From the NCBI GenBank assembly GCA_002704225.1, contig PAFU01000048.1:23512-75925 (forward strand): 52,414 nt of DNA, written 5' to 3'. Made by a program: the position numbers and the translations under genes. The stretch is from Gammaproteobacteria bacterium. GTDB taxonomy: Bacteria > Pseudomonadota > Gammaproteobacteria > Pseudomonadales > Azotimanducaceae. Shown here in pieces: positions 1 through 52,414 of this stretch (position 1 is the stretch's first letter; each line of letters starts with the position of its first letter). Under the pieces are notes generated by a model. That model was not told the origin of the DNA. It searched no databases and worked only from the letters and a program-made list of their open reading frames with translations.

Positions 1-654
1 CCAAGAACCGTGGTGGGCGGATTCTCCACTTCCAGTGACGATATCCAGTCCATCTCTCTAAGCGGATTGTTTCGATTGCAGCAGAATGCCAGCACGCGTT
101 CCCACCTAACCGTGGGGCTAGAACAGTCAATTGCAGATACCGATGCGACGGATACGGTACTGACCCCCATGGGTATGAACATGACGATGCGGCTGCCCTA
201 TGGCATGCAGATTGGCGATGAAAGCCTGCGCCTAAAGGCCGCATTGACCCATGTCTATAGCAACGAGGAATGGGTATTCGGTGGTCAGATCAGCGGCAAA
301 TTCAAGGTGGCAGCCGAGGATTGGCACTTTGGCGACAGCCAACAGGCCACCGTCTGGGCCCAGCGAGAGATGAACCGTCATTTGTCACTGTCGGGACGCC
401 TGACCTACGAACGAGCCAGTGGATTAGAAGGCATGGATGCCATGATCATGGCTCCCGTACAGACCGCCATACCGGCGAACTACGGCTATAAAAAATGGCG
501 CATCGGACTGGGTGCCAATGGGGTCGTCTCTCTGTTCCCCGGACAATCTGAGCGTCTGGGTATCGAGTTAGAGCTGCCCATCGATACGGACACCCGCGGC
601 GTACAGATGACGCCTGAGTGGCAACTCACCTTGGGCATTCAAAAAGCGTTCTAG
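1..654 (+). CDS. Outer-membrane beta-barrel protein, C-terminal part
   Basis: The frame is open from the first base, so the N-terminus lies outside the window and the GTG at 10 is probably internal. About 217 residues are visible. They alternate polar and hydrophobic residues in amphipathic strands separated by short turns, and the chain ends in Ala-Phe, the terminal aromatic typical of proteins folded into the outer membrane by the Bam complex. The visible pattern (LPYGMQIG, then a W-containing strand, then SLSGRLTYERASG) resembles the MetA-pathway-of-phenol-degradation type of barrel proteins (PF13557-like), as far as I can judge by eye. Substrate and partners cannot be read from this fragment. 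The next gene is convergent, so no operon partner is visible downstream. The barrel assignment is fairly sure; the subfamily is not. Confidence 0.6.
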   Translation, partial: PRTVVGGFSTSSDDIQSISLSGLFRLQQNASTRSHLTVGLEQSIADTDATDTVLTPMGMNMTMRLPYGMQIGDESLRLKAALTHVYSNEEWVFGGQISGKFKVAAEDWHFGDSQQATVWAQREMNRHLSLSGRLTYERASGLEGMDAMIMAPVQTAIPANYGYKKWRIGLGANGVVSLFPGQSERLGIELELPIDTDTRGVQMTPEWQLTLGIQKAF

Positions 655-800
655 CGAATCAGCGAAAACACCCGCTGGGACGAGGCACAAGCCTGTGAAA
701 GCATGGCAGTGCCCCCCTCGGCATTTTTTGCCGCCTAACGGACCGTCAGACAACCCAAGCAAAACGGTAGATCGGAGGGGACGTGTCCATCAGGGACGTG

Positions 801-820
801 GGCGCGGGATTACCCGCGCC
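801..820. terminator. GC-rich hairpin between convergent genes
   Basis: An 8-bp perfect stem (GGCGCGGG with CCCGCGCC) closes an ATTA loop. It lies between the end of the outer-membrane gene (654) and the end of the monooxygenase gene (847), which converge. No clear T-run follows on either strand, so it could be a weak bidirectional terminator or a stabilising 3' hairpin. Confidence 0.45.
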
Positions 821-846
821 GAAGAGGAGCGATCGCGCGTCGGCTG

Positions 847-2409
847 TTACTTGCCGGTGAAGCGCAGCAGGCTGTCTTGAGATCCGCCTGCCCCACCCAG
901 CAGATGCTGCAGGTAGGTTTCATAGGTATCCATCCACATGCCCTGGGAGCGCTCGCGGCCTGCTTCCACATCACTCTTGGTGCTTTTCATGTACCAGTTG
1001 TTGCATCGCAGCCAGACTTTGCCGTCTGCGGTGTTATTGCAACGCTCAGTCCAGGCTGTCACCGCCTCAGCTCTGGGCTCGACTTCGGTTTCACTCGCAG
1101 CCCGCATACGGCTCACCAAGGCAGCAATGTACTTACCCTGCTCTTCACAAAGCAGCGTCACGTTGGTGACGGGGTTCAGGCTTTGGGGACCGATCATCAG
1201 ATAGAAGTTAGGAAGATTCTCAACATGAATGCCCCACAGGGACTGGGGCCGGGTCATCTGCCAGTTATTCGCTTCATTGGCGCCATACTGGTCGGCCAAG
1301 GTCACTCCGTCGCGACCGGTAACGGGGAACGGAATGTGATTGCTGTCGAATCCCGTGGCATAAATCAGCACGTCCACGTCGTGACAGTCGCCACTGGCCA
1401 TTTCCACACCGGTTTCCGTTACGCCAATCACACCGTTGGGATCGTTAATCAACGTCACATTCGGTTTGTTGAACGTGGTGTAGTAGTCGTCGATAAAGAG
1501 CACGCGCTTGCAGAAAAACGGGTAGTCGGGCGTCAGTAACTCCGCCAGATCAGGATCGGTAACGTCCGCCCTGATGCGTTTGGCAATCGCGCCACACAGT
1601 TTGGCGTTCGCCTCTTCATCGTGCAGGGTTTCAAAGGTAAATGGCAGATCTGGGTTAGGCTGAGGTCCATTTTCCCAATCGATGAATCGAAGGCTCTCGC
1701 TGTAGCCGCCTTTCTTAAACGCATCCACAATTTCAGGGGGCGTAGGCTCATCGTCACGTGGTAGCGCCCAAGTTGCAGAGCGTTGGAACACGACCAAGCT
1801 TTCCACCTCATCAACGATACTGGTAATCACCTGAGCAGCAGAGGCGCCGGTACCGATAATGCCCACTCGCTTGCCTTTCAGATCGACGCTGTAGTCCCAC
1901 TGTGCCGTGTGAAAACTTTCCCCTTTAAAGCGCGCCATACCAGCCACTTCTGGCATACGCGGAGTGGACAGTGGGCCATTGGCGCTCACCACATGGCTAG
2001 CGTCATAGGATGCTCCGGCTTCGCCGTTGCGCATGTCTTGAGTATTAATCTGCCACTTTCCCTGACCTTGATATTCAACGCCGGTCACCTTGGTTGAAAA
2101 GCGTATATGGGACTGCAGCCCGCAGAATTCCACCAACTGATCTGTGTAATCGGCGATTTCGTTTTGAGTCACGTATTTTTTGGAGGGAATAAAACCAATA
2201 CGGTCGAGAAATGGCAGATACGCATAGGAAGGCACGTCGCAAGCTGCGCCCGGATAGCCGCCAACGCCGCCGTTTTGCCAAACCCCGCCCAAGGAAGAAC
2301 CCATTTCTAAAATGCAGAAATCTTCAATTCCTGCTTCCCTGAGAAAATAACCGCACAACAGACCCGAAAATCCGCCGCCAACAATGACCACTTCGTGGGA
2401 ATTCGACAT
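847..2409 (-). CDS. Flavin-dependent Baeyer-Villiger-type monooxygenase
   Basis: A 520-residue class B flavoprotein monooxygenase, predicted to use FAD, NADPH and O2 to insert oxygen into ketones, giving esters or lactones. The sequence shows an N-terminal FAD Rossmann motif GGGFSG (residues 11-16), the Baeyer-Villiger fingerprint F-x-G-x3-H-T-x2-W-D at 161-172 (D replaces the usual P), and a second dinucleotide motif GTGASA at 186-191 for NADPH. The length is normal for the family and no signal peptide is present, so it should be cytoplasmic. The start ATG has an AGGA about 10 bases upstream. It lies downstream of a short-chain dehydrogenase on the same strand, a pairing that suggests alcohol to ketone to ester oxidation of a cyclic or long-chain substrate; the actual substrate is unknown. 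Confidence 0.88.
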   Translation of the reverse strand: MSNSHEVVIVGGGFSGLLCGYFLREAGIEDFCILEMGSSLGGVWQNGGVGGYPGAACDVPSYAYLPFLDRIGFIPSKKYVTQNEIADYTDQLVEFCGLQSHIRFSTKVTGVEYQGQGKWQINTQDMRNGEAGASYDASHVVSANGPLSTPRMPEVAGMARFKGESFHTAQWDYSVDLKGKRVGIIGTGASAAQVITSIVDEVESLVVFQRSATWALPRDDEPTPPEIVDAFKKGGYSESLRFIDWENGPQPNPDLPFTFETLHDEEANAKLCGAIAKRIRADVTDPDLAELLTPDYPFFCKRVLFIDDYYTTFNKPNVTLINDPNGVIGVTETGVEMASGDCHDVDVLIYATGFDSNHIPFPVTGRDGVTLADQYGANEANNWQMTRPQSLWGIHVENLPNFYLMIGPQSLNPVTNVTLLCEEQGKYIAALVSRMRAASETEVEPRAEAVTAWTERCNNTADGKVWLRCNNWYMKSTKSDVEAGRERSQGMWMDTYETYLQHLLGGAGGSQDSLLRFTGK

Positions 2410-2517
2410 AACAAAATCGTCCTATACAACTGTCAAGTGGGCCGCTTTACCGACCCTTGAGAAGCCGGAGAGTATGCCACAAGTTGCTTCAGGCGGCCCC
2501 CTCTTCGCAGGGCGCAG

Positions 2518-3345
2518 TCAGTCGAGAAAGGACGATGGCGTTTCCGCATTGTCGCCAAACAGCATTTTGGCAAAGGGTGAAACATCGGGGCCCTGGCGCA
2601 GATGATGCCCTCCGTCCACGGGCAGGCTGACACCAGTAACCCAGCTTGCCGCGTCGCTGCAAAGATACGCGACCGCCTCGGCAATATCGTTGACCAGTCC
2701 ATGGCGGGCAATGGGCATCTTTTTCAGATAGTCCTCATACACCGATTCCGTGCCAAGCAGTCCACTAGCGATTTCGGTTTCAACCAAACCGGGACAAACC
2801 GAATTCACTCGAATCGCGCTGGCGCCAAGCTCATCAGCACAGTTACGAACCAACATATCGATGGCTGCCTTGCTCATGCAGTAAGCGGCCATATGCGGAT
2901 GGGTGCGCAGGCCCGCAATGCTGGAAATCGCGCAGAGTGCCCCGCCTCCGTTGGCGGACATAATTCTGGCGGCATGCTTGAACACCAATAGCGTCCCCTT
3001 GGCGTTGATTCGCATGATCTCGTCGTATTGATCTGCGTCTTGGGCGGCTATGGGGGATAGGCCTCCAACCCCTGCGTTGGCCAGCACTTTTTTCAGCGGT
3101 GCCAAGCGATTCATTTGTGACAAGGCGCTAGCCACCGTTCCTTCATCCGCCGTGTCCCCGACGAAAAGCGAGATGTTGGCATTTGGTTGATTGCGTAAAA
3201 TGGCGTCGCGTCCTGCGATCAACTTGCGTTCGGTGCGGCCCAAGAGACCAACCGCCGCGCCCTGGGTCGCGAATTTGTCAGCGCTTGCCAAACCAATGCC
3301 CGTGCCGCCGCCGGTTACCAATGCGGAATGTGTTGCAGCATCCAT
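2518..3345 (-). CDS. Short-chain dehydrogenase/reductase (SDR)
   Basis: A 275-residue classical SDR that should oxidise an alcohol or reduce a ketone with NAD(P). The glycine-rich cofactor motif TGGGTGIG is at 11-18, the NAG motif at 90-92, the catalytic serine near 141-142, and the Y-x3-K pair at Y155 and K159. The C-terminal half carries the usual NSVCPG and W-x-TG-x3-P-VDGG features. The length is normal and there is no targeting signal. The gene sits 108 bases upstream of the Baeyer-Villiger monooxygenase on the same strand, so the two are probably co-transcribed and act in sequence. The substrate cannot be read from the sequence; many such SDRs are annotated as glucose or 3-oxoacyl-ACP reductases on weak grounds. 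Confidence 0.88.
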   Translation of the reverse strand: MDAATHSALVTGGGTGIGLASADKFATQGAAVGLLGRTERKLIAGRDAILRNQPNANISLFVGDTADEGTVASALSQMNRLAPLKKVLANAGVGGLSPIAAQDADQYDEIMRINAKGTLLVFKHAARIMSANGGGALCAISSIAGLRTHPHMAAYCMSKAAIDMLVRNCADELGASAIRVNSVCPGLVETEIASGLLGTESVYEDYLKKMPIARHGLVNDIAEAVAYLCSDAASWVTGVSLPVDGGHHLRQGPDVSPFAKMLFGDNAETPSSFLD

Positions 3346-3404
3346 AATCGTTTTCCAGTCTCTTTGCAGTGTCCAAAATCCTAACGTATCCCGGCATATC
3401 GCCG

Positions 3405-4052
3405 CTAACAGTTGGAGAAATCTTGATCAACGCAGGTTTTGGCCCGGGCTTGGGCTCGCGTCACTTCGGCTTCCGCCATCCCCGAGGCCAAACGCTCGCG
3501 ACTCTCCATGGCATTGGGGTACCCATTGGCGGACGCGATGTTGAACCACATATGGGCTCTGACCGGGTCGCGAAAGGTTCCCACACCGTTGGCGTAAGCA
3601 ACCCCTAAGTTGTACTGGGCTGGCGCATAGCCCAACGAGGCAGCCTGCTGATTCAGACGCACCGATTCTTTAAAATTCTGGATCACGCCTGCTCCCTTCA
3701 AATGCAGGGCACTCAATGCAGCCAGACCCTCGGGAGACTGTTGTTCTGCGGCCTCGGTATACCAGCGCGCAGCAATCTTGTGGTCTGAGTCGGTTCCTAA
3801 GCCCTGCTCATACATAACGCCGAGGCGGTATTGTGCTTGGGCATCGCCGCCTTCGGCCAACGCATCGTAGAGATCAAGAGCGGTGACAAATTCTCCGCGG
3901 TCAAAGGCATCGCCCGCCTCGAGCAACCCTTCGGCCTGGAGCACTGGCGCACTCAACTGCAGCAGCCACCCCAAGAGAAGGCTAACGCAGGTAAGCCGAC
4001 AGTCTGGTTTATTCGGATGATTGATCTTTAGAAGCACCGCATTCTCACGCAT
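3405..4052 (-). CDS. Secreted Sel1-like repeat protein
   Basis: A 215-residue protein with an N-terminal hydrophobic stretch (about residues 19-40, ending near LQAEG) that looks like a signal peptide behind an unusually long polar lead of about 18 residues. The mature part contains roughly three Sel1-type helical repeats with the A-x2-x-LG-x-M-Y-x2-G-x-G pattern, clearest near AQYRLGVMYEQGLG and AQYNLGVAYANGVG. Sel1 repeats are TPR-like helix pairs that bind other proteins. It is probably periplasmic and acts as a scaffold. It is on the same strand as, and upstream of, the SDR and monooxygenase pair, with a gap of about 60 bases, but no functional link is obvious. The start could be internal to the long N-terminal lead. 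Confidence 0.8.
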   Translation of the reverse strand: MRENAVLLKINHPNKPDCRLTCVSLLLGWLLQLSAPVLQAEGLLEAGDAFDRGEFVTALDLYDALAEGGDAQAQYRLGVMYEQGLGTDSDHKIAARWYTEAAEQQSPEGLAALSALHLKGAGVIQNFKESVRLNQQAASLGYAPAQYNLGVAYANGVGTFRDPVRAHMWFNIASANGYPNAMESRERLASGMAEAEVTRAQARAKTCVDQDFSNC

Positions 4053-4145
4053 GTAACGACGAAACTGGCAGCCTTTTACAGCCGCCCTATCCCGTCATGT
4101 AATCGGCATCGACGGCTTGTTTCTTTAAGGCTTTTTACCGCGAAC

Positions 4146-5198
4146 CTAAAACCGACGATTCTCGCCAATTTTCAAGACCCAAGCATTTTCTTCTCCTAGG
4201 CCCTGATCTTCTGCGGCCCTGAGAAAGCGTCGGGGTGGCTCATCCAGCGGTTCATCGGACAAATCGAAGGTGCCGAAGTGCATACCCACTGCTGACTGCG
4301 CCGCCAAATCCAGCGCAGTGGTGACTGCCTCCTCCGGATTGATATGAGAAGCCTTCATCATGGCTCTGGGCGTATAGGCCCCTATGGGAATCGCCGCCAA
4401 ATCAAACGGTCCCAACCGTTTGCCAATCGCTTTGAAACCCGAAAAATAGCCCGTATCCCCAGCGTGATAGAAACGACGATCGGGGCCGATCACAGCCCAG
4501 GAAGACCAGAGCGATTTGTTGGTATCCGTCAGACTACGCTTACTCCAATGCTGGGTCGGTAAACAGTGTACGGTAACAGCGCCGAGCTCAGCCCGTTGCC
4601 CCCAATTGAGCTCAGTCACGTTACCAATACCCGCAGAGCGCAGCAAAGCCCCATTGCCTTCGGGGACCAGAAACACTGTGTCCGGATCGCGTTCTGCCAG
4701 GGTGCGCAGCGTCGGCAAATCTAGGTGATCGTAGTGGTTGTGGGAGATCGTGACAAAATCGATGGCGGGCAAATCACTGATGGCGATTCCCGGCTGCACG
4801 AAGCGCCGCGGACCAAGAGCGGGCACCGGGCTTGGCGTGTTGGACCAGATGGGGTCCGTAAGAAACGTCATGCCGCCCATTTGCACGACGAAGGTCGAAT
4901 GCCCTACCCAAGTAATCATGGGTGTCATGTCAGCAACATTGGCGCGCAACAGGCTGCCATCGTTTGGCACGCGCTGAGGTGCGCCATCACTCGATCGAAA
5001 GTAGGTTCCGAGGCGCCGAAGCATAAACGGCAGTCTCACGCCAAGGCCGCCTTTATCTAGATCACCTATCGGATTGGAAAATTCGCCGCGGTCGTTCAAC
5101 TCGGCCTCTGCTAAGGAGGCCACTGCGTTGGCACGCGTCGGCTGCGCCCACACCACAACCAAAAGACTCAGCAAGCCTGACGCTATTGTACCGCGCAT
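4146..5198 (-). CDS. Exported metallo-beta-lactamase-fold hydrolase (NAPE-PLD/UlaG-like)
   Basis: A 350-residue protein with an N-terminal signal peptide (cleavage likely around ALA-like residues 18-26) followed by a metallo-beta-lactamase fold. WVGHST (97-102) and FLTDPIWS (112-119) are typical of the NAPE-PLD/UlaG branch, and the metal motif H-N-H-Y-D-H is at 153-158, with further His and Asp ligands at PTQHW and HAGDTGY. Family members are phosphodiesterases or lactonases acting on N-acyl phosphatidylethanolamine or sugar lactones. The export signal suggests action on envelope lipids or external esters in the periplasm, but that is inference. A GGAG lies about 10 bases before the ATG. The gene is divergent from the nitroreductase gene at 5328. 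Confidence 0.85.
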   Translation of the reverse strand: MRGTIASGLLSLLVVVWAQPTRANAVASLAEAELNDRGEFSNPIGDLDKGGLGVRLPFMLRRLGTYFRSSDGAPQRVPNDGSLLRANVADMTPMITWVGHSTFVVQMGGMTFLTDPIWSNTPSPVPALGPRRFVQPGIAISDLPAIDFVTISHNHYDHLDLPTLRTLAERDPDTVFLVPEGNGALLRSAGIGNVTELNWGQRAELGAVTVHCLPTQHWSKRSLTDTNKSLWSSWAVIGPDRRFYHAGDTGYFSGFKAIGKRLGPFDLAAIPIGAYTPRAMMKASHINPEEAVTTALDLAAQSAVGMHFGTFDLSDEPLDEPPRRFLRAAEDQGLGEENAWVLKIGENRRF

Positions 5199-5240
5199 CC
5201 ACTTTCACTCCGTATTAATCGGCCCTCAGTATGATAATGA

Positions 5241-5262
5241 GCGCGTGCAAAGCGCGTGCAAA
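5241..5262 (+). repeat. Tandem 11-bp direct repeat in a divergent promoter region
   Basis: The 11-mer GCGCGTGCAAA occurs twice with no gap (5241-5251 and 5252-5262). It lies in the 129-base region between divergent genes, just downstream of a -10-like TATGAT at 5230-5235 on the plus strand. It may be a direct-repeat operator or a replication-slippage duplication; the sequence alone does not decide. Confidence 0.7.
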
Positions 5263-5327
5263 TCCGCCGAAAAAGGCTAGAAATCCGTGAACAAATAAGA
5301 CATGTTTGGCCTCAGGGGGATGAAGTT

Positions 5328-5963
5328 ATGGATCTATACGAGGCTATGAGCACGTTACGTGCCGTTCGCCGTTTACGCTCGGACCCGATCGATGAAGCGA
5401 TTGTCGAGCGAGTACTGACCGCGGCGACTTGGGCACCTACCGGTGGCAACACGCAGCCTTGGCGCATTGTGGCGCTCACCGATGCCGATAAAAAACAGGC
5501 ATTGCAGGACCTATACAAACCGCACTGGGACAGCTACCTGCCCGGCTACGAAGCCCGGCTGTCGCATATGCCGGAGGATGCTCGAGCATCCAGCATCAAG
5601 GCCATGGACGCGGGCAATTATCTTGCAGCCCATATGCATGAAGCGCCGCTGATCGCTGTCTTCTGCTTCAACCCGAAACTGATGACGATTACCGACAGTG
5701 AGTTGGATCGCCCAAGCGTCGTCGGCGGAGGGTCGGTCTATCCCGCGGTACAAAATTTCTTGCTGGCCTGTCGTAACGAGGGGCTGGGCTGCGTGCTTAC
5801 GACCCTTTTGTGTTACGAAGAGGATGCTGTTAAAGAACTGCTCGGCATACCCGAAGACTGGTATCCCTGTGCTCATATTCCCGTGGGGTATCCCGTCCTT
5901 GGCGGCCACGGCAGCATCCGGCGTCGCGCGCTGGATCAGATGGTTCGTTACAACACATGGTGA
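5328..5963 (+). CDS. Nitroreductase-family FMN oxidoreductase (first copy)
   Basis: A 211-residue flavoprotein of the nitroreductase fold. I chose ATG 5328 because AGGGGGA sits 7 bases upstream and the protein then begins at the conserved helix MDLYEAM followed by the R-A-V-R-R-L flavin-binding segment; a longer frame exists upstream but lacks family features. WAPTGGNTQPWR (about 35-46) binds FMN phosphate and the isoalloxazine, and the GLG-containing helix near residue 150 is also typical. Family members use NAD(P)H to reduce nitro groups, quinones, flavins or unsaturated bonds, and some dehalogenate. It overlaps the following PhyH dioxygenase gene by 7 bases, so the two are translationally coupled. 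A second, quite different nitroreductase lies at 14800. The substrate is unknown. Confidence 0.87.
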   Translation: MDLYEAMSTLRAVRRLRSDPIDEAIVERVLTAATWAPTGGNTQPWRIVALTDADKKQALQDLYKPHWDSYLPGYEARLSHMPEDARASSIKAMDAGNYLAAHMHEAPLIAVFCFNPKLMTITDSELDRPSVVGGGSVYPAVQNFLLACRNEGLGCVLTTLLCYEEDAVKELLGIPEDWYPCAHIPVGYPVLGGHGSIRRRALDQMVRYNTW

Positions 5964-6919
5964 GTACGGTGCCTCATTACGCAACAGCGCCTCTTGATGG
6001 ACCAGAAGTCCTACCACTGCCTGCGCTAACTCAGGATCGAGCACAAGCCATGAGCGACCTCAGCGAATACGGCTGCTGCATACTCACAGATGTGCTGTCC
6101 CCAGAGCGAATTGCGTTACTGAAAACGAAAATGGATCAGCAGTATGAGGCCGAAGAGGCTCTTGGAGAGCTGACGCCGGACCGGGGGCGCAGCAATAAAA
6201 TCGTCATCCCCAATCTGATCAACAAAGGTCAACACTACCTAGAACTGGTTAGCCACGAAGACACCGAGGCCCTTGCCAGCCACGTTCTTGGCAAACAGTG
6301 GCTGCTGTCCAGCCTGACGGCGCACATGTTTAAGGGCACGACCCCAGAGGTTGAACTGGTTCACCGCGATCAAGGCCAAGTGCCTGCCAGTTTGGATCAA
6401 CCAGCACTGTTGAATCTGTTTTACCTGCTCGACGATTTTACCCCTGAACGCGGTAGCACCGTGGTTTTTCCCGGCAGCCACCGATGGCCATTAGCCCACC
6501 GGGTCCACCCGCCCGCTGCCGAAAAGGGTGCGCAGGTCACGGTGCCTGCTGGCAGTCTGTTCGCCTTTGAAGGCCGGCTGTGGCATGCCACTGGCGCAAG
6601 CCAGACCGGTCACCGCCGGCGCGCGTTGTCGGTTTTTTGCTCGGCGCCTTGGCTTCGGCAGCAAGAGAATGCTCTGGCCGCAACGAGCCACGATTTATTG
6701 GAAAATGCCGATCCAACATTGCGGGCACGCCTAGGCCTCAAGACCTACGGCACGCTGGGTAACGTTAATGGTACGAGAGTGCCCCATCAGCGAGTCGCCT
6801 TTGGCAGCGTCGACGTTGATTTGCCCGACTTTTTGATTGGTGAAAACGCGCAGCTGATCCCAACGGGCAAAACGCGATTACCCCAAAGTCTCAATACCAA
6901 ATACAGCACGGACGTTTGA
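5957..6919 (+). CDS. Phytanoyl-CoA dioxygenase (PhyH) family protein, first copy
   Basis: A 320-residue non-haem Fe(II)/2-oxoglutarate dioxygenase of the PhyH family. The iron facial triad is visible as H136-x-D138 and the distal H210 (WHATGA), with arginines at 220-222 suited to bind the 2-oxoglutarate carboxylate; the double-stranded beta-helix strand FPGSHRW (171-177) is typical. These enzymes hydroxylate lipids, polyketides or small metabolites rather than only phytanoyl-CoA. The start ATG overlaps the end of the nitroreductase gene, which argues for a shared operon and perhaps sequential action on one compound. A second PhyH-type gene follows at 8505 after a transporter gene. No signal peptide is seen, so it should be cytoplasmic. 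The substrate cannot be assigned. Confidence 0.87.
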   Translation: MVSTVPHYATAPLDGPEVLPLPALTQDRAQAMSDLSEYGCCILTDVLSPERIALLKTKMDQQYEAEEALGELTPDRGRSNKIVIPNLINKGQHYLELVSHEDTEALASHVLGKQWLLSSLTAHMFKGTTPEVELVHRDQGQVPASLDQPALLNLFYLLDDFTPERGSTVVFPGSHRWPLAHRVHPPAAEKGAQVTVPAGSLFAFEGRLWHATGASQTGHRRRALSVFCSAPWLRQQENALAATSHDLLENADPTLRARLGLKTYGTLGNVNGTRVPHQRVAFGSVDVDLPDFLIGENAQLIPTGKTRLPQSLNTKYSTDV

Positions 6920-6971
6920 GGATTGAATGCCCCGTCTTTTGAATAATTAGCACAAGCAGTAAGTCGAATTT

Positions 6972-8489
6972 ATGTCAGAAACAACAGCACCAGCTCAAAA
7001 ATCACTCAGCACGTTTCAACTTGCCTCCTATGGCGCGCCATCGATGCCTCTGTCCATGGTCTCCCTACCCCTAGCCGTGTATTTGACGCCGGTTTACGCG
7101 GATTCCGCAGGCTTTGGACTCAGCTTGGCCTTTGTCGGTTTGATGCTGGCCTTATCACGCGTATTCGACGGAATTACCGACCCGGTCATCGGCTTTCTTT
7201 CCGATCGAATCCGTACCCGTTGGGGACGCCGCAAACCCTTCGTTCTCATCGGCATGCCGATCTTTATGCTGGGCGTGTGGCTACTTTGGATTCCCCCCAT
7301 TGAATTTACCGAGGTCACTTGGCTCGGCATGACGTTCAATACAGGTTATCCCTATCTACTGGGCGTGCTGGTCATTATGTATGTGGGCGCGACCATCAAG
7401 GATGTGCCCTATTCCGCCTGGGGTGCAGAGCTTGCCCAGGGCTACAACGAACGAACGCTGGTGATGAGTTGGAAAGAAGCCTTCACTGTCTCAGGTTCGC
7501 TCATCGGCGCTATGTGCCCGGCGATTATCGTGTTTTGGGGCTATACCAAGCCCACGGACAACGTTTATTTTCTGACCATTGCGCTGATGTTCATCATGCC
7601 GGTGTTAGTCTTCAACCTGCTTTATTCTGTCCCCGAACATCCGGTAAAGGAACAAAACACCAGCCGTATGTCTCTGCGCGACAGTTTTCGCTACGTTTGG
7701 GCAAACGAACCCTATCGCGTTTTGGTGATCATCTTTTTGTTCTCAACCATCGGGTCAGCGATGACCAACTCGTTGAGTTTTTTCTTCGTCAAGCATGTGT
7801 TGCTCGCCGGAGATCTGTACGGTTTTTATCTGGCCCCCTATTTCATCTCGCAGATTGTTGCCATTCCTCTATGGTTCAAGCTTTCGGCCAAAATCGGCAA
7901 GCATCGGGCCACCATGGTCGCGATTTTCTGGTACGCCCTGTGGTCTTGCTTTATTCCCTTGATCGCCATTGCACCGCAAGCATGGTTCGATGCCTTTGAA
8001 CTGAGCAAGGTGCTCTCATTCTTGCCCGACAGTTGGCTGGCCGGCATGAACGCACAATTCGACGGCATCCCAACCGGCAAGTTCGCTTTCTTCATTGGCG
8101 TGATGTGCCTGAAAGGCAGCGCTATCGGCGCGCTGAGTGCTCTGCCCTATGCCATGGCCGCTGACGTGATTGACTTAGACAGTGCTCGCACAGGCAAACG
8201 TCAGGGCGGCGCCTATTTCAGCATTTGGACCATGACACGGAAACTGGCGTACGCCCTAGGATTGGTGGTGGGCACAACCGCCGCCACCATCGTTGGTTTT
8301 AACTCCCTGGCCGACCCTATTGGCGACCCCAACACCGCCTACTCTCTGATCTGGCTGGCCTGCCTCTATTCCATCGTTCCCGCGCTGTTCAAATTCATCG
8401 CGGTACCCATGCTTTGGCGCTACCCGCTGACGGAAGAAAAGCTTCGGGAAGTGCAGCAAGAAATTGCTGCTGGCAAACAAACCGCATGA
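6972..8489 (+). CDS. GPH-family (MelB-like) sodium/proton symporter
   Basis: A 505-residue inner-membrane transporter of the glycoside-pentoside-hexuronide:cation symporter branch of the major facilitator superfamily, with about 12 hydrophobic segments. The family hallmark between helices 2 and 3 is clear: DGITDP at 66-71 followed by S-D-R and RWGRRKPF at 83-90. The middle part repeats a degenerate version, KIGKHR. The length is slightly above the usual 450-480. It lies 52 bases after one PhyH dioxygenase and 15 bases before another, so it probably imports (or less likely exports) the compound those enzymes modify. GPH proteins classically carry sugars, but marine lipid-degrading bacteria carry many GPH-like proteins of unknown substrate. 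Confidence 0.88.
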   Translation: MSETTAPAQKSLSTFQLASYGAPSMPLSMVSLPLAVYLTPVYADSAGFGLSLAFVGLMLALSRVFDGITDPVIGFLSDRIRTRWGRRKPFVLIGMPIFMLGVWLLWIPPIEFTEVTWLGMTFNTGYPYLLGVLVIMYVGATIKDVPYSAWGAELAQGYNERTLVMSWKEAFTVSGSLIGAMCPAIIVFWGYTKPTDNVYFLTIALMFIMPVLVFNLLYSVPEHPVKEQNTSRMSLRDSFRYVWANEPYRVLVIIFLFSTIGSAMTNSLSFFFVKHVLLAGDLYGFYLAPYFISQIVAIPLWFKLSAKIGKHRATMVAIFWYALWSCFIPLIAIAPQAWFDAFELSKVLSFLPDSWLAGMNAQFDGIPTGKFAFFIGVMCLKGSAIGALSALPYAMAADVIDLDSARTGKRQGGAYFSIWTMTRKLAYALGLVVGTTAATIVGFNSLADPIGDPNTAYSLIWLACLYSIVPALFKFIAVPMLWRYPLTEEKLREVQQEIAAGKQTA

Positions 8490-8504
8490 CGAAGAGCCAG
8501 TTCA

Positions 8505-9425
8505 TTGGACACTGAACGCTATCGGCAAAAGGATCTAGACGCATGGCACCACGACGGTGCCGTGGTCATACCAAATTTTTTCACCGCCGAAGAAATCGCA
8601 CCGATCTACTCCGATTACGCACAGCTCTACGGTGCTCGCGGCGCTGGAGACGGCAAGACATTGCGCATTGATACCGGTGAGCCTGCTGGTGCATTTCACC
8701 GAAAGCAATTCGTCAATCTGGACACGCTGCCCTTCGATGCCAGCCCGGAAATGAATTTGATATCGTTGCACCCTGCGCTGATCAAACTCGCCAAAGACCT
8801 ATTGGGTTGTGAAGAGATCCATCTGTATCAATCACACACCTGGGCAAAATTCACCGGTGAAGCAGACTATGACCAGCCATTTCACTGCGACTATGGCAAC
8901 CATACGCTGACCGTTCCTGCGGAAAATAGCAGCGACAAAACCGTGAACTTCGTCATTTACATTTCGGACGTTACTGACCCTCTCGGCGCAATGCATTACG
9001 TGCGCAGAGCCGATTCAGACAGGATTTTGGGCCCTGAGGCGATTATGGCTCCAGCCGACAAACAGCAGGCGTTACAGGCCGAGACGCGCTCTGCTGCCGC
9101 CCCTGCGGGATCCCTTGTTGCCTACTGTATCGATACGTTTCACCGGGGTACAAACATGATTGAGCCCAACGGGCTGCGCTATACCATGACCGTGAGTTTT
9201 AAGCGCGCTGACAACGCCAACATCGGCTTCCATGTCTGGCAGCACGCTGTCGACCGCCCTTGGCATCATGTGATCAATCACGCCAGCCCTGAACAGCTTG
9301 GCTGCTTGGGCATTCCCTCGCCCGGCGATTCGTTTTGGACGCAACGCACCTTAGAGCAATGTCAGACCCGCTGGCCGAATTGGGATTTGGCGGCCTATCG
9401 CGCAGCGGTCAAGGCTCCTGGTTAA
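8505..9425 (+). CDS. Phytanoyl-CoA dioxygenase (PhyH) family protein, second copy
   Basis: A 306-residue Fe(II)/2-oxoglutarate dioxygenase. The start is TTG at 8505: the frame is closed by a TGA at 8487-8489 and has no ATG before the conserved N-terminal helix. The metal site is seen as FH127-C-D129 with the distal H213 (TFHRGT) and R225 for 2-oxoglutarate. Residues 17-30 (DGAVVIPNFFTAEE) match the typical PhyH N-terminal strand and helix. It is not closely similar to the first PhyH protein of this cluster, so the two probably act at different positions or steps and are not a recent duplicate. The gene follows the GPH transporter by 15 bases, and the pair ends at a hairpin near 9451. Substrate unknown. 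Confidence 0.87.
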   Translation: MDTERYRQKDLDAWHHDGAVVIPNFFTAEEIAPIYSDYAQLYGARGAGDGKTLRIDTGEPAGAFHRKQFVNLDTLPFDASPEMNLISLHPALIKLAKDLLGCEEIHLYQSHTWAKFTGEADYDQPFHCDYGNHTLTVPAENSSDKTVNFVIYISDVTDPLGAMHYVRRADSDRILGPEAIMAPADKQQALQAETRSAAAPAGSLVAYCIDTFHRGTNMIEPNGLRYTMTVSFKRADNANIGFHVWQHAVDRPWHHVINHASPEQLGCLGIPSPGDSFWTQRTLEQCQTRWPNWDLAAYRAAVKAPG

Positions 9426-9450
9426 CCCAGAGGCCTCTGACTAACCCCAA

Positions 9451-9473
9451 GGACTCTGGATTAACCAGAGCCC
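9451..9473. terminator. Hairpin between convergent genes
   Basis: CTCTGG (9454-9459) and CCAGAG (9465-9470) pair around an ATTAA loop, and an outer GG/CC extends the stem past one mismatch. It lies between the ends of the PhyH gene (9425) and the YghU-type gene (9484). A second, perfect 12-bp palindrome, CAGAGGCCTCTG, sits at 9428-9439. No T-run follows, so termination strength is uncertain. Confidence 0.4.
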
Positions 9474-9483
9474 CAACAGGTGC

Positions 9484-10341
9484 TTATTTGAAATCCGCTG
9501 CGCTGTGTCGCTCGATCACCCGCGTCTCTTCGGGGCCCCACGGACGATTGACGCGGCGGCCGCGATCTACTGCCGGCCGCGCTTGAATTTGCTTCGCCCA
9601 GCGCACCACATGGGTATAGGACGCAGCGTCAATAAACTCTTCAGCACTGTAAAGATTGTTGATTGCCAGCTGACCGTACCAGGAATAGTTGGCGATATCC
9701 GCGATCGTATAATCGTCACCACACAAAAATTCGCGCTCAGCCAGCGTCCGATTCAGCACATCTAACTGACGCTTGATTTCCATCGTGAAGCGATCAATCG
9801 GGTACTGCATCTTGAACGGGGCATAGGCATAAAAGTGACCAAAGCCGCCGCCCAGATAGGGGGCACTGCCCATCTGCCAGAACAGCCACGACATACACTC
9901 GGCGCGGGCGGATGGTTCGGTTGGCAGCAAGGCACCAAATTTTTCGGCCAGATACACCATGATGGCTCCAGACTCAAACACCCGAGTAGGCGTGGGCGTG
10001 CTCAAATCCAGCAGCGCTGGAATTTTGGAATTCGGATTTATGTCAACGAAGTCGCTGCCGAACTGTTGGCCTTCCCCAATATTTATCGTGTAGGCATCGT
10101 ACTCTGCCCCGGCGTGGCCTAAATCGATGAGTTCTTCGAGCAAGGCCGTGACCTTGACCCCATTTGGCGTCGCCAACGAGTACAGCTGCAATGGGTTTTC
10201 GCCACGAGGCAGCTCTTTATCGTGAGTGGGTCCAGCGATCGGCCGATTGATGTTGGCGAAACGACCACCGCTCTCGGTATCCCAGGTCCAAACCTTGGGC
10301 GGTACGTATTCGTCGGTTGGGGTCGGCTTGTCATCACTCAT
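9484..10341 (-). CDS. yghU: YghU-type glutathione S-transferase (disulfide-bond oxidoreductase)
   Basis: A 285-residue protein matching the YghU/YfcG (Nu-class) glutathione transferase group, whose E. coli members reduce disulfides with two bound glutathiones. The long N-terminal arm before the thioredoxin fold (YVPPKVWTWD, then SGGRFANINRP) is characteristic of YghU; the thioredoxin domain begins near residue 50 with the YSLATPNGVK strand, lacks a catalytic cysteine as expected, and continues with NPNSKIPALLD and the E-S-GAI glutathione-binding segment. The all-helical C-terminal domain fills residues 130-260. The length equals the family norm. A strong AAGGAG is placed 6 bases before the ATG. 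It is followed by no obvious partner; upstream on the same strand is the sulfatase gene. Role: redox homeostasis or peroxide defence in the cytoplasm. Confidence 0.9.
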   Translation of the reverse strand: MSDDKPTPTDEYVPPKVWTWDTESGGRFANINRPIAGPTHDKELPRGENPLQLYSLATPNGVKVTALLEELIDLGHAGAEYDAYTINIGEGQQFGSDFVDINPNSKIPALLDLSTPTPTRVFESGAIMVYLAEKFGALLPTEPSARAECMSWLFWQMGSAPYLGGGFGHFYAYAPFKMQYPIDRFTMEIKRQLDVLNRTLAEREFLCGDDYTIADIANYSWYGQLAINNLYSAEEFIDAASYTHVVRWAKQIQARPAVDRGRRVNRPWGPEETRVIERHSAADFK

Positions 10342-10422
10342 AATTACTCCTTGTTATTCGCTTTATGGATCCATGGGACCCACTGCACTTCTGCCGCAGG
10401 TCAGTGTCCGTTATTCGCTGGA

Positions 10423-12000
10423 TCAAGACAATCCAGCGATACGCCCATCCCGTGTTGGCGCTCCCCGAGCAGCATCGTCAGCCGCCATCAGGGCATCCGC
10501 AAGCACCTCCATCATCTGACCCCGCGCAGGATGCTGTTGTGCGCTCAGATCTTGCATTTCGTCGGGATCCGACCGCAGGTCAAACAGCTGCTCTTCACCC
10601 TTGGCGTTTCGTGTATAGCGGTACTGTTCCGTAATCACCGTGCGCGTTTTCGCAGGTATCGGCGTGAGCTTTGCGGTGATGGTGGCGATGTCGTCCTCAA
10701 CCAGCACATGGTCGCGCACTCTGGCGTCTTCGTCGTTGAGCATGGCGGTTAAACTCTGCCCCTGAATGCCGTCATAACCCCGCAGTCTGCACAGCTCCAA
10801 GATCGTGGGGGCAATATCGATACTTGATGCCAATCCCTGCGTGCGTTGAGCTGGCATATTGGGAGCGCTAATAACCAAGGGCACTTGGAGTGTGCCGCGG
10901 TAGTGCATGAAGCCTTTTAAGAACAACCCGTGATCGCCCATCATGTCGCCGTGATCGCTGGTGAAAATCACGATCGTATTATCGCGCACCCCCAAGCTGT
11001 CGAGCTGCTCCAGTAGGCGACCGACACCATCGTCTACCATTTCGATCATGCCATATGTCGCGGCGATGGCCTGCCCCAACAACCGATCGTTACCGTAGCC
11101 GCAGGGTGCTACCCAGTCACGCTGATCGGCGGGATGCACACGTTGGAAGGCGCGCAAATGCGCTGGCGCGTGAGGCAGCGGGTCGTGTCGACTCTCGGGC
11201 AGCGGAATATCTGCAGGATCATGTCTGTCAAACCATGGCCCTGGCGGGCTGATCGGGTGGTGAGGATCTGGGAATGAACACATGGCCATCCACGGTTCGT
11301 TTGTTTCGCTGCAGGACTGAATGAATTCTTGGGTCCGCTCGGTCACAAAGCGAGTGGAGTGAAACCGTTCGTTATAGGGCGCCTCGTAAATTTGCCACCA
11401 TTCGTCGCTGCGTTTGCTACCCGGCGCCTGAGCGTCGTGTGGTGCCAGCAGTTCTTCTCGACTCGCGCCTTGGGCGAGTGCCCACTGCAAATGATGACCT
11501 GTTACCCGAGCTCCGTGGTCGATCGACAACTCGATACGCTCGAAGCCATAAAAGTCCTCAGGATCCTTGGGGAGCTTATCGAGATACCGTTCGAAGTCCT
11601 CAAAGCGATCCCAGCCGTCAGGCTGATGATCCAGTAAGGCGCCCTGCCCGCGAAAATCCACCACAGAGTTCCTGCTCATCCCATGCTGTAAATGGGACTT
11701 CCCCACAAGTGCCGTACGATACCCATCGGCACGCAGCTGGCGAACAAAGGTGTTGGCATGCCAATCGAGAGAGCGGTCGTTGAAAATCACCCCATGCGCT
11801 GTGGGCATCCGCCCGGTCAGGATCGTGGCTCGATTGGGCATACAGACAGGGTTTGCCACCCACGCATTTTCAAACACGCAACCCGATGACGCCAAACTGT
11901 CTAAGTTGGGGGTGCGTACCGTTGGGTTGCCCATAAACCCCACGTGATCGGCCCGATGCTGATCTGTCATGATCAGCAAAATGTTTGGTTTCTCGCTCAT
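10423..12000 (-). CDS. Sulfatase (formylglycine-dependent, arylsulfatase-like)
   Basis: A 525-residue sulfatase hydrolysing sulfate (or possibly phosphonate) esters. ATG 12000 is preferred to the TTG at 12012 because GAGGG lies 5 bases upstream. PNILLIMTDQHR (5-16) provides calcium-binding aspartates. The sequence C53-M-P-N-R57 followed by T-x-LTGR is the sulfatase core C-x-P-x-R, whose cysteine is oxidised to formylglycine; N replaces the more usual S at the third position after the cysteine, a common variant. The second metal site is the TSDHGDMMGDHG segment in the middle of the protein. No signal peptide is present, so action on an imported substrate is implied. A separate formylglycine-generating enzyme is needed and is not in this window. 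The organic substrate is unknown. Confidence 0.9.
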   Translation of the reverse strand: MSEKPNILLIMTDQHRADHVGFMGNPTVRTPNLDSLASSGCVFENAWVANPVCMPNRATILTGRMPTAHGVIFNDRSLDWHANTFVRQLRADGYRTALVGKSHLQHGMSRNSVVDFRGQGALLDHQPDGWDRFEDFERYLDKLPKDPEDFYGFERIELSIDHGARVTGHHLQWALAQGASREELLAPHDAQAPGSKRSDEWWQIYEAPYNERFHSTRFVTERTQEFIQSCSETNEPWMAMCSFPDPHHPISPPGPWFDRHDPADIPLPESRHDPLPHAPAHLRAFQRVHPADQRDWVAPCGYGNDRLLGQAIAATYGMIEMVDDGVGRLLEQLDSLGVRDNTIVIFTSDHGDMMGDHGLFLKGFMHYRGTLQVPLVISAPNMPAQRTQGLASSIDIAPTILELCRLRGYDGIQGQSLTAMLNDEDARVRDHVLVEDDIATITAKLTPIPAKTRTVITEQYRYTRNAKGEEQLFDLRSDPDEMQDLSAQQHPARGQMMEVLADALMAADDAARGAPTRDGRIAGLS

Positions 12001-12080
12001 AACTTCCCTCAACCGCCCTTCAATCCGTGTGAAAGAACCCTCGGCAACAGGTCAATCCTTGCGTCACCCAGGAGTTGTCG

Positions 12081-12434
12081 TTAGCCGAGAGCAAAGGTCA
12101 TGAACGACTGGCGTTGAACTCTCACCGCAAGCACATCGGCTGGCGGGCGATCTACGGCCTTGTTCAATCCTGACGGCAACCCCGCCTGAGTAATCAGCGC
12201 ATTGGCACGCGCCAATGTCACAGTAGCAGACAGGTCTTGGGTGCGAGCCGTAAGGGTTTCGCGCAACCGCTTGCCGGTCTGATTCTGATTCGCCTGTTGT
12301 ACCGCGGCCTTGGCACCGTTGAGGGCCTCGTAGGTGCCCCGAGCCAACACCGTTTTTGGCGCACCCAGCCGCGTTTGAGCACCAGAAGGGCTAGGAGGTG
12401 TCATCAAGGCGTTGGATGAAAGCGGTAAGGACAT
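12081..12434 (-). CDS. Hypothetical protein, 117 residues
   Basis: I do not recognise this protein. It is 117 residues, rich in Ala, Thr, Gln and Leu, with a low-complexity Ser/Pro N-terminus, a helical middle with basic residues and an ordered-looking end. There is no signal peptide, membrane segment or cysteine. Support for a real gene is indirect: it fills the space between two well supported minus-strand genes, and a perfect TATAAT lies 36 bases upstream of its ATG on the same strand. There is no clear Shine-Dalgarno sequence. It could be a lineage-specific small cytoplasmic protein. Confidence 0.45.
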   Translation of the reverse strand: MSLPLSSNALMTPPSPSGAQTRLGAPKTVLARGTYEALNGAKAAVQQANQNQTGKRLRETLTARTQDLSATVTLARANALITQAGLPSGLNKAVDRPPADVLAVRVQRQSFMTFALG

Positions 12435-12469
12435 AATGAAAAAAGCGCAAGAACGGAAAATTTTGTCCG

Positions 12470-12475
12470 ATTATA
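12470..12475 (-). promoter_or_regulatory. Candidate -10 box (TATAAT)
   Basis: A perfect TATAAT on the minus strand, 36 bases before the ATG of the 117-residue hypothetical gene. The only good -35-like hexamer (TTGACC, at 12487-12492) is only 11 bases away, too close for a normal sigma-70 spacer, so the promoter call is tentative. Confidence 0.3.
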
Positions 12476-12550
12476 CCTGCTTTTGTGGTCAAGCGGTCGA
12501 TGCGAGCGGCAATCGCCTGCCGCTTGTTTCTGTCCCTTCGACGCGAAACC

Positions 12551-13075
12551 CTACCAACCCGAGCGACCGGGCTCGCCTTTGAAGGGCCCAACGATTTCGT
12601 CCGTTACCCAACCGCCATAAAATCCACCGGCTTGGGCGCGCACGGTCTGGCCCGCCACAACGCAGTGACATTCCGCTGGGTAAAAGGCATACCAGCCTGC
12701 CACTTCCGCGAAGGCTTGGGTGGGTTTGGGATAGCGCCAAGCGAGGCGCTGGTCTTGATAGCGAAAGTACTCCGCCTGCCCCTTCCATTCGCAGTACGAG
12801 GCGCCATCCACCGGTTCGAGGGGAACGTTGAGAGCGCTGGGCGGCAAATAAAACGTTGGCGGGCTGGCGGTCTCTAGGACCCGTTTACTGTTACTGCAGG
12901 CCGCCACCAAGGTTCCGTCGGCTGCAAACACCTGCACATCGCGTGCATCATCGACAATGGCCGGCGGGCGGGGATAATCCCATACCGACTCTTGACCGGG
13001 ACCGGGCTCCAGCGCGAAATCCGGCCGCTTTTGACCCGTGTGCTGCCAACCGTAGGTGTTGGATTTGTCGCTCAT
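12551..13075 (-). CDS. DUF427 family protein
   Basis: A 174-residue protein that fits the DUF427 (PF04248) family: the VWDYPRPP segment near residues 31-38, FYLPPSA about residue 75, YCEWKGQAEYF about 93-103, the AFYPAE strand, and the terminal GGFYGGWVT followed by IVGPFKG. The family folds as a small beta-barrel and has no established biochemical function. A GGGGG precedes the ATG by several bases. The gene lies 30 bases downstream of the extended SDR gene on the same strand, so the two are probably one transcript. No membrane or export signal is visible, so it should be cytoplasmic. The family call is secure; function cannot be given. Confidence 0.85.
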   Translation of the reverse strand: MSDKSNTYGWQHTGQKRPDFALEPGPGQESVWDYPRPPAIVDDARDVQVFAADGTLVAACSNSKRVLETASPPTFYLPPSALNVPLEPVDGASYCEWKGQAEYFRYQDQRLAWRYPKPTQAFAEVAGWYAFYPAECHCVVAGQTVRAQAGGFYGGWVTDEIVGPFKGEPGRSGW

Positions 13076-13105
13076 TCGCCAGCCCCCCTAGAAAAGTGTT
13101 TCAGG

Positions 13106-14182
13106 TTATCGAACCGGCCCGAAGCCCTCCCGAAGCACGGGCTGTACCTTGGCTACAGACAACAACGATTCAACGCAATCTCGAATCGACTCGTCTAAGG
13201 GTCGAAACGTCGCGCCGGTGACCGAGCAGATTCGGTCATTGCGCAGCTCGCACTGGGCCCAGATCGCTCGCATTTCTGCTTCTCTGGCCTGAATGCGTTC
13301 TGGAAAGTTGTCCGTGACCTCGGGCGTCGCGTGTCCCAACTCAGGCAGCAGGCGGTCAATGGATGCACACACATCCTCGACGTTGCGTGTATCCGTAGAC
13401 CAAGCGATGTAGCGCTCACCATTCTGTACGTTGACATTTTCCAACAGGCGAATATGACAGTCGGCATCATCGCGGACGTCCACCGTCATCCAAGGTCGGT
13501 AAGCGCCGTTTTGGTAATAGGTGCCGAGTAGCATCATTTCAATATTGTGCTGCCAGGGCCCCATGTCTTTCTGGTGCGCCGAGAGGATCGGGCCGACGTT
13601 GTCTGCCGGACAAATACGAATGCAGTCCCAGCCGCCATGTGCCTCGGCTGCGTCCGTGAACAATCGTTCAAGTTCTACCTTGCCCATGGAATAACCTTGG
13701 CCACGCTCAGTCGTGCGTTTAGGGCTCTCCTCATCGGGATAACGGTCTTCGTAAAACACCGGTCGTCGCACCAGCTCCTGCAAATCCGCCTCGGAAATAA
13801 TCGCAGCGATACTGGATGTGACAACCACTCGATTCACCGTTCCCGAATTGTTGATGCTAGCAATCACATGTTCGCAAACGCCACGCATGTATTCTGGATC
13901 ATCGTAGGTGCTTACGTGGGAGACGTGGCAAACGCCCTGACAGCCGCTAAAGATATCGTCAAAGCACCCGGCCTGGTCAAGGTTGGCCGAATGCAAGGTC
14001 AGCCGACCCGACGCGTAGCCTGGCATCTGGCGCAGAAAATCGGTTTTGTTCGTGTCGCCGGCATCACGCACACAGGCCCTCACCCGGTAGCCCCTATCCA
14101 ACAGACCGCGGACGACCCAACCACCGATAAAGCCTGCCGCGCCGGTAACTGCCACCGTACTGCCCTTTGGAACTGGTGCCAT
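13106..14182 (-). CDS. NAD(P)-dependent extended SDR (dihydroflavonol-reductase-like)
   Basis: A 358-residue extended short-chain dehydrogenase/reductase. TGAAGFIG at 13-20 binds the cofactor pyrophosphate; the VRD motif at 38-40 is typical of NADP-preferring dihydroflavonol or cinnamoyl-CoA reductase relatives; serines at 123-124 and Y164-x3-K168 form the active site. Such bacterial enzymes reduce ketones or aldehydes or act as sterol or sugar dehydrogenases. The ATG has a good AGGGAGAG upstream. The gene is the first of a likely two-gene unit with the DUF427 gene. It faces away from the selenoprotein gene at 14399, leaving a 216-base divergent promoter region. The substrate is unknown. Confidence 0.82.
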   Translation of the reverse strand: MAPVPKGSTVAVTGAAGFIGGWVVRGLLDRGYRVRACVRDAGDTNKTDFLRQMPGYASGRLTLHSANLDQAGCFDDIFSGCQGVCHVSHVSTYDDPEYMRGVCEHVIASINNSGTVNRVVVTSSIAAIISEADLQELVRRPVFYEDRYPDEESPKRTTERGQGYSMGKVELERLFTDAAEAHGGWDCIRICPADNVGPILSAHQKDMGPWQHNIEMMLLGTYYQNGAYRPWMTVDVRDDADCHIRLLENVNVQNGERYIAWSTDTRNVEDVCASIDRLLPELGHATPEVTDNFPERIQAREAEMRAIWAQCELRNDRICSVTGATFRPLDESIRDCVESLLSVAKVQPVLREGFGPVR

Positions 14183-14337
14183 GAAATTCTCTCCCTGTTT
14201 GAAAGTTAGTTCGAATCAAGCGAACGAGTGATCGTTACCTTAGCCTATCGCCTACCGGCTCACTAGCGTCTCGGCCCCGCCCATCGCTCCATCAGCCACC
14301 CTGCGATAAGCCGTGGCATTTCGGCACCCCCTATCCT

Positions 14338-14343
14338 TATAAT
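14338..14343 (+). promoter_or_regulatory. Candidate -10 box for the selenoprotein gene
   Basis: A perfect TATAAT on the plus strand, 55 bases before the ATG at 14399, inside the 216-base divergent region. The best -35-like hexamer (TGGCAT, 14314-14319, spacer 18) is weak. Position and the lack of other signals make it the likeliest promoter, but it is unproven. Confidence 0.35.
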
Positions 14344-14398
14344 GATGACTCGCGAGTTCCATTACTGCCGTTTTCGGCGTCACGACAGGGAAAAATTG

Positions 14399-14740
14399 AT
14401 GAGTAAAAAAGTCGATTGGTATTACTTCCGAGGGGGATGAACCAGCTGTACCCGAGCATCCAAGTTTTTGGAAGCAAGTGAGATTGAGATCAGCGAAACC
14501 ATTCCGGCAAGCCGAAAATTGCAACGAGAAGATGCGGCTGCATTGCTCGCCAAGGCAAAAACCATGGTGGTTTCAAAGGGTAAGAAAGTGACCGAGTTTG
14601 CCGGCGGTAGTAAAGCGTCTGAAGAAGCGTTGGATGCCATGCTGGGCAGCACAGGGAATCTTCGGGCTCCGACCGCTTTGATTGGAAAGCACATCATCGT
14701 GGGCTTCAACGAAGACACGTACTCTGACGCGCTGAAATAG
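14399..14740 (+). CDS. ArsC-like thioredoxin-fold selenoprotein (in-frame TGA as selenocysteine)
   Basis: Reading the frame from ATG 14399 gives 113 residues if the TGA at 14438-14440 is decoded as selenocysteine. AGGGA lies about 8 bases before the ATG. The N-terminus VDWYYFRGG is followed by U14-T-S-C17, a redox motif in exactly the place where relatives of ArsC-type thioredoxin-fold proteins carry C-x2-C. The sequence after the TGA continues without interruption: VVSKGKKVTEF, GSTGNLRAPT with a cis-Pro-like P91, and VGFNEDTY near the end, all typical of that family. A small hairpin begins 18 bases after the TGA (see next entry), and selD lies 6.5 kb away. Sec forms of ArsC-like proteins have been noted in bacterial selenoproteome surveys. 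Likely role: thiol/selenol redox chemistry in the cytoplasm; arsenate as substrate is doubtful. Standard gene calling would start at TTG 14468 and lose the active site. Confidence 0.88.
14441..14475 (+). promoter_or_regulatory. Putative bacterial SECIS hairpin
   Basis: Directly after the TGA the mRNA can form a stem TCCAA (14459-14463) with TTGGA (14468-14472) closing a GTTT loop (14464-14467). The stem extends by two G-C pairs beyond one A-A mismatch (GCA before, AGC after). The loop starts with G and lies 23 bases after the TGA, within the spacing and guanine-in-the-loop rule described for bacterial SECIS elements read by SelB. An alternative weaker pairing (14435-14439 with 14457-14461) would include the TGA itself. 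Confidence 0.65.
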
Positions 14741-14750
14741 CGCAAAGCAC

Positions 14751-14778
14751 CAGTGACCGGCAGCGAGCCCGGTCACTG
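14751..14778. terminator. 10-bp perfect inverted repeat between selenoprotein and nitroreductase genes
   Basis: CAGTGACCGG (14751-14760) and CCGGTCACTG (14769-14778) pair around an 8-base loop. It lies 10 bases after the selenoprotein stop and 21 bases before the nitroreductase ATG. No T-run follows, so it may be an intercistronic mRNA-stabilising hairpin, a weak terminator or a protein-binding palindrome. Confidence 0.55.
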
Positions 14779-14799
14779 CAGAATTCAAGGTAGAGCAAT

Positions 14800-15453
14800 A
14801 TGAACGTAACCGAGGCCGTTGCATCGCGACGCTCGATCCGAGCCTTTCTTGACACCCCGGTCAGCAACACCCTGCTGCGCGAGCTACTGGAAAAGTCCGC
14901 TCGAGCACCGTCCGGTGGCAACGTACAGCCGTGGCAGGTGCAGGTAGTGAACGGTTCGCGTATGCAGGATTTTCAGGAGCATCTTGCGCAACAAGACCCC
15001 AGAGAGAAGCCCGCCTACGAAATCTACCCCAAGGACCTGCCCTCCCCGTATCGAGACAGCCGTTTCAAAGTGGGCGAGGATATGTACGGCCTATTAGGCA
15101 TCCCAAGAGAGGACAAAGCGGGGCGTTTCGCTCATCTAGCGCGTAACTTCGAGTTCTTTGGTGCCCCAGCCGCTTTTTTCTGTCTTATCGACAGAACCAT
15201 GGGCCAACCTCAGTGGTCGGATCTGGGCATGTTTTTGCAGACATTCATGCTGTTGGCTCAAGAAGCTGGCCTAGACACTTGCGCGCAAGAAGCGTGGGCT
15301 ACCCGACCCCAGGCAGTCACATCGTTTCTACAGACGCCAGACAATCTTATGCTGTTCTGTGGCATGGCCATTGGTCACCGGGACCCCAAGGCACCGGTCA
15401 ACCAGTTGGTGTCAGACCGGTCGCCGCTGGATTCTTGGGCCAAATGGGCCTAA
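14800..15453 (+). CDS. Nitroreductase-family FMN oxidoreductase (second copy)
   Basis: A 217-residue nitroreductase-fold flavoprotein. SRRSIRAFLDTPV (about 9-21) supplies the conserved arginines that hold FMN phosphate, and RAPSGGNVQPWQV (about 35-47) is the signature loop; the C-terminal half has the GLDTCAQEAWA helix seen in members close to NfsB or drug-reducing nitroreductases. It should reduce nitro-aromatics, quinones or flavins with NAD(P)H in the cytoplasm. It is distinct from the copy at 5328. It follows the selenoprotein gene by 59 bases on the same strand, separated by a strong inverted repeat, so co-transcription is possible and would suggest a shared redox role. The ATG has only a weak purine-rich region upstream. 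Confidence 0.87.
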   Translation: MNVTEAVASRRSIRAFLDTPVSNTLLRELLEKSARAPSGGNVQPWQVQVVNGSRMQDFQEHLAQQDPREKPAYEIYPKDLPSPYRDSRFKVGEDMYGLLGIPREDKAGRFAHLARNFEFFGAPAAFFCLIDRTMGQPQWSDLGMFLQTFMLLAQEAGLDTCAQEAWATRPQAVTSFLQTPDNLMLFCGMAIGHRDPKAPVNQLVSDRSPLDSWAKWA

Positions 15454-15533
15454 CTGCGTAGGTCTCAGCGCGCGGATCTCGATGCGTAAACCTCGGCCCT
15501 GAGACTGTTTCAGATCAGGGCTGTGGATCGGGG

Positions 15534-17192
15534 CTAGCTGAATCTGCGCTCTCCAGCGAGGCAGACCAACTCTGGGGAGCTTTGCACATCGAAGCGCCTG
15601 TCGAGCACTGTCGAGACAAAGTGCCATCGATTGCGCATGGCCTGAGGTGTCAACGTTATCTCTGACCAACCTCGGCGGGACGTATCCACATCAACCAAGC
15701 CCGGACTCGCATCTTTCAGCGCTTGGACTAGCTCCTCGCCGGGTACCGGTAGATAATTTTCCATACCCGGACTGCTGATCCCCGGCGTACCCACCTCGAC
15801 TCCAATTGACCGCTGTTCACTGTCGTTCAGATCAAATGCCCATGCGTTGTGGGTGTCTCCGGCTAGCGCAACGGTGTTGGCTTTGGCCTCGGCGAGCATT
15901 TTCGCGATACGATCTCGGCATGCTGGGTAGCCGTCCCATGCATCCAGATTCAGGGGCAGCCCCTGAGCCCCCAATGCCTGCATGAACGCCGTGTATTTTT
16001 TTCGCTGCTCGGACATGCCACTGTCGGCAAGTGCCGACTGAGAGAGTTTGGGAATGCCGACATTTCCCATCAATATCTGCTGCCCCAATACCTGCCAGGT
16101 CGCACCCCGGCTGGTGCTGCGTGCGACCGAGTCACTCAGCCATGCCTCTTGCTTTGCCCCCAACAACGTACGAGTCGGATCCTGCAGTTTGGCTCGGAAT
16201 GCGGCCACATCCGGTTTTCGGGGTTCATCGGCATTGGTTTGCGGGAGATATACCATGTCCTTGGCGTACTCGAACCCCCGATCACGACCTTCCAATCGCG
16301 TATCCAGCATGATGAGATCAGCCAGGTTCCCCACGGCGAAACGACGATAGATCGGTCCTTGGTCGCCACTCGCGTGCGTTCGAATCGGCATCCACTCGTC
16401 ATAGGCCTGACGCGCTGCCCGCATGCGTTGATAAAAATCGCCCTCACCGTCGTTGTGGTTCTCTGCCCCGTCCTGCCATGTGTTGTTCGCGAGTTCGTGG
16501 TCGTCCCAGACACAAATAAAGGGATGCCGCTGATGCACCGCCTGCAGATCAGGATCTGTGCGATAGAGGCCGTAACGCATCCGATAATCCTCCAGAGCGA
16601 GCACTTCATGCTTTGGCACCACATTGCGTTTGAGCACGTTACGGGCGTAATCATTGGCGTAGCCCGCCTCAGGATACTCATAAATGTAATCCCCCAAGTG
16701 CAACACCACATCCAAGTCGGTATCGGCCATGTGTCGGTAAGCGTTAAAGAAACCCTGAGGATAGTTCGAACACGACGCGACACCCATTCGGAACGATGCC
16801 ACTTGGCCAACGGGCAAGGTCTTGGTTTGTCCGGTTTCGCTGTTTACCCCGAGACTGCTGAAGCGATAAAAATAAGCGGTGCCGGGCAGTAAACCCGTTG
16901 CATCGACCTTTACAATATAATCGCGATCGGCCACAGACTGAGCCTCACCCGCCGCCACTACTCGCGTGAAGGCCCGGTCCTGAGCGACCTGCCAGCGTAC
17001 ATTCAAGGTCGTATTCGGATTCTCGGGAATCACCCGTGTCCACAAAATCACGCGGTCGGAGAGCGGATCCCCACTGGCCACGTTATGCGTAAAATAAGCT
17101 GGGGCGCTCTGCTGTTTTGCGTAGCCTCGGGTCGCCAAGGCACCCAGACCCAAACCTTGAAGCAGTCGGCGTCGGTTGATTTGCGTTGTCAT
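15534..17192 (-). CDS. phoD: Tat-exported PhoD-type alkaline phosphatase
   Basis: A 552-residue phosphodiesterase/phosphomonoesterase. ATG 17192 has GGGAGGG about 6 bases upstream; the TTG one codon earlier is not needed. The N-terminus INRRRLLQGLGLGALA is a twin-arginine signal, so the folded protein is exported to the periplasm, as is usual for PhoD. The mature part has the family segments NVASGDPLSDRVILWTRV (residues about 33-50), LHLGDYIYEY with metal-binding aspartate, WDDHE, and AGDTHNAWAF near the C-terminus. PhoD binds iron and calcium and frees phosphate from organic esters; in marine bacteria it serves phosphate starvation. No Pho box is evident by eye upstream. Upstream on the same strand is the photolyase-like gene, 134 bases away. 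Confidence 0.92.
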   Translation of the reverse strand: MTTQINRRRLLQGLGLGALATRGYAKQQSAPAYFTHNVASGDPLSDRVILWTRVIPENPNTTLNVRWQVAQDRAFTRVVAAGEAQSVADRDYIVKVDATGLLPGTAYFYRFSSLGVNSETGQTKTLPVGQVASFRMGVASCSNYPQGFFNAYRHMADTDLDVVLHLGDYIYEYPEAGYANDYARNVLKRNVVPKHEVLALEDYRMRYGLYRTDPDLQAVHQRHPFICVWDDHELANNTWQDGAENHNDGEGDFYQRMRAARQAYDEWMPIRTHASGDQGPIYRRFAVGNLADLIMLDTRLEGRDRGFEYAKDMVYLPQTNADEPRKPDVAAFRAKLQDPTRTLLGAKQEAWLSDSVARSTSRGATWQVLGQQILMGNVGIPKLSQSALADSGMSEQRKKYTAFMQALGAQGLPLNLDAWDGYPACRDRIAKMLAEAKANTVALAGDTHNAWAFDLNDSEQRSIGVEVGTPGISSPGMENYLPVPGEELVQALKDASPGLVDVDTSRRGWSEITLTPQAMRNRWHFVSTVLDRRFDVQSSPELVCLAGERRFS

Positions 17193-17326
17193 CAAAACCC
17201 TCCCTAGGATTACATGCCAAATTCAGAAGCGTCCCACGAGTCTACTATGATGCAGGATAACAATTGATGACAATCGAATTACGGTTTGATGTCTTTCGTT
17301 CCTGGCGCCTCGATCGCAACCGTTCG

Positions 17327-18664
17327 TCAGGCTTTTTCATAGAGGCGCATCACCTCCAAAAATTCCGGAATGCGCTTCCCCAACTGGAAAAATCCCTTAC
17401 TTGCATGGGGCCACACAAATCGATCGTAATCACGCATCTGCACACGCAAACCAATGCCTTTACAAGCCAATCGCTCGCGTAGCCCCTCCACTCGAATTCG
17501 GGTCGGGCCCACGGGTAAGTAGGCGCAGACCACTTCGTCCATGCGGTGTTCGACCAGCCAATCCACCAGGGCCTCGTCCCCTAGGGTGTGCGGTGCCGTA
17601 AGAACCGGTGCCTGGGCCCAGTGATGTGCCATGCGCTGCCTTGCATCGTCCAAGGCAGCGGTCACGAATTGTTCCACGAGGCCACTAGACGCCTCCAGCG
17701 CGCTACGAGGTGAAGGTGAGAGCACGACGACGCCTTCCGGCGCTGCAGACGGGAGCCACGTCAAGTCTTCTTCGGTCACCAGCATCGTGGTTCGACCGTG
17801 GTTACATCGATACTCGGAACAGCCGTTCTCCGCCGGAGCCGGCCACGGAATCTCCGTCCTCTGCAGAGCCTTGGCTGGCAGGCGTTCGGCTACAGTGAAC
17901 GTCGTCGACGCCAAACGATTGAGCCCCAGCACTTGATCGCTTCGGCTTGCCAGACGCTCCTCGGCACAGGCACGAATGTTTTGCGGTGTCGCCAAGTAGG
18001 TCTTGCCTGCCGTGTGCAGGCCAGCAACCCAACGCCAGCCCAATGTGTTGCTCGCTGGATCTCCATCCATCAGGTGACGTATAAAGAAATCAGCCCCCAA
18101 CTCCCAAGGCAGACGCAGCGTAAACACCCAGATCGACGCGAACCACATGCGCGCGTGATTGTGCAAATACCCGGTTCTTTTCAACTCATGACACCATTCG
18201 TTAAAGATCACGATGGACGTTTCGCCTGCGATCGCACGTTGGTAATCATCAAAGCATCGCGGGTTGGCTTGGATATGCTCAAGGCATGCTGGCAATTGGT
18301 GTTGGTGTGATGGCCAGAGCAAACTGCGATGCTCTAACCACCCTTTCCAGTAAGACCGCCAAAAGACTTCTTGAACAAATTTGAAGGCTTCATTGGGTGA
18401 GTGTTGATCGAGAATCTGTCCGAGCACCTCAGTTTCGTCGATCATGCGATGTCGCAAGTAGGGCGACAACACCGATACGTGGCTGTGTCGTCCTTCACCT
18501 CGATCGGTATTGCGATGGGTTTGATAGTCGCGTCCGCCCTTGGCAACGAATGCAGCCAGACGATCTAAGCCGGCGACACGGGACGGAGCTAAGGGCCAAT
18601 TGGGCGCACTGGGGCCGTCCCAATCACTGGTGTTTTGCGAGTTCGCCAACGACAATTGATGCAT
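17327..18664 (-). CDS. Photolyase/cryptochrome-like flavoprotein with FAD domain first
   Basis: A 445-residue protein. Residues about 60-270 match the helical FAD domain of photolyases and cryptochromes: SVLSPYLRH (64-72), a W-R-S-Y-W segment near 102-106, the tGYLHNHARM helix (165-173) and DGDPASNTLGWRW (200-212). In ordinary photolyases an alpha/beta antenna domain precedes this domain. Here only about 50 unrelated residues come first, and an alpha/beta-looking domain (about 310-440; strands VVVLS, PVLTA and EVVCAYL separated by helices) follows, so the order seems reversed. The FAD site suggests light-driven DNA repair or blue-light signalling; the DNA-binding capacity is untested. The start ATG is followed by a likely disordered lead. 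It faces away from the small gene at 18840. Confidence 0.78.
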   Translation of the reverse strand: MHQLSLANSQNTSDWDGPSAPNWPLAPSRVAGLDRLAAFVAKGGRDYQTHRNTDRGEGRHSHVSVLSPYLRHRMIDETEVLGQILDQHSPNEAFKFVQEVFWRSYWKGWLEHRSLLWPSHQHQLPACLEHIQANPRCFDDYQRAIAGETSIVIFNEWCHELKRTGYLHNHARMWFASIWVFTLRLPWELGADFFIRHLMDGDPASNTLGWRWVAGLHTAGKTYLATPQNIRACAEERLASRSDQVLGLNRLASTTFTVAERLPAKALQRTEIPWPAPAENGCSEYRCNHGRTTMLVTEEDLTWLPSAAPEGVVVLSPSPRSALEASSGLVEQFVTAALDDARQRMAHHWAQAPVLTAPHTLGDEALVDWLVEHRMDEVVCAYLPVGPTRIRVEGLRERLACKGIGLRVQMRDYDRFVWPHASKGFFQLGKRIPEFLEVMRLYEKA

Positions 18665-18839
18665 GCTTGCTTATCCGAACCTTTCCGGCCTTTTCTGTCC
18701 CGTCACCATGACGCTGCCGAGCGAACTTTCCAAATCGCGTCAAGGCTGTGTCCACGAGTTGGGCGGTCACCAATGAGACAAAATTAAACCTGATCGGTAG
18801 TTTTATCGACACGCTGCGGCACAACATCACAGGTAGTCT

Positions 18840-19169
18840 ATGCATCACGCTCCATGGCACTTTGAGCCAACAAACGGTGGACACGTCGCCATCGACATAC
18901 TGCAATTGCGGCCGGTCGACCCGATCGCGTATCGAATGAACGATGTTTGGGGCTACGACAGGGACGAGCTTCCCATTGAGCCCTTCGACATCGAGATCCG
19001 CATTACCGCTCCCACCGTTTTGGAGGGTTTAGAAATCTTTGCCAAGGCAGTGCAGGATTACATGCAAGAACATTTCGACGGCTACGCTCGTGAGCAATTT
19101 CTTGAGCGCCTCGAATGGCGAGACGACTACGCAGAGATCAAAGTTTGCCAGGTGCTCATGGAAGGCTGA
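18840..19169 (+). CDS. Hypothetical protein, 109 residues
   Basis: Not recognised. The 109-residue product starts at ATG 18840 with AGGT 5 bases upstream and an in-frame stop TAG just before it (18834-18836), so the start is well defined. The protein is acidic, with no signal peptide, membrane segment or repeats; strand IEIRITAPTVLEGLEIF followed by helix AVQDYMQEHF and strand YAEIKVCQVLMEG suggests a small alpha/beta domain. The gene is convergent with, and overlaps by 14 bases, the deazaflavin-type gene at 19156. It is divergent from the photolyase-like gene. A true coding sequence seems likely from its start signals and amino-acid composition. Confidence 0.6.
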   Translation: MHHAPWHFEPTNGGHVAIDILQLRPVDPIAYRMNDVWGYDRDELPIEPFDIEIRITAPTVLEGLEIFAKAVQDYMQEHFDGYAREQFLERLEWRDDYAEIKVCQVLMEG

Positions 19170-19623
19170 GCGACTGTTCGCCTCCTCCGCTCAGCTCGAT
19201 CAAAACATGTCTCGTCGCTGCCGCTTCCAGGTCCCCCGCTACGGGCTCGCCCTGAACCATTGAAACTCCGGCAAAAAATGCGCTGATCCGACTGCGTCTG
19301 CAAAAACCCGCCAGCGCCTGTGCGATTGCGTTTTGATCGCACGCTTCCACTCGCACCGATACGCCCTGACGCGCCCCCTTAACGGTGATCTCAATCGCGT
19401 CTTCCGAGAGCAGATTTTTCCACCATACCCCCGACGCGTCTGTCATACAGACAATCTTGCCCGTTGTTTCATCGCGGCCATAGCTAACGGGTATCGCATA
19501 GGCGCGCCGGGTGCGCCGGCCACTAAAACGCAAGACCATCACCTGATGGCTGAACAGCAAATGCAGTGGCGTTTCTGACAAGAAGACCACCACTTTATTG
19601 ACCAATCCAAACACTCTTTTCAT
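19156..19623 (-). CDS. Deazaflavin/flavin-dependent nitroreductase-like protein (DUF385)
   Basis: A 155-residue protein resembling the split-barrel family that includes actinobacterial F420-dependent nitroreductases (DUF385). The features seen are VLRFSGRRTRRAYAIPVSY (about 30-48), the KIVCMTDASGVWWKNL segment (56-71) and a short basic C-terminal half. GGAGG lies 6-7 bases before the ATG, a strong ribosome-binding site. Proteobacterial relatives may use FMN, haem or another cofactor instead of F420; nothing else in this window points to F420. The gene overlaps the neighbouring convergent gene by 14 bases. Likely cytoplasmic; substrate unknown. Confidence 0.75.
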   Translation of the reverse strand: MKRVFGLVNKVVVFLSETPLHLLFSHQVMVLRFSGRRTRRAYAIPVSYGRDETTGKIVCMTDASGVWWKNLLSEDAIEITVKGARQGVSVRVEACDQNAIAQALAGFCRRSRISAFFAGVSMVQGEPVAGDLEAAATRHVLIELSGGGEQSLSLP

Positions 19624-19728
19624 CGCTTTCCTCCGAGTTCAGCTTGTCAGATGTCGGATCAACCTTAGGTAAACAAATCTGCGCCAAACTTCACGACGCC
19701 TTCACGAAGTCGTCGGCATTGTGACGCC

Positions 19729-20022
19729 ATGAATGCTATCGAATCCATCAAAAGTGACCTAACGCCCAAATTTGAAGACCTGCTCTTGCATTTGAACAGC
19801 ACAGATCAGATGGCGGCCTCTGGCTTTTTCACCAAACTGTTCGTCGATCTCAACGCCGTGGCGTCAGAGGAGCAATTGCTGGAGCTTTTCATCGAGCTTT
19901 CGACCACTGCCTTTCTGGGCATCTCCTTCGACGAAATCGCGCTGGACCAGATAGACAACATTCTGATGACGGCGGAACAGATTTCTGAAACCTTCTCGGT
20001 GACCGACGAACACCCCCAGTAA
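19729..20022 (+). CDS. Hypothetical acidic protein, 97 residues
   Basis: Not recognised. A 97-residue, strongly acidic, mostly helical-looking protein (long runs of amphipathic Leu/Glu/Asp pattern, for example EEQLLELFIELS near 47-58) with no cysteines, signal or membrane segment. The start ATG lacks a clear Shine-Dalgarno. It lies 94 bases upstream of the MetX-like gene on the same strand and is divergent from the DUF385 gene. It could be a small regulator or a partner protein; no function can be given. Confidence 0.5.
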   Translation: MNAIESIKSDLTPKFEDLLLHLNSTDQMAASGFFTKLFVDLNAVASEEQLLELFIELSTTAFLGISFDEIALDQIDNILMTAEQISETFSVTDEHPQ

Positions 20023-20115
20023 GCTTAATGACGAGACGGTCTAACCTTAGATCCCTGTTCAGCTGGATCTTCGCTAAGCGATCTCATACTGTTCAGACCT
20101 CACTGGGGAGCGCGC

Positions 20116-21201
20116 GTGAAAGCAGTTGAATTGTTACAGGTTGAAGGCCGTTTCGAGATGAAGCGTGGCCATCTTCTATCACCCACCATTGCTTATGAAA
20201 CGTGGGGCACGCTCACGCCAAGGGCAGACAATGCTGTACTGATCTTCACCGGCTTGTCGCCGTCTGCTCATGCTGCTTCGTCAGAAAAAGACCCGTCCGC
20301 CGGCTGGTGGGAAGATATGATCGGCTCCGGGAAGCCCCTAGACACTGACCGGTATTTTATCGTCTGCGTGAATTCCTTGGGCAGCTGCTTTGGTAGCACT
20401 GGCGCTGCCAGCCTTGACCCGGCAACCCAACAGCCCTACCGCCTGACCTTTCCGGTGCTCACGGTCGAAGACATTGCCAACAGTGCGTCCCATGTTCTCG
20501 ATCATCTTGGCATCGAGCAACTGCACACGGTCGTGGGAGCGTCCATGGGTGGTATGACCGCTCTGGCCTTTACCTTGAATCACGCATCGCGCTGCCGTCG
20601 ACTGGTATCAATATCCTCTGCCGCTCGAGCACTGCCCCATGCCATCGCCTTGCGATCCCTGCAGCGCGAAATCATTCGCAACGATCCGCTGTGGCAGGAG
20701 GGCCAATACGATGCTGCTAATCACGGCCCGGTCAGCGGCATGCGTCTGGCCCGCAAGCTGGGCATGATCAGCTACCGTTCTGGAGAAGAATGGGCCGAAC
20801 GCTTTGGCCGCGAACGGGCACCGGATTTCGCAGAACAAGACACCCCGTTTGGTATCGACTTTGAGGTGGAATCCTATCTGGAAAGCCATGCGGATCGATT
20901 CATCGGTTCCTTCGATGCCAATTGCTATCTCTATCTTTCTCGTGCAATGGATCTCTTTGATGGCCTTGATCACGGCGGGAGCCTCGCGGCGAGTTTCAGT
21001 AGTCTTCAGCTGGAATCGGCATTGGTCATTGGCGTTCGAACCGACGCGCTGTTTCCCTTAACCCAGCAACAGGCACTTGCAGAGGCCTTGAGCGAAAAAG
21101 TACCGGATGTTGCCTTTGTCCCTTTGGACAGCATTCAGGGCCACGATTCCTTTCTCGTGGACATGGACCGGTTCAGGCCTGCTATATCCGCCTATTTCTA
21201 G
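20116..21201 (+). CDS. MetX-like homoserine/serine O-acyltransferase
   Basis: A 361-residue alpha/beta-hydrolase-fold acyltransferase of the homoserine O-acetyltransferase family. The start is GTG 20116, with GGGGAG 6 bases upstream. The nucleophile S143 is in GASMGGM; an aspartate in VRTDALFPL and the histidine in GHDSF complete the triad. The segment NSLGSCFGSTG (86-96) and the LSPSAHAAS oxyanion region (48-56) match the branch containing xanthomonad-type serine O-succinyltransferases better than classical MetX, whose equivalent is usually LGGC-x-GSTG. It should feed cysteine or methionine synthesis in the cytoplasm. No other Met or Cys gene adjoins it. Whether the acceptor is homoserine or serine and the donor acetyl- or succinyl-CoA is open. 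Confidence 0.82.
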   Translation: MKAVELLQVEGRFEMKRGHLLSPTIAYETWGTLTPRADNAVLIFTGLSPSAHAASSEKDPSAGWWEDMIGSGKPLDTDRYFIVCVNSLGSCFGSTGAASLDPATQQPYRLTFPVLTVEDIANSASHVLDHLGIEQLHTVVGASMGGMTALAFTLNHASRCRRLVSISSAARALPHAIALRSLQREIIRNDPLWQEGQYDAANHGPVSGMRLARKLGMISYRSGEEWAERFGRERAPDFAEQDTPFGIDFEVESYLESHADRFIGSFDANCYLYLSRAMDLFDGLDHGGSLAASFSSLQLESALVIGVRTDALFPLTQQQALAEALSEKVPDVAFVPLDSIQGHDSFLVDMDRFRPAISAYF

Positions 21202-21230
21202 ACCGCCCGCTAAGCGAGCAGACAAAGCGC

Positions 21231-23438
21231 CTAGACGATAGCTCGCCTACCTCGCGGTATTAGGGTGCCAACGGCTGCCGCTGGGATACCCGCTTCATTG
21301 AGCCTCTTCAGGCAGTCGTCGGCCTGCTCTGGCGGAATACAGGCCAGCAAGCCACCAGATGTCTGTGGATCGCTGAGAAGATTCAACCGATCTGTGTCCG
21401 TCGCCGAGGGCATAATCGTAAAATCGTTGAGCGCCTGCGCGTTAGCGCGTTGAATTGAACTGCGCACGCCCTGCCGGGCCAGCTGCAGGCCACCGGTCAA
21501 TATCGGTATCTCTGCCAACCTGAGCTCAACGCCACACTGGCTGGCTCGCAGCATTTCACCCAAATGGCCAATTAACCCAAACCCAGTCACATCTGTGAGC
21601 GCCCTGACCCCGTGCCGCTGAAGAATGCTCAGCGACATCCCATTGCTGGCATTCATCGAGCTAAGACAGTTGGGAACTGAGCCGGACACATGGATACCAC
21701 GCATGGCACCGGCCAAGATAACGCCTGTACCCAGCGGCTTTGTCAGCAACAGCACATCGCCGACCTGTCCTCCTGCTTTCGTCAGCGTGACCTCACCGGG
21801 TGCACCGGTTACGGTTAACGCAATGCTTAACTCCGCGCCCTCAGCGGAATGGCCTCCTACCAAGGGTGCGCCATGGGCATTGAGCACGTCCACAGCGCCG
21901 CTGAGTAACTGGAAAAGGTCCTCTTCCATCATGTGTTCTGCCATCAAGGGCAGCGTCACCAAGGCGAGTGCTGCCGTTGGCGTCGCTCCCATGGCAAATA
22001 GATCATTCAGACTGTGATGCGCGCAAATGCGCCCCAGCAGATACGGATCGTCAATCATGGCGCGAAAACCATCCACGCTCAGCAAGGTCGAGCCTGCCCC
22101 ATGGCTCACTTGGGCCGCGTCGTCGCCAATGCCGAGGCTGACGTGATCGGCCACTTGATCCGGCAGTCGCGCCAAAACCCGGCGTAACGGGTCCGCTGCG
22201 AGCTTTGCCCCACAGCCGCCACAGCGCATCAGATCGTCTGGCAGATCCGATGCCAGCTCAGCGGTCAGATCCGGCGACACGGCGTGTTCTGGCGCAGCCA
22301 TATCAGGCAGGTCGTGGTAGCGCGCCATAAAGCGCCGATCGATCCGATCTTTCAGCCGCCACAACAGACTACCCTGCAGCGCAAAGGGCCCCTTGGTTGC
22401 GATGGCATCCGGGTCATCGACACCTCCAATGCCAATCAGCGTCAGAAACGAGCGCTGGGCCTTAAACCGCGACGCTGAACCAACTAGCGATTTGCCCTGC
22501 ACCGCCAAGGCTAGATTTTGGGCTAGCACTGGCGCCGCCCGCACCGCATAAACACCGGCTTTAGCGCGCTCTTGGCCCTGCAAGTGCGCTGCGTCACCGG
22601 CGACGAAAACACTGCCATCGCTGACACTACGTAGGTCAGCGCCCACGCTTGGGAAGCCGCTTGCGTCGCAAGTTAAACCGGAAGCTGCAAGCCATTCCGG
22701 CGCCTGCACATCCGTCACCCACAGCAAGTGGTTAACGCGTCTTTCTGAGGCGTCGTCCAACTGCAGGCGATAGTCTTCGGTGGCTCGGGCGCAGTCTGTG
22801 ACGCGCTGGGGAATGTACTCAATTCGCCTACGGTCCAGGGCCCGCTTTGTCAGCGCTTTTGCTCGCTTACTCAAACCCGGCAGAAGCTTGGGTCCAATCA
22901 ACACTATCTGGGTTTGGGGCGGCAAGCTGGACCGACACGCCATGGCCATCTCCACGCCCCCAGCACCTGCGCCTACCAGACCCAGCGTCACCGGTGTTTC
23001 ATGCCCCCCGATGGCAGACTTCAAATCGGGCCATTGAGCCAAAAACCCCGTTATCGGCTTTACGGCAATACCCGGCATACCGTTGAGATTCGGGCTGGCC
23101 CCGCAGTTTATGGATAGCAAATCGTAGTGCAGGCCCGGTCGGCCCTGCAAAAGAATCCGTTTATTCGCCGTATCCAAACCCATGACCTTGGCGCAAAGAA
23201 AACGCGCTCCCGCTGCACGGCACAATGGTTCAAGGGCGATATGAATTTCATCAAGTGCGTAGTGACCGGCGATGTATCCCGGCACCATGCCGGAGTAAGG
23301 AGCGACATCGGCATCTGAAACCAGGGTCAGACGGACTCCCGGCACGGGGTACATGGCAAAGTGTTTGAGTACCTGCACATGACTGTGCCCGCCGCCAACC
23401 AGCAACAAATCACGAACCGCAGGAGTATTCGATTGCAT
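21231..23438 (-). CDS. selD: Selenide, water dikinase fused to an FAD/NAD(P) oxidoreductase
   Basis: A 735-residue fusion. Residues 1 to about 375 form an NDH-2-like pyridine-nucleotide-disulfide oxidoreductase (LLLVGGGHSHV at 11-21, second dinucleotide motif GLVGAGAGG at 153-161, FVAGDAAHL near 278). Residues about 400-735 are SelD, which makes selenophosphate from selenide and ATP, the selenium donor for selenocysteine and for selenouridine in tRNA. The catalytic pair is C409 and K412 in CGGCGAK; it is a cysteine, not a selenocysteine, form. GIGDDAAQ and VGGH carry ATP/metal-binding residues. The fused flavoprotein may supply reduced selenium; that is inference. Downstream of the CoA-transferase gene by 21 bases. 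selA, selB and tRNA-Sec are not in the window. Confidence 0.93.
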   Translation of the reverse strand: MQSNTPAVRDLLLVGGGHSHVQVLKHFAMYPVPGVRLTLVSDADVAPYSGMVPGYIAGHYALDEIHIALEPLCRAAGARFLCAKVMGLDTANKRILLQGRPGLHYDLLSINCGASPNLNGMPGIAVKPITGFLAQWPDLKSAIGGHETPVTLGLVGAGAGGVEMAMACRSSLPPQTQIVLIGPKLLPGLSKRAKALTKRALDRRRIEYIPQRVTDCARATEDYRLQLDDASERRVNHLLWVTDVQAPEWLAASGLTCDASGFPSVGADLRSVSDGSVFVAGDAAHLQGQERAKAGVYAVRAAPVLAQNLALAVQGKSLVGSASRFKAQRSFLTLIGIGGVDDPDAIATKGPFALQGSLLWRLKDRIDRRFMARYHDLPDMAAPEHAVSPDLTAELASDLPDDLMRCGGCGAKLAADPLRRVLARLPDQVADHVSLGIGDDAAQVSHGAGSTLLSVDGFRAMIDDPYLLGRICAHHSLNDLFAMGATPTAALALVTLPLMAEHMMEEDLFQLLSGAVDVLNAHGAPLVGGHSAEGAELSIALTVTGAPGEVTLTKAGGQVGDVLLLTKPLGTGVILAGAMRGIHVSGSVPNCLSSMNASNGMSLSILQRHGVRALTDVTGFGLIGHLGEMLRASQCGVELRLAEIPILTGGLQLARQGVRSSIQRANAQALNDFTIMPSATDTDRLNLLSDPQTSGGLLACIPPEQADDCLKRLNEAGIPAAAVGTLIPRGRRAIV

Positions 23439-23459
23439 GGCTGCCTGATGCTCTGAGTG

Positions 23460-24665
23460 TTAAATGATGCCCTGTTCTTTCATCTGAGCGATGTCTTGCG
23501 CACGATAACCGAGTTCAGCCAAGATCTCTTCACTGTGCTGCCCGAGTTCCGGCGCGGGGCCAGCCGGCCGAGTATGCAACCCTTCCACGTTGATCGGATG
23601 CTTGATCACCGAGGGCATGCCGACTTCGTCGGTCGGTTGAATCGCCATATGGTTGGCCACAACCTGAGGGTCGTTGGGCAGTTCATCAATACGCCCCACC
23701 AAGGCTACGGGTACTCCGGCTTCGGTCAAAGCCTGCATCCAGTAGGCTGAAGGCTGCGTAATCAGCACATCTCGCATTTCTTGGCCGAGTTGGTCGCCAT
23801 TTTCCACCCGTTGCTCAGCGGTAAGAAAACGTGGGTCAAGCAACAAATCGGGACGCCCCATGATCGTGAACAGCATGTCGACCTCTTCATCAGTGCGCAC
23901 CATGGAGAACTGTAGCCAACGCCCATCCGCCGCCTCGTACAGCAAGCGCGTAAAGAGATGATCAGCCAGATGATGGTACAGCGTGAAATCTGCTTCAGCG
24001 AAAACGCCCTGGGCGATACAGGATGCCGACCACATGCCATTCGCCAGTAACGAGGTATGAACGTGACTGCCCTTACCCGTCTGCTGCCGTTTGAACAGAG
24101 CGGTAAGGATCGATGCGTAGAGCGTTACAGACGTTGGGTGGTCGCCCATACCCGGCAGTGCCGGTGCTGGCGCTGCGCCGGGGGCGCGCACAAGATCCAT
24201 CAGGCCCGATCGAGACCAGTAGGCGACCAAGTCAAAGCCTTCTCGGTCTCGTTCTGGCCCTTGTTCACCGTAGGCCGTCAAGGAGGCATAAATCAGCTGA
24301 GGATTAATCGCTGCCAAATCCTCATAGGTCAGACCCCATTCTCGACGCATCGGGTGGGTGGTATTGGTGATGTAGATATCACACTCACTGACCATACGGC
24401 GCAATACGGCCCGACCCTCATCGGTTTTAAGATTGAGCGCAATTGAGCGCTTGTTGCGATTATCCATCTCCCAGGTGTAGTTGACGTCACTGGTGGGCGA
24501 CGACGCCATCATGGCAAAGTTTCGATAACCGTCGCCGGCGATGGGCGGCTCTACCTTGATCACTTGCGCGCCAAAGTCCGCCAAAATTGTGGCGGCTACC
24601 GGCGCGGCTATCCAGCTGCTCATGTCGATGACTTTCAAATCTGCAAACAGCAGTTCGTCGCTCAT
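23460..24665 (-). CDS. CaiB/BaiF family III CoA-transferase
   Basis: A 401-residue class III CoA-transferase, moving CoA between acyl groups. The N-terminus VIDMSSWIAAPVAATILADFGAQVIKVE is the conserved first part of the interlocked fold, and the catalytic aspartate is D175 in GMGDHP. The pattern is that of formyl-CoA or 2-methylacyl-CoA racemase/transferase relatives (AMACR, Frc, BaiF). A strong AGGGAGAG precedes the ATG. It would activate organic acids, such as branched or steroid-derived acids, fitting the many lipid-oxidation genes in this window. It lies 21 bases upstream of selD on the same strand, probably only a positional pairing. The substrate is not known; no acyl-CoA dehydrogenase adjoins it. 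Confidence 0.88.
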   Translation of the reverse strand: MSDELLFADLKVIDMSSWIAAPVAATILADFGAQVIKVEPPIAGDGYRNFAMMASSPTSDVNYTWEMDNRNKRSIALNLKTDEGRAVLRRMVSECDIYITNTTHPMRREWGLTYEDLAAINPQLIYASLTAYGEQGPERDREGFDLVAYWSRSGLMDLVRAPGAAPAPALPGMGDHPTSVTLYASILTALFKRQQTGKGSHVHTSLLANGMWSASCIAQGVFAEADFTLYHHLADHLFTRLLYEAADGRWLQFSMVRTDEEVDMLFTIMGRPDLLLDPRFLTAEQRVENGDQLGQEMRDVLITQPSAYWMQALTEAGVPVALVGRIDELPNDPQVVANHMAIQPTDEVGMPSVIKHPINVEGLHTRPAGPAPELGQHSEEILAELGYRAQDIAQMKEQGII

Positions 24666-24739
24666 TGCACCTCTCCCTTATCCTCTTCCTCTACATGCCG
24701 ATTGAGTCATGTATCCCCGCAAGCCCCTCTCTTCGGTTC

Positions 24740-25240
24740 CTAACCTTCCAGCACGGAATTCCACTCAGCAACCTGCTCGACACTGGCCAGTAATCCCTCG
24801 GTATCGCCTTCAACGGTCACACTGACAATGTGATCCCCTTGGCCAATGGCGTTCACCACGGCCTGATCGTCATCGCCTTCAACGGCACCGAAAATGGTAT
24901 GGGCGTCATCCAGCCAAGGTGTTGGCACATGTGTAATGAAAAACTGGGACCCGTTGGTACCCGGCCCCGCATTTGCCATGGAGAACTTTCCGGGAGCATC
25001 GTGCCGCAAACTGTCTACGAATTCGTCAGCAAAACGGTAGCCGGGGCCGCCGGTACCAGTACCCTGCGGGCAACCGCCTTGAATCATGAAATCCTCGATA
25101 ACGCGGTGAAAGGACAAACCGTCGTAGAAGCCTCGCTGCGCCAAGTTGACAAAGTTAGCCACGGTCATGGGCGTTTCATCCGGATATAGATTCAAACGAA
25201 TCGTGCCTTTGTTGGTTTCCATTACTGCTACTAAAGACAT
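24740..25240 (-). CDS. Cyclophilin-type peptidyl-prolyl cis-trans isomerase
   Basis: A 166-residue cytoplasmic cyclophilin that speeds proline isomerisation in folding proteins. ATG 25240 is chosen because AGGAGAG stands 5 bases upstream; a longer frame from 25258 has no signal. The catalytic features are [13 protein letters not shown] (about 47-59; the Arg, Phe and Gln) and [17 protein letters not shown] (about 88-104). The [11 protein letters not shown] loop is of the type found in bacterial single-domain cyclophilins. It has no signal peptide. The gene stands alone between the CoA-transferase and the alpha/beta hydrolase genes. Confidence 0.92.
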
Positions 25241-25374
25241 GATCTCTCCTAATGTCATCGTGAAAAATATGGTGTGAATCTCGGCAGTGATCGTGCCGTC
25301 GTCCAGCGCCTCACCTTATACCAGTGACGATCCTGAGGCACCCTAAACCGCCGCTATGAGCAGTCTTGTATGCA

Positions 25375-26097
25375 CTAAAGGTGAGCATGGAAGAATGCAA
25401 CGAGGCGATCTGCGGCAAGTTCGAGGTCAGGAGACGCCTTCCATTCGTGAATGCGGTCCGCCTGAGGCTGCAGTTCGGCCAAGCGCTGAGACGATGCGGC
25501 CGGATGGTAGGTATCGGCGCCATCCAAGATCAGCATGGGCCTGTCAAGTTGTTGCACGTCTGACTCCGTCATACACATAAAGGTGAGATCGTTTTCAAAC
25601 ATGCGTCTGCGCAAACCGAGCAAAGCCTCCGACCCGTAACGCTGGGGGTCTGATTGGTGCAACGAGTCCGCCCAGCCATCAAACATGGCTAAAAATTCTT
25701 GTCGGTTATTGTCCCGACCGATGGTTTGCATGACCACGCTGGCGACTACCCGCTCCGGCGCCAGCTTGATCAGGTTCAGAATGTACGGTCCACCGATACA
25801 CATACCCACCACGGCAAAGCGCTCAAGCCCCAAATGGGTCATCAAGTCGAGTTGGTCTCGAGTATAGGTATCCCAGTCATGTCCGCTCTCAATAGGACCA
25901 GACGACTCGCCTGCATTGCGTTGATCCATTGCAATCACCTGAAAGTGAGGGCTCAGTAATGCCACTGGATTCAACGGGCTGTTCTGCCACATACCACGCT
26001 CAGAGCGCAGACCACCCGGTGCAATCAACAATATCGGGAACCCTGAACCGTGTACCTCGTAGGCTAGGCGAGTGTCGCCGTTGACGTATTCCATCAT
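25375..26097 (-). CDS. Alpha/beta hydrolase with cysteine nucleophile
   Basis: A 240-residue alpha/beta hydrolase. ATG 26097 (or 26094 directly after) has AAGGAG about 7-9 bases upstream, so the longer frame from 26133 is not used. The nucleophile elbow reads G-M-C100-I-G-G, with Cys where most relatives have Ser; this is the arrangement of dienelactone hydrolase and some related hydrolases. The acid is likely the Asp in LILDGADTYHP. The general outline (GGLRSERGMW cap start, DQRNAGES) is that of the epoxide/ester hydrolase superfamily. Substrate is unknown. The gene follows the P450 gene but is cut off from it by a strong intrinsic terminator at 26134. Confidence 0.8.
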   Translation of the reverse strand: MMEYVNGDTRLAYEVHGSGFPILLIAPGGLRSERGMWQNSPLNPVALLSPHFQVIAMDQRNAGESSGPIESGHDWDTYTRDQLDLMTHLGLERFAVVGMCIGGPYILNLIKLAPERVVASVVMQTIGRDNNRQEFLAMFDGWADSLHQSDPQRYGSEALLGLRRRMFENDLTFMCMTESDVQQLDRPMLILDGADTYHPAASSQRLAELQPQADRIHEWKASPDLELAADRLVAFFHAHL

Positions 26098-26133
26098 GAT
26101 CTTCTCCTTTCCGTCAGGGTAATTGTCGCGCAC

Positions 26134-26158
26134 AAAAAAGCCAGCTCGAAAGCTGGCT
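26134..26158 (-). terminator. Intrinsic terminator after the P450 gene
   Basis: On the minus strand an 8-bp perfect stem (AGCCAGCT with AGCTGGCT, 26139-26146 and 26151-26158) with a four-base loop is followed by a run of six T residues (complement of 26134-26139). This is a classical rho-independent terminator placed 21 bases after the P450 stop. Confidence 0.9.
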
Positions 26159-26178
26159 CTACATCCTCTAGTGATCGC

Positions 26179-27423
26179 TTAGTGTGGGTGCAGTACCACC
26201 TGCATTTCGGTGTAGCCGTGCACAAAGTTCGACGGTACCAGCGTTGGTTCGCCAATGACTTCAACCATATGGAAGCGCTTCTGCACCTCTTCCCACAGCA
26301 CCCGAAGTTGCATTTCAGCCAAACGATTCCCCATACAGCGATGTACGCCAAAGCCAAATGACAGATGCTGACGCGCACGATCACGGTCGATAATGAATTC
26401 ATTGGGGCGATCGATCGATCGCTCATCGCGATTGCCCGACAGGTACCACATCACAACTTTATCGCCGGCCTTAATCGTTTGGCCATCCAATACGTAATCT
26501 TTGTTGGCGATGCGACGCATATGCGCTAGCGGTGTTTGCCAGCGAATAATTTCTGACACCATGTTCGGAATCACACTGGGGTTATTCCGCAGCTTGGCGT
26601 ATTCACCGGGGTTTTGATTAAGCGCCCACACGCCTCCCGTCATGGAGTTTCGTGTGGTGTCATTGCCTCCCACGATCAGCAAGATGAGATTACCGAGGAA
26701 TTCTTGGGGTGACATATTCTTCGTGGCTTCTCCATGCGCAAGCATCGACACTAAATCGGTACCCTCGCCTTTTTCAGCGCGTTCGTGCCACAGACCCATG
26801 AAGTATTCCAAACATTCGTAGAGTTCCGCCTGACGCGCTTCCTCGCTTTCGACGATGCCAGATTCTTCATCCCCCGTCGCCACATCAGACCAACGGGTCA
26901 GCTTGCGTCGATCCTCAAAAGGAAAGTCGAATAACGTCGCCAACATCTGTGTGGTCAGTTCAATAGACACGCGATCCACCCAATCAAACTGTTCACCTAC
27001 GGGCAAACTGTCCAGCACCGTTTGCGTACGACCGCGGATGGTTTCTTCCATAAGCTTCAGATTTGCTGGAGCCACCGAACCTTGTACCGTTTTGCGCTGC
27101 TCGTCGTGAACCGGCGGATCCATGGCGATGAACATTGGCAAAGGAAAATCTTCCTCTGGTTCGACGATGGTGATCGCCGGTTCGGAAGAAAAGTCCTGCC
27201 AGTTACCGTCGATCTCCATAATGTCTTTGAATCGAGTGACCGACCAGTAAGGACCGAACTCGGAATCTTTGCAGTAATGCACCGGGGCCTCGTCTCGCAA
27301 TCTGTCGAAGAACGCCATTTTTTTGTCTTCAATCCAGATGCTTCGCTGGGAGACGTCAATGTCTTCGATGGCCAGTTCTTGCGGATCGAAATCCGCCATA
27401 TTCAAGGTCGGTGCTTCACTCAT
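26179..27423 (-). CDS. CYP153-type cytochrome P450 (alkane/fatty acid terminal hydroxylase)
   Basis: A 414-residue soluble bacterial P450. The haem-binding loop FGFGVHRC363MG, the ExxR pair E291/R294, and the oxygen-activating I-helix GGNDTTRNS (252-260) are all present. The pattern GPYWSVTRFKDIM, FPLPMFIAMDPP, FDWVDRVSIELTTQML and SEIIRWQTPLAHMRR closely matches CYP153 enzymes, which hydroxylate the terminal carbon of medium-chain alkanes, fatty acids or cyclic and terpene compounds. It follows the ferredoxin gene with a TAATG overlap, and the ferredoxin is its likely electron donor. No ferredoxin reductase gene is found nearby, so that must be shared from elsewhere. Translation is likely coupled to the ferredoxin. 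The exact substrate is not known. Confidence 0.93.
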   Translation of the reverse strand: MSEAPTLNMADFDPQELAIEDIDVSQRSIWIEDKKMAFFDRLRDEAPVHYCKDSEFGPYWSVTRFKDIMEIDGNWQDFSSEPAITIVEPEEDFPLPMFIAMDPPVHDEQRKTVQGSVAPANLKLMEETIRGRTQTVLDSLPVGEQFDWVDRVSIELTTQMLATLFDFPFEDRRKLTRWSDVATGDEESGIVESEEARQAELYECLEYFMGLWHERAEKGEGTDLVSMLAHGEATKNMSPQEFLGNLILLIVGGNDTTRNSMTGGVWALNQNPGEYAKLRNNPSVIPNMVSEIIRWQTPLAHMRRIANKDYVLDGQTIKAGDKVVMWYLSGNRDERSIDRPNEFIIDRDRARQHLSFGFGVHRCMGNRLAEMQLRVLWEEVQKRFHMVEVIGEPTLVPSNFVHGYTEMQVVLHPH

Positions 27424-27743
27424 TAGAATTGGAACTCCGGAAGGTCTACGATTAAGCCGTCCAGATCGTCACTAACGGTCATTTGACAGGACAGCCGTGA
27501 ATTTGAAGCGCGTTCAGGGTTCAGGTCTAGCATGGAATCTTCTGATTCGTTCGGGCCGCCTGCCTTTGCTACCCAGTCGTTGTTCACCATGACGTGGCAG
27601 GTGGCACAAGAACACTCACCGCCACAGTCGGCATCAATGCCGGGTACCAAGTTGTCCATAGCCGCCTGCATAACAGATTGGCCAACTTCTGCGTCAACTG
27701 TGTGTTGCGTCCCATTGTGTTCAATAAACGTAATCTTCGGCAT
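27423..27743 (-). CDS. Putidaredoxin-type [2Fe-2S] ferredoxin
   Basis: A 106-residue ferredoxin of the adrenodoxin/putidaredoxin type. Cysteine ligands are C40-x5-C46-x2-C49 and C86, with an extra C44. It should pass electrons from a ferredoxin reductase to the neighbouring P450. AAGGAG sits 8 bases before the ATG. The stop codon TAA overlaps the P450 start (TAATG), so both genes are in one transcript, likely initiated in the 170-base region upstream. The acidic surface patch EDSMLDL (residues 68-74) fits P450 docking. Confidence 0.95.
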   Translation of the reverse strand: MPKITFIEHNGTQHTVDAEVGQSVMQAAMDNLVPGIDADCGGECSCATCHVMVNNDWVAKAGGPNESEDSMLDLNPERASNSRLSCQMTVSDDLDGLIVDLPEFQF

Positions 27744-27913
27744 CCAACCGCTCCTTTAAGTGTGTGTATAACCCCGAGGTCAATTTAGCGAAAGTCAGGG
27801 AGCACAACAACACTCCTGAGACTCCTAGGTCGATTAATCCACCGAGAAATTAGACACACGAAACCGTGATCCAAAGCGTACTTCGATTTGCGGGCCAGTC
27901 AACGCTGCCCCGC

Positions 27914-28177
27914 CTAAGAAATTGACGACCCATCGCCGATTTCATTAATTTGCCGGGCCAGCGAGACATCTTTTTCCGTCACCACGTTGCCCGCGTCGTG
28001 GCTGGTCAGCCCAATGTGCACCGTGTTGTAGACGTTTGACCAATTGGGATGATGATCCGCTTGTTCTGCGAGCAACGCGACTCGGGTCATGAAGCCGAAG
28101 GCCTCGGAAAAATCGGTGAAACTCCATTCTCTGCTGAGCATATCGTTCTCGTGGGTCCATCCGTCCGGTATCTTCAT
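27914..28177 (-). CDS. phhB: Pterin-4a-carbinolamine dehydratase
   Basis: An 87-residue short-type pterin-4a-carbinolamine dehydratase. The signature A-E-Q-A-D-HHP-x5-YN-x-V is present at about residues 37-53, and the first helix starts with FTDFSEAFGFMTRVA. These proteins recycle the tetrahydrobiopterin-type cofactor after aromatic amino-acid hydroxylation and can act as a small regulator. GGGG lies about 5 bases before the ATG, and no in-frame start is nearer upstream. No phenylalanine hydroxylase gene is in the window. Its 171 bases of downstream spacing to the ferredoxin gene hold a likely promoter for that operon, but no box was clear by eye. Confidence 0.88.
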   Translation of the reverse strand: MKIPDGWTHENDMLSREWSFTDFSEAFGFMTRVALLAEQADHHPNWSNVYNTVHIGLTSHDAGNVVTEKDVSLARQINEIGDGSSIS

Positions 28178-28304
28178 ATCGCCCCATTTCCATTGCTGCT
28201 ATCACTAATACAGCACGGCGCCGGCCAGTGCTTCCCAGAACACCTCAGACTGAAGTACCGTATGAATTGAATCAACCGTCTTCCGTCATCGCAGTGAGAT
28301 CCGC

Positions 28305-29312
28305 ATGCCCATCACCACCCACAGAACCAGCAGCACACGCCACAGCACCTTTTATCGGGCCTGCGGTCCCGCAGACGGCCCACTTGTGATCATGACCCAT
28401 GGCTGGCCGGAACTGTCCATCAGCTGGAGGCACCAACTGGTGTTTCTCGGCAACCTGGGTTACCGGGCCATCGCACCAGATATGCGGGGTTACGGAGGCT
28501 CGTCTCTCTACGATACGAAAGGCGCCTATGCGCAGACCGAGATCGTGCAGGACATGATTGAACTCATAGACAGTCTAGGACGGGAAAAAGCGGTTTGGAT
28601 TGGTCACGACTGGGGCTCGCCGGTGGCATGGAATGTCGCCCTGCACCACCCCGATCGGGTGAGCGCGGTCGCCAGTCTTTGCGTGCCCTACGGCTTTTCA
28701 GGGCACCCGGCCAGCTTGGAGTACAGTATCAACCGTGACCTCTATCCTGTTGACCAATATCCGGTAGGCCAGTGGGATTACCAGTTGCACTATTACGAAG
28801 ACTTCGACGCGGCCCAGCAAGAGATGGAGCAAAATCCCGAACGAGTCGTCAAACTCCTGTTCCGCAAAGGTGATCCCGCCGGCCAGGGTCAGCCCAGCGC
28901 CACCGCTTCTACGCGCGAAAATGGCGGATGGTTCCCTTCAGCTGGTGTACCCGATATGCCTATCGATACAGACGTTGTAACACCCGAAGACATCTCGATT
29001 TATGCCAAGCATTTGAACGAAAACGGTTTCTTTGGCCCAACAGCTTGGTATGTCAATGGTGATGCGAATCAAGCCTATATGGACAGCGCAGCGGATCGCA
29101 CCTTGTCCATGCCGGTGCTCTTCGTGCATGCAACCTATGACTATGTCTGCGACACCACGACCACCGGATTTGCCGACCCGATGCGAGCCCTGTGTCCTAA
29201 CTTAACCGAGGAGCGCTTGGCCTGTGGGCACTGGATGGCTCAGGAAAAACCTGCGGAACTCAACGCTGTACTCGAGCGCTGGTTAACGGACGTCGCCGAC
29301 TATCCGGCCTGA
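28305..29312 (+). CDS. Epoxide hydrolase-like alpha/beta hydrolase
   Basis: A 335-residue alpha/beta hydrolase of epoxide hydrolase type, predicted to open epoxides to diols via an aspartyl ester. The oxyanion motif HGWPE is at 32-36, the segment DMRGYGGSS at 59-67 and the nucleophile GHD102WG at 100-104. A tyrosine and the final His lie in the cap and C-terminal lobe (CGHWMAQEKP near the end). The CYP153 P450 and other monooxygenases nearby can yield epoxides, so a detoxifying role is plausible. The frame ends 13 bases past the end of the convergent esterase gene at 29300. No signal peptide, so cytoplasmic. Confidence 0.88.
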   Translation: MPITTHRTSSTRHSTFYRACGPADGPLVIMTHGWPELSISWRHQLVFLGNLGYRAIAPDMRGYGGSSLYDTKGAYAQTEIVQDMIELIDSLGREKAVWIGHDWGSPVAWNVALHHPDRVSAVASLCVPYGFSGHPASLEYSINRDLYPVDQYPVGQWDYQLHYYEDFDAAQQEMEQNPERVVKLLFRKGDPAGQGQPSATASTRENGGWFPSAGVPDMPIDTDVVTPEDISIYAKHLNENGFFGPTAWYVNGDANQAYMDSAADRTLSMPVLFVHATYDYVCDTTTTGFADPMRALCPNLTEERLACGHWMAQEKPAELNAVLERWLTDVADYPA

Positions 29313-30241
29313 ACGCCAAGCGCCTTGCCAAGCGCCAAGAGATGGTCGGCAACATACCGTTTGCCTAAGGACGTGCCGGGCAACACCTGAAAGGCATGAC
29401 AGGCCCCTGGCAGCACCACCAACTCGGTAGGCACCCCGGCAGCCAGCAAACGCTGGGCGTATTCGATGTTCTCGTCACGAAACAGGTCCAGCGCGACCGT
29501 GAACATCCACGTCGGGGGTAAGCCCTCAACACTGACTACTCTTGCCGGTACATAGGGTGCTTCTGCGGGGTGATCCCCGAGATAACAGGACCAGCCGAAC
29601 TCATTGCTTTTTCGCGTCCATACAAATTCACCGACCAAGGGGTCGCCGGGTGCAGATTCCGAGCCAGTCAAATTGTCGAGCATGGGATAGGTCAAATGCT
29701 GGTGGCAGACTGCGTAGTCTCCGGCATCCCGGGCGCGAATCGCCAAGGCCGCAGCGAGGCCACCCCCAGCGCTCTCACCGCCAATGGCGATACGATCTCT
29801 ATCGACCCCCAGCCGCTGCGCTTCATCGTGCAGCCAAGCCAGCGCCGCATAACAATCATCCAAAGGCGCGGGAACCGGGTGCTCTGGTGCCAGTCGATAC
29901 CCGACGGCGAGTACAGTAATGCCCAACTGTGAGGCAATTAACGTATTCATGGGGTCCGAGCGCTCCATCTGCCCAGCAACGTAACCACCGCCATGAATGT
30001 GTAGGTAAGCGGCTTCGGCTTTCCGCACCTTCGGGGTGTAGAGCAGGCAAGGTACATCCTGATCGGCACCCGAAATCGTGACCGATTCACGCCGAACCCC
30101 TGCTGCCTCGGCGTCCCCGAGGGTTGTCGCTGCAGCGCCTGCACGACGGAATTTATCCAAATTTTCCCGAGTAAAGTTGAAAGCAGGGATCTGCTGCAAA
30201 ATCGGTAGCAGTTCAGGATCAAGCAAATGTTCGGTGCTCAT
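29300..30241 (-). CDS. Hormone-sensitive-lipase family esterase
   Basis: A 313-residue carboxylesterase of the HSL (bacterial family IV) type. The oxyanion motif HGGG is at 83-86, the linking YRLAPEHPVPA at 115-125, and the nucleophile S157 in GGESAGGG (154-161). The Asp and His of the triad lie in the last 90 residues (DLFRDENIEYAQR and GACHAFQV). Start ATG 30241 has GGGAGAG upstream. It hydrolyses short- to medium-chain acyl esters in the cytoplasm. It could act on the ester products of the Baeyer-Villiger enzyme in this window, but the distance makes that speculative. Its end overlaps the epoxide hydrolase gene by 13 bases. Confidence 0.9.
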   Translation of the reverse strand: MSTEHLLDPELLPILQQIPAFNFTRENLDKFRRAGAAATTLGDAEAAGVRRESVTISGADQDVPCLLYTPKVRKAEAAYLHIHGGGYVAGQMERSDPMNTLIASQLGITVLAVGYRLAPEHPVPAPLDDCYAALAWLHDEAQRLGVDRDRIAIGGESAGGGLAAALAIRARDAGDYAVCHQHLTYPMLDNLTGSESAPGDPLVGEFVWTRKSNEFGWSCYLGDHPAEAPYVPARVVSVEGLPPTWMFTVALDLFRDENIEYAQRLLAAGVPTELVVLPGACHAFQVLPGTSLGKRYVADHLLALGKALGVQAG

Positions 30242-30327
30242 ATGAGTCTCTCCCTAGGCAACACCCTACTATGCCGAACGGATTCGAAAACCTCGAGCGC
30301 TCATATCACTGCGATCGGTGCCATCTG

Positions 30328-32247
30328 CTAACCCACTTGCTCTTGCACTGCCCGCCATGCCGCGTCGAAGGCTGCGTCCATGAGAGCAATGGCCTGCGAG
30401 TCTGAGTTAGCAATGGAAATACGTCCAAATTGTGCTCGACCGATTTCGTGAGGTGCCTTTCCCTCCTCCCATTCTGGATCGTCTAGCGCAAGATACGGAT
30501 AGGCATAACCGTGCGGAATGCGATTTACCGTAATGGCCTGAATGTCTGTCTCGTGATTAAAACCAAACTGGCCGAGCAGACTCTGCAGTTGGTCTCGCAC
30601 CTGCTGTTCGTAAGTTTCGAATGGCGTCATATAAATCTGCTGACGCCCCATTCGGAGTTGATCTCGACCGGAGCCGGATTGTTTCGATCCGGTCATCGGC
30701 GAATGCATCATAAACACCACCATGGGGTCGTCGGCGTTGCGCGGGGGTTCGTATCCGCCTATCGACACCGTCGGTGCTGTACTGACCCACTGAAACGGAT
30801 CGTAAGGACACTGCATCAGGCTTGCACCCAACTGCTCGTATGCCCGCCCGTTGGCAAGCAGCACATTGGCATAAACAAATGGCGTCCGGACACCGTAGCG
30901 TAACGCCTGCTGTTGTGACTGGGGTAACTCAGGGCAGAGATGCGGAATGATGTTGTTGTTACAGGCCAGCACGCAGTGTTCGGCGGTCACCCGTCTGGCT
31001 TGGCCCCTTTGCGGCTGCCCTCCTGTAGCAACTTCGACATAATCCACTTCGAGCCCGTCGCCCTGTTCTCGTACACCAACCACTGTGCTGTTCAGACGCA
31101 TTCGCGTGGTGTTTTCGACGCGGTCAAGGGCCGCATAGTCAAAACGGCTGGCCACGACATCATCAGGACCCTGCATATCTGGCGCGACAGCGGGAATCAG
31201 GTTTTGCACCAACAACCGGGCAACTGACGCGTTGCCATCTGGGAACATTTGGACGTTGACCAAGCTGTCAACGAAGGTTCCCCCAGCAAAGGCAACCGAA
31301 CGCCCGATCCAGCCCATTGAGCGAATACCACTTGCACCGTATCCAATCGCTTCCAGCACCGTCAAATTCCACCCGGACATTCCCGTGAGATGCACGATGA
31401 TGGCGTTAAGTAACGGCAACGTGGTGTCGGCAAGCCCGACTTTTTCGAGCAAGAACTGGTTGTAGCTGACGTTGTTTATGTAACGCCACTTCTCGCGGAT
31501 GGACAGGCCATCCAAGAAGTCACGGCCACCACCAAAGAAGGCGATCAAACGCTCTTTTTCGTCAGCGGCAATGGGTAGCGTTTGTACCGCTTCCTCATAA
31601 CCCTCGCCGGCAAACATGACACCATTCCAATTGCCTGCCATGGTGAAATGCCCATCCGGCCCGGGAATGGCGACCCCATTGTTGGCGTCGAGACGGCCCG
31701 CCAAGGCCAAGCCATCCGGAGTTTGTGCCGCCATCTTGGTAAGAAATGCCTCATCAATACCAATGCCCACCAATAAGTCGCCCGCCTCAGAGCTGTAGTT
31801 GCTGGGGTTTTCGAGGTTTTGAGCGCCCCCCAGACTTAGCACCATGCGCCCTTCGTGATGAAACTCGTTGCGCTTTGCGTGACCGCCAAAATCGTCATGG
31901 TTGTCTAACAGTAGGATACGAGCCTCAGGCCCCTTGAGCTGACGAAAATACCAAGCTGCCGCCAGACCACTCATGCCAGCGCCCACGACAACCAAGTCGT
32001 AATGTTCCTCCAGCGCCTCATAAGACGTCGGTTTAACCCCACGCCAAGCCAGATCATGGGCCACCTCAAAGGAACCATCGTGACTCCCCCGCATACCCGT
32101 TTGAGTTGGCGGATAGTAGGCTCCTGCGGTTTGGGGGCGAGCGGCATCGGCAGGGGTTTGCGTCGTCCCCAAGGCAGGTAGCATCAAGCCACCGGCCCCG
32201 ACGGCAATACCGTTTAACAGATCTCGACGAGTGATGTTTGACGCCAT
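30328..32247 (-). CDS. Tat-exported FAD-dependent oxidoreductase
   Basis: A 639-residue flavoprotein. The N-terminus TRRDLLNGIAVGAGGLMLPA is a twin-arginine signal, so it is exported folded to the periplasm. The Rossmann motif LVVVGAGMSGLAAAWY (85-100) and an early DNHDDFGGHA segment show an FAD-binding amine-oxidase-like domain, about 550 residues long. The remaining sequence is unlike any enzyme I can name, so the substrate (amine, sterol or other reduced carbon) is open. GGAG lies 8 bases before the ATG. It is divergent from a TetR gene with a perfect inverted repeat in between, so it is probably the regulated target. Exported FAD oxidoreductases of this kind are common in marine gammaproteobacteria, but their roles are unproven. 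Confidence 0.85.
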   Translation of the reverse strand: MASNITRRDLLNGIAVGAGGLMLPALGTTQTPADAARPQTAGAYYPPTQTGMRGSHDGSFEVAHDLAWRGVKPTSYEALEEHYDLVVVGAGMSGLAAAWYFRQLKGPEARILLLDNHDDFGGHAKRNEFHHEGRMVLSLGGAQNLENPSNYSSEAGDLLVGIGIDEAFLTKMAAQTPDGLALAGRLDANNGVAIPGPDGHFTMAGNWNGVMFAGEGYEEAVQTLPIAADEKERLIAFFGGGRDFLDGLSIREKWRYINNVSYNQFLLEKVGLADTTLPLLNAIIVHLTGMSGWNLTVLEAIGYGASGIRSMGWIGRSVAFAGGTFVDSLVNVQMFPDGNASVARLLVQNLIPAVAPDMQGPDDVVASRFDYAALDRVENTTRMRLNSTVVGVREQGDGLEVDYVEVATGGQPQRGQARRVTAEHCVLACNNNIIPHLCPELPQSQQQALRYGVRTPFVYANVLLANGRAYEQLGASLMQCPYDPFQWVSTAPTVSIGGYEPPRNADDPMVVFMMHSPMTGSKQSGSGRDQLRMGRQQIYMTPFETYEQQVRDQLQSLLGQFGFNHETDIQAITVNRIPHGYAYPYLALDDPEWEEGKAPHEIGRAQFGRISIANSDSQAIALMDAAFDAAWRAVQEQVG

Positions 32248-32274
32248 CAGAACTTCTCCACTGTTGATACGTTA

Positions 32275-32322
32275 TTTGACATGTCACTCGACAGGCTGCA
32301 ACATGTCGAGTGACATGTCAAA
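32275..32322. promoter_or_regulatory. Perfect 19-bp inverted repeat, likely TetR operator
   Basis: Two arms, 32275-32293 and 32304-32322, are perfect 19-bp reverse complements with a 10-base spacer. Each arm itself contains the 10-bp palindrome TGACATGTCA, so the site can be read as two operators. TTGACA hexamers lie in both arms in opposite directions, so a bound repressor would cover both divergent promoters. It lies between the FAD oxidoreductase and the tetR gene. Confidence 0.8.
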
Positions 32323-32337
32323 CACGAAGAACTCACG

Positions 32338-32898
32338 ATGAGCGACGAGCGCAAGCGAGAAATCATAGCCACTGCAGTCGAAATCATTGCGGATGAAGGT
32401 TATGCCAGCCTGACAATGCGCGCTCTGGCCAGAGCCAGCGGCATGAAACTCGGCGCGCTGCAGTACCACTTTCGGACACGCCAAGCGCTAATGCAGAGCC
32501 TGATCGACTTCCTCGTTGATGAAGTCAGACAATCGTTCGCCGCGTCAGGGCTTCAGGCAGGAGCACTCAGTGTGCGAGAGATCGCGGATTTTATGCTGCA
32601 GGGCATGCCAAGCGACGCGGCCCTGGATGACAAACTTTGGCCTCAACTTTGGGCCATGCAGCAGGTTGAACCCTTGGTCTCAGACCTCTTAGAGGACGTC
32701 TATGCCGAGTACTTGAAGGGTTTAGAGCAGGCGATCAAGGCAGCAGGTGGTCGCTCACCCCGTGCCGAAGCACTGTGCCTGATGTCTATGTTAGAGGGAG
32801 AAGTGTTGTTTCTTGGCGCAGGCAGGCGCTGGGCGCCAGAGCGACAAACGGTACACGACGCCATGCTTGAAATGATTACCAAACGCTATGGAGAGTAG
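32338..32898 (+). CDS. TetR/AcrR family transcriptional regulator
   Basis: A 186-residue regulator. The N-terminal helix-turn-helix (residues about 25-46; TMRALARASGMKLGALQYHF) is typical of TetR proteins, and the C-terminal helical part is the ligand and dimer domain (FLVDEVRQSF onwards). It starts 16 bases after the perfect inverted repeat at 32275, which makes autoregulation and control of the divergent FAD oxidoreductase likely. The next gene begins 2 bases after its stop, giving a two-gene operon with a membrane protein. The ligand is unknown; a substrate of the FAD enzyme is a plausible inducer. Confidence 0.93.
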   Translation: MSDERKREIIATAVEIIADEGYASLTMRALARASGMKLGALQYHFRTRQALMQSLIDFLVDEVRQSFAASGLQAGALSVREIADFMLQGMPSDAALDDKLWPQLWAMQQVEPLVSDLLEDVYAEYLKGLEQAIKAAGGRSPRAEALCLMSMLEGEVLFLGAGRRWAPERQTVHDAMLEMITKRYGE

Positions 32899-32900
32899 GA

Positions 32901-33620
32901 ATGGAGTACGCTAACACCCTTGATGGACAAATGTACCGGTTCGGATTCTGGTCGGTACTGATCGTCATCGCCTCGGGCATTGCCTCTGGCTTTATGCCCC
33001 TCGATGTGCCGGGTGGTTACGCCGCGGCGCACACCGACCGAGTACTCTGGTTGCAGGCCAACCGGACGCTTTTTATTGCGGGTTGGGTGAATCAAATCGT
33101 CGCCATGTTTAGCCTGTCAGGGGTCTTTGCCTGCAGTGCCTGGCTGATTGCTCGAAGTCATACCTTGCGGGCAATGCTGGCTGCCATGGTGGTTTTCATG
33201 TCGGTAATTGCCTTCATCATTCCAAAGTTTATGGCCATTTGGACCATACCTTTGCTTGGCGACAGCATCGCTAATTCAACGTCGGGCCACGAAATGGCCG
33301 CCATGCTGCTACCGCTGCTTAACGTGTCAATCCCCTTCTCGCTATACACATCGTTCGATTACCTTGGGTTCTGGCTTTACGCACTGTTTGGCTTGCTGGT
33401 GGCTGGCCCTTTGTTTAGCGGCTCCAACGCGCAAAAAATAGCCGCGATCGCCCTCGGTAGTTTTGGGCTGATCTATCAGGTGATGATGGCTGCTCTTTTG
33501 CTGGGCGGCATCGACGCCACCGAAATTGAAGACTACTTTCTCGGCTTAACGCCGCTTCTGATTGTCGCCATCGTGGCGGCGGGATTCGTTTTTCGCGGGC
33601 ACTTGAAAAGCCATCAGTAA
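32901..33620 (+). CDS. Hypothetical integral membrane protein in tetR operon
   Basis: A 239-residue inner-membrane protein with about 7 hydrophobic segments (near 15-30, 58-80, 90-108, 130-150, 155-175, 185-205 and 215-232). I do not recognise the family. The start is ATG 32901, 2 bases after the tetR stop, with GGAGAGTAGGA just before it inside the end of tetR, so translation is coupled. The context suggests a role linked to the TetR ligand, for example its uptake, sensing or membrane chemistry. A strong terminator follows. Confidence 0.8.
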   Translation: MEYANTLDGQMYRFGFWSVLIVIASGIASGFMPLDVPGGYAAAHTDRVLWLQANRTLFIAGWVNQIVAMFSLSGVFACSAWLIARSHTLRAMLAAMVVFMSVIAFIIPKFMAIWTIPLLGDSIANSTSGHEMAAMLLPLLNVSIPFSLYTSFDYLGFWLYALFGLLVAGPLFSGSNAQKIAAIALGSFGLIYQVMMAALLLGGIDATEIEDYFLGLTPLLIVAIVAAGFVFRGHLKSHQ

Positions 33621-33622
33621 AT

Positions 33623-33662
33623 ACGCTGGCGTTCTCACGGCGCGTCGCCAGCGTGGCTTTTT
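33623..33662 (+). terminator. Intrinsic terminator after the membrane protein gene
   Basis: A 9-bp perfect stem (ACGCTGGCG, 33623-33631, with CGCCAGCGT, 33646-33654) is followed by GGC and a T-run (33658-33662). The flanking AAAAGCC at 33606-33612 pairs with GGCTTTT to lengthen the stem. It is right for the plus strand, and it overlaps the end of the convergent amidohydrolase gene. Confidence 0.8.
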
Positions 33663-34702
33663 GTCGAGCCGACCACCACCAGCGTCTCGCCTTGGCTAAC
33701 AGGCGGGGCCGACAACCTGAGCATTAACAGCCCGTCCTTTGGGGAACGCGCTTCAAACACGGTCCGCCCATGCCAGTCGGTCACGTAACCCAACAGTTCC
33801 CCCGCCATCACGGTCTCCCCTGCTGCTTTTAACGAGACCCAAGAACCTGAAAGCGGAGACTTAACCGATTGCCGATCGAATATGATGCGCTGACCCGTGG
33901 GTGACGGATACCGCTGCCGGATCATACCAAGGTGAGACAGGGTTCGGTTGAAGCCTTCGGTAAGCAGCTTAACCGCTTGGGCATCGACCACCCCCGAACC
34001 ACCTGCTTCAACATCAATCGAGGGAATGCCCATGGCAACGGCCGCAGACCCGGCCCAAATGGCATTCGCTGACTTGCCAAGTTCCCACTCAAAAGGCACC
34101 ACATGCTGCATGCCGAAAGCAAACGCCAGCGACTTTGAACGTTTTATGACATCCGCACTACCGGCCCTAGCATAATATCCGGTCCAATAAGGCCGCAGAT
34201 CCTCGTTGCCATCGCCGCTGTGAACATCCAACACCGCATCCGCAAGAGGATACAGTTTGTTGGTTAGCGTGTAGGCGATACGTTGCGACAGGCTTCCCTG
34301 GGCATTTCCAGGAAACTCTCTGTTCAAATTGAGCCCATCCACAGGGCTTGTATAGACCGTTCTGCCGAGGTACGCCGGCAGATTCGCCATGTGCACAATC
34401 ATCACGGTGCCCGTCAGTGTTCGGAAATCCAGCGCCATTCCGAAGCGTTGACCGGCTACGATGGGAGCATACTCCGAGCCATGAATACCAGCGATCACCA
34501 GCAAAACCGGGCCCGGCTGCAGACCGGTAACCACCGTAACCGGCAAAATTGTGTGCTGATCTGTGCTCTCTACGGGAATGGCGATGTGGTGCTTGCCCGA
34601 CTCTGCCATGGCCGATTCCAGATCGGCAACGACATCACCGCAAACAGAAAAACTGGCGCAGGCACAAAGCAGAAATGCGAATAATCTGTTTAGCACGTTC
34701 AA
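33635..34702 (-). CDS. Secreted AstE/aspartoacylase-like zinc amidohydrolase
   Basis: A protein of 355 residues with the succinylglutamate desuccinylase/aspartoacylase fold (M14-like). TTG 34702 is preferred over an upstream frame that would overlap the permease gene by 121 bases: it lies 5 bases after the permease stop, with GGA in range, and begins a clean signal peptide (residues about 2-22, ending near SVCGD). Zinc ligands are H74 and E77 (GIHGSEY) and H161 (DVHSGDG); GLNLNREFPG at 123-132 is also characteristic. It should hydrolyse an N-acyl or amide bond in the periplasm. It is the last gene of the TonB receptor/ABC cluster, which suggests the bond it cuts is in the compound taken up or carried. 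It could instead be a peptidase-like scaffold. Confidence 0.85.
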   Translation of the reverse strand: MNVLNRLFAFLLCACASFSVCGDVVADLESAMAESGKHHIAIPVESTDQHTILPVTVVTGLQPGPVLLVIAGIHGSEYAPIVAGQRFGMALDFRTLTGTVMIVHMANLPAYLGRTVYTSPVDGLNLNREFPGNAQGSLSQRIAYTLTNKLYPLADAVLDVHSGDGNEDLRPYWTGYYARAGSADVIKRSKSLAFAFGMQHVVPFEWELGKSANAIWAGSAAVAMGIPSIDVEAGGSGVVDAQAVKLLTEGFNRTLSHLGMIRQRYPSPTGQRIIFDRQSVKSPLSGSWVSLKAAGETVMAGELLGYVTDWHGRTVFEARSPKDGLLMLRLSAPPVSQGETLVVVGSTKSHAGDAP

Positions 34703-34707
34703 ATCAC

Positions 34708-35961
34708 TTATTCCGCACAGGGTTGGAATCGAGGCAGTTGAGCCATGGCTTCTTCTGAGAACGCTTGCTCGCCAAACAACAACGGGTAGTAGAAGTGCCG
34801 CAGGCGCGCATGAAAATCTCGGGCACATGCTATGTACTGCAAATGCTGCGACACATCGGTCTCAGCAAGTGCCATCAGCGCCCTCTCCGACAGCAACGCC
34901 GGTGACAGCATCGCGGCCTTTGCCATGGCCTGGTCCCGAGCGGTCATTCCTGCATAAAGTGCAGTCGATAGAGGCTGAGCCGCCTGATCACCCACTTCTT
35001 GGAACGCGTAGTACCACTTCCACTCAAAAGGTCTGTTCACCTCGGCGTAGTCGGTCCATTTCGGATGAGCACTCAGAAAAGGTTCCATGGTTGCGGCCTT
35101 GGGCAGGTCCCAAGCATCGTTCACGGTTTCGCGCTGGGTCAGCAGAATGTCTCCGCCGTTAGGTACGGCTATGCTGTCCTCGATGCCTGTCTTTGCCCCA
35201 ACCGGCACGACGATCGTAAACAGGAACCAAAAACTCAACAAGGTCAGGGCCGCTGTTACGCCCTCAAGTCTCCGAGTCGTAATCAAGCGACACATCACTA
35301 CCCAAAAAATAATGTGCAGCAGCGCGATACCCAGCACGAGCAGAGCGGTGGCAATGGCAACCCCGCTCATAACCGCTACAAGCAAAAACGGTAGGCCCAG
35401 TGCACAAAACAGCACCAAGCCTCGAACGACAGCCCTCAGCAGGAACACATTCGAACCAAACACGCTGGTGGCGCAAAGCAATTCGTACCGCCCTGCGCGC
35501 CGTTCTCTGGCATCGAGATCGAACAGCAAACCAATAACAAAAAGCGGCAGAAGCACGCTCACGAGGTAAGAGAAATCTAATTGACCCAGCGCTGACAGCT
35601 CCGGATTCCCGCCATCCGTTTCGTGAATTTGACCTTCCAAGGCCAACATACGAAGCCGATGTTTCCACGGCAGTTCGTCACGCAATCCCAGCGCAGCAAA
35701 CGCCAGAGAAGATGGAGGATCGTAAGTGAGGTGGATGATGTTGTATGCAATGTCCCCGACATCGGTTCTGCCTTCCAGGGTCCATTGCTGATCTTCCATA
35801 CTGGTGTCGATTAGTGAGCTCAGCAGTTCCTGCTGATGGGTAGATTCCTTCACGCCCACAAACACAGAGAAAGCCGAAAAAACCAAGGCAAGCAAAATCG
35901 CCCACCGAAACGCGGCTTCGCCCCAGGCGAATCGCAATTCACGACGTAACTCATTCAACAT
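34708..35961 (-). CDS. ABC-2-type permease, DUF3526-like (second of two)
   Basis: A 417-residue inner-membrane permease with an N-terminal transmembrane segment (about 18-36), a periplasmic loop of about 100 residues, and five more hydrophobic segments from about 130 to 255, then a long C-terminal domain ending with an FHARLRHFYYPLLF segment. This arrangement resembles DUF3526 proteins, which pair with NatA-like ATPases. Its start overlaps the end of the first permease gene by 11 bases, so the two are coupled. The two permeases are clearly diverged and presumably form a heterodimer with the ATPase. The direction of transport and the substrate are not known. Confidence 0.8.
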   Translation of the reverse strand: MLNELRRELRFAWGEAAFRWAILLALVFSAFSVFVGVKESTHQQELLSSLIDTSMEDQQWTLEGRTDVGDIAYNIIHLTYDPPSSLAFAALGLRDELPWKHRLRMLALEGQIHETDGGNPELSALGQLDFSYLVSVLLPLFVIGLLFDLDARERRAGRYELLCATSVFGSNVFLLRAVVRGLVLFCALGLPFLLVAVMSGVAIATALLVLGIALLHIIFWVVMCRLITTRRLEGVTAALTLLSFWFLFTIVVPVGAKTGIEDSIAVPNGGDILLTQRETVNDAWDLPKAATMEPFLSAHPKWTDYAEVNRPFEWKWYYAFQEVGDQAAQPLSTALYAGMTARDQAMAKAAMLSPALLSERALMALAETDVSQHLQYIACARDFHARLRHFYYPLLFGEQAFSEEAMAQLPRFQPCAE

Positions 35962-37402
35962 CGTTAACGCCCTTCTTCATGTTGCGCACCCCTACCCAGG
36001 CCATGAATGCACACCAAGCCAGCATGATCAGCAGATGTGGGAAACCCTCCAAAAGGCGTGTCGATGCGGGCCTTGGTAGTGATGAAACCTCTTCCAGCAT
36101 TCGCCAATTGGCTGCGTTGAGACGTGTGCGCTGCTCGGCCTCTGGGTCATTACTGCGCTGGATATCGTCGCTGTAGGCGAGTTGTTCGATGTGCAGTGCG
36201 TTCAGCTTTTGCACGAAGTCGTATCGCACCGCTTCAGCGTCGCGCAGGAAGCGATGGTATTGACGTAAATCTGTGCCTGCAGTGATCACCGAAAAGTTCT
36301 TCAACGCTAAGGCCGGCGACAGCAGGCCAAACCAGCCCACGACTTGGGACTGAGCTGACTCCTTGGACATCCTTTCATCCGCGAAGGTATTCAATATCTC
36401 GCCCTGTTTCGATTCCGCGACTTGGGCGACGACGCCACGAATGTTGATCGGTAAATCGGCGACATCGGACACCTCATATTGTTCGAGCAACTGTGCCCGC
36501 AACCCGGCAAAAGCCGGATCCGCCGCATTATGCCCATCGCCAGTCGAGCGCAAGGCACGACCTAACGCATAATCTGACGCCACCTTGCCATCGACGGGCG
36601 CCGAACCCACCGCCACGGCGCCTGCAATCGGGGGGACAACAACACAGAGCGCGACCCAACACGCCAACAGCATCGAAAACGAAGCCGCTGCAGTGGCAAC
36701 CACGGCAGACAATGCCGAGATCAAAAACACCCAAGTCAGAAGATAGATTGCGTAACCGATGAACAGATAAGCGGCGGTGGTCAGACTTGCACCAGCCCCC
36801 CAAGCAACGACCAACCCTAAGACCAAGGGCGCAAGGCTCAGTAGCGCGGCACCGGCCAAGGCGAGGGTCTTGCCCAACCACAAATCCGTCGCGGTAACAG
36901 ACCCTGCGTAAAGCAGGTAGTCGGTCTTTGCTTCGCGCTCCCGAGGGATCGACCCAAACCCCAAGACAGTGAGCAGCAGCGGCACCAAAATTTGATAGGC
37001 GAAGGCTGGCGACAGTTCCGCCAAGGGGCCGGCTTGAGCAGCCGAATAGCGCGGCGAGAATACCGCAGCGTTCTGCCGATGCCCTTCGAGAAACATGACC
37101 GTGCCAGTAAAGGCATCTACCCCAGGATCGATCACCGACAGAGGCGGTGGCACGCGGAATACGTAATGCCCGTAGTGGATCATGCGGTGAGGGTGTCGCG
37201 CAGGCTGGCTGGCAAAGGTCTCTTCCGCTTCGACCTGAAAGTTGTCTCGGGTTATCCGTTCGGTCTCAACCCGCGTCACTGTACTCAGCAGCGAAGCTGC
37301 CGTGAGCAGAAGCACCGCCGCACTACTGATCATGCCAAGCTTAGAGCGTCGCCAATAGCGCCACTCATCCCGAGCAATAGCAGCTACCACACGAAGGTTC
37401 AT
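35951..37402 (-). CDS. ABC-2-type permease, DUF3526-like (first of two)
   Basis: A permease of 483 residues. ATG 37402 is chosen because the longer upstream frame runs 127 bases into the ATPase gene and codes for no family features; the ATG overlaps the ATPase stop as ATGA. The N-terminal hydrophobic segment (about 22-42) is followed by a large periplasmic stretch containing HPHRMIHYGHYVFR and GTVMFLEGHRQN, then about five hydrophobic segments in the middle and one at the C-terminus. The HYGHY-type segment is typical of the DUF3526 permeases found beside TonB receptors. It is in the inner membrane and works with the ATPase and the second permease. Confidence 0.82.
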   Translation of the reverse strand: MNLRVVAAIARDEWRYWRRSKLGMISSAAVLLLTAASLLSTVTRVETERITRDNFQVEAEETFASQPARHPHRMIHYGHYVFRVPPPLSVIDPGVDAFTGTVMFLEGHRQNAAVFSPRYSAAQAGPLAELSPAFAYQILVPLLLTVLGFGSIPREREAKTDYLLYAGSVTATDLWLGKTLALAGAALLSLAPLVLGLVVAWGAGASLTTAAYLFIGYAIYLLTWVFLISALSAVVATAAASFSMLLACWVALCVVVPPIAGAVAVGSAPVDGKVASDYALGRALRSTGDGHNAADPAFAGLRAQLLEQYEVSDVADLPINIRGVVAQVAESKQGEILNTFADERMSKESAQSQVVGWFGLLSPALALKNFSVITAGTDLRQYHRFLRDAEAVRYDFVQKLNALHIEQLAYSDDIQRSNDPEAEQRTRLNAANWRMLEEVSSLPRPASTRLLEGFPHLLIMLAWCAFMAWVGVRNMKKGVNDVE

Positions 37403-38121
37403 GAGGATTGATACTGAGTAAAGGTTTGATGGACTTCTTCGGCCGAAATCTGCAAGCCATCGCCGGCTTGAAACTGGCCCACCATCCGCCCCTGCTGAAG
37501 CAAAGCGACGCGTTTGGCCACATGGCATGCGCCATAGACATCGTGGGTCACCATAAATACCGTTGTGCCCGATTCAGATAACGACGTCAGTATGGTGTGG
37601 AACTCGTCGATGGCCACCGGATCCAGACCCGATGTGGGCTCATCCAAAAGCAGCAGCGGCGCGCGTCGGAGCACGGCCAAGGCAATGGCAACTTTCTGGC
37701 GCATGCCCTTGGAGTAAGACGACAAGTGCCGAGACCGCGCTTCCGCCGCCAAGCGCACCTCGTCCAACCCTCGCTCGATTTCATCCGCAGTACGCTCGAC
37801 TCCCGACAGCGACAGAAAATATTGCAGGTTTTCCCTCGCAGACAAATGGGAATACAAACTGACCGACTCCGGCAGATAAGCGGCTTGGCTGCGAATCGCT
37901 TGAACATCCTGCTGCACATTTAGCCCACGGACAAAGGCCTCACCGTGAACCGGCGGAATAAAACCCAAAAACGTCAGTAAGGCGGTCGACTTGCCTGCGC
38001 CGTTACCGCCAAGAAGCGCAAAGACATCACCTTGGTCGATGCTGAAGGTCACGTCATCGAGAACCCTGCGCCCTCCTCTGTCGACGCAGAGGCCTTGAGC
38101 TTTCAATACAGGTTCAGTCAT
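37399..38121 (-). CDS. ABC transporter ATP-binding protein (NatA-like)
   Basis: A 240-residue ATPase subunit. ATG 38121 is preferred to the GTG one codon earlier, and GGGA lies 6 bases upstream. Walker A GGNGAGKST is at about 38-46, the signature SSYSKGMRQK near 135-145 and Walker B LLLLDEPTSGLDP near 157-169, followed by the switch histidine in VTHD. The A-loop and D-loop are in place. It drives the two permeases encoded after it, with an ATGA overlap to the first. ABC-2-type transporters of this form are mostly exporters, or mechanotransmission-type systems. It is 74 bases downstream of the TonB receptor gene. Confidence 0.93.
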   Translation of the reverse strand: MTEPVLKAQGLCVDRGGRRVLDDVTFSIDQGDVFALLGGNGAGKSTALLTFLGFIPPVHGEAFVRGLNVQQDVQAIRSQAAYLPESVSLYSHLSARENLQYFLSLSGVERTADEIERGLDEVRLAAEARSRHLSSYSKGMRQKVAIALAVLRRAPLLLLDEPTSGLDPVAIDEFHTILTSLSESGTTVFMVTHDVYGACHVAKRVALLQQGRMVGQFQAGDGLQISAEEVHQTFTQYQSS

Positions 38122-38195
38122 CACTCTTCCCTTTTGCCTTGGTTTTCAATCTTAGGTTTATTCCGCCCCAGCCCCGGTAGGCCGAGCTCGTGTCA

Positions 38196-40391
38196 CTAGA
38201 ACGCGTAGGAGGCAGTCAACCGGTACCGACGTGGCATGCCGGGCCCAACCCAAACGTCGGCGTAAGAATTGGTGTAGTACTCCTTGTCGAAAGCATTATC
38301 CAAATCAAAGCGAACGGTCAGGTTATTCGCGGGCTCAATTTCGCCAAAAAACCGCACAGTCGTATAGCTTGGCAGCATAAAGTCGAAGGCCGTCCAGCCC
38401 AACCGTTCATCGGTGTATTGAAGTCCTGTCCCCACTTGAGCAGGCATTCCGGCCAGCTGGAGGCGACGGCTCAACTGCAGGTTCACCTGATTCTTGGGCG
38501 AGTTGATGAGCGAATCCCCGTCTTCAATCTGCGCGCCAAAATCCGCGTCTGGATTGCTGTTGGTGAACTCGGCATTGGTGTAAGCATAGGAGAACCACAG
38601 GTCTGTACCGTTCTCAAAGGCAAGATTGGCATCAACCTCAAGTCCTTGACTGCGCGCCTCACCCGCTTCCACCGAAAAGAACCCTGCAGCGGTGGCCAAT
38701 GGCCGGTTGTCGTTCACCAAGATATTGCTTTGCTCCACCCGGAATACCGCAACGTTGAGCGCGCCAGAAATCCCGTCATAAAACTGCGCCATGTCGAGCT
38801 TAAGACCGATTTCCGCAGAATCGGTGATATTGGGGTCAAACTGACGGCCTTCATAGTCAGACCCGCTTTGCTGACGAAAGCCCTCGCCATAGGACGCGTA
38901 GACACTGACGCCTGGGTTGACCGCAAAGACTGCGCCGAACTGGGGCGACACACGCGTATCTGAGGACGTCGCTGTAGTGACCGGATCGGCCCGTAGATTG
39001 GTCAGACCCTGTTCAAAATCGTCCCAGCGTAGGCCCAGACGCACCTGTAAACGATCCGTTACGTCGATCTGATCCTGGACATAGAAGCCGATGCCATCTA
39101 AGTCTTCCTGTCGGTTAGTGTTGGGCCCCGGTGCGGGCAAGGGATATTGGCCGTAGACCGGATTAAAGACATCGAGCAAAAGGTAGTCGGCGGCATTGAG
39201 ATCGTCGATGGCTGTACCACCGATGCTTCCCGGACGGGCGCGCAGGATCAACATGCTGTTTTCGAAACGATCGTAATCCAAGCCTATGAGTAGGCGATGG
39301 CGCATCCCACCGAAATCAACATCGCCGGCAAGTTCCGCACGAGCGACAAAGTAGTCAGACTCAAAGTCTCGATAGCGGAAAAATCTCGACAGGGTTTGAC
39401 CGTCAACAAAGTAACTCTGGCGTCCGCCAAAGTTGGGCTCAGACGCATTACCCTCAAAAGAGGTGTCTCGATAACCCAACCCGCCAAGCACACTCCAGCG
39501 ATCTGACAGGGTGTGTTGAATTTCGAACTGATGACCGAGGACTTCGGTATCGATCGGGCCATCGCCTGGCTCGCCCACGAAGGTCGCGTGAGGCGTAAAC
39601 CCGTAGTCAGCGGAATAGGATACCCCGCGGTCAAAAGGGATCTCTTGCGCCGTGTATTCCAACTCATAAGCGATATTCGTGGACTCGCTCACATCCCAAG
39701 AAATGGACGGATACAAACCCAAACGCTCGGTTTCAACGGTTTCGCGAAAACTCTCAGCATCTTCAAAAAACCCAACCAATCGCAGGCCTACGCTGTCGTT
39801 AGCCCCTGTAGTGGTTTGGTAGTCGCCCTCTACACGCCGTTGGTCCCAGCGACCTAGAGTCGCCCGGACAATGCCAGAGGTTTCGAATTGGGGTCGCTTG
39901 GTAATCAGATTTACCGTGCCGCCAGGTTCACCGCGGCCAAACAGCGCCGACCGTGGGCCTTTGAGCACTTCAACGGATTCGATACCAACCATGTCCCGCG
40001 GACCGGCGAAACCGCGGCCTGCGTTAAAACCGTTCACCAGGAATCCACTGGGTAAATTGTTGTCTCCAGCAAAACCGCGAACAGAAAAGCTGTTCCACAG
40101 TCCCCCAAAGTTGTTTTGCCGCGCGACAGACGCGGACAGATCCAGCGCGTCATCCAAACTGATGACACCAGCATCGCGCAACAGCTCCTCGCTGAGTGTT
40201 TGGTTGGCCGCCGGGGTCTCTAGGTCAGAAAAATTGCCTTGGTATGCGCGACGCTTACCGAGAACAAACACTTCTTCAAGAGGCGTGTTGTCGGCGCTCT
40301 GCTCGGGTTCGTCGGCAGCAACGGGTAGTGTGTACAAAAATAAACTTGCAGCTGCAAATGCAACTGCCATGGGTGTCTTGATCTTAGTCAT
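38196..40391 (-). CDS. TonB-dependent outer-membrane receptor
   Basis: A 731-residue TonB-dependent receptor. A signal peptide covers about residues 1-26, a TonB-box-like EEVFVLG sits at 39-45, the plug domain follows (SVRGF and VEVLKGPRSALFGRGEPGG near 150) and the 22-stranded barrel ends in SYAF with the terminal aromatic. The NLITKRPQ plug end and the overall outline are those of siderophore-type receptors. The start has a SD-like GAG at the end of a possible hairpin arm (see 40398-40504). It lies directly downstream of the small His/Cys-rich protein gene and upstream of the ABC genes. The ligand is unknown: a metal complex, siderophore or metallophore is most likely. Confidence 0.93.
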   Translation of the reverse strand: MTKIKTPMAVAFAAASLFLYTLPVAADEPEQSADNTPLEEVFVLGKRRAYQGNFSDLETPAANQTLSEELLRDAGVISLDDALDLSASVARQNNFGGLWNSFSVRGFAGDNNLPSGFLVNGFNAGRGFAGPRDMVGIESVEVLKGPRSALFGRGEPGGTVNLITKRPQFETSGIVRATLGRWDQRRVEGDYQTTTGANDSVGLRLVGFFEDAESFRETVETERLGLYPSISWDVSESTNIAYELEYTAQEIPFDRGVSYSADYGFTPHATFVGEPGDGPIDTEVLGHQFEIQHTLSDRWSVLGGLGYRDTSFEGNASEPNFGGRQSYFVDGQTLSRFFRYRDFESDYFVARAELAGDVDFGGMRHRLLIGLDYDRFENSMLILRARPGSIGGTAIDDLNAADYLLLDVFNPVYGQYPLPAPGPNTNRQEDLDGIGFYVQDQIDVTDRLQVRLGLRWDDFEQGLTNLRADPVTTATSSDTRVSPQFGAVFAVNPGVSVYASYGEGFRQQSGSDYEGRQFDPNITDSAEIGLKLDMAQFYDGISGALNVAVFRVEQSNILVNDNRPLATAAGFFSVEAGEARSQGLEVDANLAFENGTDLWFSYAYTNAEFTNSNPDADFGAQIEDGDSLINSPKNQVNLQLSRRLQLAGMPAQVGTGLQYTDERLGWTAFDFMLPSYTTVRFFGEIEPANNLTVRFDLDNAFDKEYYTNSYADVWVGPGMPRRYRLTASYAF

Positions 40392-40397
40392 CCGTTT

Positions 40398-40504
40398 CTC
40401 AATCTAAATTCATTGGAATATCGCCGTCAAAGCGCGGCCAGCGAATACACGTTGCCACAGTCAACAGAGCGAAAATAATGGGTCGTTGTGGGGTTTAGAT
40501 TGAG
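40398..40504 (-). promoter_or_regulatory. 11-bp inverted repeat spanning the TonB leader, covers its ribosome site
   Basis: CTCAATCTAAA (40398-40408) and TTTAGATTGAG (40494-40504) are perfect reverse complements, 85 bases apart. In the minus-strand mRNA one arm contains the UAA stop codon of the upstream small gene, and the other ends with GAG about 7 bases before the TonB receptor ATG. If the arms pair they would mask the ribosome-binding site, and a ribosome ending the small gene would open it. This is inference from pairing only. Confidence 0.5.
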
Positions 40505-40779
40505 GGCGGCCCCGTTGCGGGAGGTCTTAAGTCAAGAGCACAAACAACGCACCCTTGAGCGGAAGCCAAAGCTTGATTGGCGTGGCATTGATCAACAGCC
40601 GGCCACGTGCCAATGCGGGCAAGCATGGGGAGATCGGGGTCTTCGTGAAGTATCGCCGAACAGAGCACGCCGTCGTGATGGTGCACAGCAGAGCCAAATT
40701 CAGCAGCATGTAACGCGACCAGCCCCTGGCCGAGCAGGAGAAGCGTAGCGAATGCAATACGAGAATAGAGGCAGCGCAT
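40495..40779 (-). CDS. Small secreted His/Cys-rich protein (DUF2946-like)
   Basis: A 94-residue protein with a clear signal peptide (residues about 1-26). The mature part holds HHHDG at 33-37, C40, C65-H66 and the GC-V-V-C pair at C77 and C80, then ends in the proline-rich RPPATGPPSI. Small secreted proteins with such HHxD and C-x2-C patterns and a Pro-rich tail, reminiscent of DUF2946, are often found beside outer-membrane metal transport genes. No clear Shine-Dalgarno precedes the ATG. It is the first gene of the cluster 40779-33635. It may be a periplasmic metal-binding or sensing factor for zinc or copper; this is a context inference. Confidence 0.6.
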   Translation of the reverse strand: MRCLYSRIAFATLLLLGQGLVALHAAEFGSAVHHHDGVLCSAILHEDPDLPMLARIGTWPAVDQCHANQALASAQGCVVCALDLRPPATGPPSI

Positions 40780-40939
40780 GGGAACTAGTTTACACCGCCC
40801 TTTAACCCGATCGTGCCTGCGGCCAGAATTACGTTGGATTTTTGCGTCGTACTACACATTTCGACAAGCTCTTCCACGATTCCCTTCGGACGACGAGCCA
40901 ATAAAGTCCGCCAGTCACCTGCAGATGCAGGCAAAGAAT

Positions 40940-41015
40940 TGGTGGAGCTAGGCGGGATCGAACCGCCGACCTCCTGCGTGCCACGCAGGCGCTCTCCCAG
41001 CTGAGCTATAGCCCC
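40940..41015 (-). tRNA. tRNA-Ala (anticodon GGC)
   Basis: The minus strand from 41015 to 40940 gives 76 nt: acceptor stem GGGGCTA paired with TAGCTCC (one G-T), D-arm, anticodon stem CCTGC/GCAGG with loop GTGGCAC and anticodon GGC, TPsiC arm with GTTCGAT and encoded CCA. GGC reads GCC and GCU alanine codons. It is directly downstream of gltX on the same strand, which fits the usual gammaproteobacterial layout. Confidence 0.97.
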
Positions 41016-41102
41016 GACACCTTCTGTCGCGCAGCTCCGATGGAGCTGCTGCGCCGCGGTCATACGCATTCTGGAAGAGCGATGACCGAAGGAGCGCGCA
41101 TA

Positions 41103-42614
41103 TTAGGTAGGCGCTGGCGCACTGTCAATTGCTGCCTTGATTGCTTGGTATTCTTTGTCCAAACGCTTACGTTCTTTTTTGGATGCGCCAATCAGTTCTA
41201 GCGCCGCTCGGAGTCTCGCCCGACTCAAATCCGCACCCAAAAACATCCAAGAATCGAAGAGCGGTAGCGATACCGCCCTGCCACTGGTGGCGATAAACAA
41301 AGGGAACAAAAAGTCTCGAAACTTCAGTTCCATGGCCTGAGCCATCCCCTGACACAGCGCAAATAAATCGTCTCGCTGCCAGTCACGCATCTCGTCAAAG
41401 GCGGCCAAGGTGTGATGCAGCACCTTCAACACATCGGCACGCTCCATGGACTTGTGCTCGAAATGTTCTTCGCTCAGGTCCGGCAGATTCCCGAGCAAAT
41501 AATTCACCAAGGGCAGCAAGTCGGACAAACGCTCGGCCCGTTCTTGCACCATGGGGATAAGCTGCTCTAGCTTGGCCGTGTTCAACATCCAATCCTGTAT
41601 TCGTTGGGCATACTCAGGCGCATCCAAGCGCCGCAGATACTGACCGTTGAGCCAACTTAATTTTGTTTGGTCGAAAATGGGACCGCCGGTAGTCATACGA
41701 TCCACGTCAAAGGCCTCGACCATTTCTTCGCGGGAAAAAATTTCCTCTTCGTTGGGCATGGACCAACCCATCAAGCTTAGGTAGTTCACCAAGGCTTCTG
41801 GTAAATAACCCATGTCGCGGTAATAGGTAACGCTGGTGGGGTTTTTGCGTTTGGACAGCTTGCTCTGATCCGGGTTTCGCAACAGCGGCAGATGGATCAA
41901 CTCGGGCATCGGCCAATCGAAATACCGGTACAGCAGTTGATGCTTGGGCACCGAATTCAGCCATTCCTCGCCGCGCAGAATGTGAGTGATTCCCATCAAA
42001 TGATCGTCCACCACCACCGCAAGGTGATAGGTGGGCATGCCGTCAGCTTTCACCAGCACCTGCATGTCAATTTGCGCGTAGGGGATACTGATTTCTCCGC
42101 GCAGACGATCGGTGAACGTACAATCACCCTCTTCCGGTACCCGCATACGAATAACGTGAGACTCACCTGCGGCGATGCGCGTAGCAACCTCGTCGGCACT
42201 TAAGGAAATACAGTGCCCGTCGTACCGGGTGGTTTGTTTGTTCGCCTGCTGCTCCGAGCGCACAGCGTCCAACCGTTCTTTGGAACAAAAACAATGAAAG
42301 GCGTGACCTTTTTGCAGCAACGTTTCGACATGGGCCGCGTAGGTCGCCTTGCGCTCACTTTGTCGGTATGGGCCGTAAGCTCCACCCACATTGGGACCTT
42401 CGTCCCAATCCAGCCCTAACCAACCCAGCGCATCAAAAATCGCCTCTTCCGAGGCGGCGGTGCTACGCGCCTGATCCGTATCCTCGATCCGCAGCACAAA
42501 CTGTCCACCGTGGTGACGAGCAAAGGCCCAGTTAAACAAGGCCATGTAGGCCGTACCCACATGAGGGTCGCCCGTGGGTGACGGTGCGATACGGGTTCTA
42601 ACGGGAGCAGTCAC
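41103..42614 (-). CDS. gltX: Glutamyl-tRNA synthetase
   Basis: A 503-residue class I aminoacyl-tRNA synthetase charging tRNA-Glu. The HIGH-type motif is PSPTGDPHVG at 11-20 and the KMSKS-type motif is KLSKR at about 252-256. The length is slightly above the E. coli 471. It begins 6 bases after the end of the gap gene on the same strand, and the tRNA-Ala gene follows 87 bases after its stop. The cytosolic enzyme is essential. The anticodon-binding C-terminal domain is complete. Confidence 0.96.
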   Translation of the reverse strand: MTAPVRTRIAPSPTGDPHVGTAYMALFNWAFARHHGGQFVLRIEDTDQARSTAASEEAIFDALGWLGLDWDEGPNVGGAYGPYRQSERKATYAAHVETLLQKGHAFHCFCSKERLDAVRSEQQANKQTTRYDGHCISLSADEVATRIAAGESHVIRMRVPEEGDCTFTDRLRGEISIPYAQIDMQVLVKADGMPTYHLAVVVDDHLMGITHILRGEEWLNSVPKHQLLYRYFDWPMPELIHLPLLRNPDQSKLSKRKNPTSVTYYRDMGYLPEALVNYLSLMGWSMPNEEEIFSREEMVEAFDVDRMTTGGPIFDQTKLSWLNGQYLRRLDAPEYAQRIQDWMLNTAKLEQLIPMVQERAERLSDLLPLVNYLLGNLPDLSEEHFEHKSMERADVLKVLHHTLAAFDEMRDWQRDDLFALCQGMAQAMELKFRDFLFPLFIATSGRAVSLPLFDSWMFLGADLSRARLRAALELIGASKKERKRLDKEYQAIKAAIDSAPAPT

Positions 42615-42620
42615 TGAGAT

Positions 42621-44090
42621 CTAAAATCCCATCTTCACGACGTCCTCGGGGATCAGTGGATAACGAATACCCGACAGTTTTTGCGCCACGCGAACCACTT
42701 GGCAGGCGTAACCAAATTCGTTGTCGTACCACACATAGAGCACCACACGGTTGTCCTTGGCAATAATCGCCTCACCATCAACGATGCAAGCGTGGCGGTT
42801 GCCGACCAAGTCGGATGACACGATCTCCGGAGACGTGGTGAAGTCGATTTGACGCTGCAAACTGCTGTGTAACGCGGCTGAACGCAGGAACTCGCGCACC
42901 TCGTCTTCGGTTCCCGCTTTTTCCAACGTCAGGTTCAAGATCACCAGCGACACGTTGGGGGTCGGTACGCGAATGGCGTTACCCGTGAGTTTGCCCTCCA
43001 ATTCGGGCAGCAGCTTGACCACAGCCGACGACGCGCCGGTTTCCGTAATCACCATGTTCAACGGCGCACCACGGCCACGACGGTTCTTCTTGTGGTAATT
43101 GTCGATCAGGTTTTGGTCGTTGGTGTACGCGTGCACAGTTTCCATATGACCGCACTCGATACCGTAGTGATCGTTTATGGCTTTCAGTACGGGCACGATG
43201 GCGTTCGTGGTACAGCTACCTGCCGCCAACACTCGGTCACTCTCCTCGATGTCGCCGGTATTGATGCCGGAAATGATGTTTTTCACCTCGCCCTTGCCCG
43301 GTGCGGTGAGAACCACTTTGCCTGCGCCTTTCGACTTGAGATGTTCCGACAGGCCGTCCATATCGCGCCAGGCACCTGTGTTATCAATGATCAGGGCGTT
43401 ATGAATGCCATAGGACTCGTAGTCCACCTGATCGGGGCTTGGTGCGTAAATCACTCGAATCACGTTACCGTTCGCGATAATGCACTCGTTCTCTTCATCC
43501 ACCCGAATGGTGCCTTGAAAACTGCCGTGGACGGAATCCCGACGCAGCAGACTTGCGCGCTTGATCAGGTCATCCTCACTGGCCTTACGCACCACGATGG
43601 CACGCAGACGCAACTGACTGCCACTGCCTGTTTTTTCGATCAACAAGCGTGCCAGCAGGCGCCCGATACGCCCAAACCCGTATAGCACCACATCCTGTGG
43701 CGCCGCGATCGGAGCCGCGGAGGAACCGATAACACTCTTGCATTCCTCGGCGGCAAATTCTTCAGGAGTTGACTCCGCAGAGACTGCATCGTCCATGTAT
43801 TTGATGGCCAACTTACCCAGATCGATATGGCAAGGGCCAAGGTTCAGGCCGGAAATCGCCCGCAAGATCGGAAACGTTTCGAACTCAGACAGCTCATTCT
43901 GGGCAACCTGACGCACGTAGCGGTGGGTTTTCATCAGCTGTGTCACACTCTGGTTATAGAGCGCTCGCCCAAAACAATAGACGACAATGTTCTCGCGATA
44001 GAGTTTGCCGATCAGGGGAATCATCGCTTCGGCCAAGGCTTCACGTTCTTTCCAATCGGGGAAGTAGTCATCTAGTTTCGATAGAGGCAC
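42621..44090 (-). CDS. gap: Glyceraldehyde-3-phosphate dehydrogenase, long form
   Basis: A 489-residue GAPDH. The classical domain begins about residue 132 (VVLYGFGRIGRLLARL, dinucleotide motif at 138-144), and the catalytic C293 lies in AGSCTTNAI, with the later YDNEFGY segment. The first 130 residues are an extension found in the long GAPDH form of gammaproteobacteria such as Pseudomonas, where the gene also neighbours mfd. The start is GTG 44090 with AAGGAG 5 bases upstream. It catalyses oxidation of glyceraldehyde-3-phosphate with NAD(P), in glycolysis or gluconeogenesis. It leads an operon with gltX (6-base gap). A perfect 13-bp palindrome, GGTCTCAGAGACC (44117-44129), lies just upstream. 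Confidence 0.93.
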   Translation of the reverse strand: MPLSKLDDYFPDWKEREALAEAMIPLIGKLYRENIVVYCFGRALYNQSVTQLMKTHRYVRQVAQNELSEFETFPILRAISGLNLGPCHIDLGKLAIKYMDDAVSAESTPEEFAAEECKSVIGSSAAPIAAPQDVVLYGFGRIGRLLARLLIEKTGSGSQLRLRAIVVRKASEDDLIKRASLLRRDSVHGSFQGTIRVDEENECIIANGNVIRVIYAPSPDQVDYESYGIHNALIIDNTGAWRDMDGLSEHLKSKGAGKVVLTAPGKGEVKNIISGINTGDIEESDRVLAAGSCTTNAIVPVLKAINDHYGIECGHMETVHAYTNDQNLIDNYHKKNRRGRGAPLNMVITETGASSAVVKLLPELEGKLTGNAIRVPTPNVSLVILNLTLEKAGTEDEVREFLRSAALHSSLQRQIDFTTSPEIVSSDLVGNRHACIVDGEAIIAKDNRVVLYVWYDNEFGYACQVVRVAQKLSGIRYPLIPEDVVKMGF

Positions 44091-44116
44091 GGTTTCTCCT
44101 TACTTACTCAGAGGTG

Positions 44117-44129
44117 GGTCTCAGAGACC
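44117..44129. promoter_or_regulatory. Palindrome upstream of gap
   Basis: GGTCTCAGAGACC is palindromic around a central A and lies 27 bases before the gap GTG start, in the 149 bases between korB and gap. It may be an operator or a leader hairpin, but no known regulator motif was recognised. Confidence 0.3.
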
Positions 44130-44239
44130 AACGCCCGTTCGTTACCGGATAGCACGGCTCGGCGGGCGCAGATTTCCGCGGCGCGGCATTCTACCACCAA
44201 GTAACGACCGATCCTACAAAAGAGCGGGCCTGAGGTCCT

Positions 44240-45295
44240 CTAGCGATAACTTTGATTGATACCTGCGAGCACCTCGCTCCCCGGGCAGAGGGTTTCTTCC
44301 GTCAGCTCGTTTAAGGGCCGGGCAGTCGTTTCCATGATGTCATGGCACTCGAGCGCATCGGGATCAACGTAGAGCAGGCCTGTGGCGACCTGACCCTGCT
44401 CCTGCATTTGTTGCACGTAGGTCATTGCGCCGATTCGATCATGCGGGTCGTAGTTCGCATCAATTTTGTAGAGCTGCAGCGTGCTGCCATCGGGCATAGC
44501 CACATTTTCCTGCGTCCCTTCGGCGTAGTCTGCTGTGATTTCTGGCTGACCAAAAATCAGATCCGCATTCACCACACTGCTCGTATGCTCACGAACAAAT
44601 TCAAAACTCTTGGTGGAACCGCTGTGGTTGTTGAAGGCGATACAGGGCGAGATGACGTCGATAAAGGCCATACCCTTATGCTTGAGCGCGGCCTTGATCA
44701 ACGGCACCAGTTGAGCCTTGTCACCCGAAAAACTGCGCGCAACGAAACTTGCGCCCAACTGCAGGGCCATGCTCACCAGATCAATGGGTTCGTACAGATT
44801 CGGCACCCCTTTCTTACTGGTAGAGCCTTTGTCATTGGTGGCGGAAAACTGGCCCTTAGTCAGGCCATAAGTGCCATTGTTATCCACTAGGTACAGCATG
44901 TTCGTTCGCCTGCGCACCACGTGGGCAAACTGACCTAAACCAATGGACGCGCTGTCACCATCACCGGAGACCCCGACACACATCAAGTCTCGATTCGCCA
45001 GATTCGCCCCAGTGGCCACACTGGGCATACGGCCGTGTACCGAATTAAAACCGTGGCTACGATTCAGAAAATAGCTTGGCGTTTTGGACGAACAGCCAAT
45101 GCCGGACACTTTTGCAAAGCGATGCGGCGGCAAAGACAGTTCGGCACAAGCCTGCACGATGGCGGCACTGACCGAATCGTGGCCACAGCCCGCACACAGC
45201 GTGGAAACCGAGCCTTCGTAATCACGACGCGTTAAGCCCAAGTCATTGAGGGGCAGGTTCGGGTGATGTACCCGTGGCTTCGATACAAATGTCAT
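44240..45295 (-). CDS. korB: 2-oxoacid:ferredoxin oxidoreductase, beta subunit
   Basis: A 351-residue thiamine-diphosphate subunit. CAGCGHDSV (34-42) with the cluster/TPP-site cysteines C34 and C37, GDGDS (111-115) and DNNGTYGLTKGQ (138-149) are the TPP and magnesium motifs of the 2-oxoglutarate- or pyruvate:ferredoxin oxidoreductase family. It overlaps korA by 4 bases (ATGA), so the two are coupled. Together with korA and the flavoprotein it should turn a 2-oxoacid plus CoA into acyl-CoA, CO2 and reduced ferredoxin, or run in reverse. The substrate, most likely 2-oxoglutarate, cannot be fixed by sequence. Confidence 0.9.
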   Translation of the reverse strand: MTFVSKPRVHHPNLPLNDLGLTRRDYEGSVSTLCAGCGHDSVSAAIVQACAELSLPPHRFAKVSGIGCSSKTPSYFLNRSHGFNSVHGRMPSVATGANLANRDLMCVGVSGDGDSASIGLGQFAHVVRRRTNMLYLVDNNGTYGLTKGQFSATNDKGSTSKKGVPNLYEPIDLVSMALQLGASFVARSFSGDKAQLVPLIKAALKHKGMAFIDVISPCIAFNNHSGSTKSFEFVREHTSSVVNADLIFGQPEITADYAEGTQENVAMPDGSTLQLYKIDANYDPHDRIGAMTYVQQMQEQGQVATGLLYVDPDALECHDIMETTARPLNELTEETLCPGSEVLAGINQSYR

Positions 45296-47118
45296 GATGT
45301 CACCTCGGTCAGGCGGGCCAGTTTGTGTTCTTCGTAGTACTCGCTGATCTGGGCGTCGATAAAGTCAGCGGAAATCGACAGTCCAGCAAAGTACAAAATC
45401 GGAATCAGCTTTGCGGGATCCGTTTGCAGTTCATTGACGAGCAATGTGCGCATCTGAGCGTCGCGGTTTTGCTCCACCACGAAAATCAAGTCGTGGTCTG
45501 CAACGAAAGCCTCCACTTCCTCACCAAACGGGAACGCGCGCACCCTGCAGGTATCCAGATGAATTCCGCTAACCGCCAATTTATCCAGCGCCTCAGGAAT
45601 CGGTAGCGCCGTGGTGCCGTAGTACAGCACGCCAACTCGCCCTCCGCGCCCGTTGATTTCTGCTTTCGGCACGAGGCCACGAGCGGTCTGCCATTTCAAC
45701 TGCAGACGCTCCATGTTGCGCTGATACGCATCTGGCGATTCGGTGTAAGCGGCGTATTCATCCCGTGAGGTGCCACGAGTAAAAAATGCCCCTTTGTCCG
45801 GATGAGTGCCCGGCAACGTTCGATAGCCTACCCCATCACCGTCCACGTCCAGGTAACGACCAAAGGTTTCTAGGCCGTCCAGTTGCTCGGCAGACAGGAC
45901 CTTACCCCGGTCGTAGCGACGGCTGTCATCCCATTCCAGCGGATCACTTAAATTCTCATTCATACCCAGTTCCAGATCACTGAGGACCAAAATCGGGGTT
46001 TGCAGCCGGTCCGCCAAATCCAAGGCGTCCGCTGCAAAGTCGAAACACTCCTTGGGCGTGGCTGGAAACAGCAACGGGTGCTTGGTATCACCGTGGGATG
46101 CATAGGCAGCACCGATCAAATCACCCTGCTGGGTTCGTGTGGGCATACCCGTGGATGGACCAGAACGTTGAATATCCCACACCACCGCGGGAATTTCGGC
46201 AAAATAGGCCAGCCCAAAAAACTCCGACATTAAGGAAATACCGGGACCGCTGGTTGCGGTAAACGAACGCGCGCCGTTCCAGGCCGCACCGATCACGATA
46301 CCGATGGCGGCCAGCTCATCCTCGGACTGCATGAAGGCGTAGTTTTTGTGTCCGGTTTCTTTATCGATCCGCAGCCGCTTGCTGTGGTTTTCAAAGCTCT
46401 CGGCCACCGAGGTCGACGGCGTAATCGGATACCAGGCACAGACCGTTGCCCCGCCATAAACGCTACCCAAACCTGCGGCATCGTTACCATCGATCATGAT
46501 GCGATCGCCCACCGCATCGCTGCGCTGCACCTGCAATGGTAAAGGCGCTTGCAGATACTCCAATGCGTAGTTGCGACCGATCTCTAAGGCACGAATATTG
46601 GGCTCAATGAGCGCATCCTTGCCCTTGTACTGAGTCGAGACCATGCCGGTGATCACATCGAACTCAATGTTTAAAAGTCCAGCTAAAGCACCAAGATAGG
46701 TGATGTTCTTAAACAAACTTCTTTGTTTTGGGTCCGCAAACTCGGGCAACATCATGGTGGCAATGGGAATGCCAATCTCGTGAATGTCGCTGCGCACAAG
46801 TTCTCGCGGGAGGGGCTTGGAATTGTCGTAGACCAAGTAGCCGCCGGGCAAAATACTGTCAATGTCCTCGGCGAAGGTTTCAGCATTCATGGCCACCATG
46901 ATGTCGACGCCTTCTCGGCGCCCCAAATAGCCCTGCTCACTGACGCGAACCTCAAACCAAGTCGGTAACCCCTGAATATTCGAGGGAAAAATGTTCCGGG
47001 TGGCCACCGGGATACCCATGCGGAATAACGCCTTGGCAAACATGCCGTTGGCGCTGGCCGAACCCGAGCCGTTCACGTTCGCAAAGCGAATCACGAAGTC
47101 GTTTATTTTGGTACTCAT
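45292..47118 (-). CDS. korA: 2-oxoacid:ferredoxin oxidoreductase, gamma-alpha fused subunit
   Basis: A 608-residue subunit in which the gamma domain (residues 1 to about 185, starting VIRFANVNGSGSASANGMFAKAL) is fused to the alpha pyrimidine-binding domain (from about 205: GNDAAGLGSVYGG, then WYPITPSTSVAE). This gamma-alpha fusion is the standard KorA-type layout. The domain order is intact and the length normal. It follows the GltD-like gene by 6 bases and overlaps korB by 4 bases. It has no iron-sulfur cluster of its own, so electrons must leave through the neighbouring ferredoxin-type flavoprotein or a free ferredoxin. Confidence 0.92.
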   Translation of the reverse strand: MSTKINDFVIRFANVNGSGSASANGMFAKALFRMGIPVATRNIFPSNIQGLPTWFEVRVSEQGYLGRREGVDIMVAMNAETFAEDIDSILPGGYLVYDNSKPLPRELVRSDIHEIGIPIATMMLPEFADPKQRSLFKNITYLGALAGLLNIEFDVITGMVSTQYKGKDALIEPNIRALEIGRNYALEYLQAPLPLQVQRSDAVGDRIMIDGNDAAGLGSVYGGATVCAWYPITPSTSVAESFENHSKRLRIDKETGHKNYAFMQSEDELAAIGIVIGAAWNGARSFTATSGPGISLMSEFFGLAYFAEIPAVVWDIQRSGPSTGMPTRTQQGDLIGAAYASHGDTKHPLLFPATPKECFDFAADALDLADRLQTPILVLSDLELGMNENLSDPLEWDDSRRYDRGKVLSAEQLDGLETFGRYLDVDGDGVGYRTLPGTHPDKGAFFTRGTSRDEYAAYTESPDAYQRNMERLQLKWQTARGLVPKAEINGRGGRVGVLYYGTTALPIPEALDKLAVSGIHLDTCRVRAFPFGEEVEAFVADHDLIFVVEQNRDAQMRTLLVNELQTDPAKLIPILYFAGLSISADFIDAQISEYYEEHKLARLTEVTS

Positions 47119-47124
47119 GTTGCC

Positions 47125-48909
47125 CTACTCTCCAAAGGAACCCAGTTGCGGGATATGAACCACTGACCGCTGCATATCCCATGCGTTGGTTGGGCAGCGT
47201 TCTGCACACAAACCGCAGTGCAAACACACGTCTTCGTCCTTCACCATCACGCGCCCCGTCTGCAGCGAATCGGATACATACAAATCCTGATCAACGTTCA
47301 GGGCCGGAGCCATCAGAGACTGGCGTAGCTCGACTTCTGGCTGATTCTCGACAAAGGAAATACAGTCCATCGGACAGATGTCGACGCAGGCATCACATTC
47401 AATGCACAAGTTATCGGTGAACACGGTTTGCACATCGCAGTTCAGACAGCGCTGAGCTTCTTGAGCGGCCAACTGGGCATCAAAACCAAGTTCCACCTCT
47501 ACTTTCAAATTGTTCAAAGACGATTCGTGCTCAACCAAGGGCACCAGCTGCCGGGCTGCAGGGTCATGCCCCGCATCATAGGCCCATTCGTGAACCCCCA
47601 TCTTGGTTGACAGCAAATTCACGCCCTCTGGCGGCCTGTCGGCTTTCAGATCCTTGCCGTGGCAATACAGATGAATACTGATCGCCGCACGGTGCGCGTG
47701 GGCTGACGCCCAAATGATGTTTTCCGGACCAAAGGCGCTATCACCGCCGAAGAAAATGCTTGGATTGGTGGACTGTAAGGTCACCTCGTCCAGTGTTGGG
47801 CAGTCCCACTTGTCGAATTCAATGCCCAAATCGCGTTCAATCCAGGGACAGTGGTTGTCTTGGCCAATGGCCATCAAGACATGATCGCATTCGATGAACT
47901 CATCGGGTTCGCCAGATGGCTCGTAACGCAAACGACCGTCTTCGCCCCGCACGGGTGTCACACACTCAAACAACACGCCCTTGAGCTTGCCGTTCTCGTG
48001 GACAAACTCTTTAGGTGGCCGGTTATTGATGATGGGAATACCCTCGCGCATGGCATCTTCTTTCTCCCACTCCGAGGCTTTCATCACCTCAAAGGCAGAG
48101 CGCACGACCACTTTGACGGATTCCGCACCCAGTCGCAGCGAGGTCCGGCAGCAGTCCATGGCGGTATTACCACCACCCATGACAATTACCTTGCCTTTGA
48201 TCTCGGTGATGTGCCCAAACGCCACACTGCTCAACCAATCAATGCCGATGTGAATGTAATCGTTGACGTCTTCTCGGCCGGTAAGCTCTAAATCTCTACC
48301 CCGAGGTGCTCCGGTGCCAATGAAGTAAGCATCGAAATTTTGCTCCATCAGCTCTTTCATGCTGTCGATGGCCTGACCGAAGTGGCAGTGCACGCCCATG
48401 TTCAAAATACGATCAACTTCTTCATCGAGCACTTCTTCGGGTAAGCGGAACGCGGGAATCTGGCTGCGCATAAAGCCGCCGCCCTTTTCGTCCTGCTCGA
48501 ACAAATGCACTTCGTATCCGAAGGGCAGGAGATCCCGAGCAACCGCCAGCGAGGCCGGCCCTGCACCAATCAAGGCAATACGCTTGCCATTTTTTTCGGT
48601 GGGCACATGGGGCAAGTAAGGAGTGACATCCCCTTTGTTGTCCGCTGCAGCGCGTTTGAGGCGACAAATCGCCACCGGCGTTTCCTCGGTGCGAACACGC
48701 CGACAGGCCGGCTCGCAAGGACGATCACACGTTCTCCCCAATACACCGGGAAACACATTGGAGTCCCAATTGAGCATGTAGGCTTCGGTATAACGCTCCT
48801 GCGCAATCAAGCGGATGTACTCCGGAACCGGCGTGTGTGCCGGACAGGCGTGCTGGCAATCGACTACTTTGTGAAAGTAGTTTGGATCAAAAATATTTGT
48901 TGGTTCCAT
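47125..48909 (-). CDS. GltD-like FAD oxidoreductase with C-terminal 2[4Fe-4S] domain
   Basis: A 594-residue protein. ATG 48909 begins at the conserved MEPTNIFDPN; GTG 48945 and ATG 48939 are alternatives, and none has a strong ribosome site. The N-terminal cysteine set (C18, C22, C61, C65, C69) is that of the glutamate synthase small subunit family. The FAD motif GAGPAS is at 115-120, and a second NAD(P)H motif, GGGNTA, is near 235. The C-terminal quarter carries a ferredoxin domain with C-IEC-DAC-VDICPMDC and C-LHC-GLC-AERCP for two 4Fe-4S clusters. It should link NAD(P)H to the ferredoxin side of KorAB, directing electrons in either direction. First gene of the cluster, divergent from mfd. 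Confidence 0.9.
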   Translation of the reverse strand: MEPTNIFDPNYFHKVVDCQHACPAHTPVPEYIRLIAQERYTEAYMLNWDSNVFPGVLGRTCDRPCEPACRRVRTEETPVAICRLKRAAADNKGDVTPYLPHVPTEKNGKRIALIGAGPASLAVARDLLPFGYEVHLFEQDEKGGGFMRSQIPAFRLPEEVLDEEVDRILNMGVHCHFGQAIDSMKELMEQNFDAYFIGTGAPRGRDLELTGREDVNDYIHIGIDWLSSVAFGHITEIKGKVIVMGGGNTAMDCCRTSLRLGAESVKVVVRSAFEVMKASEWEKEDAMREGIPIINNRPPKEFVHENGKLKGVLFECVTPVRGEDGRLRYEPSGEPDEFIECDHVLMAIGQDNHCPWIERDLGIEFDKWDCPTLDEVTLQSTNPSIFFGGDSAFGPENIIWASAHAHRAAISIHLYCHGKDLKADRPPEGVNLLSTKMGVHEWAYDAGHDPAARQLVPLVEHESSLNNLKVEVELGFDAQLAAQEAQRCLNCDVQTVFTDNLCIECDACVDICPMDCISFVENQPEVELRQSLMAPALNVDQDLYVSDSLQTGRVMVKDEDVCLHCGLCAERCPTNAWDMQRSVVHIPQLGSFGE

Positions 48910-49148
48910 ACGTGCTTCGAGCGCCACGGGCCTGTGCATACGCACGCACCGGCGGGCTCTTTTCCCTTCCTCTTTTTATCCCTTTACGCACCACCCTCGA
49001 CAGCGTCCTTCCACAACCGCAGGGGGTATCGGGAGACTGTAGCCCAGCCATTATTGTTACGCTAGTACCCCTCGATGGGTATTTTCGTAGTCCGGTGCGC
49101 CCACCAATCCTTGGCTAAACGCTGACAGACCGCGACGCAGCGGTTAAA
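48910..49148. promoter_or_regulatory. Divergent intergenic region between GltD-like gene and mfd
   Basis: A 239-base region that must hold the promoters for the korB/korA operon and for mfd. I see no perfect -10/-35 pair. A short inverted repeat TACCC/GGGTA around 49065-49080, followed by TTTT, may form a small hairpin. Confidence 0.4.
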
Positions 49149-52100
49149 ATGACGCGCCTCGTGAGCAACCCGCACACCGCAGTCAAGGACAAGTATTTGG
49201 CAACCAACGCGCCAGGGTCTGAAACCCAGCAATCCGACCTCATTCATCCGGGAAACATTACGCCGGCACACTGCCTGCCACCCCAGCCGGGCATGCGCTT
49301 ACATTGGACCGGGTTGCAAGGCAGCGCGGACCTCTTCGCTGCGGTTGAGCTGGCCAAGCAGGTCGATGAGCTGTGTGTGATCGTGACGAATCAGCCAGCG
49401 CATTCGGATCGGTGGCGCGACGGCATCGGTTTTTTCTCGAGTACTGAGGAACTCGAAAACCTCCGTTTCCCCGATTGGGAAACCTTGCCCTACGACGCCT
49501 TTTCGCCTCATCAGGACATCATTTCGGAACGGCTGGCTACCCTGCAAACGTTACGCAGCGCCACCCACGGTGTATTAACCGTACCGGTCTCCACGCTGAT
49601 GCAAAAGGTGCCACCGCTGAGTTATCTCGACGGAGCCTGCTTTGAGCTGGTGTGTGGAGAAACCTTTGACGTGGCTAATCAGCGCCTGATTTTAGAGTCT
49701 GCGGGATACCAAAGCGTAGAGACCGTAACCGAGCGGGGGCAATACGCCGTCCGCGGTGCCTTGATGGACGTCTACCCCATGGGTGCCCCCCTGCCCGTGC
49801 GTATCGACTTGCTGGACGATGAAATCGATACCTTGCGCACCTTCGACCCGGATTCTCAACGCACCGTGGATCGGATTGAACGCATGAGCCTGCTGCCCGC
49901 CAAAGAGTTTCCATTTGATGATCCTGCAATCGCCCGGTTTCGCGACCGCTGGCACGACGAATTTCAGGTCGATGTTCGGCAGTGCAGTGTGTATCAAGAC
50001 GTGAGCAGCTACATCGCACCTAATGGCGTGGAGTACTACCTGCCGCTGTTTTTTGACGAATTGGCGACGCTTTTTGATTACCTGCCGGAAAACGCCATTT
50101 TTCTGACTGAAGACGGCATCGCGGAATCTGCCCAGACCTTTGAGCAAGATGTGCGTAGCCGCTACGAGTCCCTGCGTCACGATGTTGAGCGCCCTATCCT
50201 GCCACCGCAACAGCTCTACTTGGGCACAGATGAACTGAATCAACGCTTACAGCAGCGCCGGCGCATCGTGCTTGGCGGCGAGCATGCAAAGCATCAGGTG
50301 CGATTTGCCACCAACCCCCTACCGGACCTACGCATTGAGGCCAAGGCCGCCACGCCAGCAGCCAACCTGCAACGCTTTGTCGACGCCAGCGCCGGACCCG
50401 TGCTCTTCGTTGCCGAATCCGCAGGTCGACGGGAGGTCTTTGATGAGCTGCTGCGCAAGCACCAAATCAATCCCCGCCACATTGAACGCTTTGCAGACCA
50501 CCGGCAGGCCATCGAGCACAGCATATGCGTTGGTTCAATCCAAGAGGGCCTAATCACCGCTGATACGACCATCGTCTGTGAATCACAGGTGCTGGGCACG
50601 AAGCCGGCGGCAAAGCGCCGAGACAGCGGCAAGCGTGTAATCGACCCCGAGCAGATTGTCCGCAACCTGACCGAACTGAACATGGGTGCACCGGTCGTGC
50701 ATGTCGAACACGGCGTGGGTCGATATCTGGGCCTGCAAACCCTCACCATCGACAACAACGCAGAAGAATTTCTAACACTGGGTTATGCCGGCGATGCCAA
50801 ACTCTATGTGCCGGTGACGTCCCTGCATCTTATTGGTCGTTACGCTGGCGCAGACGAAGAGCATGCGCCCCTGCACAGACTGGGTTCAGACCAATGGGAC
50901 AGGGCAAAGAAAAAAGCGGCTGAAAAGGTTGTCGATGTTGCAGCGGAACTGCTGGACATCTATGCCCGTCGCGCCGCACGCAAATCTCATAAGCTCCGCG
51001 CCAATGCCGAGGATTACCAAACCTTTGCCGATGAATTCGGCTTTGAGGTAACCCCCGATCAAGGCATTGCCATCGAAGAGACGCTGCAGGATATGGGCGA
51101 CGAACGTGCCATGGATCGGCTGGTCTGCGGCGACGTAGGCTTTGGCAAAACCGAAGTCGCCATGCGCGCGGCCTTCACGGCAGTTCAAAGCGGCAAACAA
51201 GCTATTTTGCTGGTGCCCACCACCCTGCTTGCCCAACAGCACTTCGAATCGTTCCGCGACCGATTTGCGAATTGGCCGATCAGTATCGACGTGGTCTCAC
51301 GACAGCGAAGCCAGCAGGAAATCGACGGTATTACCGCCCGCTGCCTATCGGGCAACATCGACATCCTGATTGGCACTCACAAGCTGCTCAACTCGGACTT
51401 CAAATACAAAGACCTTGGGCTTGTCATCATCGATGAGGAGCACCGCTTTGGGGTACGCCAAAAAGAGCGCCTTCGTGCACTACGCGCCGAAGTCGACGTG
51501 CTTACCTTGACCGCCACACCGATACCAAGAACCCTCAACATGTCGCTGAGCGGCTTACGTGACCTGTCGATTATCGCGACGGCGCCGGCAAAACGCTTGT
51601 CGATCAAAACCTTCGTGCAGCCGCACCGAGAACAGAGCATTCAGGAAGCAATCAGCCGGGAACTGATGCGGGGCGGGCAGGTCTTTTTTCTGCACAACGA
51701 AGTGCGCACCATCGAGCAAGCGGCGGCAGCCCTAGAAGAGCTAATCCCTGAAGCACGAATCGGCACGGCCCACGGTCAGATGGGCAAAAATGAGATGGAA
51801 CGGGTGATGGGCGAGTTTTATCACCGCCGTCTGAACGTGCTGGTGTGCACCACGATTATTGAAACCGGCATCGACATTCCGAATGCCAACACGATCATTA
51901 TTGAACGTGCTGATAAATTTGGCCTGGCGCAATTGCACCAGCTGCGCGGCCGCGTGGGCCGCAGCAACCGTCAGGCATACGCCTACCTGCTGACGCCGGA
52001 TCGCAAAAGTATGACCTCCGATGCGGTGAAACGCTTGGAAGCCATTGAGGCGGCCGGCGAGCTGGGCGTCGGCTTTACCTTGGCGACTCAAGACATGGAA

Positions 52101-52414
52101 ATTCGCGGCACCGGAGAACTGCTCGGTGACGATCAGTCCGGCCAAATTGAATCCATTGGTTTTTCGCTCTACATGGACATGCTCAATCGTGCGGTGGAAG
52201 CCTTGCGAGCCGGTAAAATTCCAGACCGAGACGCGCCCTTGGAGCCGGTAAGCCAAGAAGTGAATTTGCATGTCGCTGCCCTGATTCCCGAGGACTATCT
52301 GCCTGATGTGCAAAGCCGTCTGATTCTGTATAAGCGTATTGCTGGCGCCAGCGACGGCAGCGAGCTGGACGACTTGAAGGGCGAAATCATCGACCGCTTC
52401 GGCCTGCTCCCGGT
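49149..52414 (+). CDS. mfd: Transcription-repair coupling factor Mfd, C-terminus cut by window
   Basis: About 1088 residues are visible and the frame runs off the window end; E. coli Mfd is 1148, so only the last few dozen are missing. Mfd displaces RNA polymerase stalled at DNA lesions and recruits UvrA. The UvrB-homology part starts with WETLPYDAFSPHQDI near residue 115, and the RNA-polymerase-interacting CarD-like region is near VVHVEHGVGRYLGL (residues about 518-531). The translocase has Walker A GDVGFGKT at 661-668 and DEEH at 762-765, with TATPIPRTL and RGRVGRS later. Start ATG 49149 lacks a good ribosome site, and GTG 49161 is an alternative; the first 45 residues look poorly conserved. 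Divergent from the kor cluster. Confidence 0.95.
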   Translation, partial: MTRLVSNPHTAVKDKYLATNAPGSETQQSDLIHPGNITPAHCLPPQPGMRLHWTGLQGSADLFAAVELAKQVDELCVIVTNQPAHSDRWRDGIGFFSSTEELENLRFPDWETLPYDAFSPHQDIISERLATLQTLRSATHGVLTVPVSTLMQKVPPLSYLDGACFELVCGETFDVANQRLILESAGYQSVETVTERGQYAVRGALMDVYPMGAPLPVRIDLLDDEIDTLRTFDPDSQRTVDRIERMSLLPAKEFPFDDPAIARFRDRWHDEFQVDVRQCSVYQDVSSYIAPNGVEYYLPLFFDELATLFDYLPENAIFLTEDGIAESAQTFEQDVRSRYESLRHDVERPILPPQQLYLGTDELNQRLQQRRRIVLGGEHAKHQVRFATNPLPDLRIEAKAATPAANLQRFVDASAGPVLFVAESAGRREVFDELLRKHQINPRHIERFADHRQAIEHSICVGSIQEGLITADTTIVCESQVLGTKPAAKRRDSGKRVIDPEQIVRNLTELNMGAPVVHVEHGVGRYLGLQTLTIDNNAEEFLTLGYAGDAKLYVPVTSLHLIGRYAGADEEHAPLHRLGSDQWDRAKKKAAEKVVDVAAELLDIYARRAARKSHKLRANAEDYQTFADEFGFEVTPDQGIAIEETLQDMGDERAMDRLVCGDVGFGKTEVAMRAAFTAVQSGKQAILLVPTTLLAQQHFESFRDRFANWPISIDVVSRQRSQQEIDGITARCLSGNIDILIGTHKLLNSDFKYKDLGLVIIDEEHRFGVRQKERLRALRAEVDVLTLTATPIPRTLNMSLSGLRDLSIIATAPAKRLSIKTFVQPHREQSIQEAISRELMRGGQVFFLHNEVRTIEQAAAALEELIPEARIGTAHGQMGKNEMERVMGEFYHRRLNVLVCTTIIETGIDIPNANTIIIERADKFGLAQLHQLRGRVGRSNRQAYAYLLTPDRKSMTSDAVKRLEAIEAAGELGVGFTLATQDMEIRGTGELLGDDQSGQIESIGFSLYMDMLNRAVEALRAGKIPDRDAPLEPVSQEVNLHVAALIPEDYLPDVQSRLILYKRIAGASDGSELDDLKGEIIDRFGLLP

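Follow-up and report, generated by a model that had tools for sequence, protein, structure and literature searches.

A probable selenoprotein gene of family NF041106, with a SECIS-type hairpin, in a gammaproteobacterial contig

Gene and reading frame

The window, i.e., the whole stretch of DNA analysed (52,414 nucleotides), carries on its forward strand a reading frame that starts at ATG 14399, meets TGA 14438-14440 as codon 14, and ends at TAG 14738-14740. The features of this frame and the other genes discussed below are as follows:

14399..14740, + strand: predicted selenoprotein gene, NF041106 (ArsC_rel_Se_1), 113 aa, Sec14-Thr-Ser-Cys17
14438..14440, + strand: in-frame TGA, inferred Sec codon, common to 127/129 related loci
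14456..14475, + strand: bacterial SECIS-type hairpin within the coding sequence; GUUU loop on a stem of 2 + 5 pairs interrupted by a 1x1 mismatch
14800..15453, + strand: nitroreductase-family gene, directly downstream (PF00881, 95.4 bits, gathering 23.5)
13106..14182, - strand: NAD-dependent epimerase/dehydratase-like gene, divergent upstream neighbour (PF01370, 52.1 bits, gathering 20.9)
21231..23438, - strand: oxidoreductase-SelD fusion, 735 aa (TIGR03169 371.4 bits, TIGR00476 255.3 bits, both over cut-off)

The read-through product is MSKKVDWYYFRGG-U-TSC..., in which UTSC forms residues 14-17. The first-pass annotation had placed the TGA in frame at the first redox position, and its coordinates are exact, with the selenocysteine as residue 14 and Cys17 three residues on. 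The spacing it gave, with the G of the loop 23 nt past the TGA, was borne out as well, and the hairpin itself starts 15 nt past the TGA. The mechanical list of open reading frames of at least 100 aa has no plus-strand entry at 14399-14740, and holds an antisense frame (14422-14745) only. The claim that conventional annotation would miss the active site is upheld in part and no further, since the family is covered by a curated NCBI model, NF041106.

Family assignment

Against the NCBIfam model NF041106, "ArsC family (seleno)protein", the read-through product scores 107.8 bits (cut-off 85) in a match spanning model positions 1-107 of 107, and the UxxC motif given for the family in PMC13188914 is present in the window protein as the TGA and Cys17. 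The protein falls under threshold with Pfam ArsC (PF03960; 14.2, gathering score 24), with TIGR01617 (Spx/MgsR; 30.8 bits, cut-off 75.05) and with the Spx model NF002459 (23.6, cut-off 123). These scores place it in the (seleno)protein family, not in ArsC or Spx proper. At E <= 1e-5, NF041106 is matched by 31/31 members of alignment A1, and TIGR01617 by 28/31.

Both the family and the selenocysteine in its UxxC motif are already known from the literature, as the first-pass annotation was right to say in calling the family known in outline. The 2026 review PMC13188914 enters NF041106 as "Arsenate reductase-like protein, UxxC", the same entry is found in PMC9312934, PMC1794560 has ArsC-like selenoproteins among those it lists, and the Global Ocean Sampling survey (PMC2398784) reports "Arsenate reductase 2, cd03032, UxxC" with 42 sequences carrying Sec and 238 homologues carrying Cys. 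The term ArsC has no match in the available text of PMC5029168, and no described function for a selenoprotein of the NF041106 type was found in the portions available of the cited literature.

In comparison with NF041106, the window protein is alike in its over-cut-off score across the whole model and in the Sec of UxxC, and no difference was found. With "Arsenate reductase 2, cd03032", as described in the available part of PMC2398784, it shares the UxxC motif and a marine setting, the latter suggested for the window's bacterial family by the titles of relatives; set together by description, the two are probably the same family. The Cys share differs, at 238 Cys versus 42 Sec in the available survey text and 1/128 Cys among the present relatives, which were picked for closeness to the Sec protein.

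Relatives and the selenocysteine position

The comparison covers 129 loci: 30 from the scan of the window's own bacterial family, a further 19, and the best 80 of 489 relatives from a scan of named genomes, for which the 31-sequence alignment A1 served as query. Some genomes enter twice, and the 129 loci amount to 108 distinct gene sequences. TGA stands at the aligned position in 30/30 homologues of the initial alignment, in 127/129 loci, and in 106/108 distinct gene sequences (the last two counts including the best 80 of 489), and the TGA loci share 46-96% protein identity with the window. The two exceptions are L082 (genome G793), which has TGT, and L085, which aligns downstream of the position only. 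The codon of Cys17 is TGC or TGT in all 128 loci covering it, and columns 14 and 17 are among the 24 invariant columns of A1. The first-pass annotation had named a lack of Cys or Sec homologues across the TGA as evidence against itself; such homologues exist, TGA being found in the loci counted above and Cys in L082.

The L082 gene (3829-4173, - strand) is a natural Cys version with the motif CPAC, in which CxxC is kept, and its genome carries selB. Elsewhere, two gene copies with one TGA each lie about 2 kb apart (G807:C152:7875-8183 and 10124-10432, - strand), and a copy in L084 (G923:C27:69-383, - strand), near a contig end and under cut-off at 79 bits, has three in-frame TGA codons, which may reflect decay or sequencing error.

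Within the window's own bacterial family, NF041106 finds a match at E <= 1e-12 in 109/206 genomes and one over cut-off in 106/206. Even samples of the class and of the phylum yielded over-cut-off matches in 1/369 and 1/398 genomes, in each case the window's own. In 108 other genomes of the class, matches at E <= 0.001 reached at most 43.2 bits and were read as other ArsC-clan proteins; 29 of these loci were fetched, and a tblastn match to the window protein (E <= 0.01) was obtained in four. There was no match in the tblastn search of plasmids, and the scan of viral contigs found no relative. Titles among the best 80 of 489 name the K189A clade, marine gamma proteobacterium HTCC2089, Pseudomonadales, Myxococcota, Acidobacteria and Deltaproteobacteria, together with one Candidatus Neomarinimicrobiota and one Candidatus Binatia. 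The nearest of these 80 is a gammaproteobacterial MAG (L102, 96% identity), and the K189A clade records stand at 90% (L104), 72% (L114) and 72% (L115).

SECIS-type hairpin

According to the available text of PMC13188914, a bSECIS has a loop of 3-9 nt with a G in the first two positions, an upper stem of 4-16 bp, a UGA-loop spacing of 16-37 nt, and an MFE <= -7.5 kcal/mol. With a loop of 4 nt (GUUU), an upper stem of 5 bp and a spacing of 23 nt, the window hairpin lies within the limits for loop, stem and spacing. The loop begins with GU, and its first G is invariant in 103/103 distinct sequences. The energies are borderline against the limit of -7.5: -7.3 kcal/mol for 30 nt round the hairpin, -8.3 for 50 nt from the UGA, and -11.1 for 59 nt. 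An Rfam search of 14000-15000 returned no SECIS and one sub-threshold sRNA match (22 bits versus 50). Hence, the check for a bacterial SECIS proposed at first pass is favourable as to loop, stem, first G and spacing, borderline as to energy, and negative as to Rfam. Folded alone, the window sequence does not outperform its shuffled versions (z 0.11, 96/200 shuffles as good), so the hairpin by itself proves nothing.

Comparison across relatives is more informative. The 128 full-length rows, which include the window and the best 80 of 489, gave 103 distinct 72-nt stretches. Counted from the outermost pair inwards, the eight pairs of the hairpin are intact in 100, 103, 38, 98, 103, 103, 103 and 86 of 103; most sequences, the window's included, have a mismatch at the third. 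For covariation, 100 sequences distinct within 45 nt were considered, giving 800 cells over the eight pairs. Pairing holds in 89.0% of these cells, versus 18-47% for versions with the 3' arm shifted by 1-3 columns. Two-sided change occurs in 5/8 pairs and 29 cells, 16 of which come from the third pair, itself unpaired in 63/100 sequences. None of 500 shuffles matched the cells paired, the two-sided pairs and cells, or the covariation score, and the number of further pair types was equalled by 204/500; given that the shuffles ignore relatedness, these counts are not a probability.

Codon choice within the hairpin, as counted in 107 distinct sequences, points the same way as the covariation, towards a SECIS. 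Ser is TCC in 98/100 and Lys is AAG in 99/99, whereas elsewhere in the 60 codons examined four conserved Lys are split about 60:40 between AAG and AAA (e.g., AAG 64, AAA 42), and the single conserved Ser uses four codons. The hairpin codons are not all frozen, as Ala uses four codons, Phe is TTT in 84 and TTC in 22, and Leu is TTG in 81 and CTG in 20. In the Cys relative L082, 4/8 hairpin positions are paired and the hairpin is not kept; the window has 7/8.

Selenocysteine machinery

The assembly (2.9 Mb in 63 contigs, with a completeness of 97.41 and a contamination of 6.65%) holds a single over-cut-off match each for SelA (517.3 bits, cut-off 267.9; C19:26085-27407) and SelB (398.6 bits, cut-off 242.25; C19:27439-29265), and a tRNA-Sec (72.4, cut-off 47; C19:32280-32368) that ARAGORN reports as tRNA-SeC tca. 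The three share one contig, which differs from that of the window, and this separation, like the fragmentation and contamination of the assembly, weighs against the selenoprotein reading. The SelD model TIGR00476 has its sole over-cut-off match of the assembly (255.3-258.3 bits, cut-off 125) in the window. The selD reported there at first pass is present as the SelD domain of the ORF at 21231-23438 (-), which joins it to a pyridine nucleotide-disulfide oxidoreductase domain. The top model for this ORF is TIGR04369, "oxidoreductase/SelD-related fusion protein" (fusion_not_SelD), at 482.4, under its cut-off of 700. Its CGGCGAK stretch holds a Cys and a Lys that we take to be the catalytic residues of SelD. 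A genome without SelA, SelB and tRNA-Sec was the other finding said beforehand to count against a selenoprotein; here all three, and SelD, are over cut-off.

In the relative L101, the tRNA-Sec (12280-12372, + strand) and an opposite-strand Coq4-domain ORF (11223-12290) overlap by 11 bases if the ORF is started at its first ATG; its true start may lie further in. Within the window's assembly there was no match to SelW-like Rdx (PF10262), and three formate-dehydrogenase-like matches are all under cut-off with no internal stop. An extra search for in-frame TGA in stretches without long ORFs gave six candidates in the window and five in L101. These include the known gene, and the others were assessed by eye alone.

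Across the 206 genomes of the bacterial family, the gene (E <= 1e-12) and selB (E <= 1e-75) occur together in 91, the gene only in 18, selB only in 70, and neither in 27. This association is weak (Fisher p 0.063), and it was counted against the selenoprotein reading. Of the 109 gene-bearing genomes, the 18 without selB at E <= 1e-75 include G925 (96% complete) and G926 (93%, 8 contigs), and none of the 18 has a match over cut-off at a looser limit. By their coordinates, the selB-like pieces in G902, G816 and G923 are read as broken selB, and the selB-like matches in the remaining 15 as belonging to different GTPases, EF-Tu for instance. The absence of selB in the 18 is likely due to incomplete assemblies.

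Fold and proposed mechanism

The AlphaFold2 model built from A1, with Cys replacing Sec, has a mean pLDDT of 89.7 and a pTM of 0.81. Residue 14 immediately precedes a helix (15-26). In the middle of the chain, helix 2 is followed by strands 55-60 and 63-68, a putative difference from Spx, before the final two strands. Three PDB chains were matched by Foldseek at E <= 0.001, all of them Spx (1.7e-04 to 8.4e-04; query TM 0.55-0.61), with ArsC-related proteins and glutaredoxins among the weaker matches. The best fold matches are Spx/ArsC-clan proteins (TIGR01617; PDB 6gho, 3gfk, 6ghb), a likeness at the level of the fold, and the window protein differs in staying below the Spx family cut-off.

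Under the proposed mechanism, SelB with Sec-tRNA-Sec would recognise the mRNA hairpin 14456-14475, and UGA 14438-14440 would then be decoded as selenocysteine. The product would be an oxidoreductase of the Spx/ArsC clan, made of one thioredoxin-fold domain. Thioredoxin-fold enzymes work with an attacking and a resolving residue; by analogy, Sec14, just before helix 1, would attack the oxidised substrate, Cys17 would resolve the intermediate as an Se-S bond, and a cellular reductant would then reduce that bond. The parts assigned to the two residues, the reaction's direction and the way the enzyme is recycled are all inferred.

Interpretation

Taken together, the gene, the position of its TGA, the SECIS and the Sec machinery indicate, by comparison, that 14399-14740 almost certainly encodes a selenoprotein of NF041106. 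A pseudogene, or a short product stopping at the TGA and perhaps followed by a downstream restart, would account for the in-frame stop, and an ATG in another frame (14437-14439) does overlap the TGA. However, the same TGA recurs in 127/129 loci (including the best 80 of 489) at 46-96% identity, the reading frame being intact before and after it, and the SECIS covaries and the assembly has the Sec machinery, which leaves this explanation hardly credible. The selenoprotein reading adds a well-supported gene and its SECIS from an uncultured gammaproteobacterial family. The selenoprotein family is widespread. The Sec residue is found in 127/128 readable relatives (including the best 80 of 489), and the model is over cut-off in 106/206 genomes of the bacterial family. 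Both the protein family and the recoding were already known, and the gene leaves knowledge of selenocysteine decoding unchanged.

As to function, a thiol/selenol oxidoreductase, i.e., an enzyme and not a regulator, is the probable reading. An Spx-like regulator, a non-enzyme whose Sec14-Cys17 pair would switch with redox state to control binding to RNA polymerase or an adaptor, is suggested by the top Foldseek match (Spx, E 1.7e-04) and by TIGR01617 matching 28/31 A1 members at E <= 1e-5. Yet the window protein itself reaches 30.8 versus 75.05 with TIGR01617 and 23.6 versus 123 with NF002459, and its query TM to the Spx chains is just 0.55-0.61; we consider such a regulator unlikely. A selenium-dependent arsenate reductase, with Sec14 attacking arsenate and Cys17 resolving, would fit the family's being named after ArsC, the ArsC-related structures among the weaker Foldseek matches, and the nearest chain by sequence, the solved putative arsenate reductase 2m46 (E 0.00084). 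Set against this are the Pfam ArsC score of 14.2 versus a gathering score of 24 and the ten window ORFs scanned against NCBIfam, in which no arsenic gene was named. The protein is probably not an arsenate reductase, and arsenate as the target of Sec14 seems a poor prospect.

Neighbouring genes

The nitroreductase-family gene starts 59 nt past the selenoprotein stop. Across 96 loci, part of them with short flanking sequence, the most frequent neighbour family reaches 21. This is the nitroreductase family, which counts the window among its 21/96 loci and lies within 900 bases in 18 of them and on the same strand in 20. When the loci, leaving out the window, are grouped by the identity of their selenoprotein to the window protein, it is present in 18/19 loci at >=68%, in 2/37 at 60-68%, and in 0/39 below. 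Being kept in the nearer relatives only, it may be plain synteny, and it is weak evidence of joint function. A more specific proposal, which we regard as a long shot, is that this subfamily would be a branch of the Spx/ArsC clan, nearly all Sec and distinguished by its own insert (a beta hairpin whose turn holds an invariant Lys60-Gly61), and would serve a flavin enzyme as its dedicated selenoredoxin, the partner in K189A-like relatives being the downstream nitroreductase-family protein. The epimerase/dehydratase-like cluster is present in 14/96 loci.
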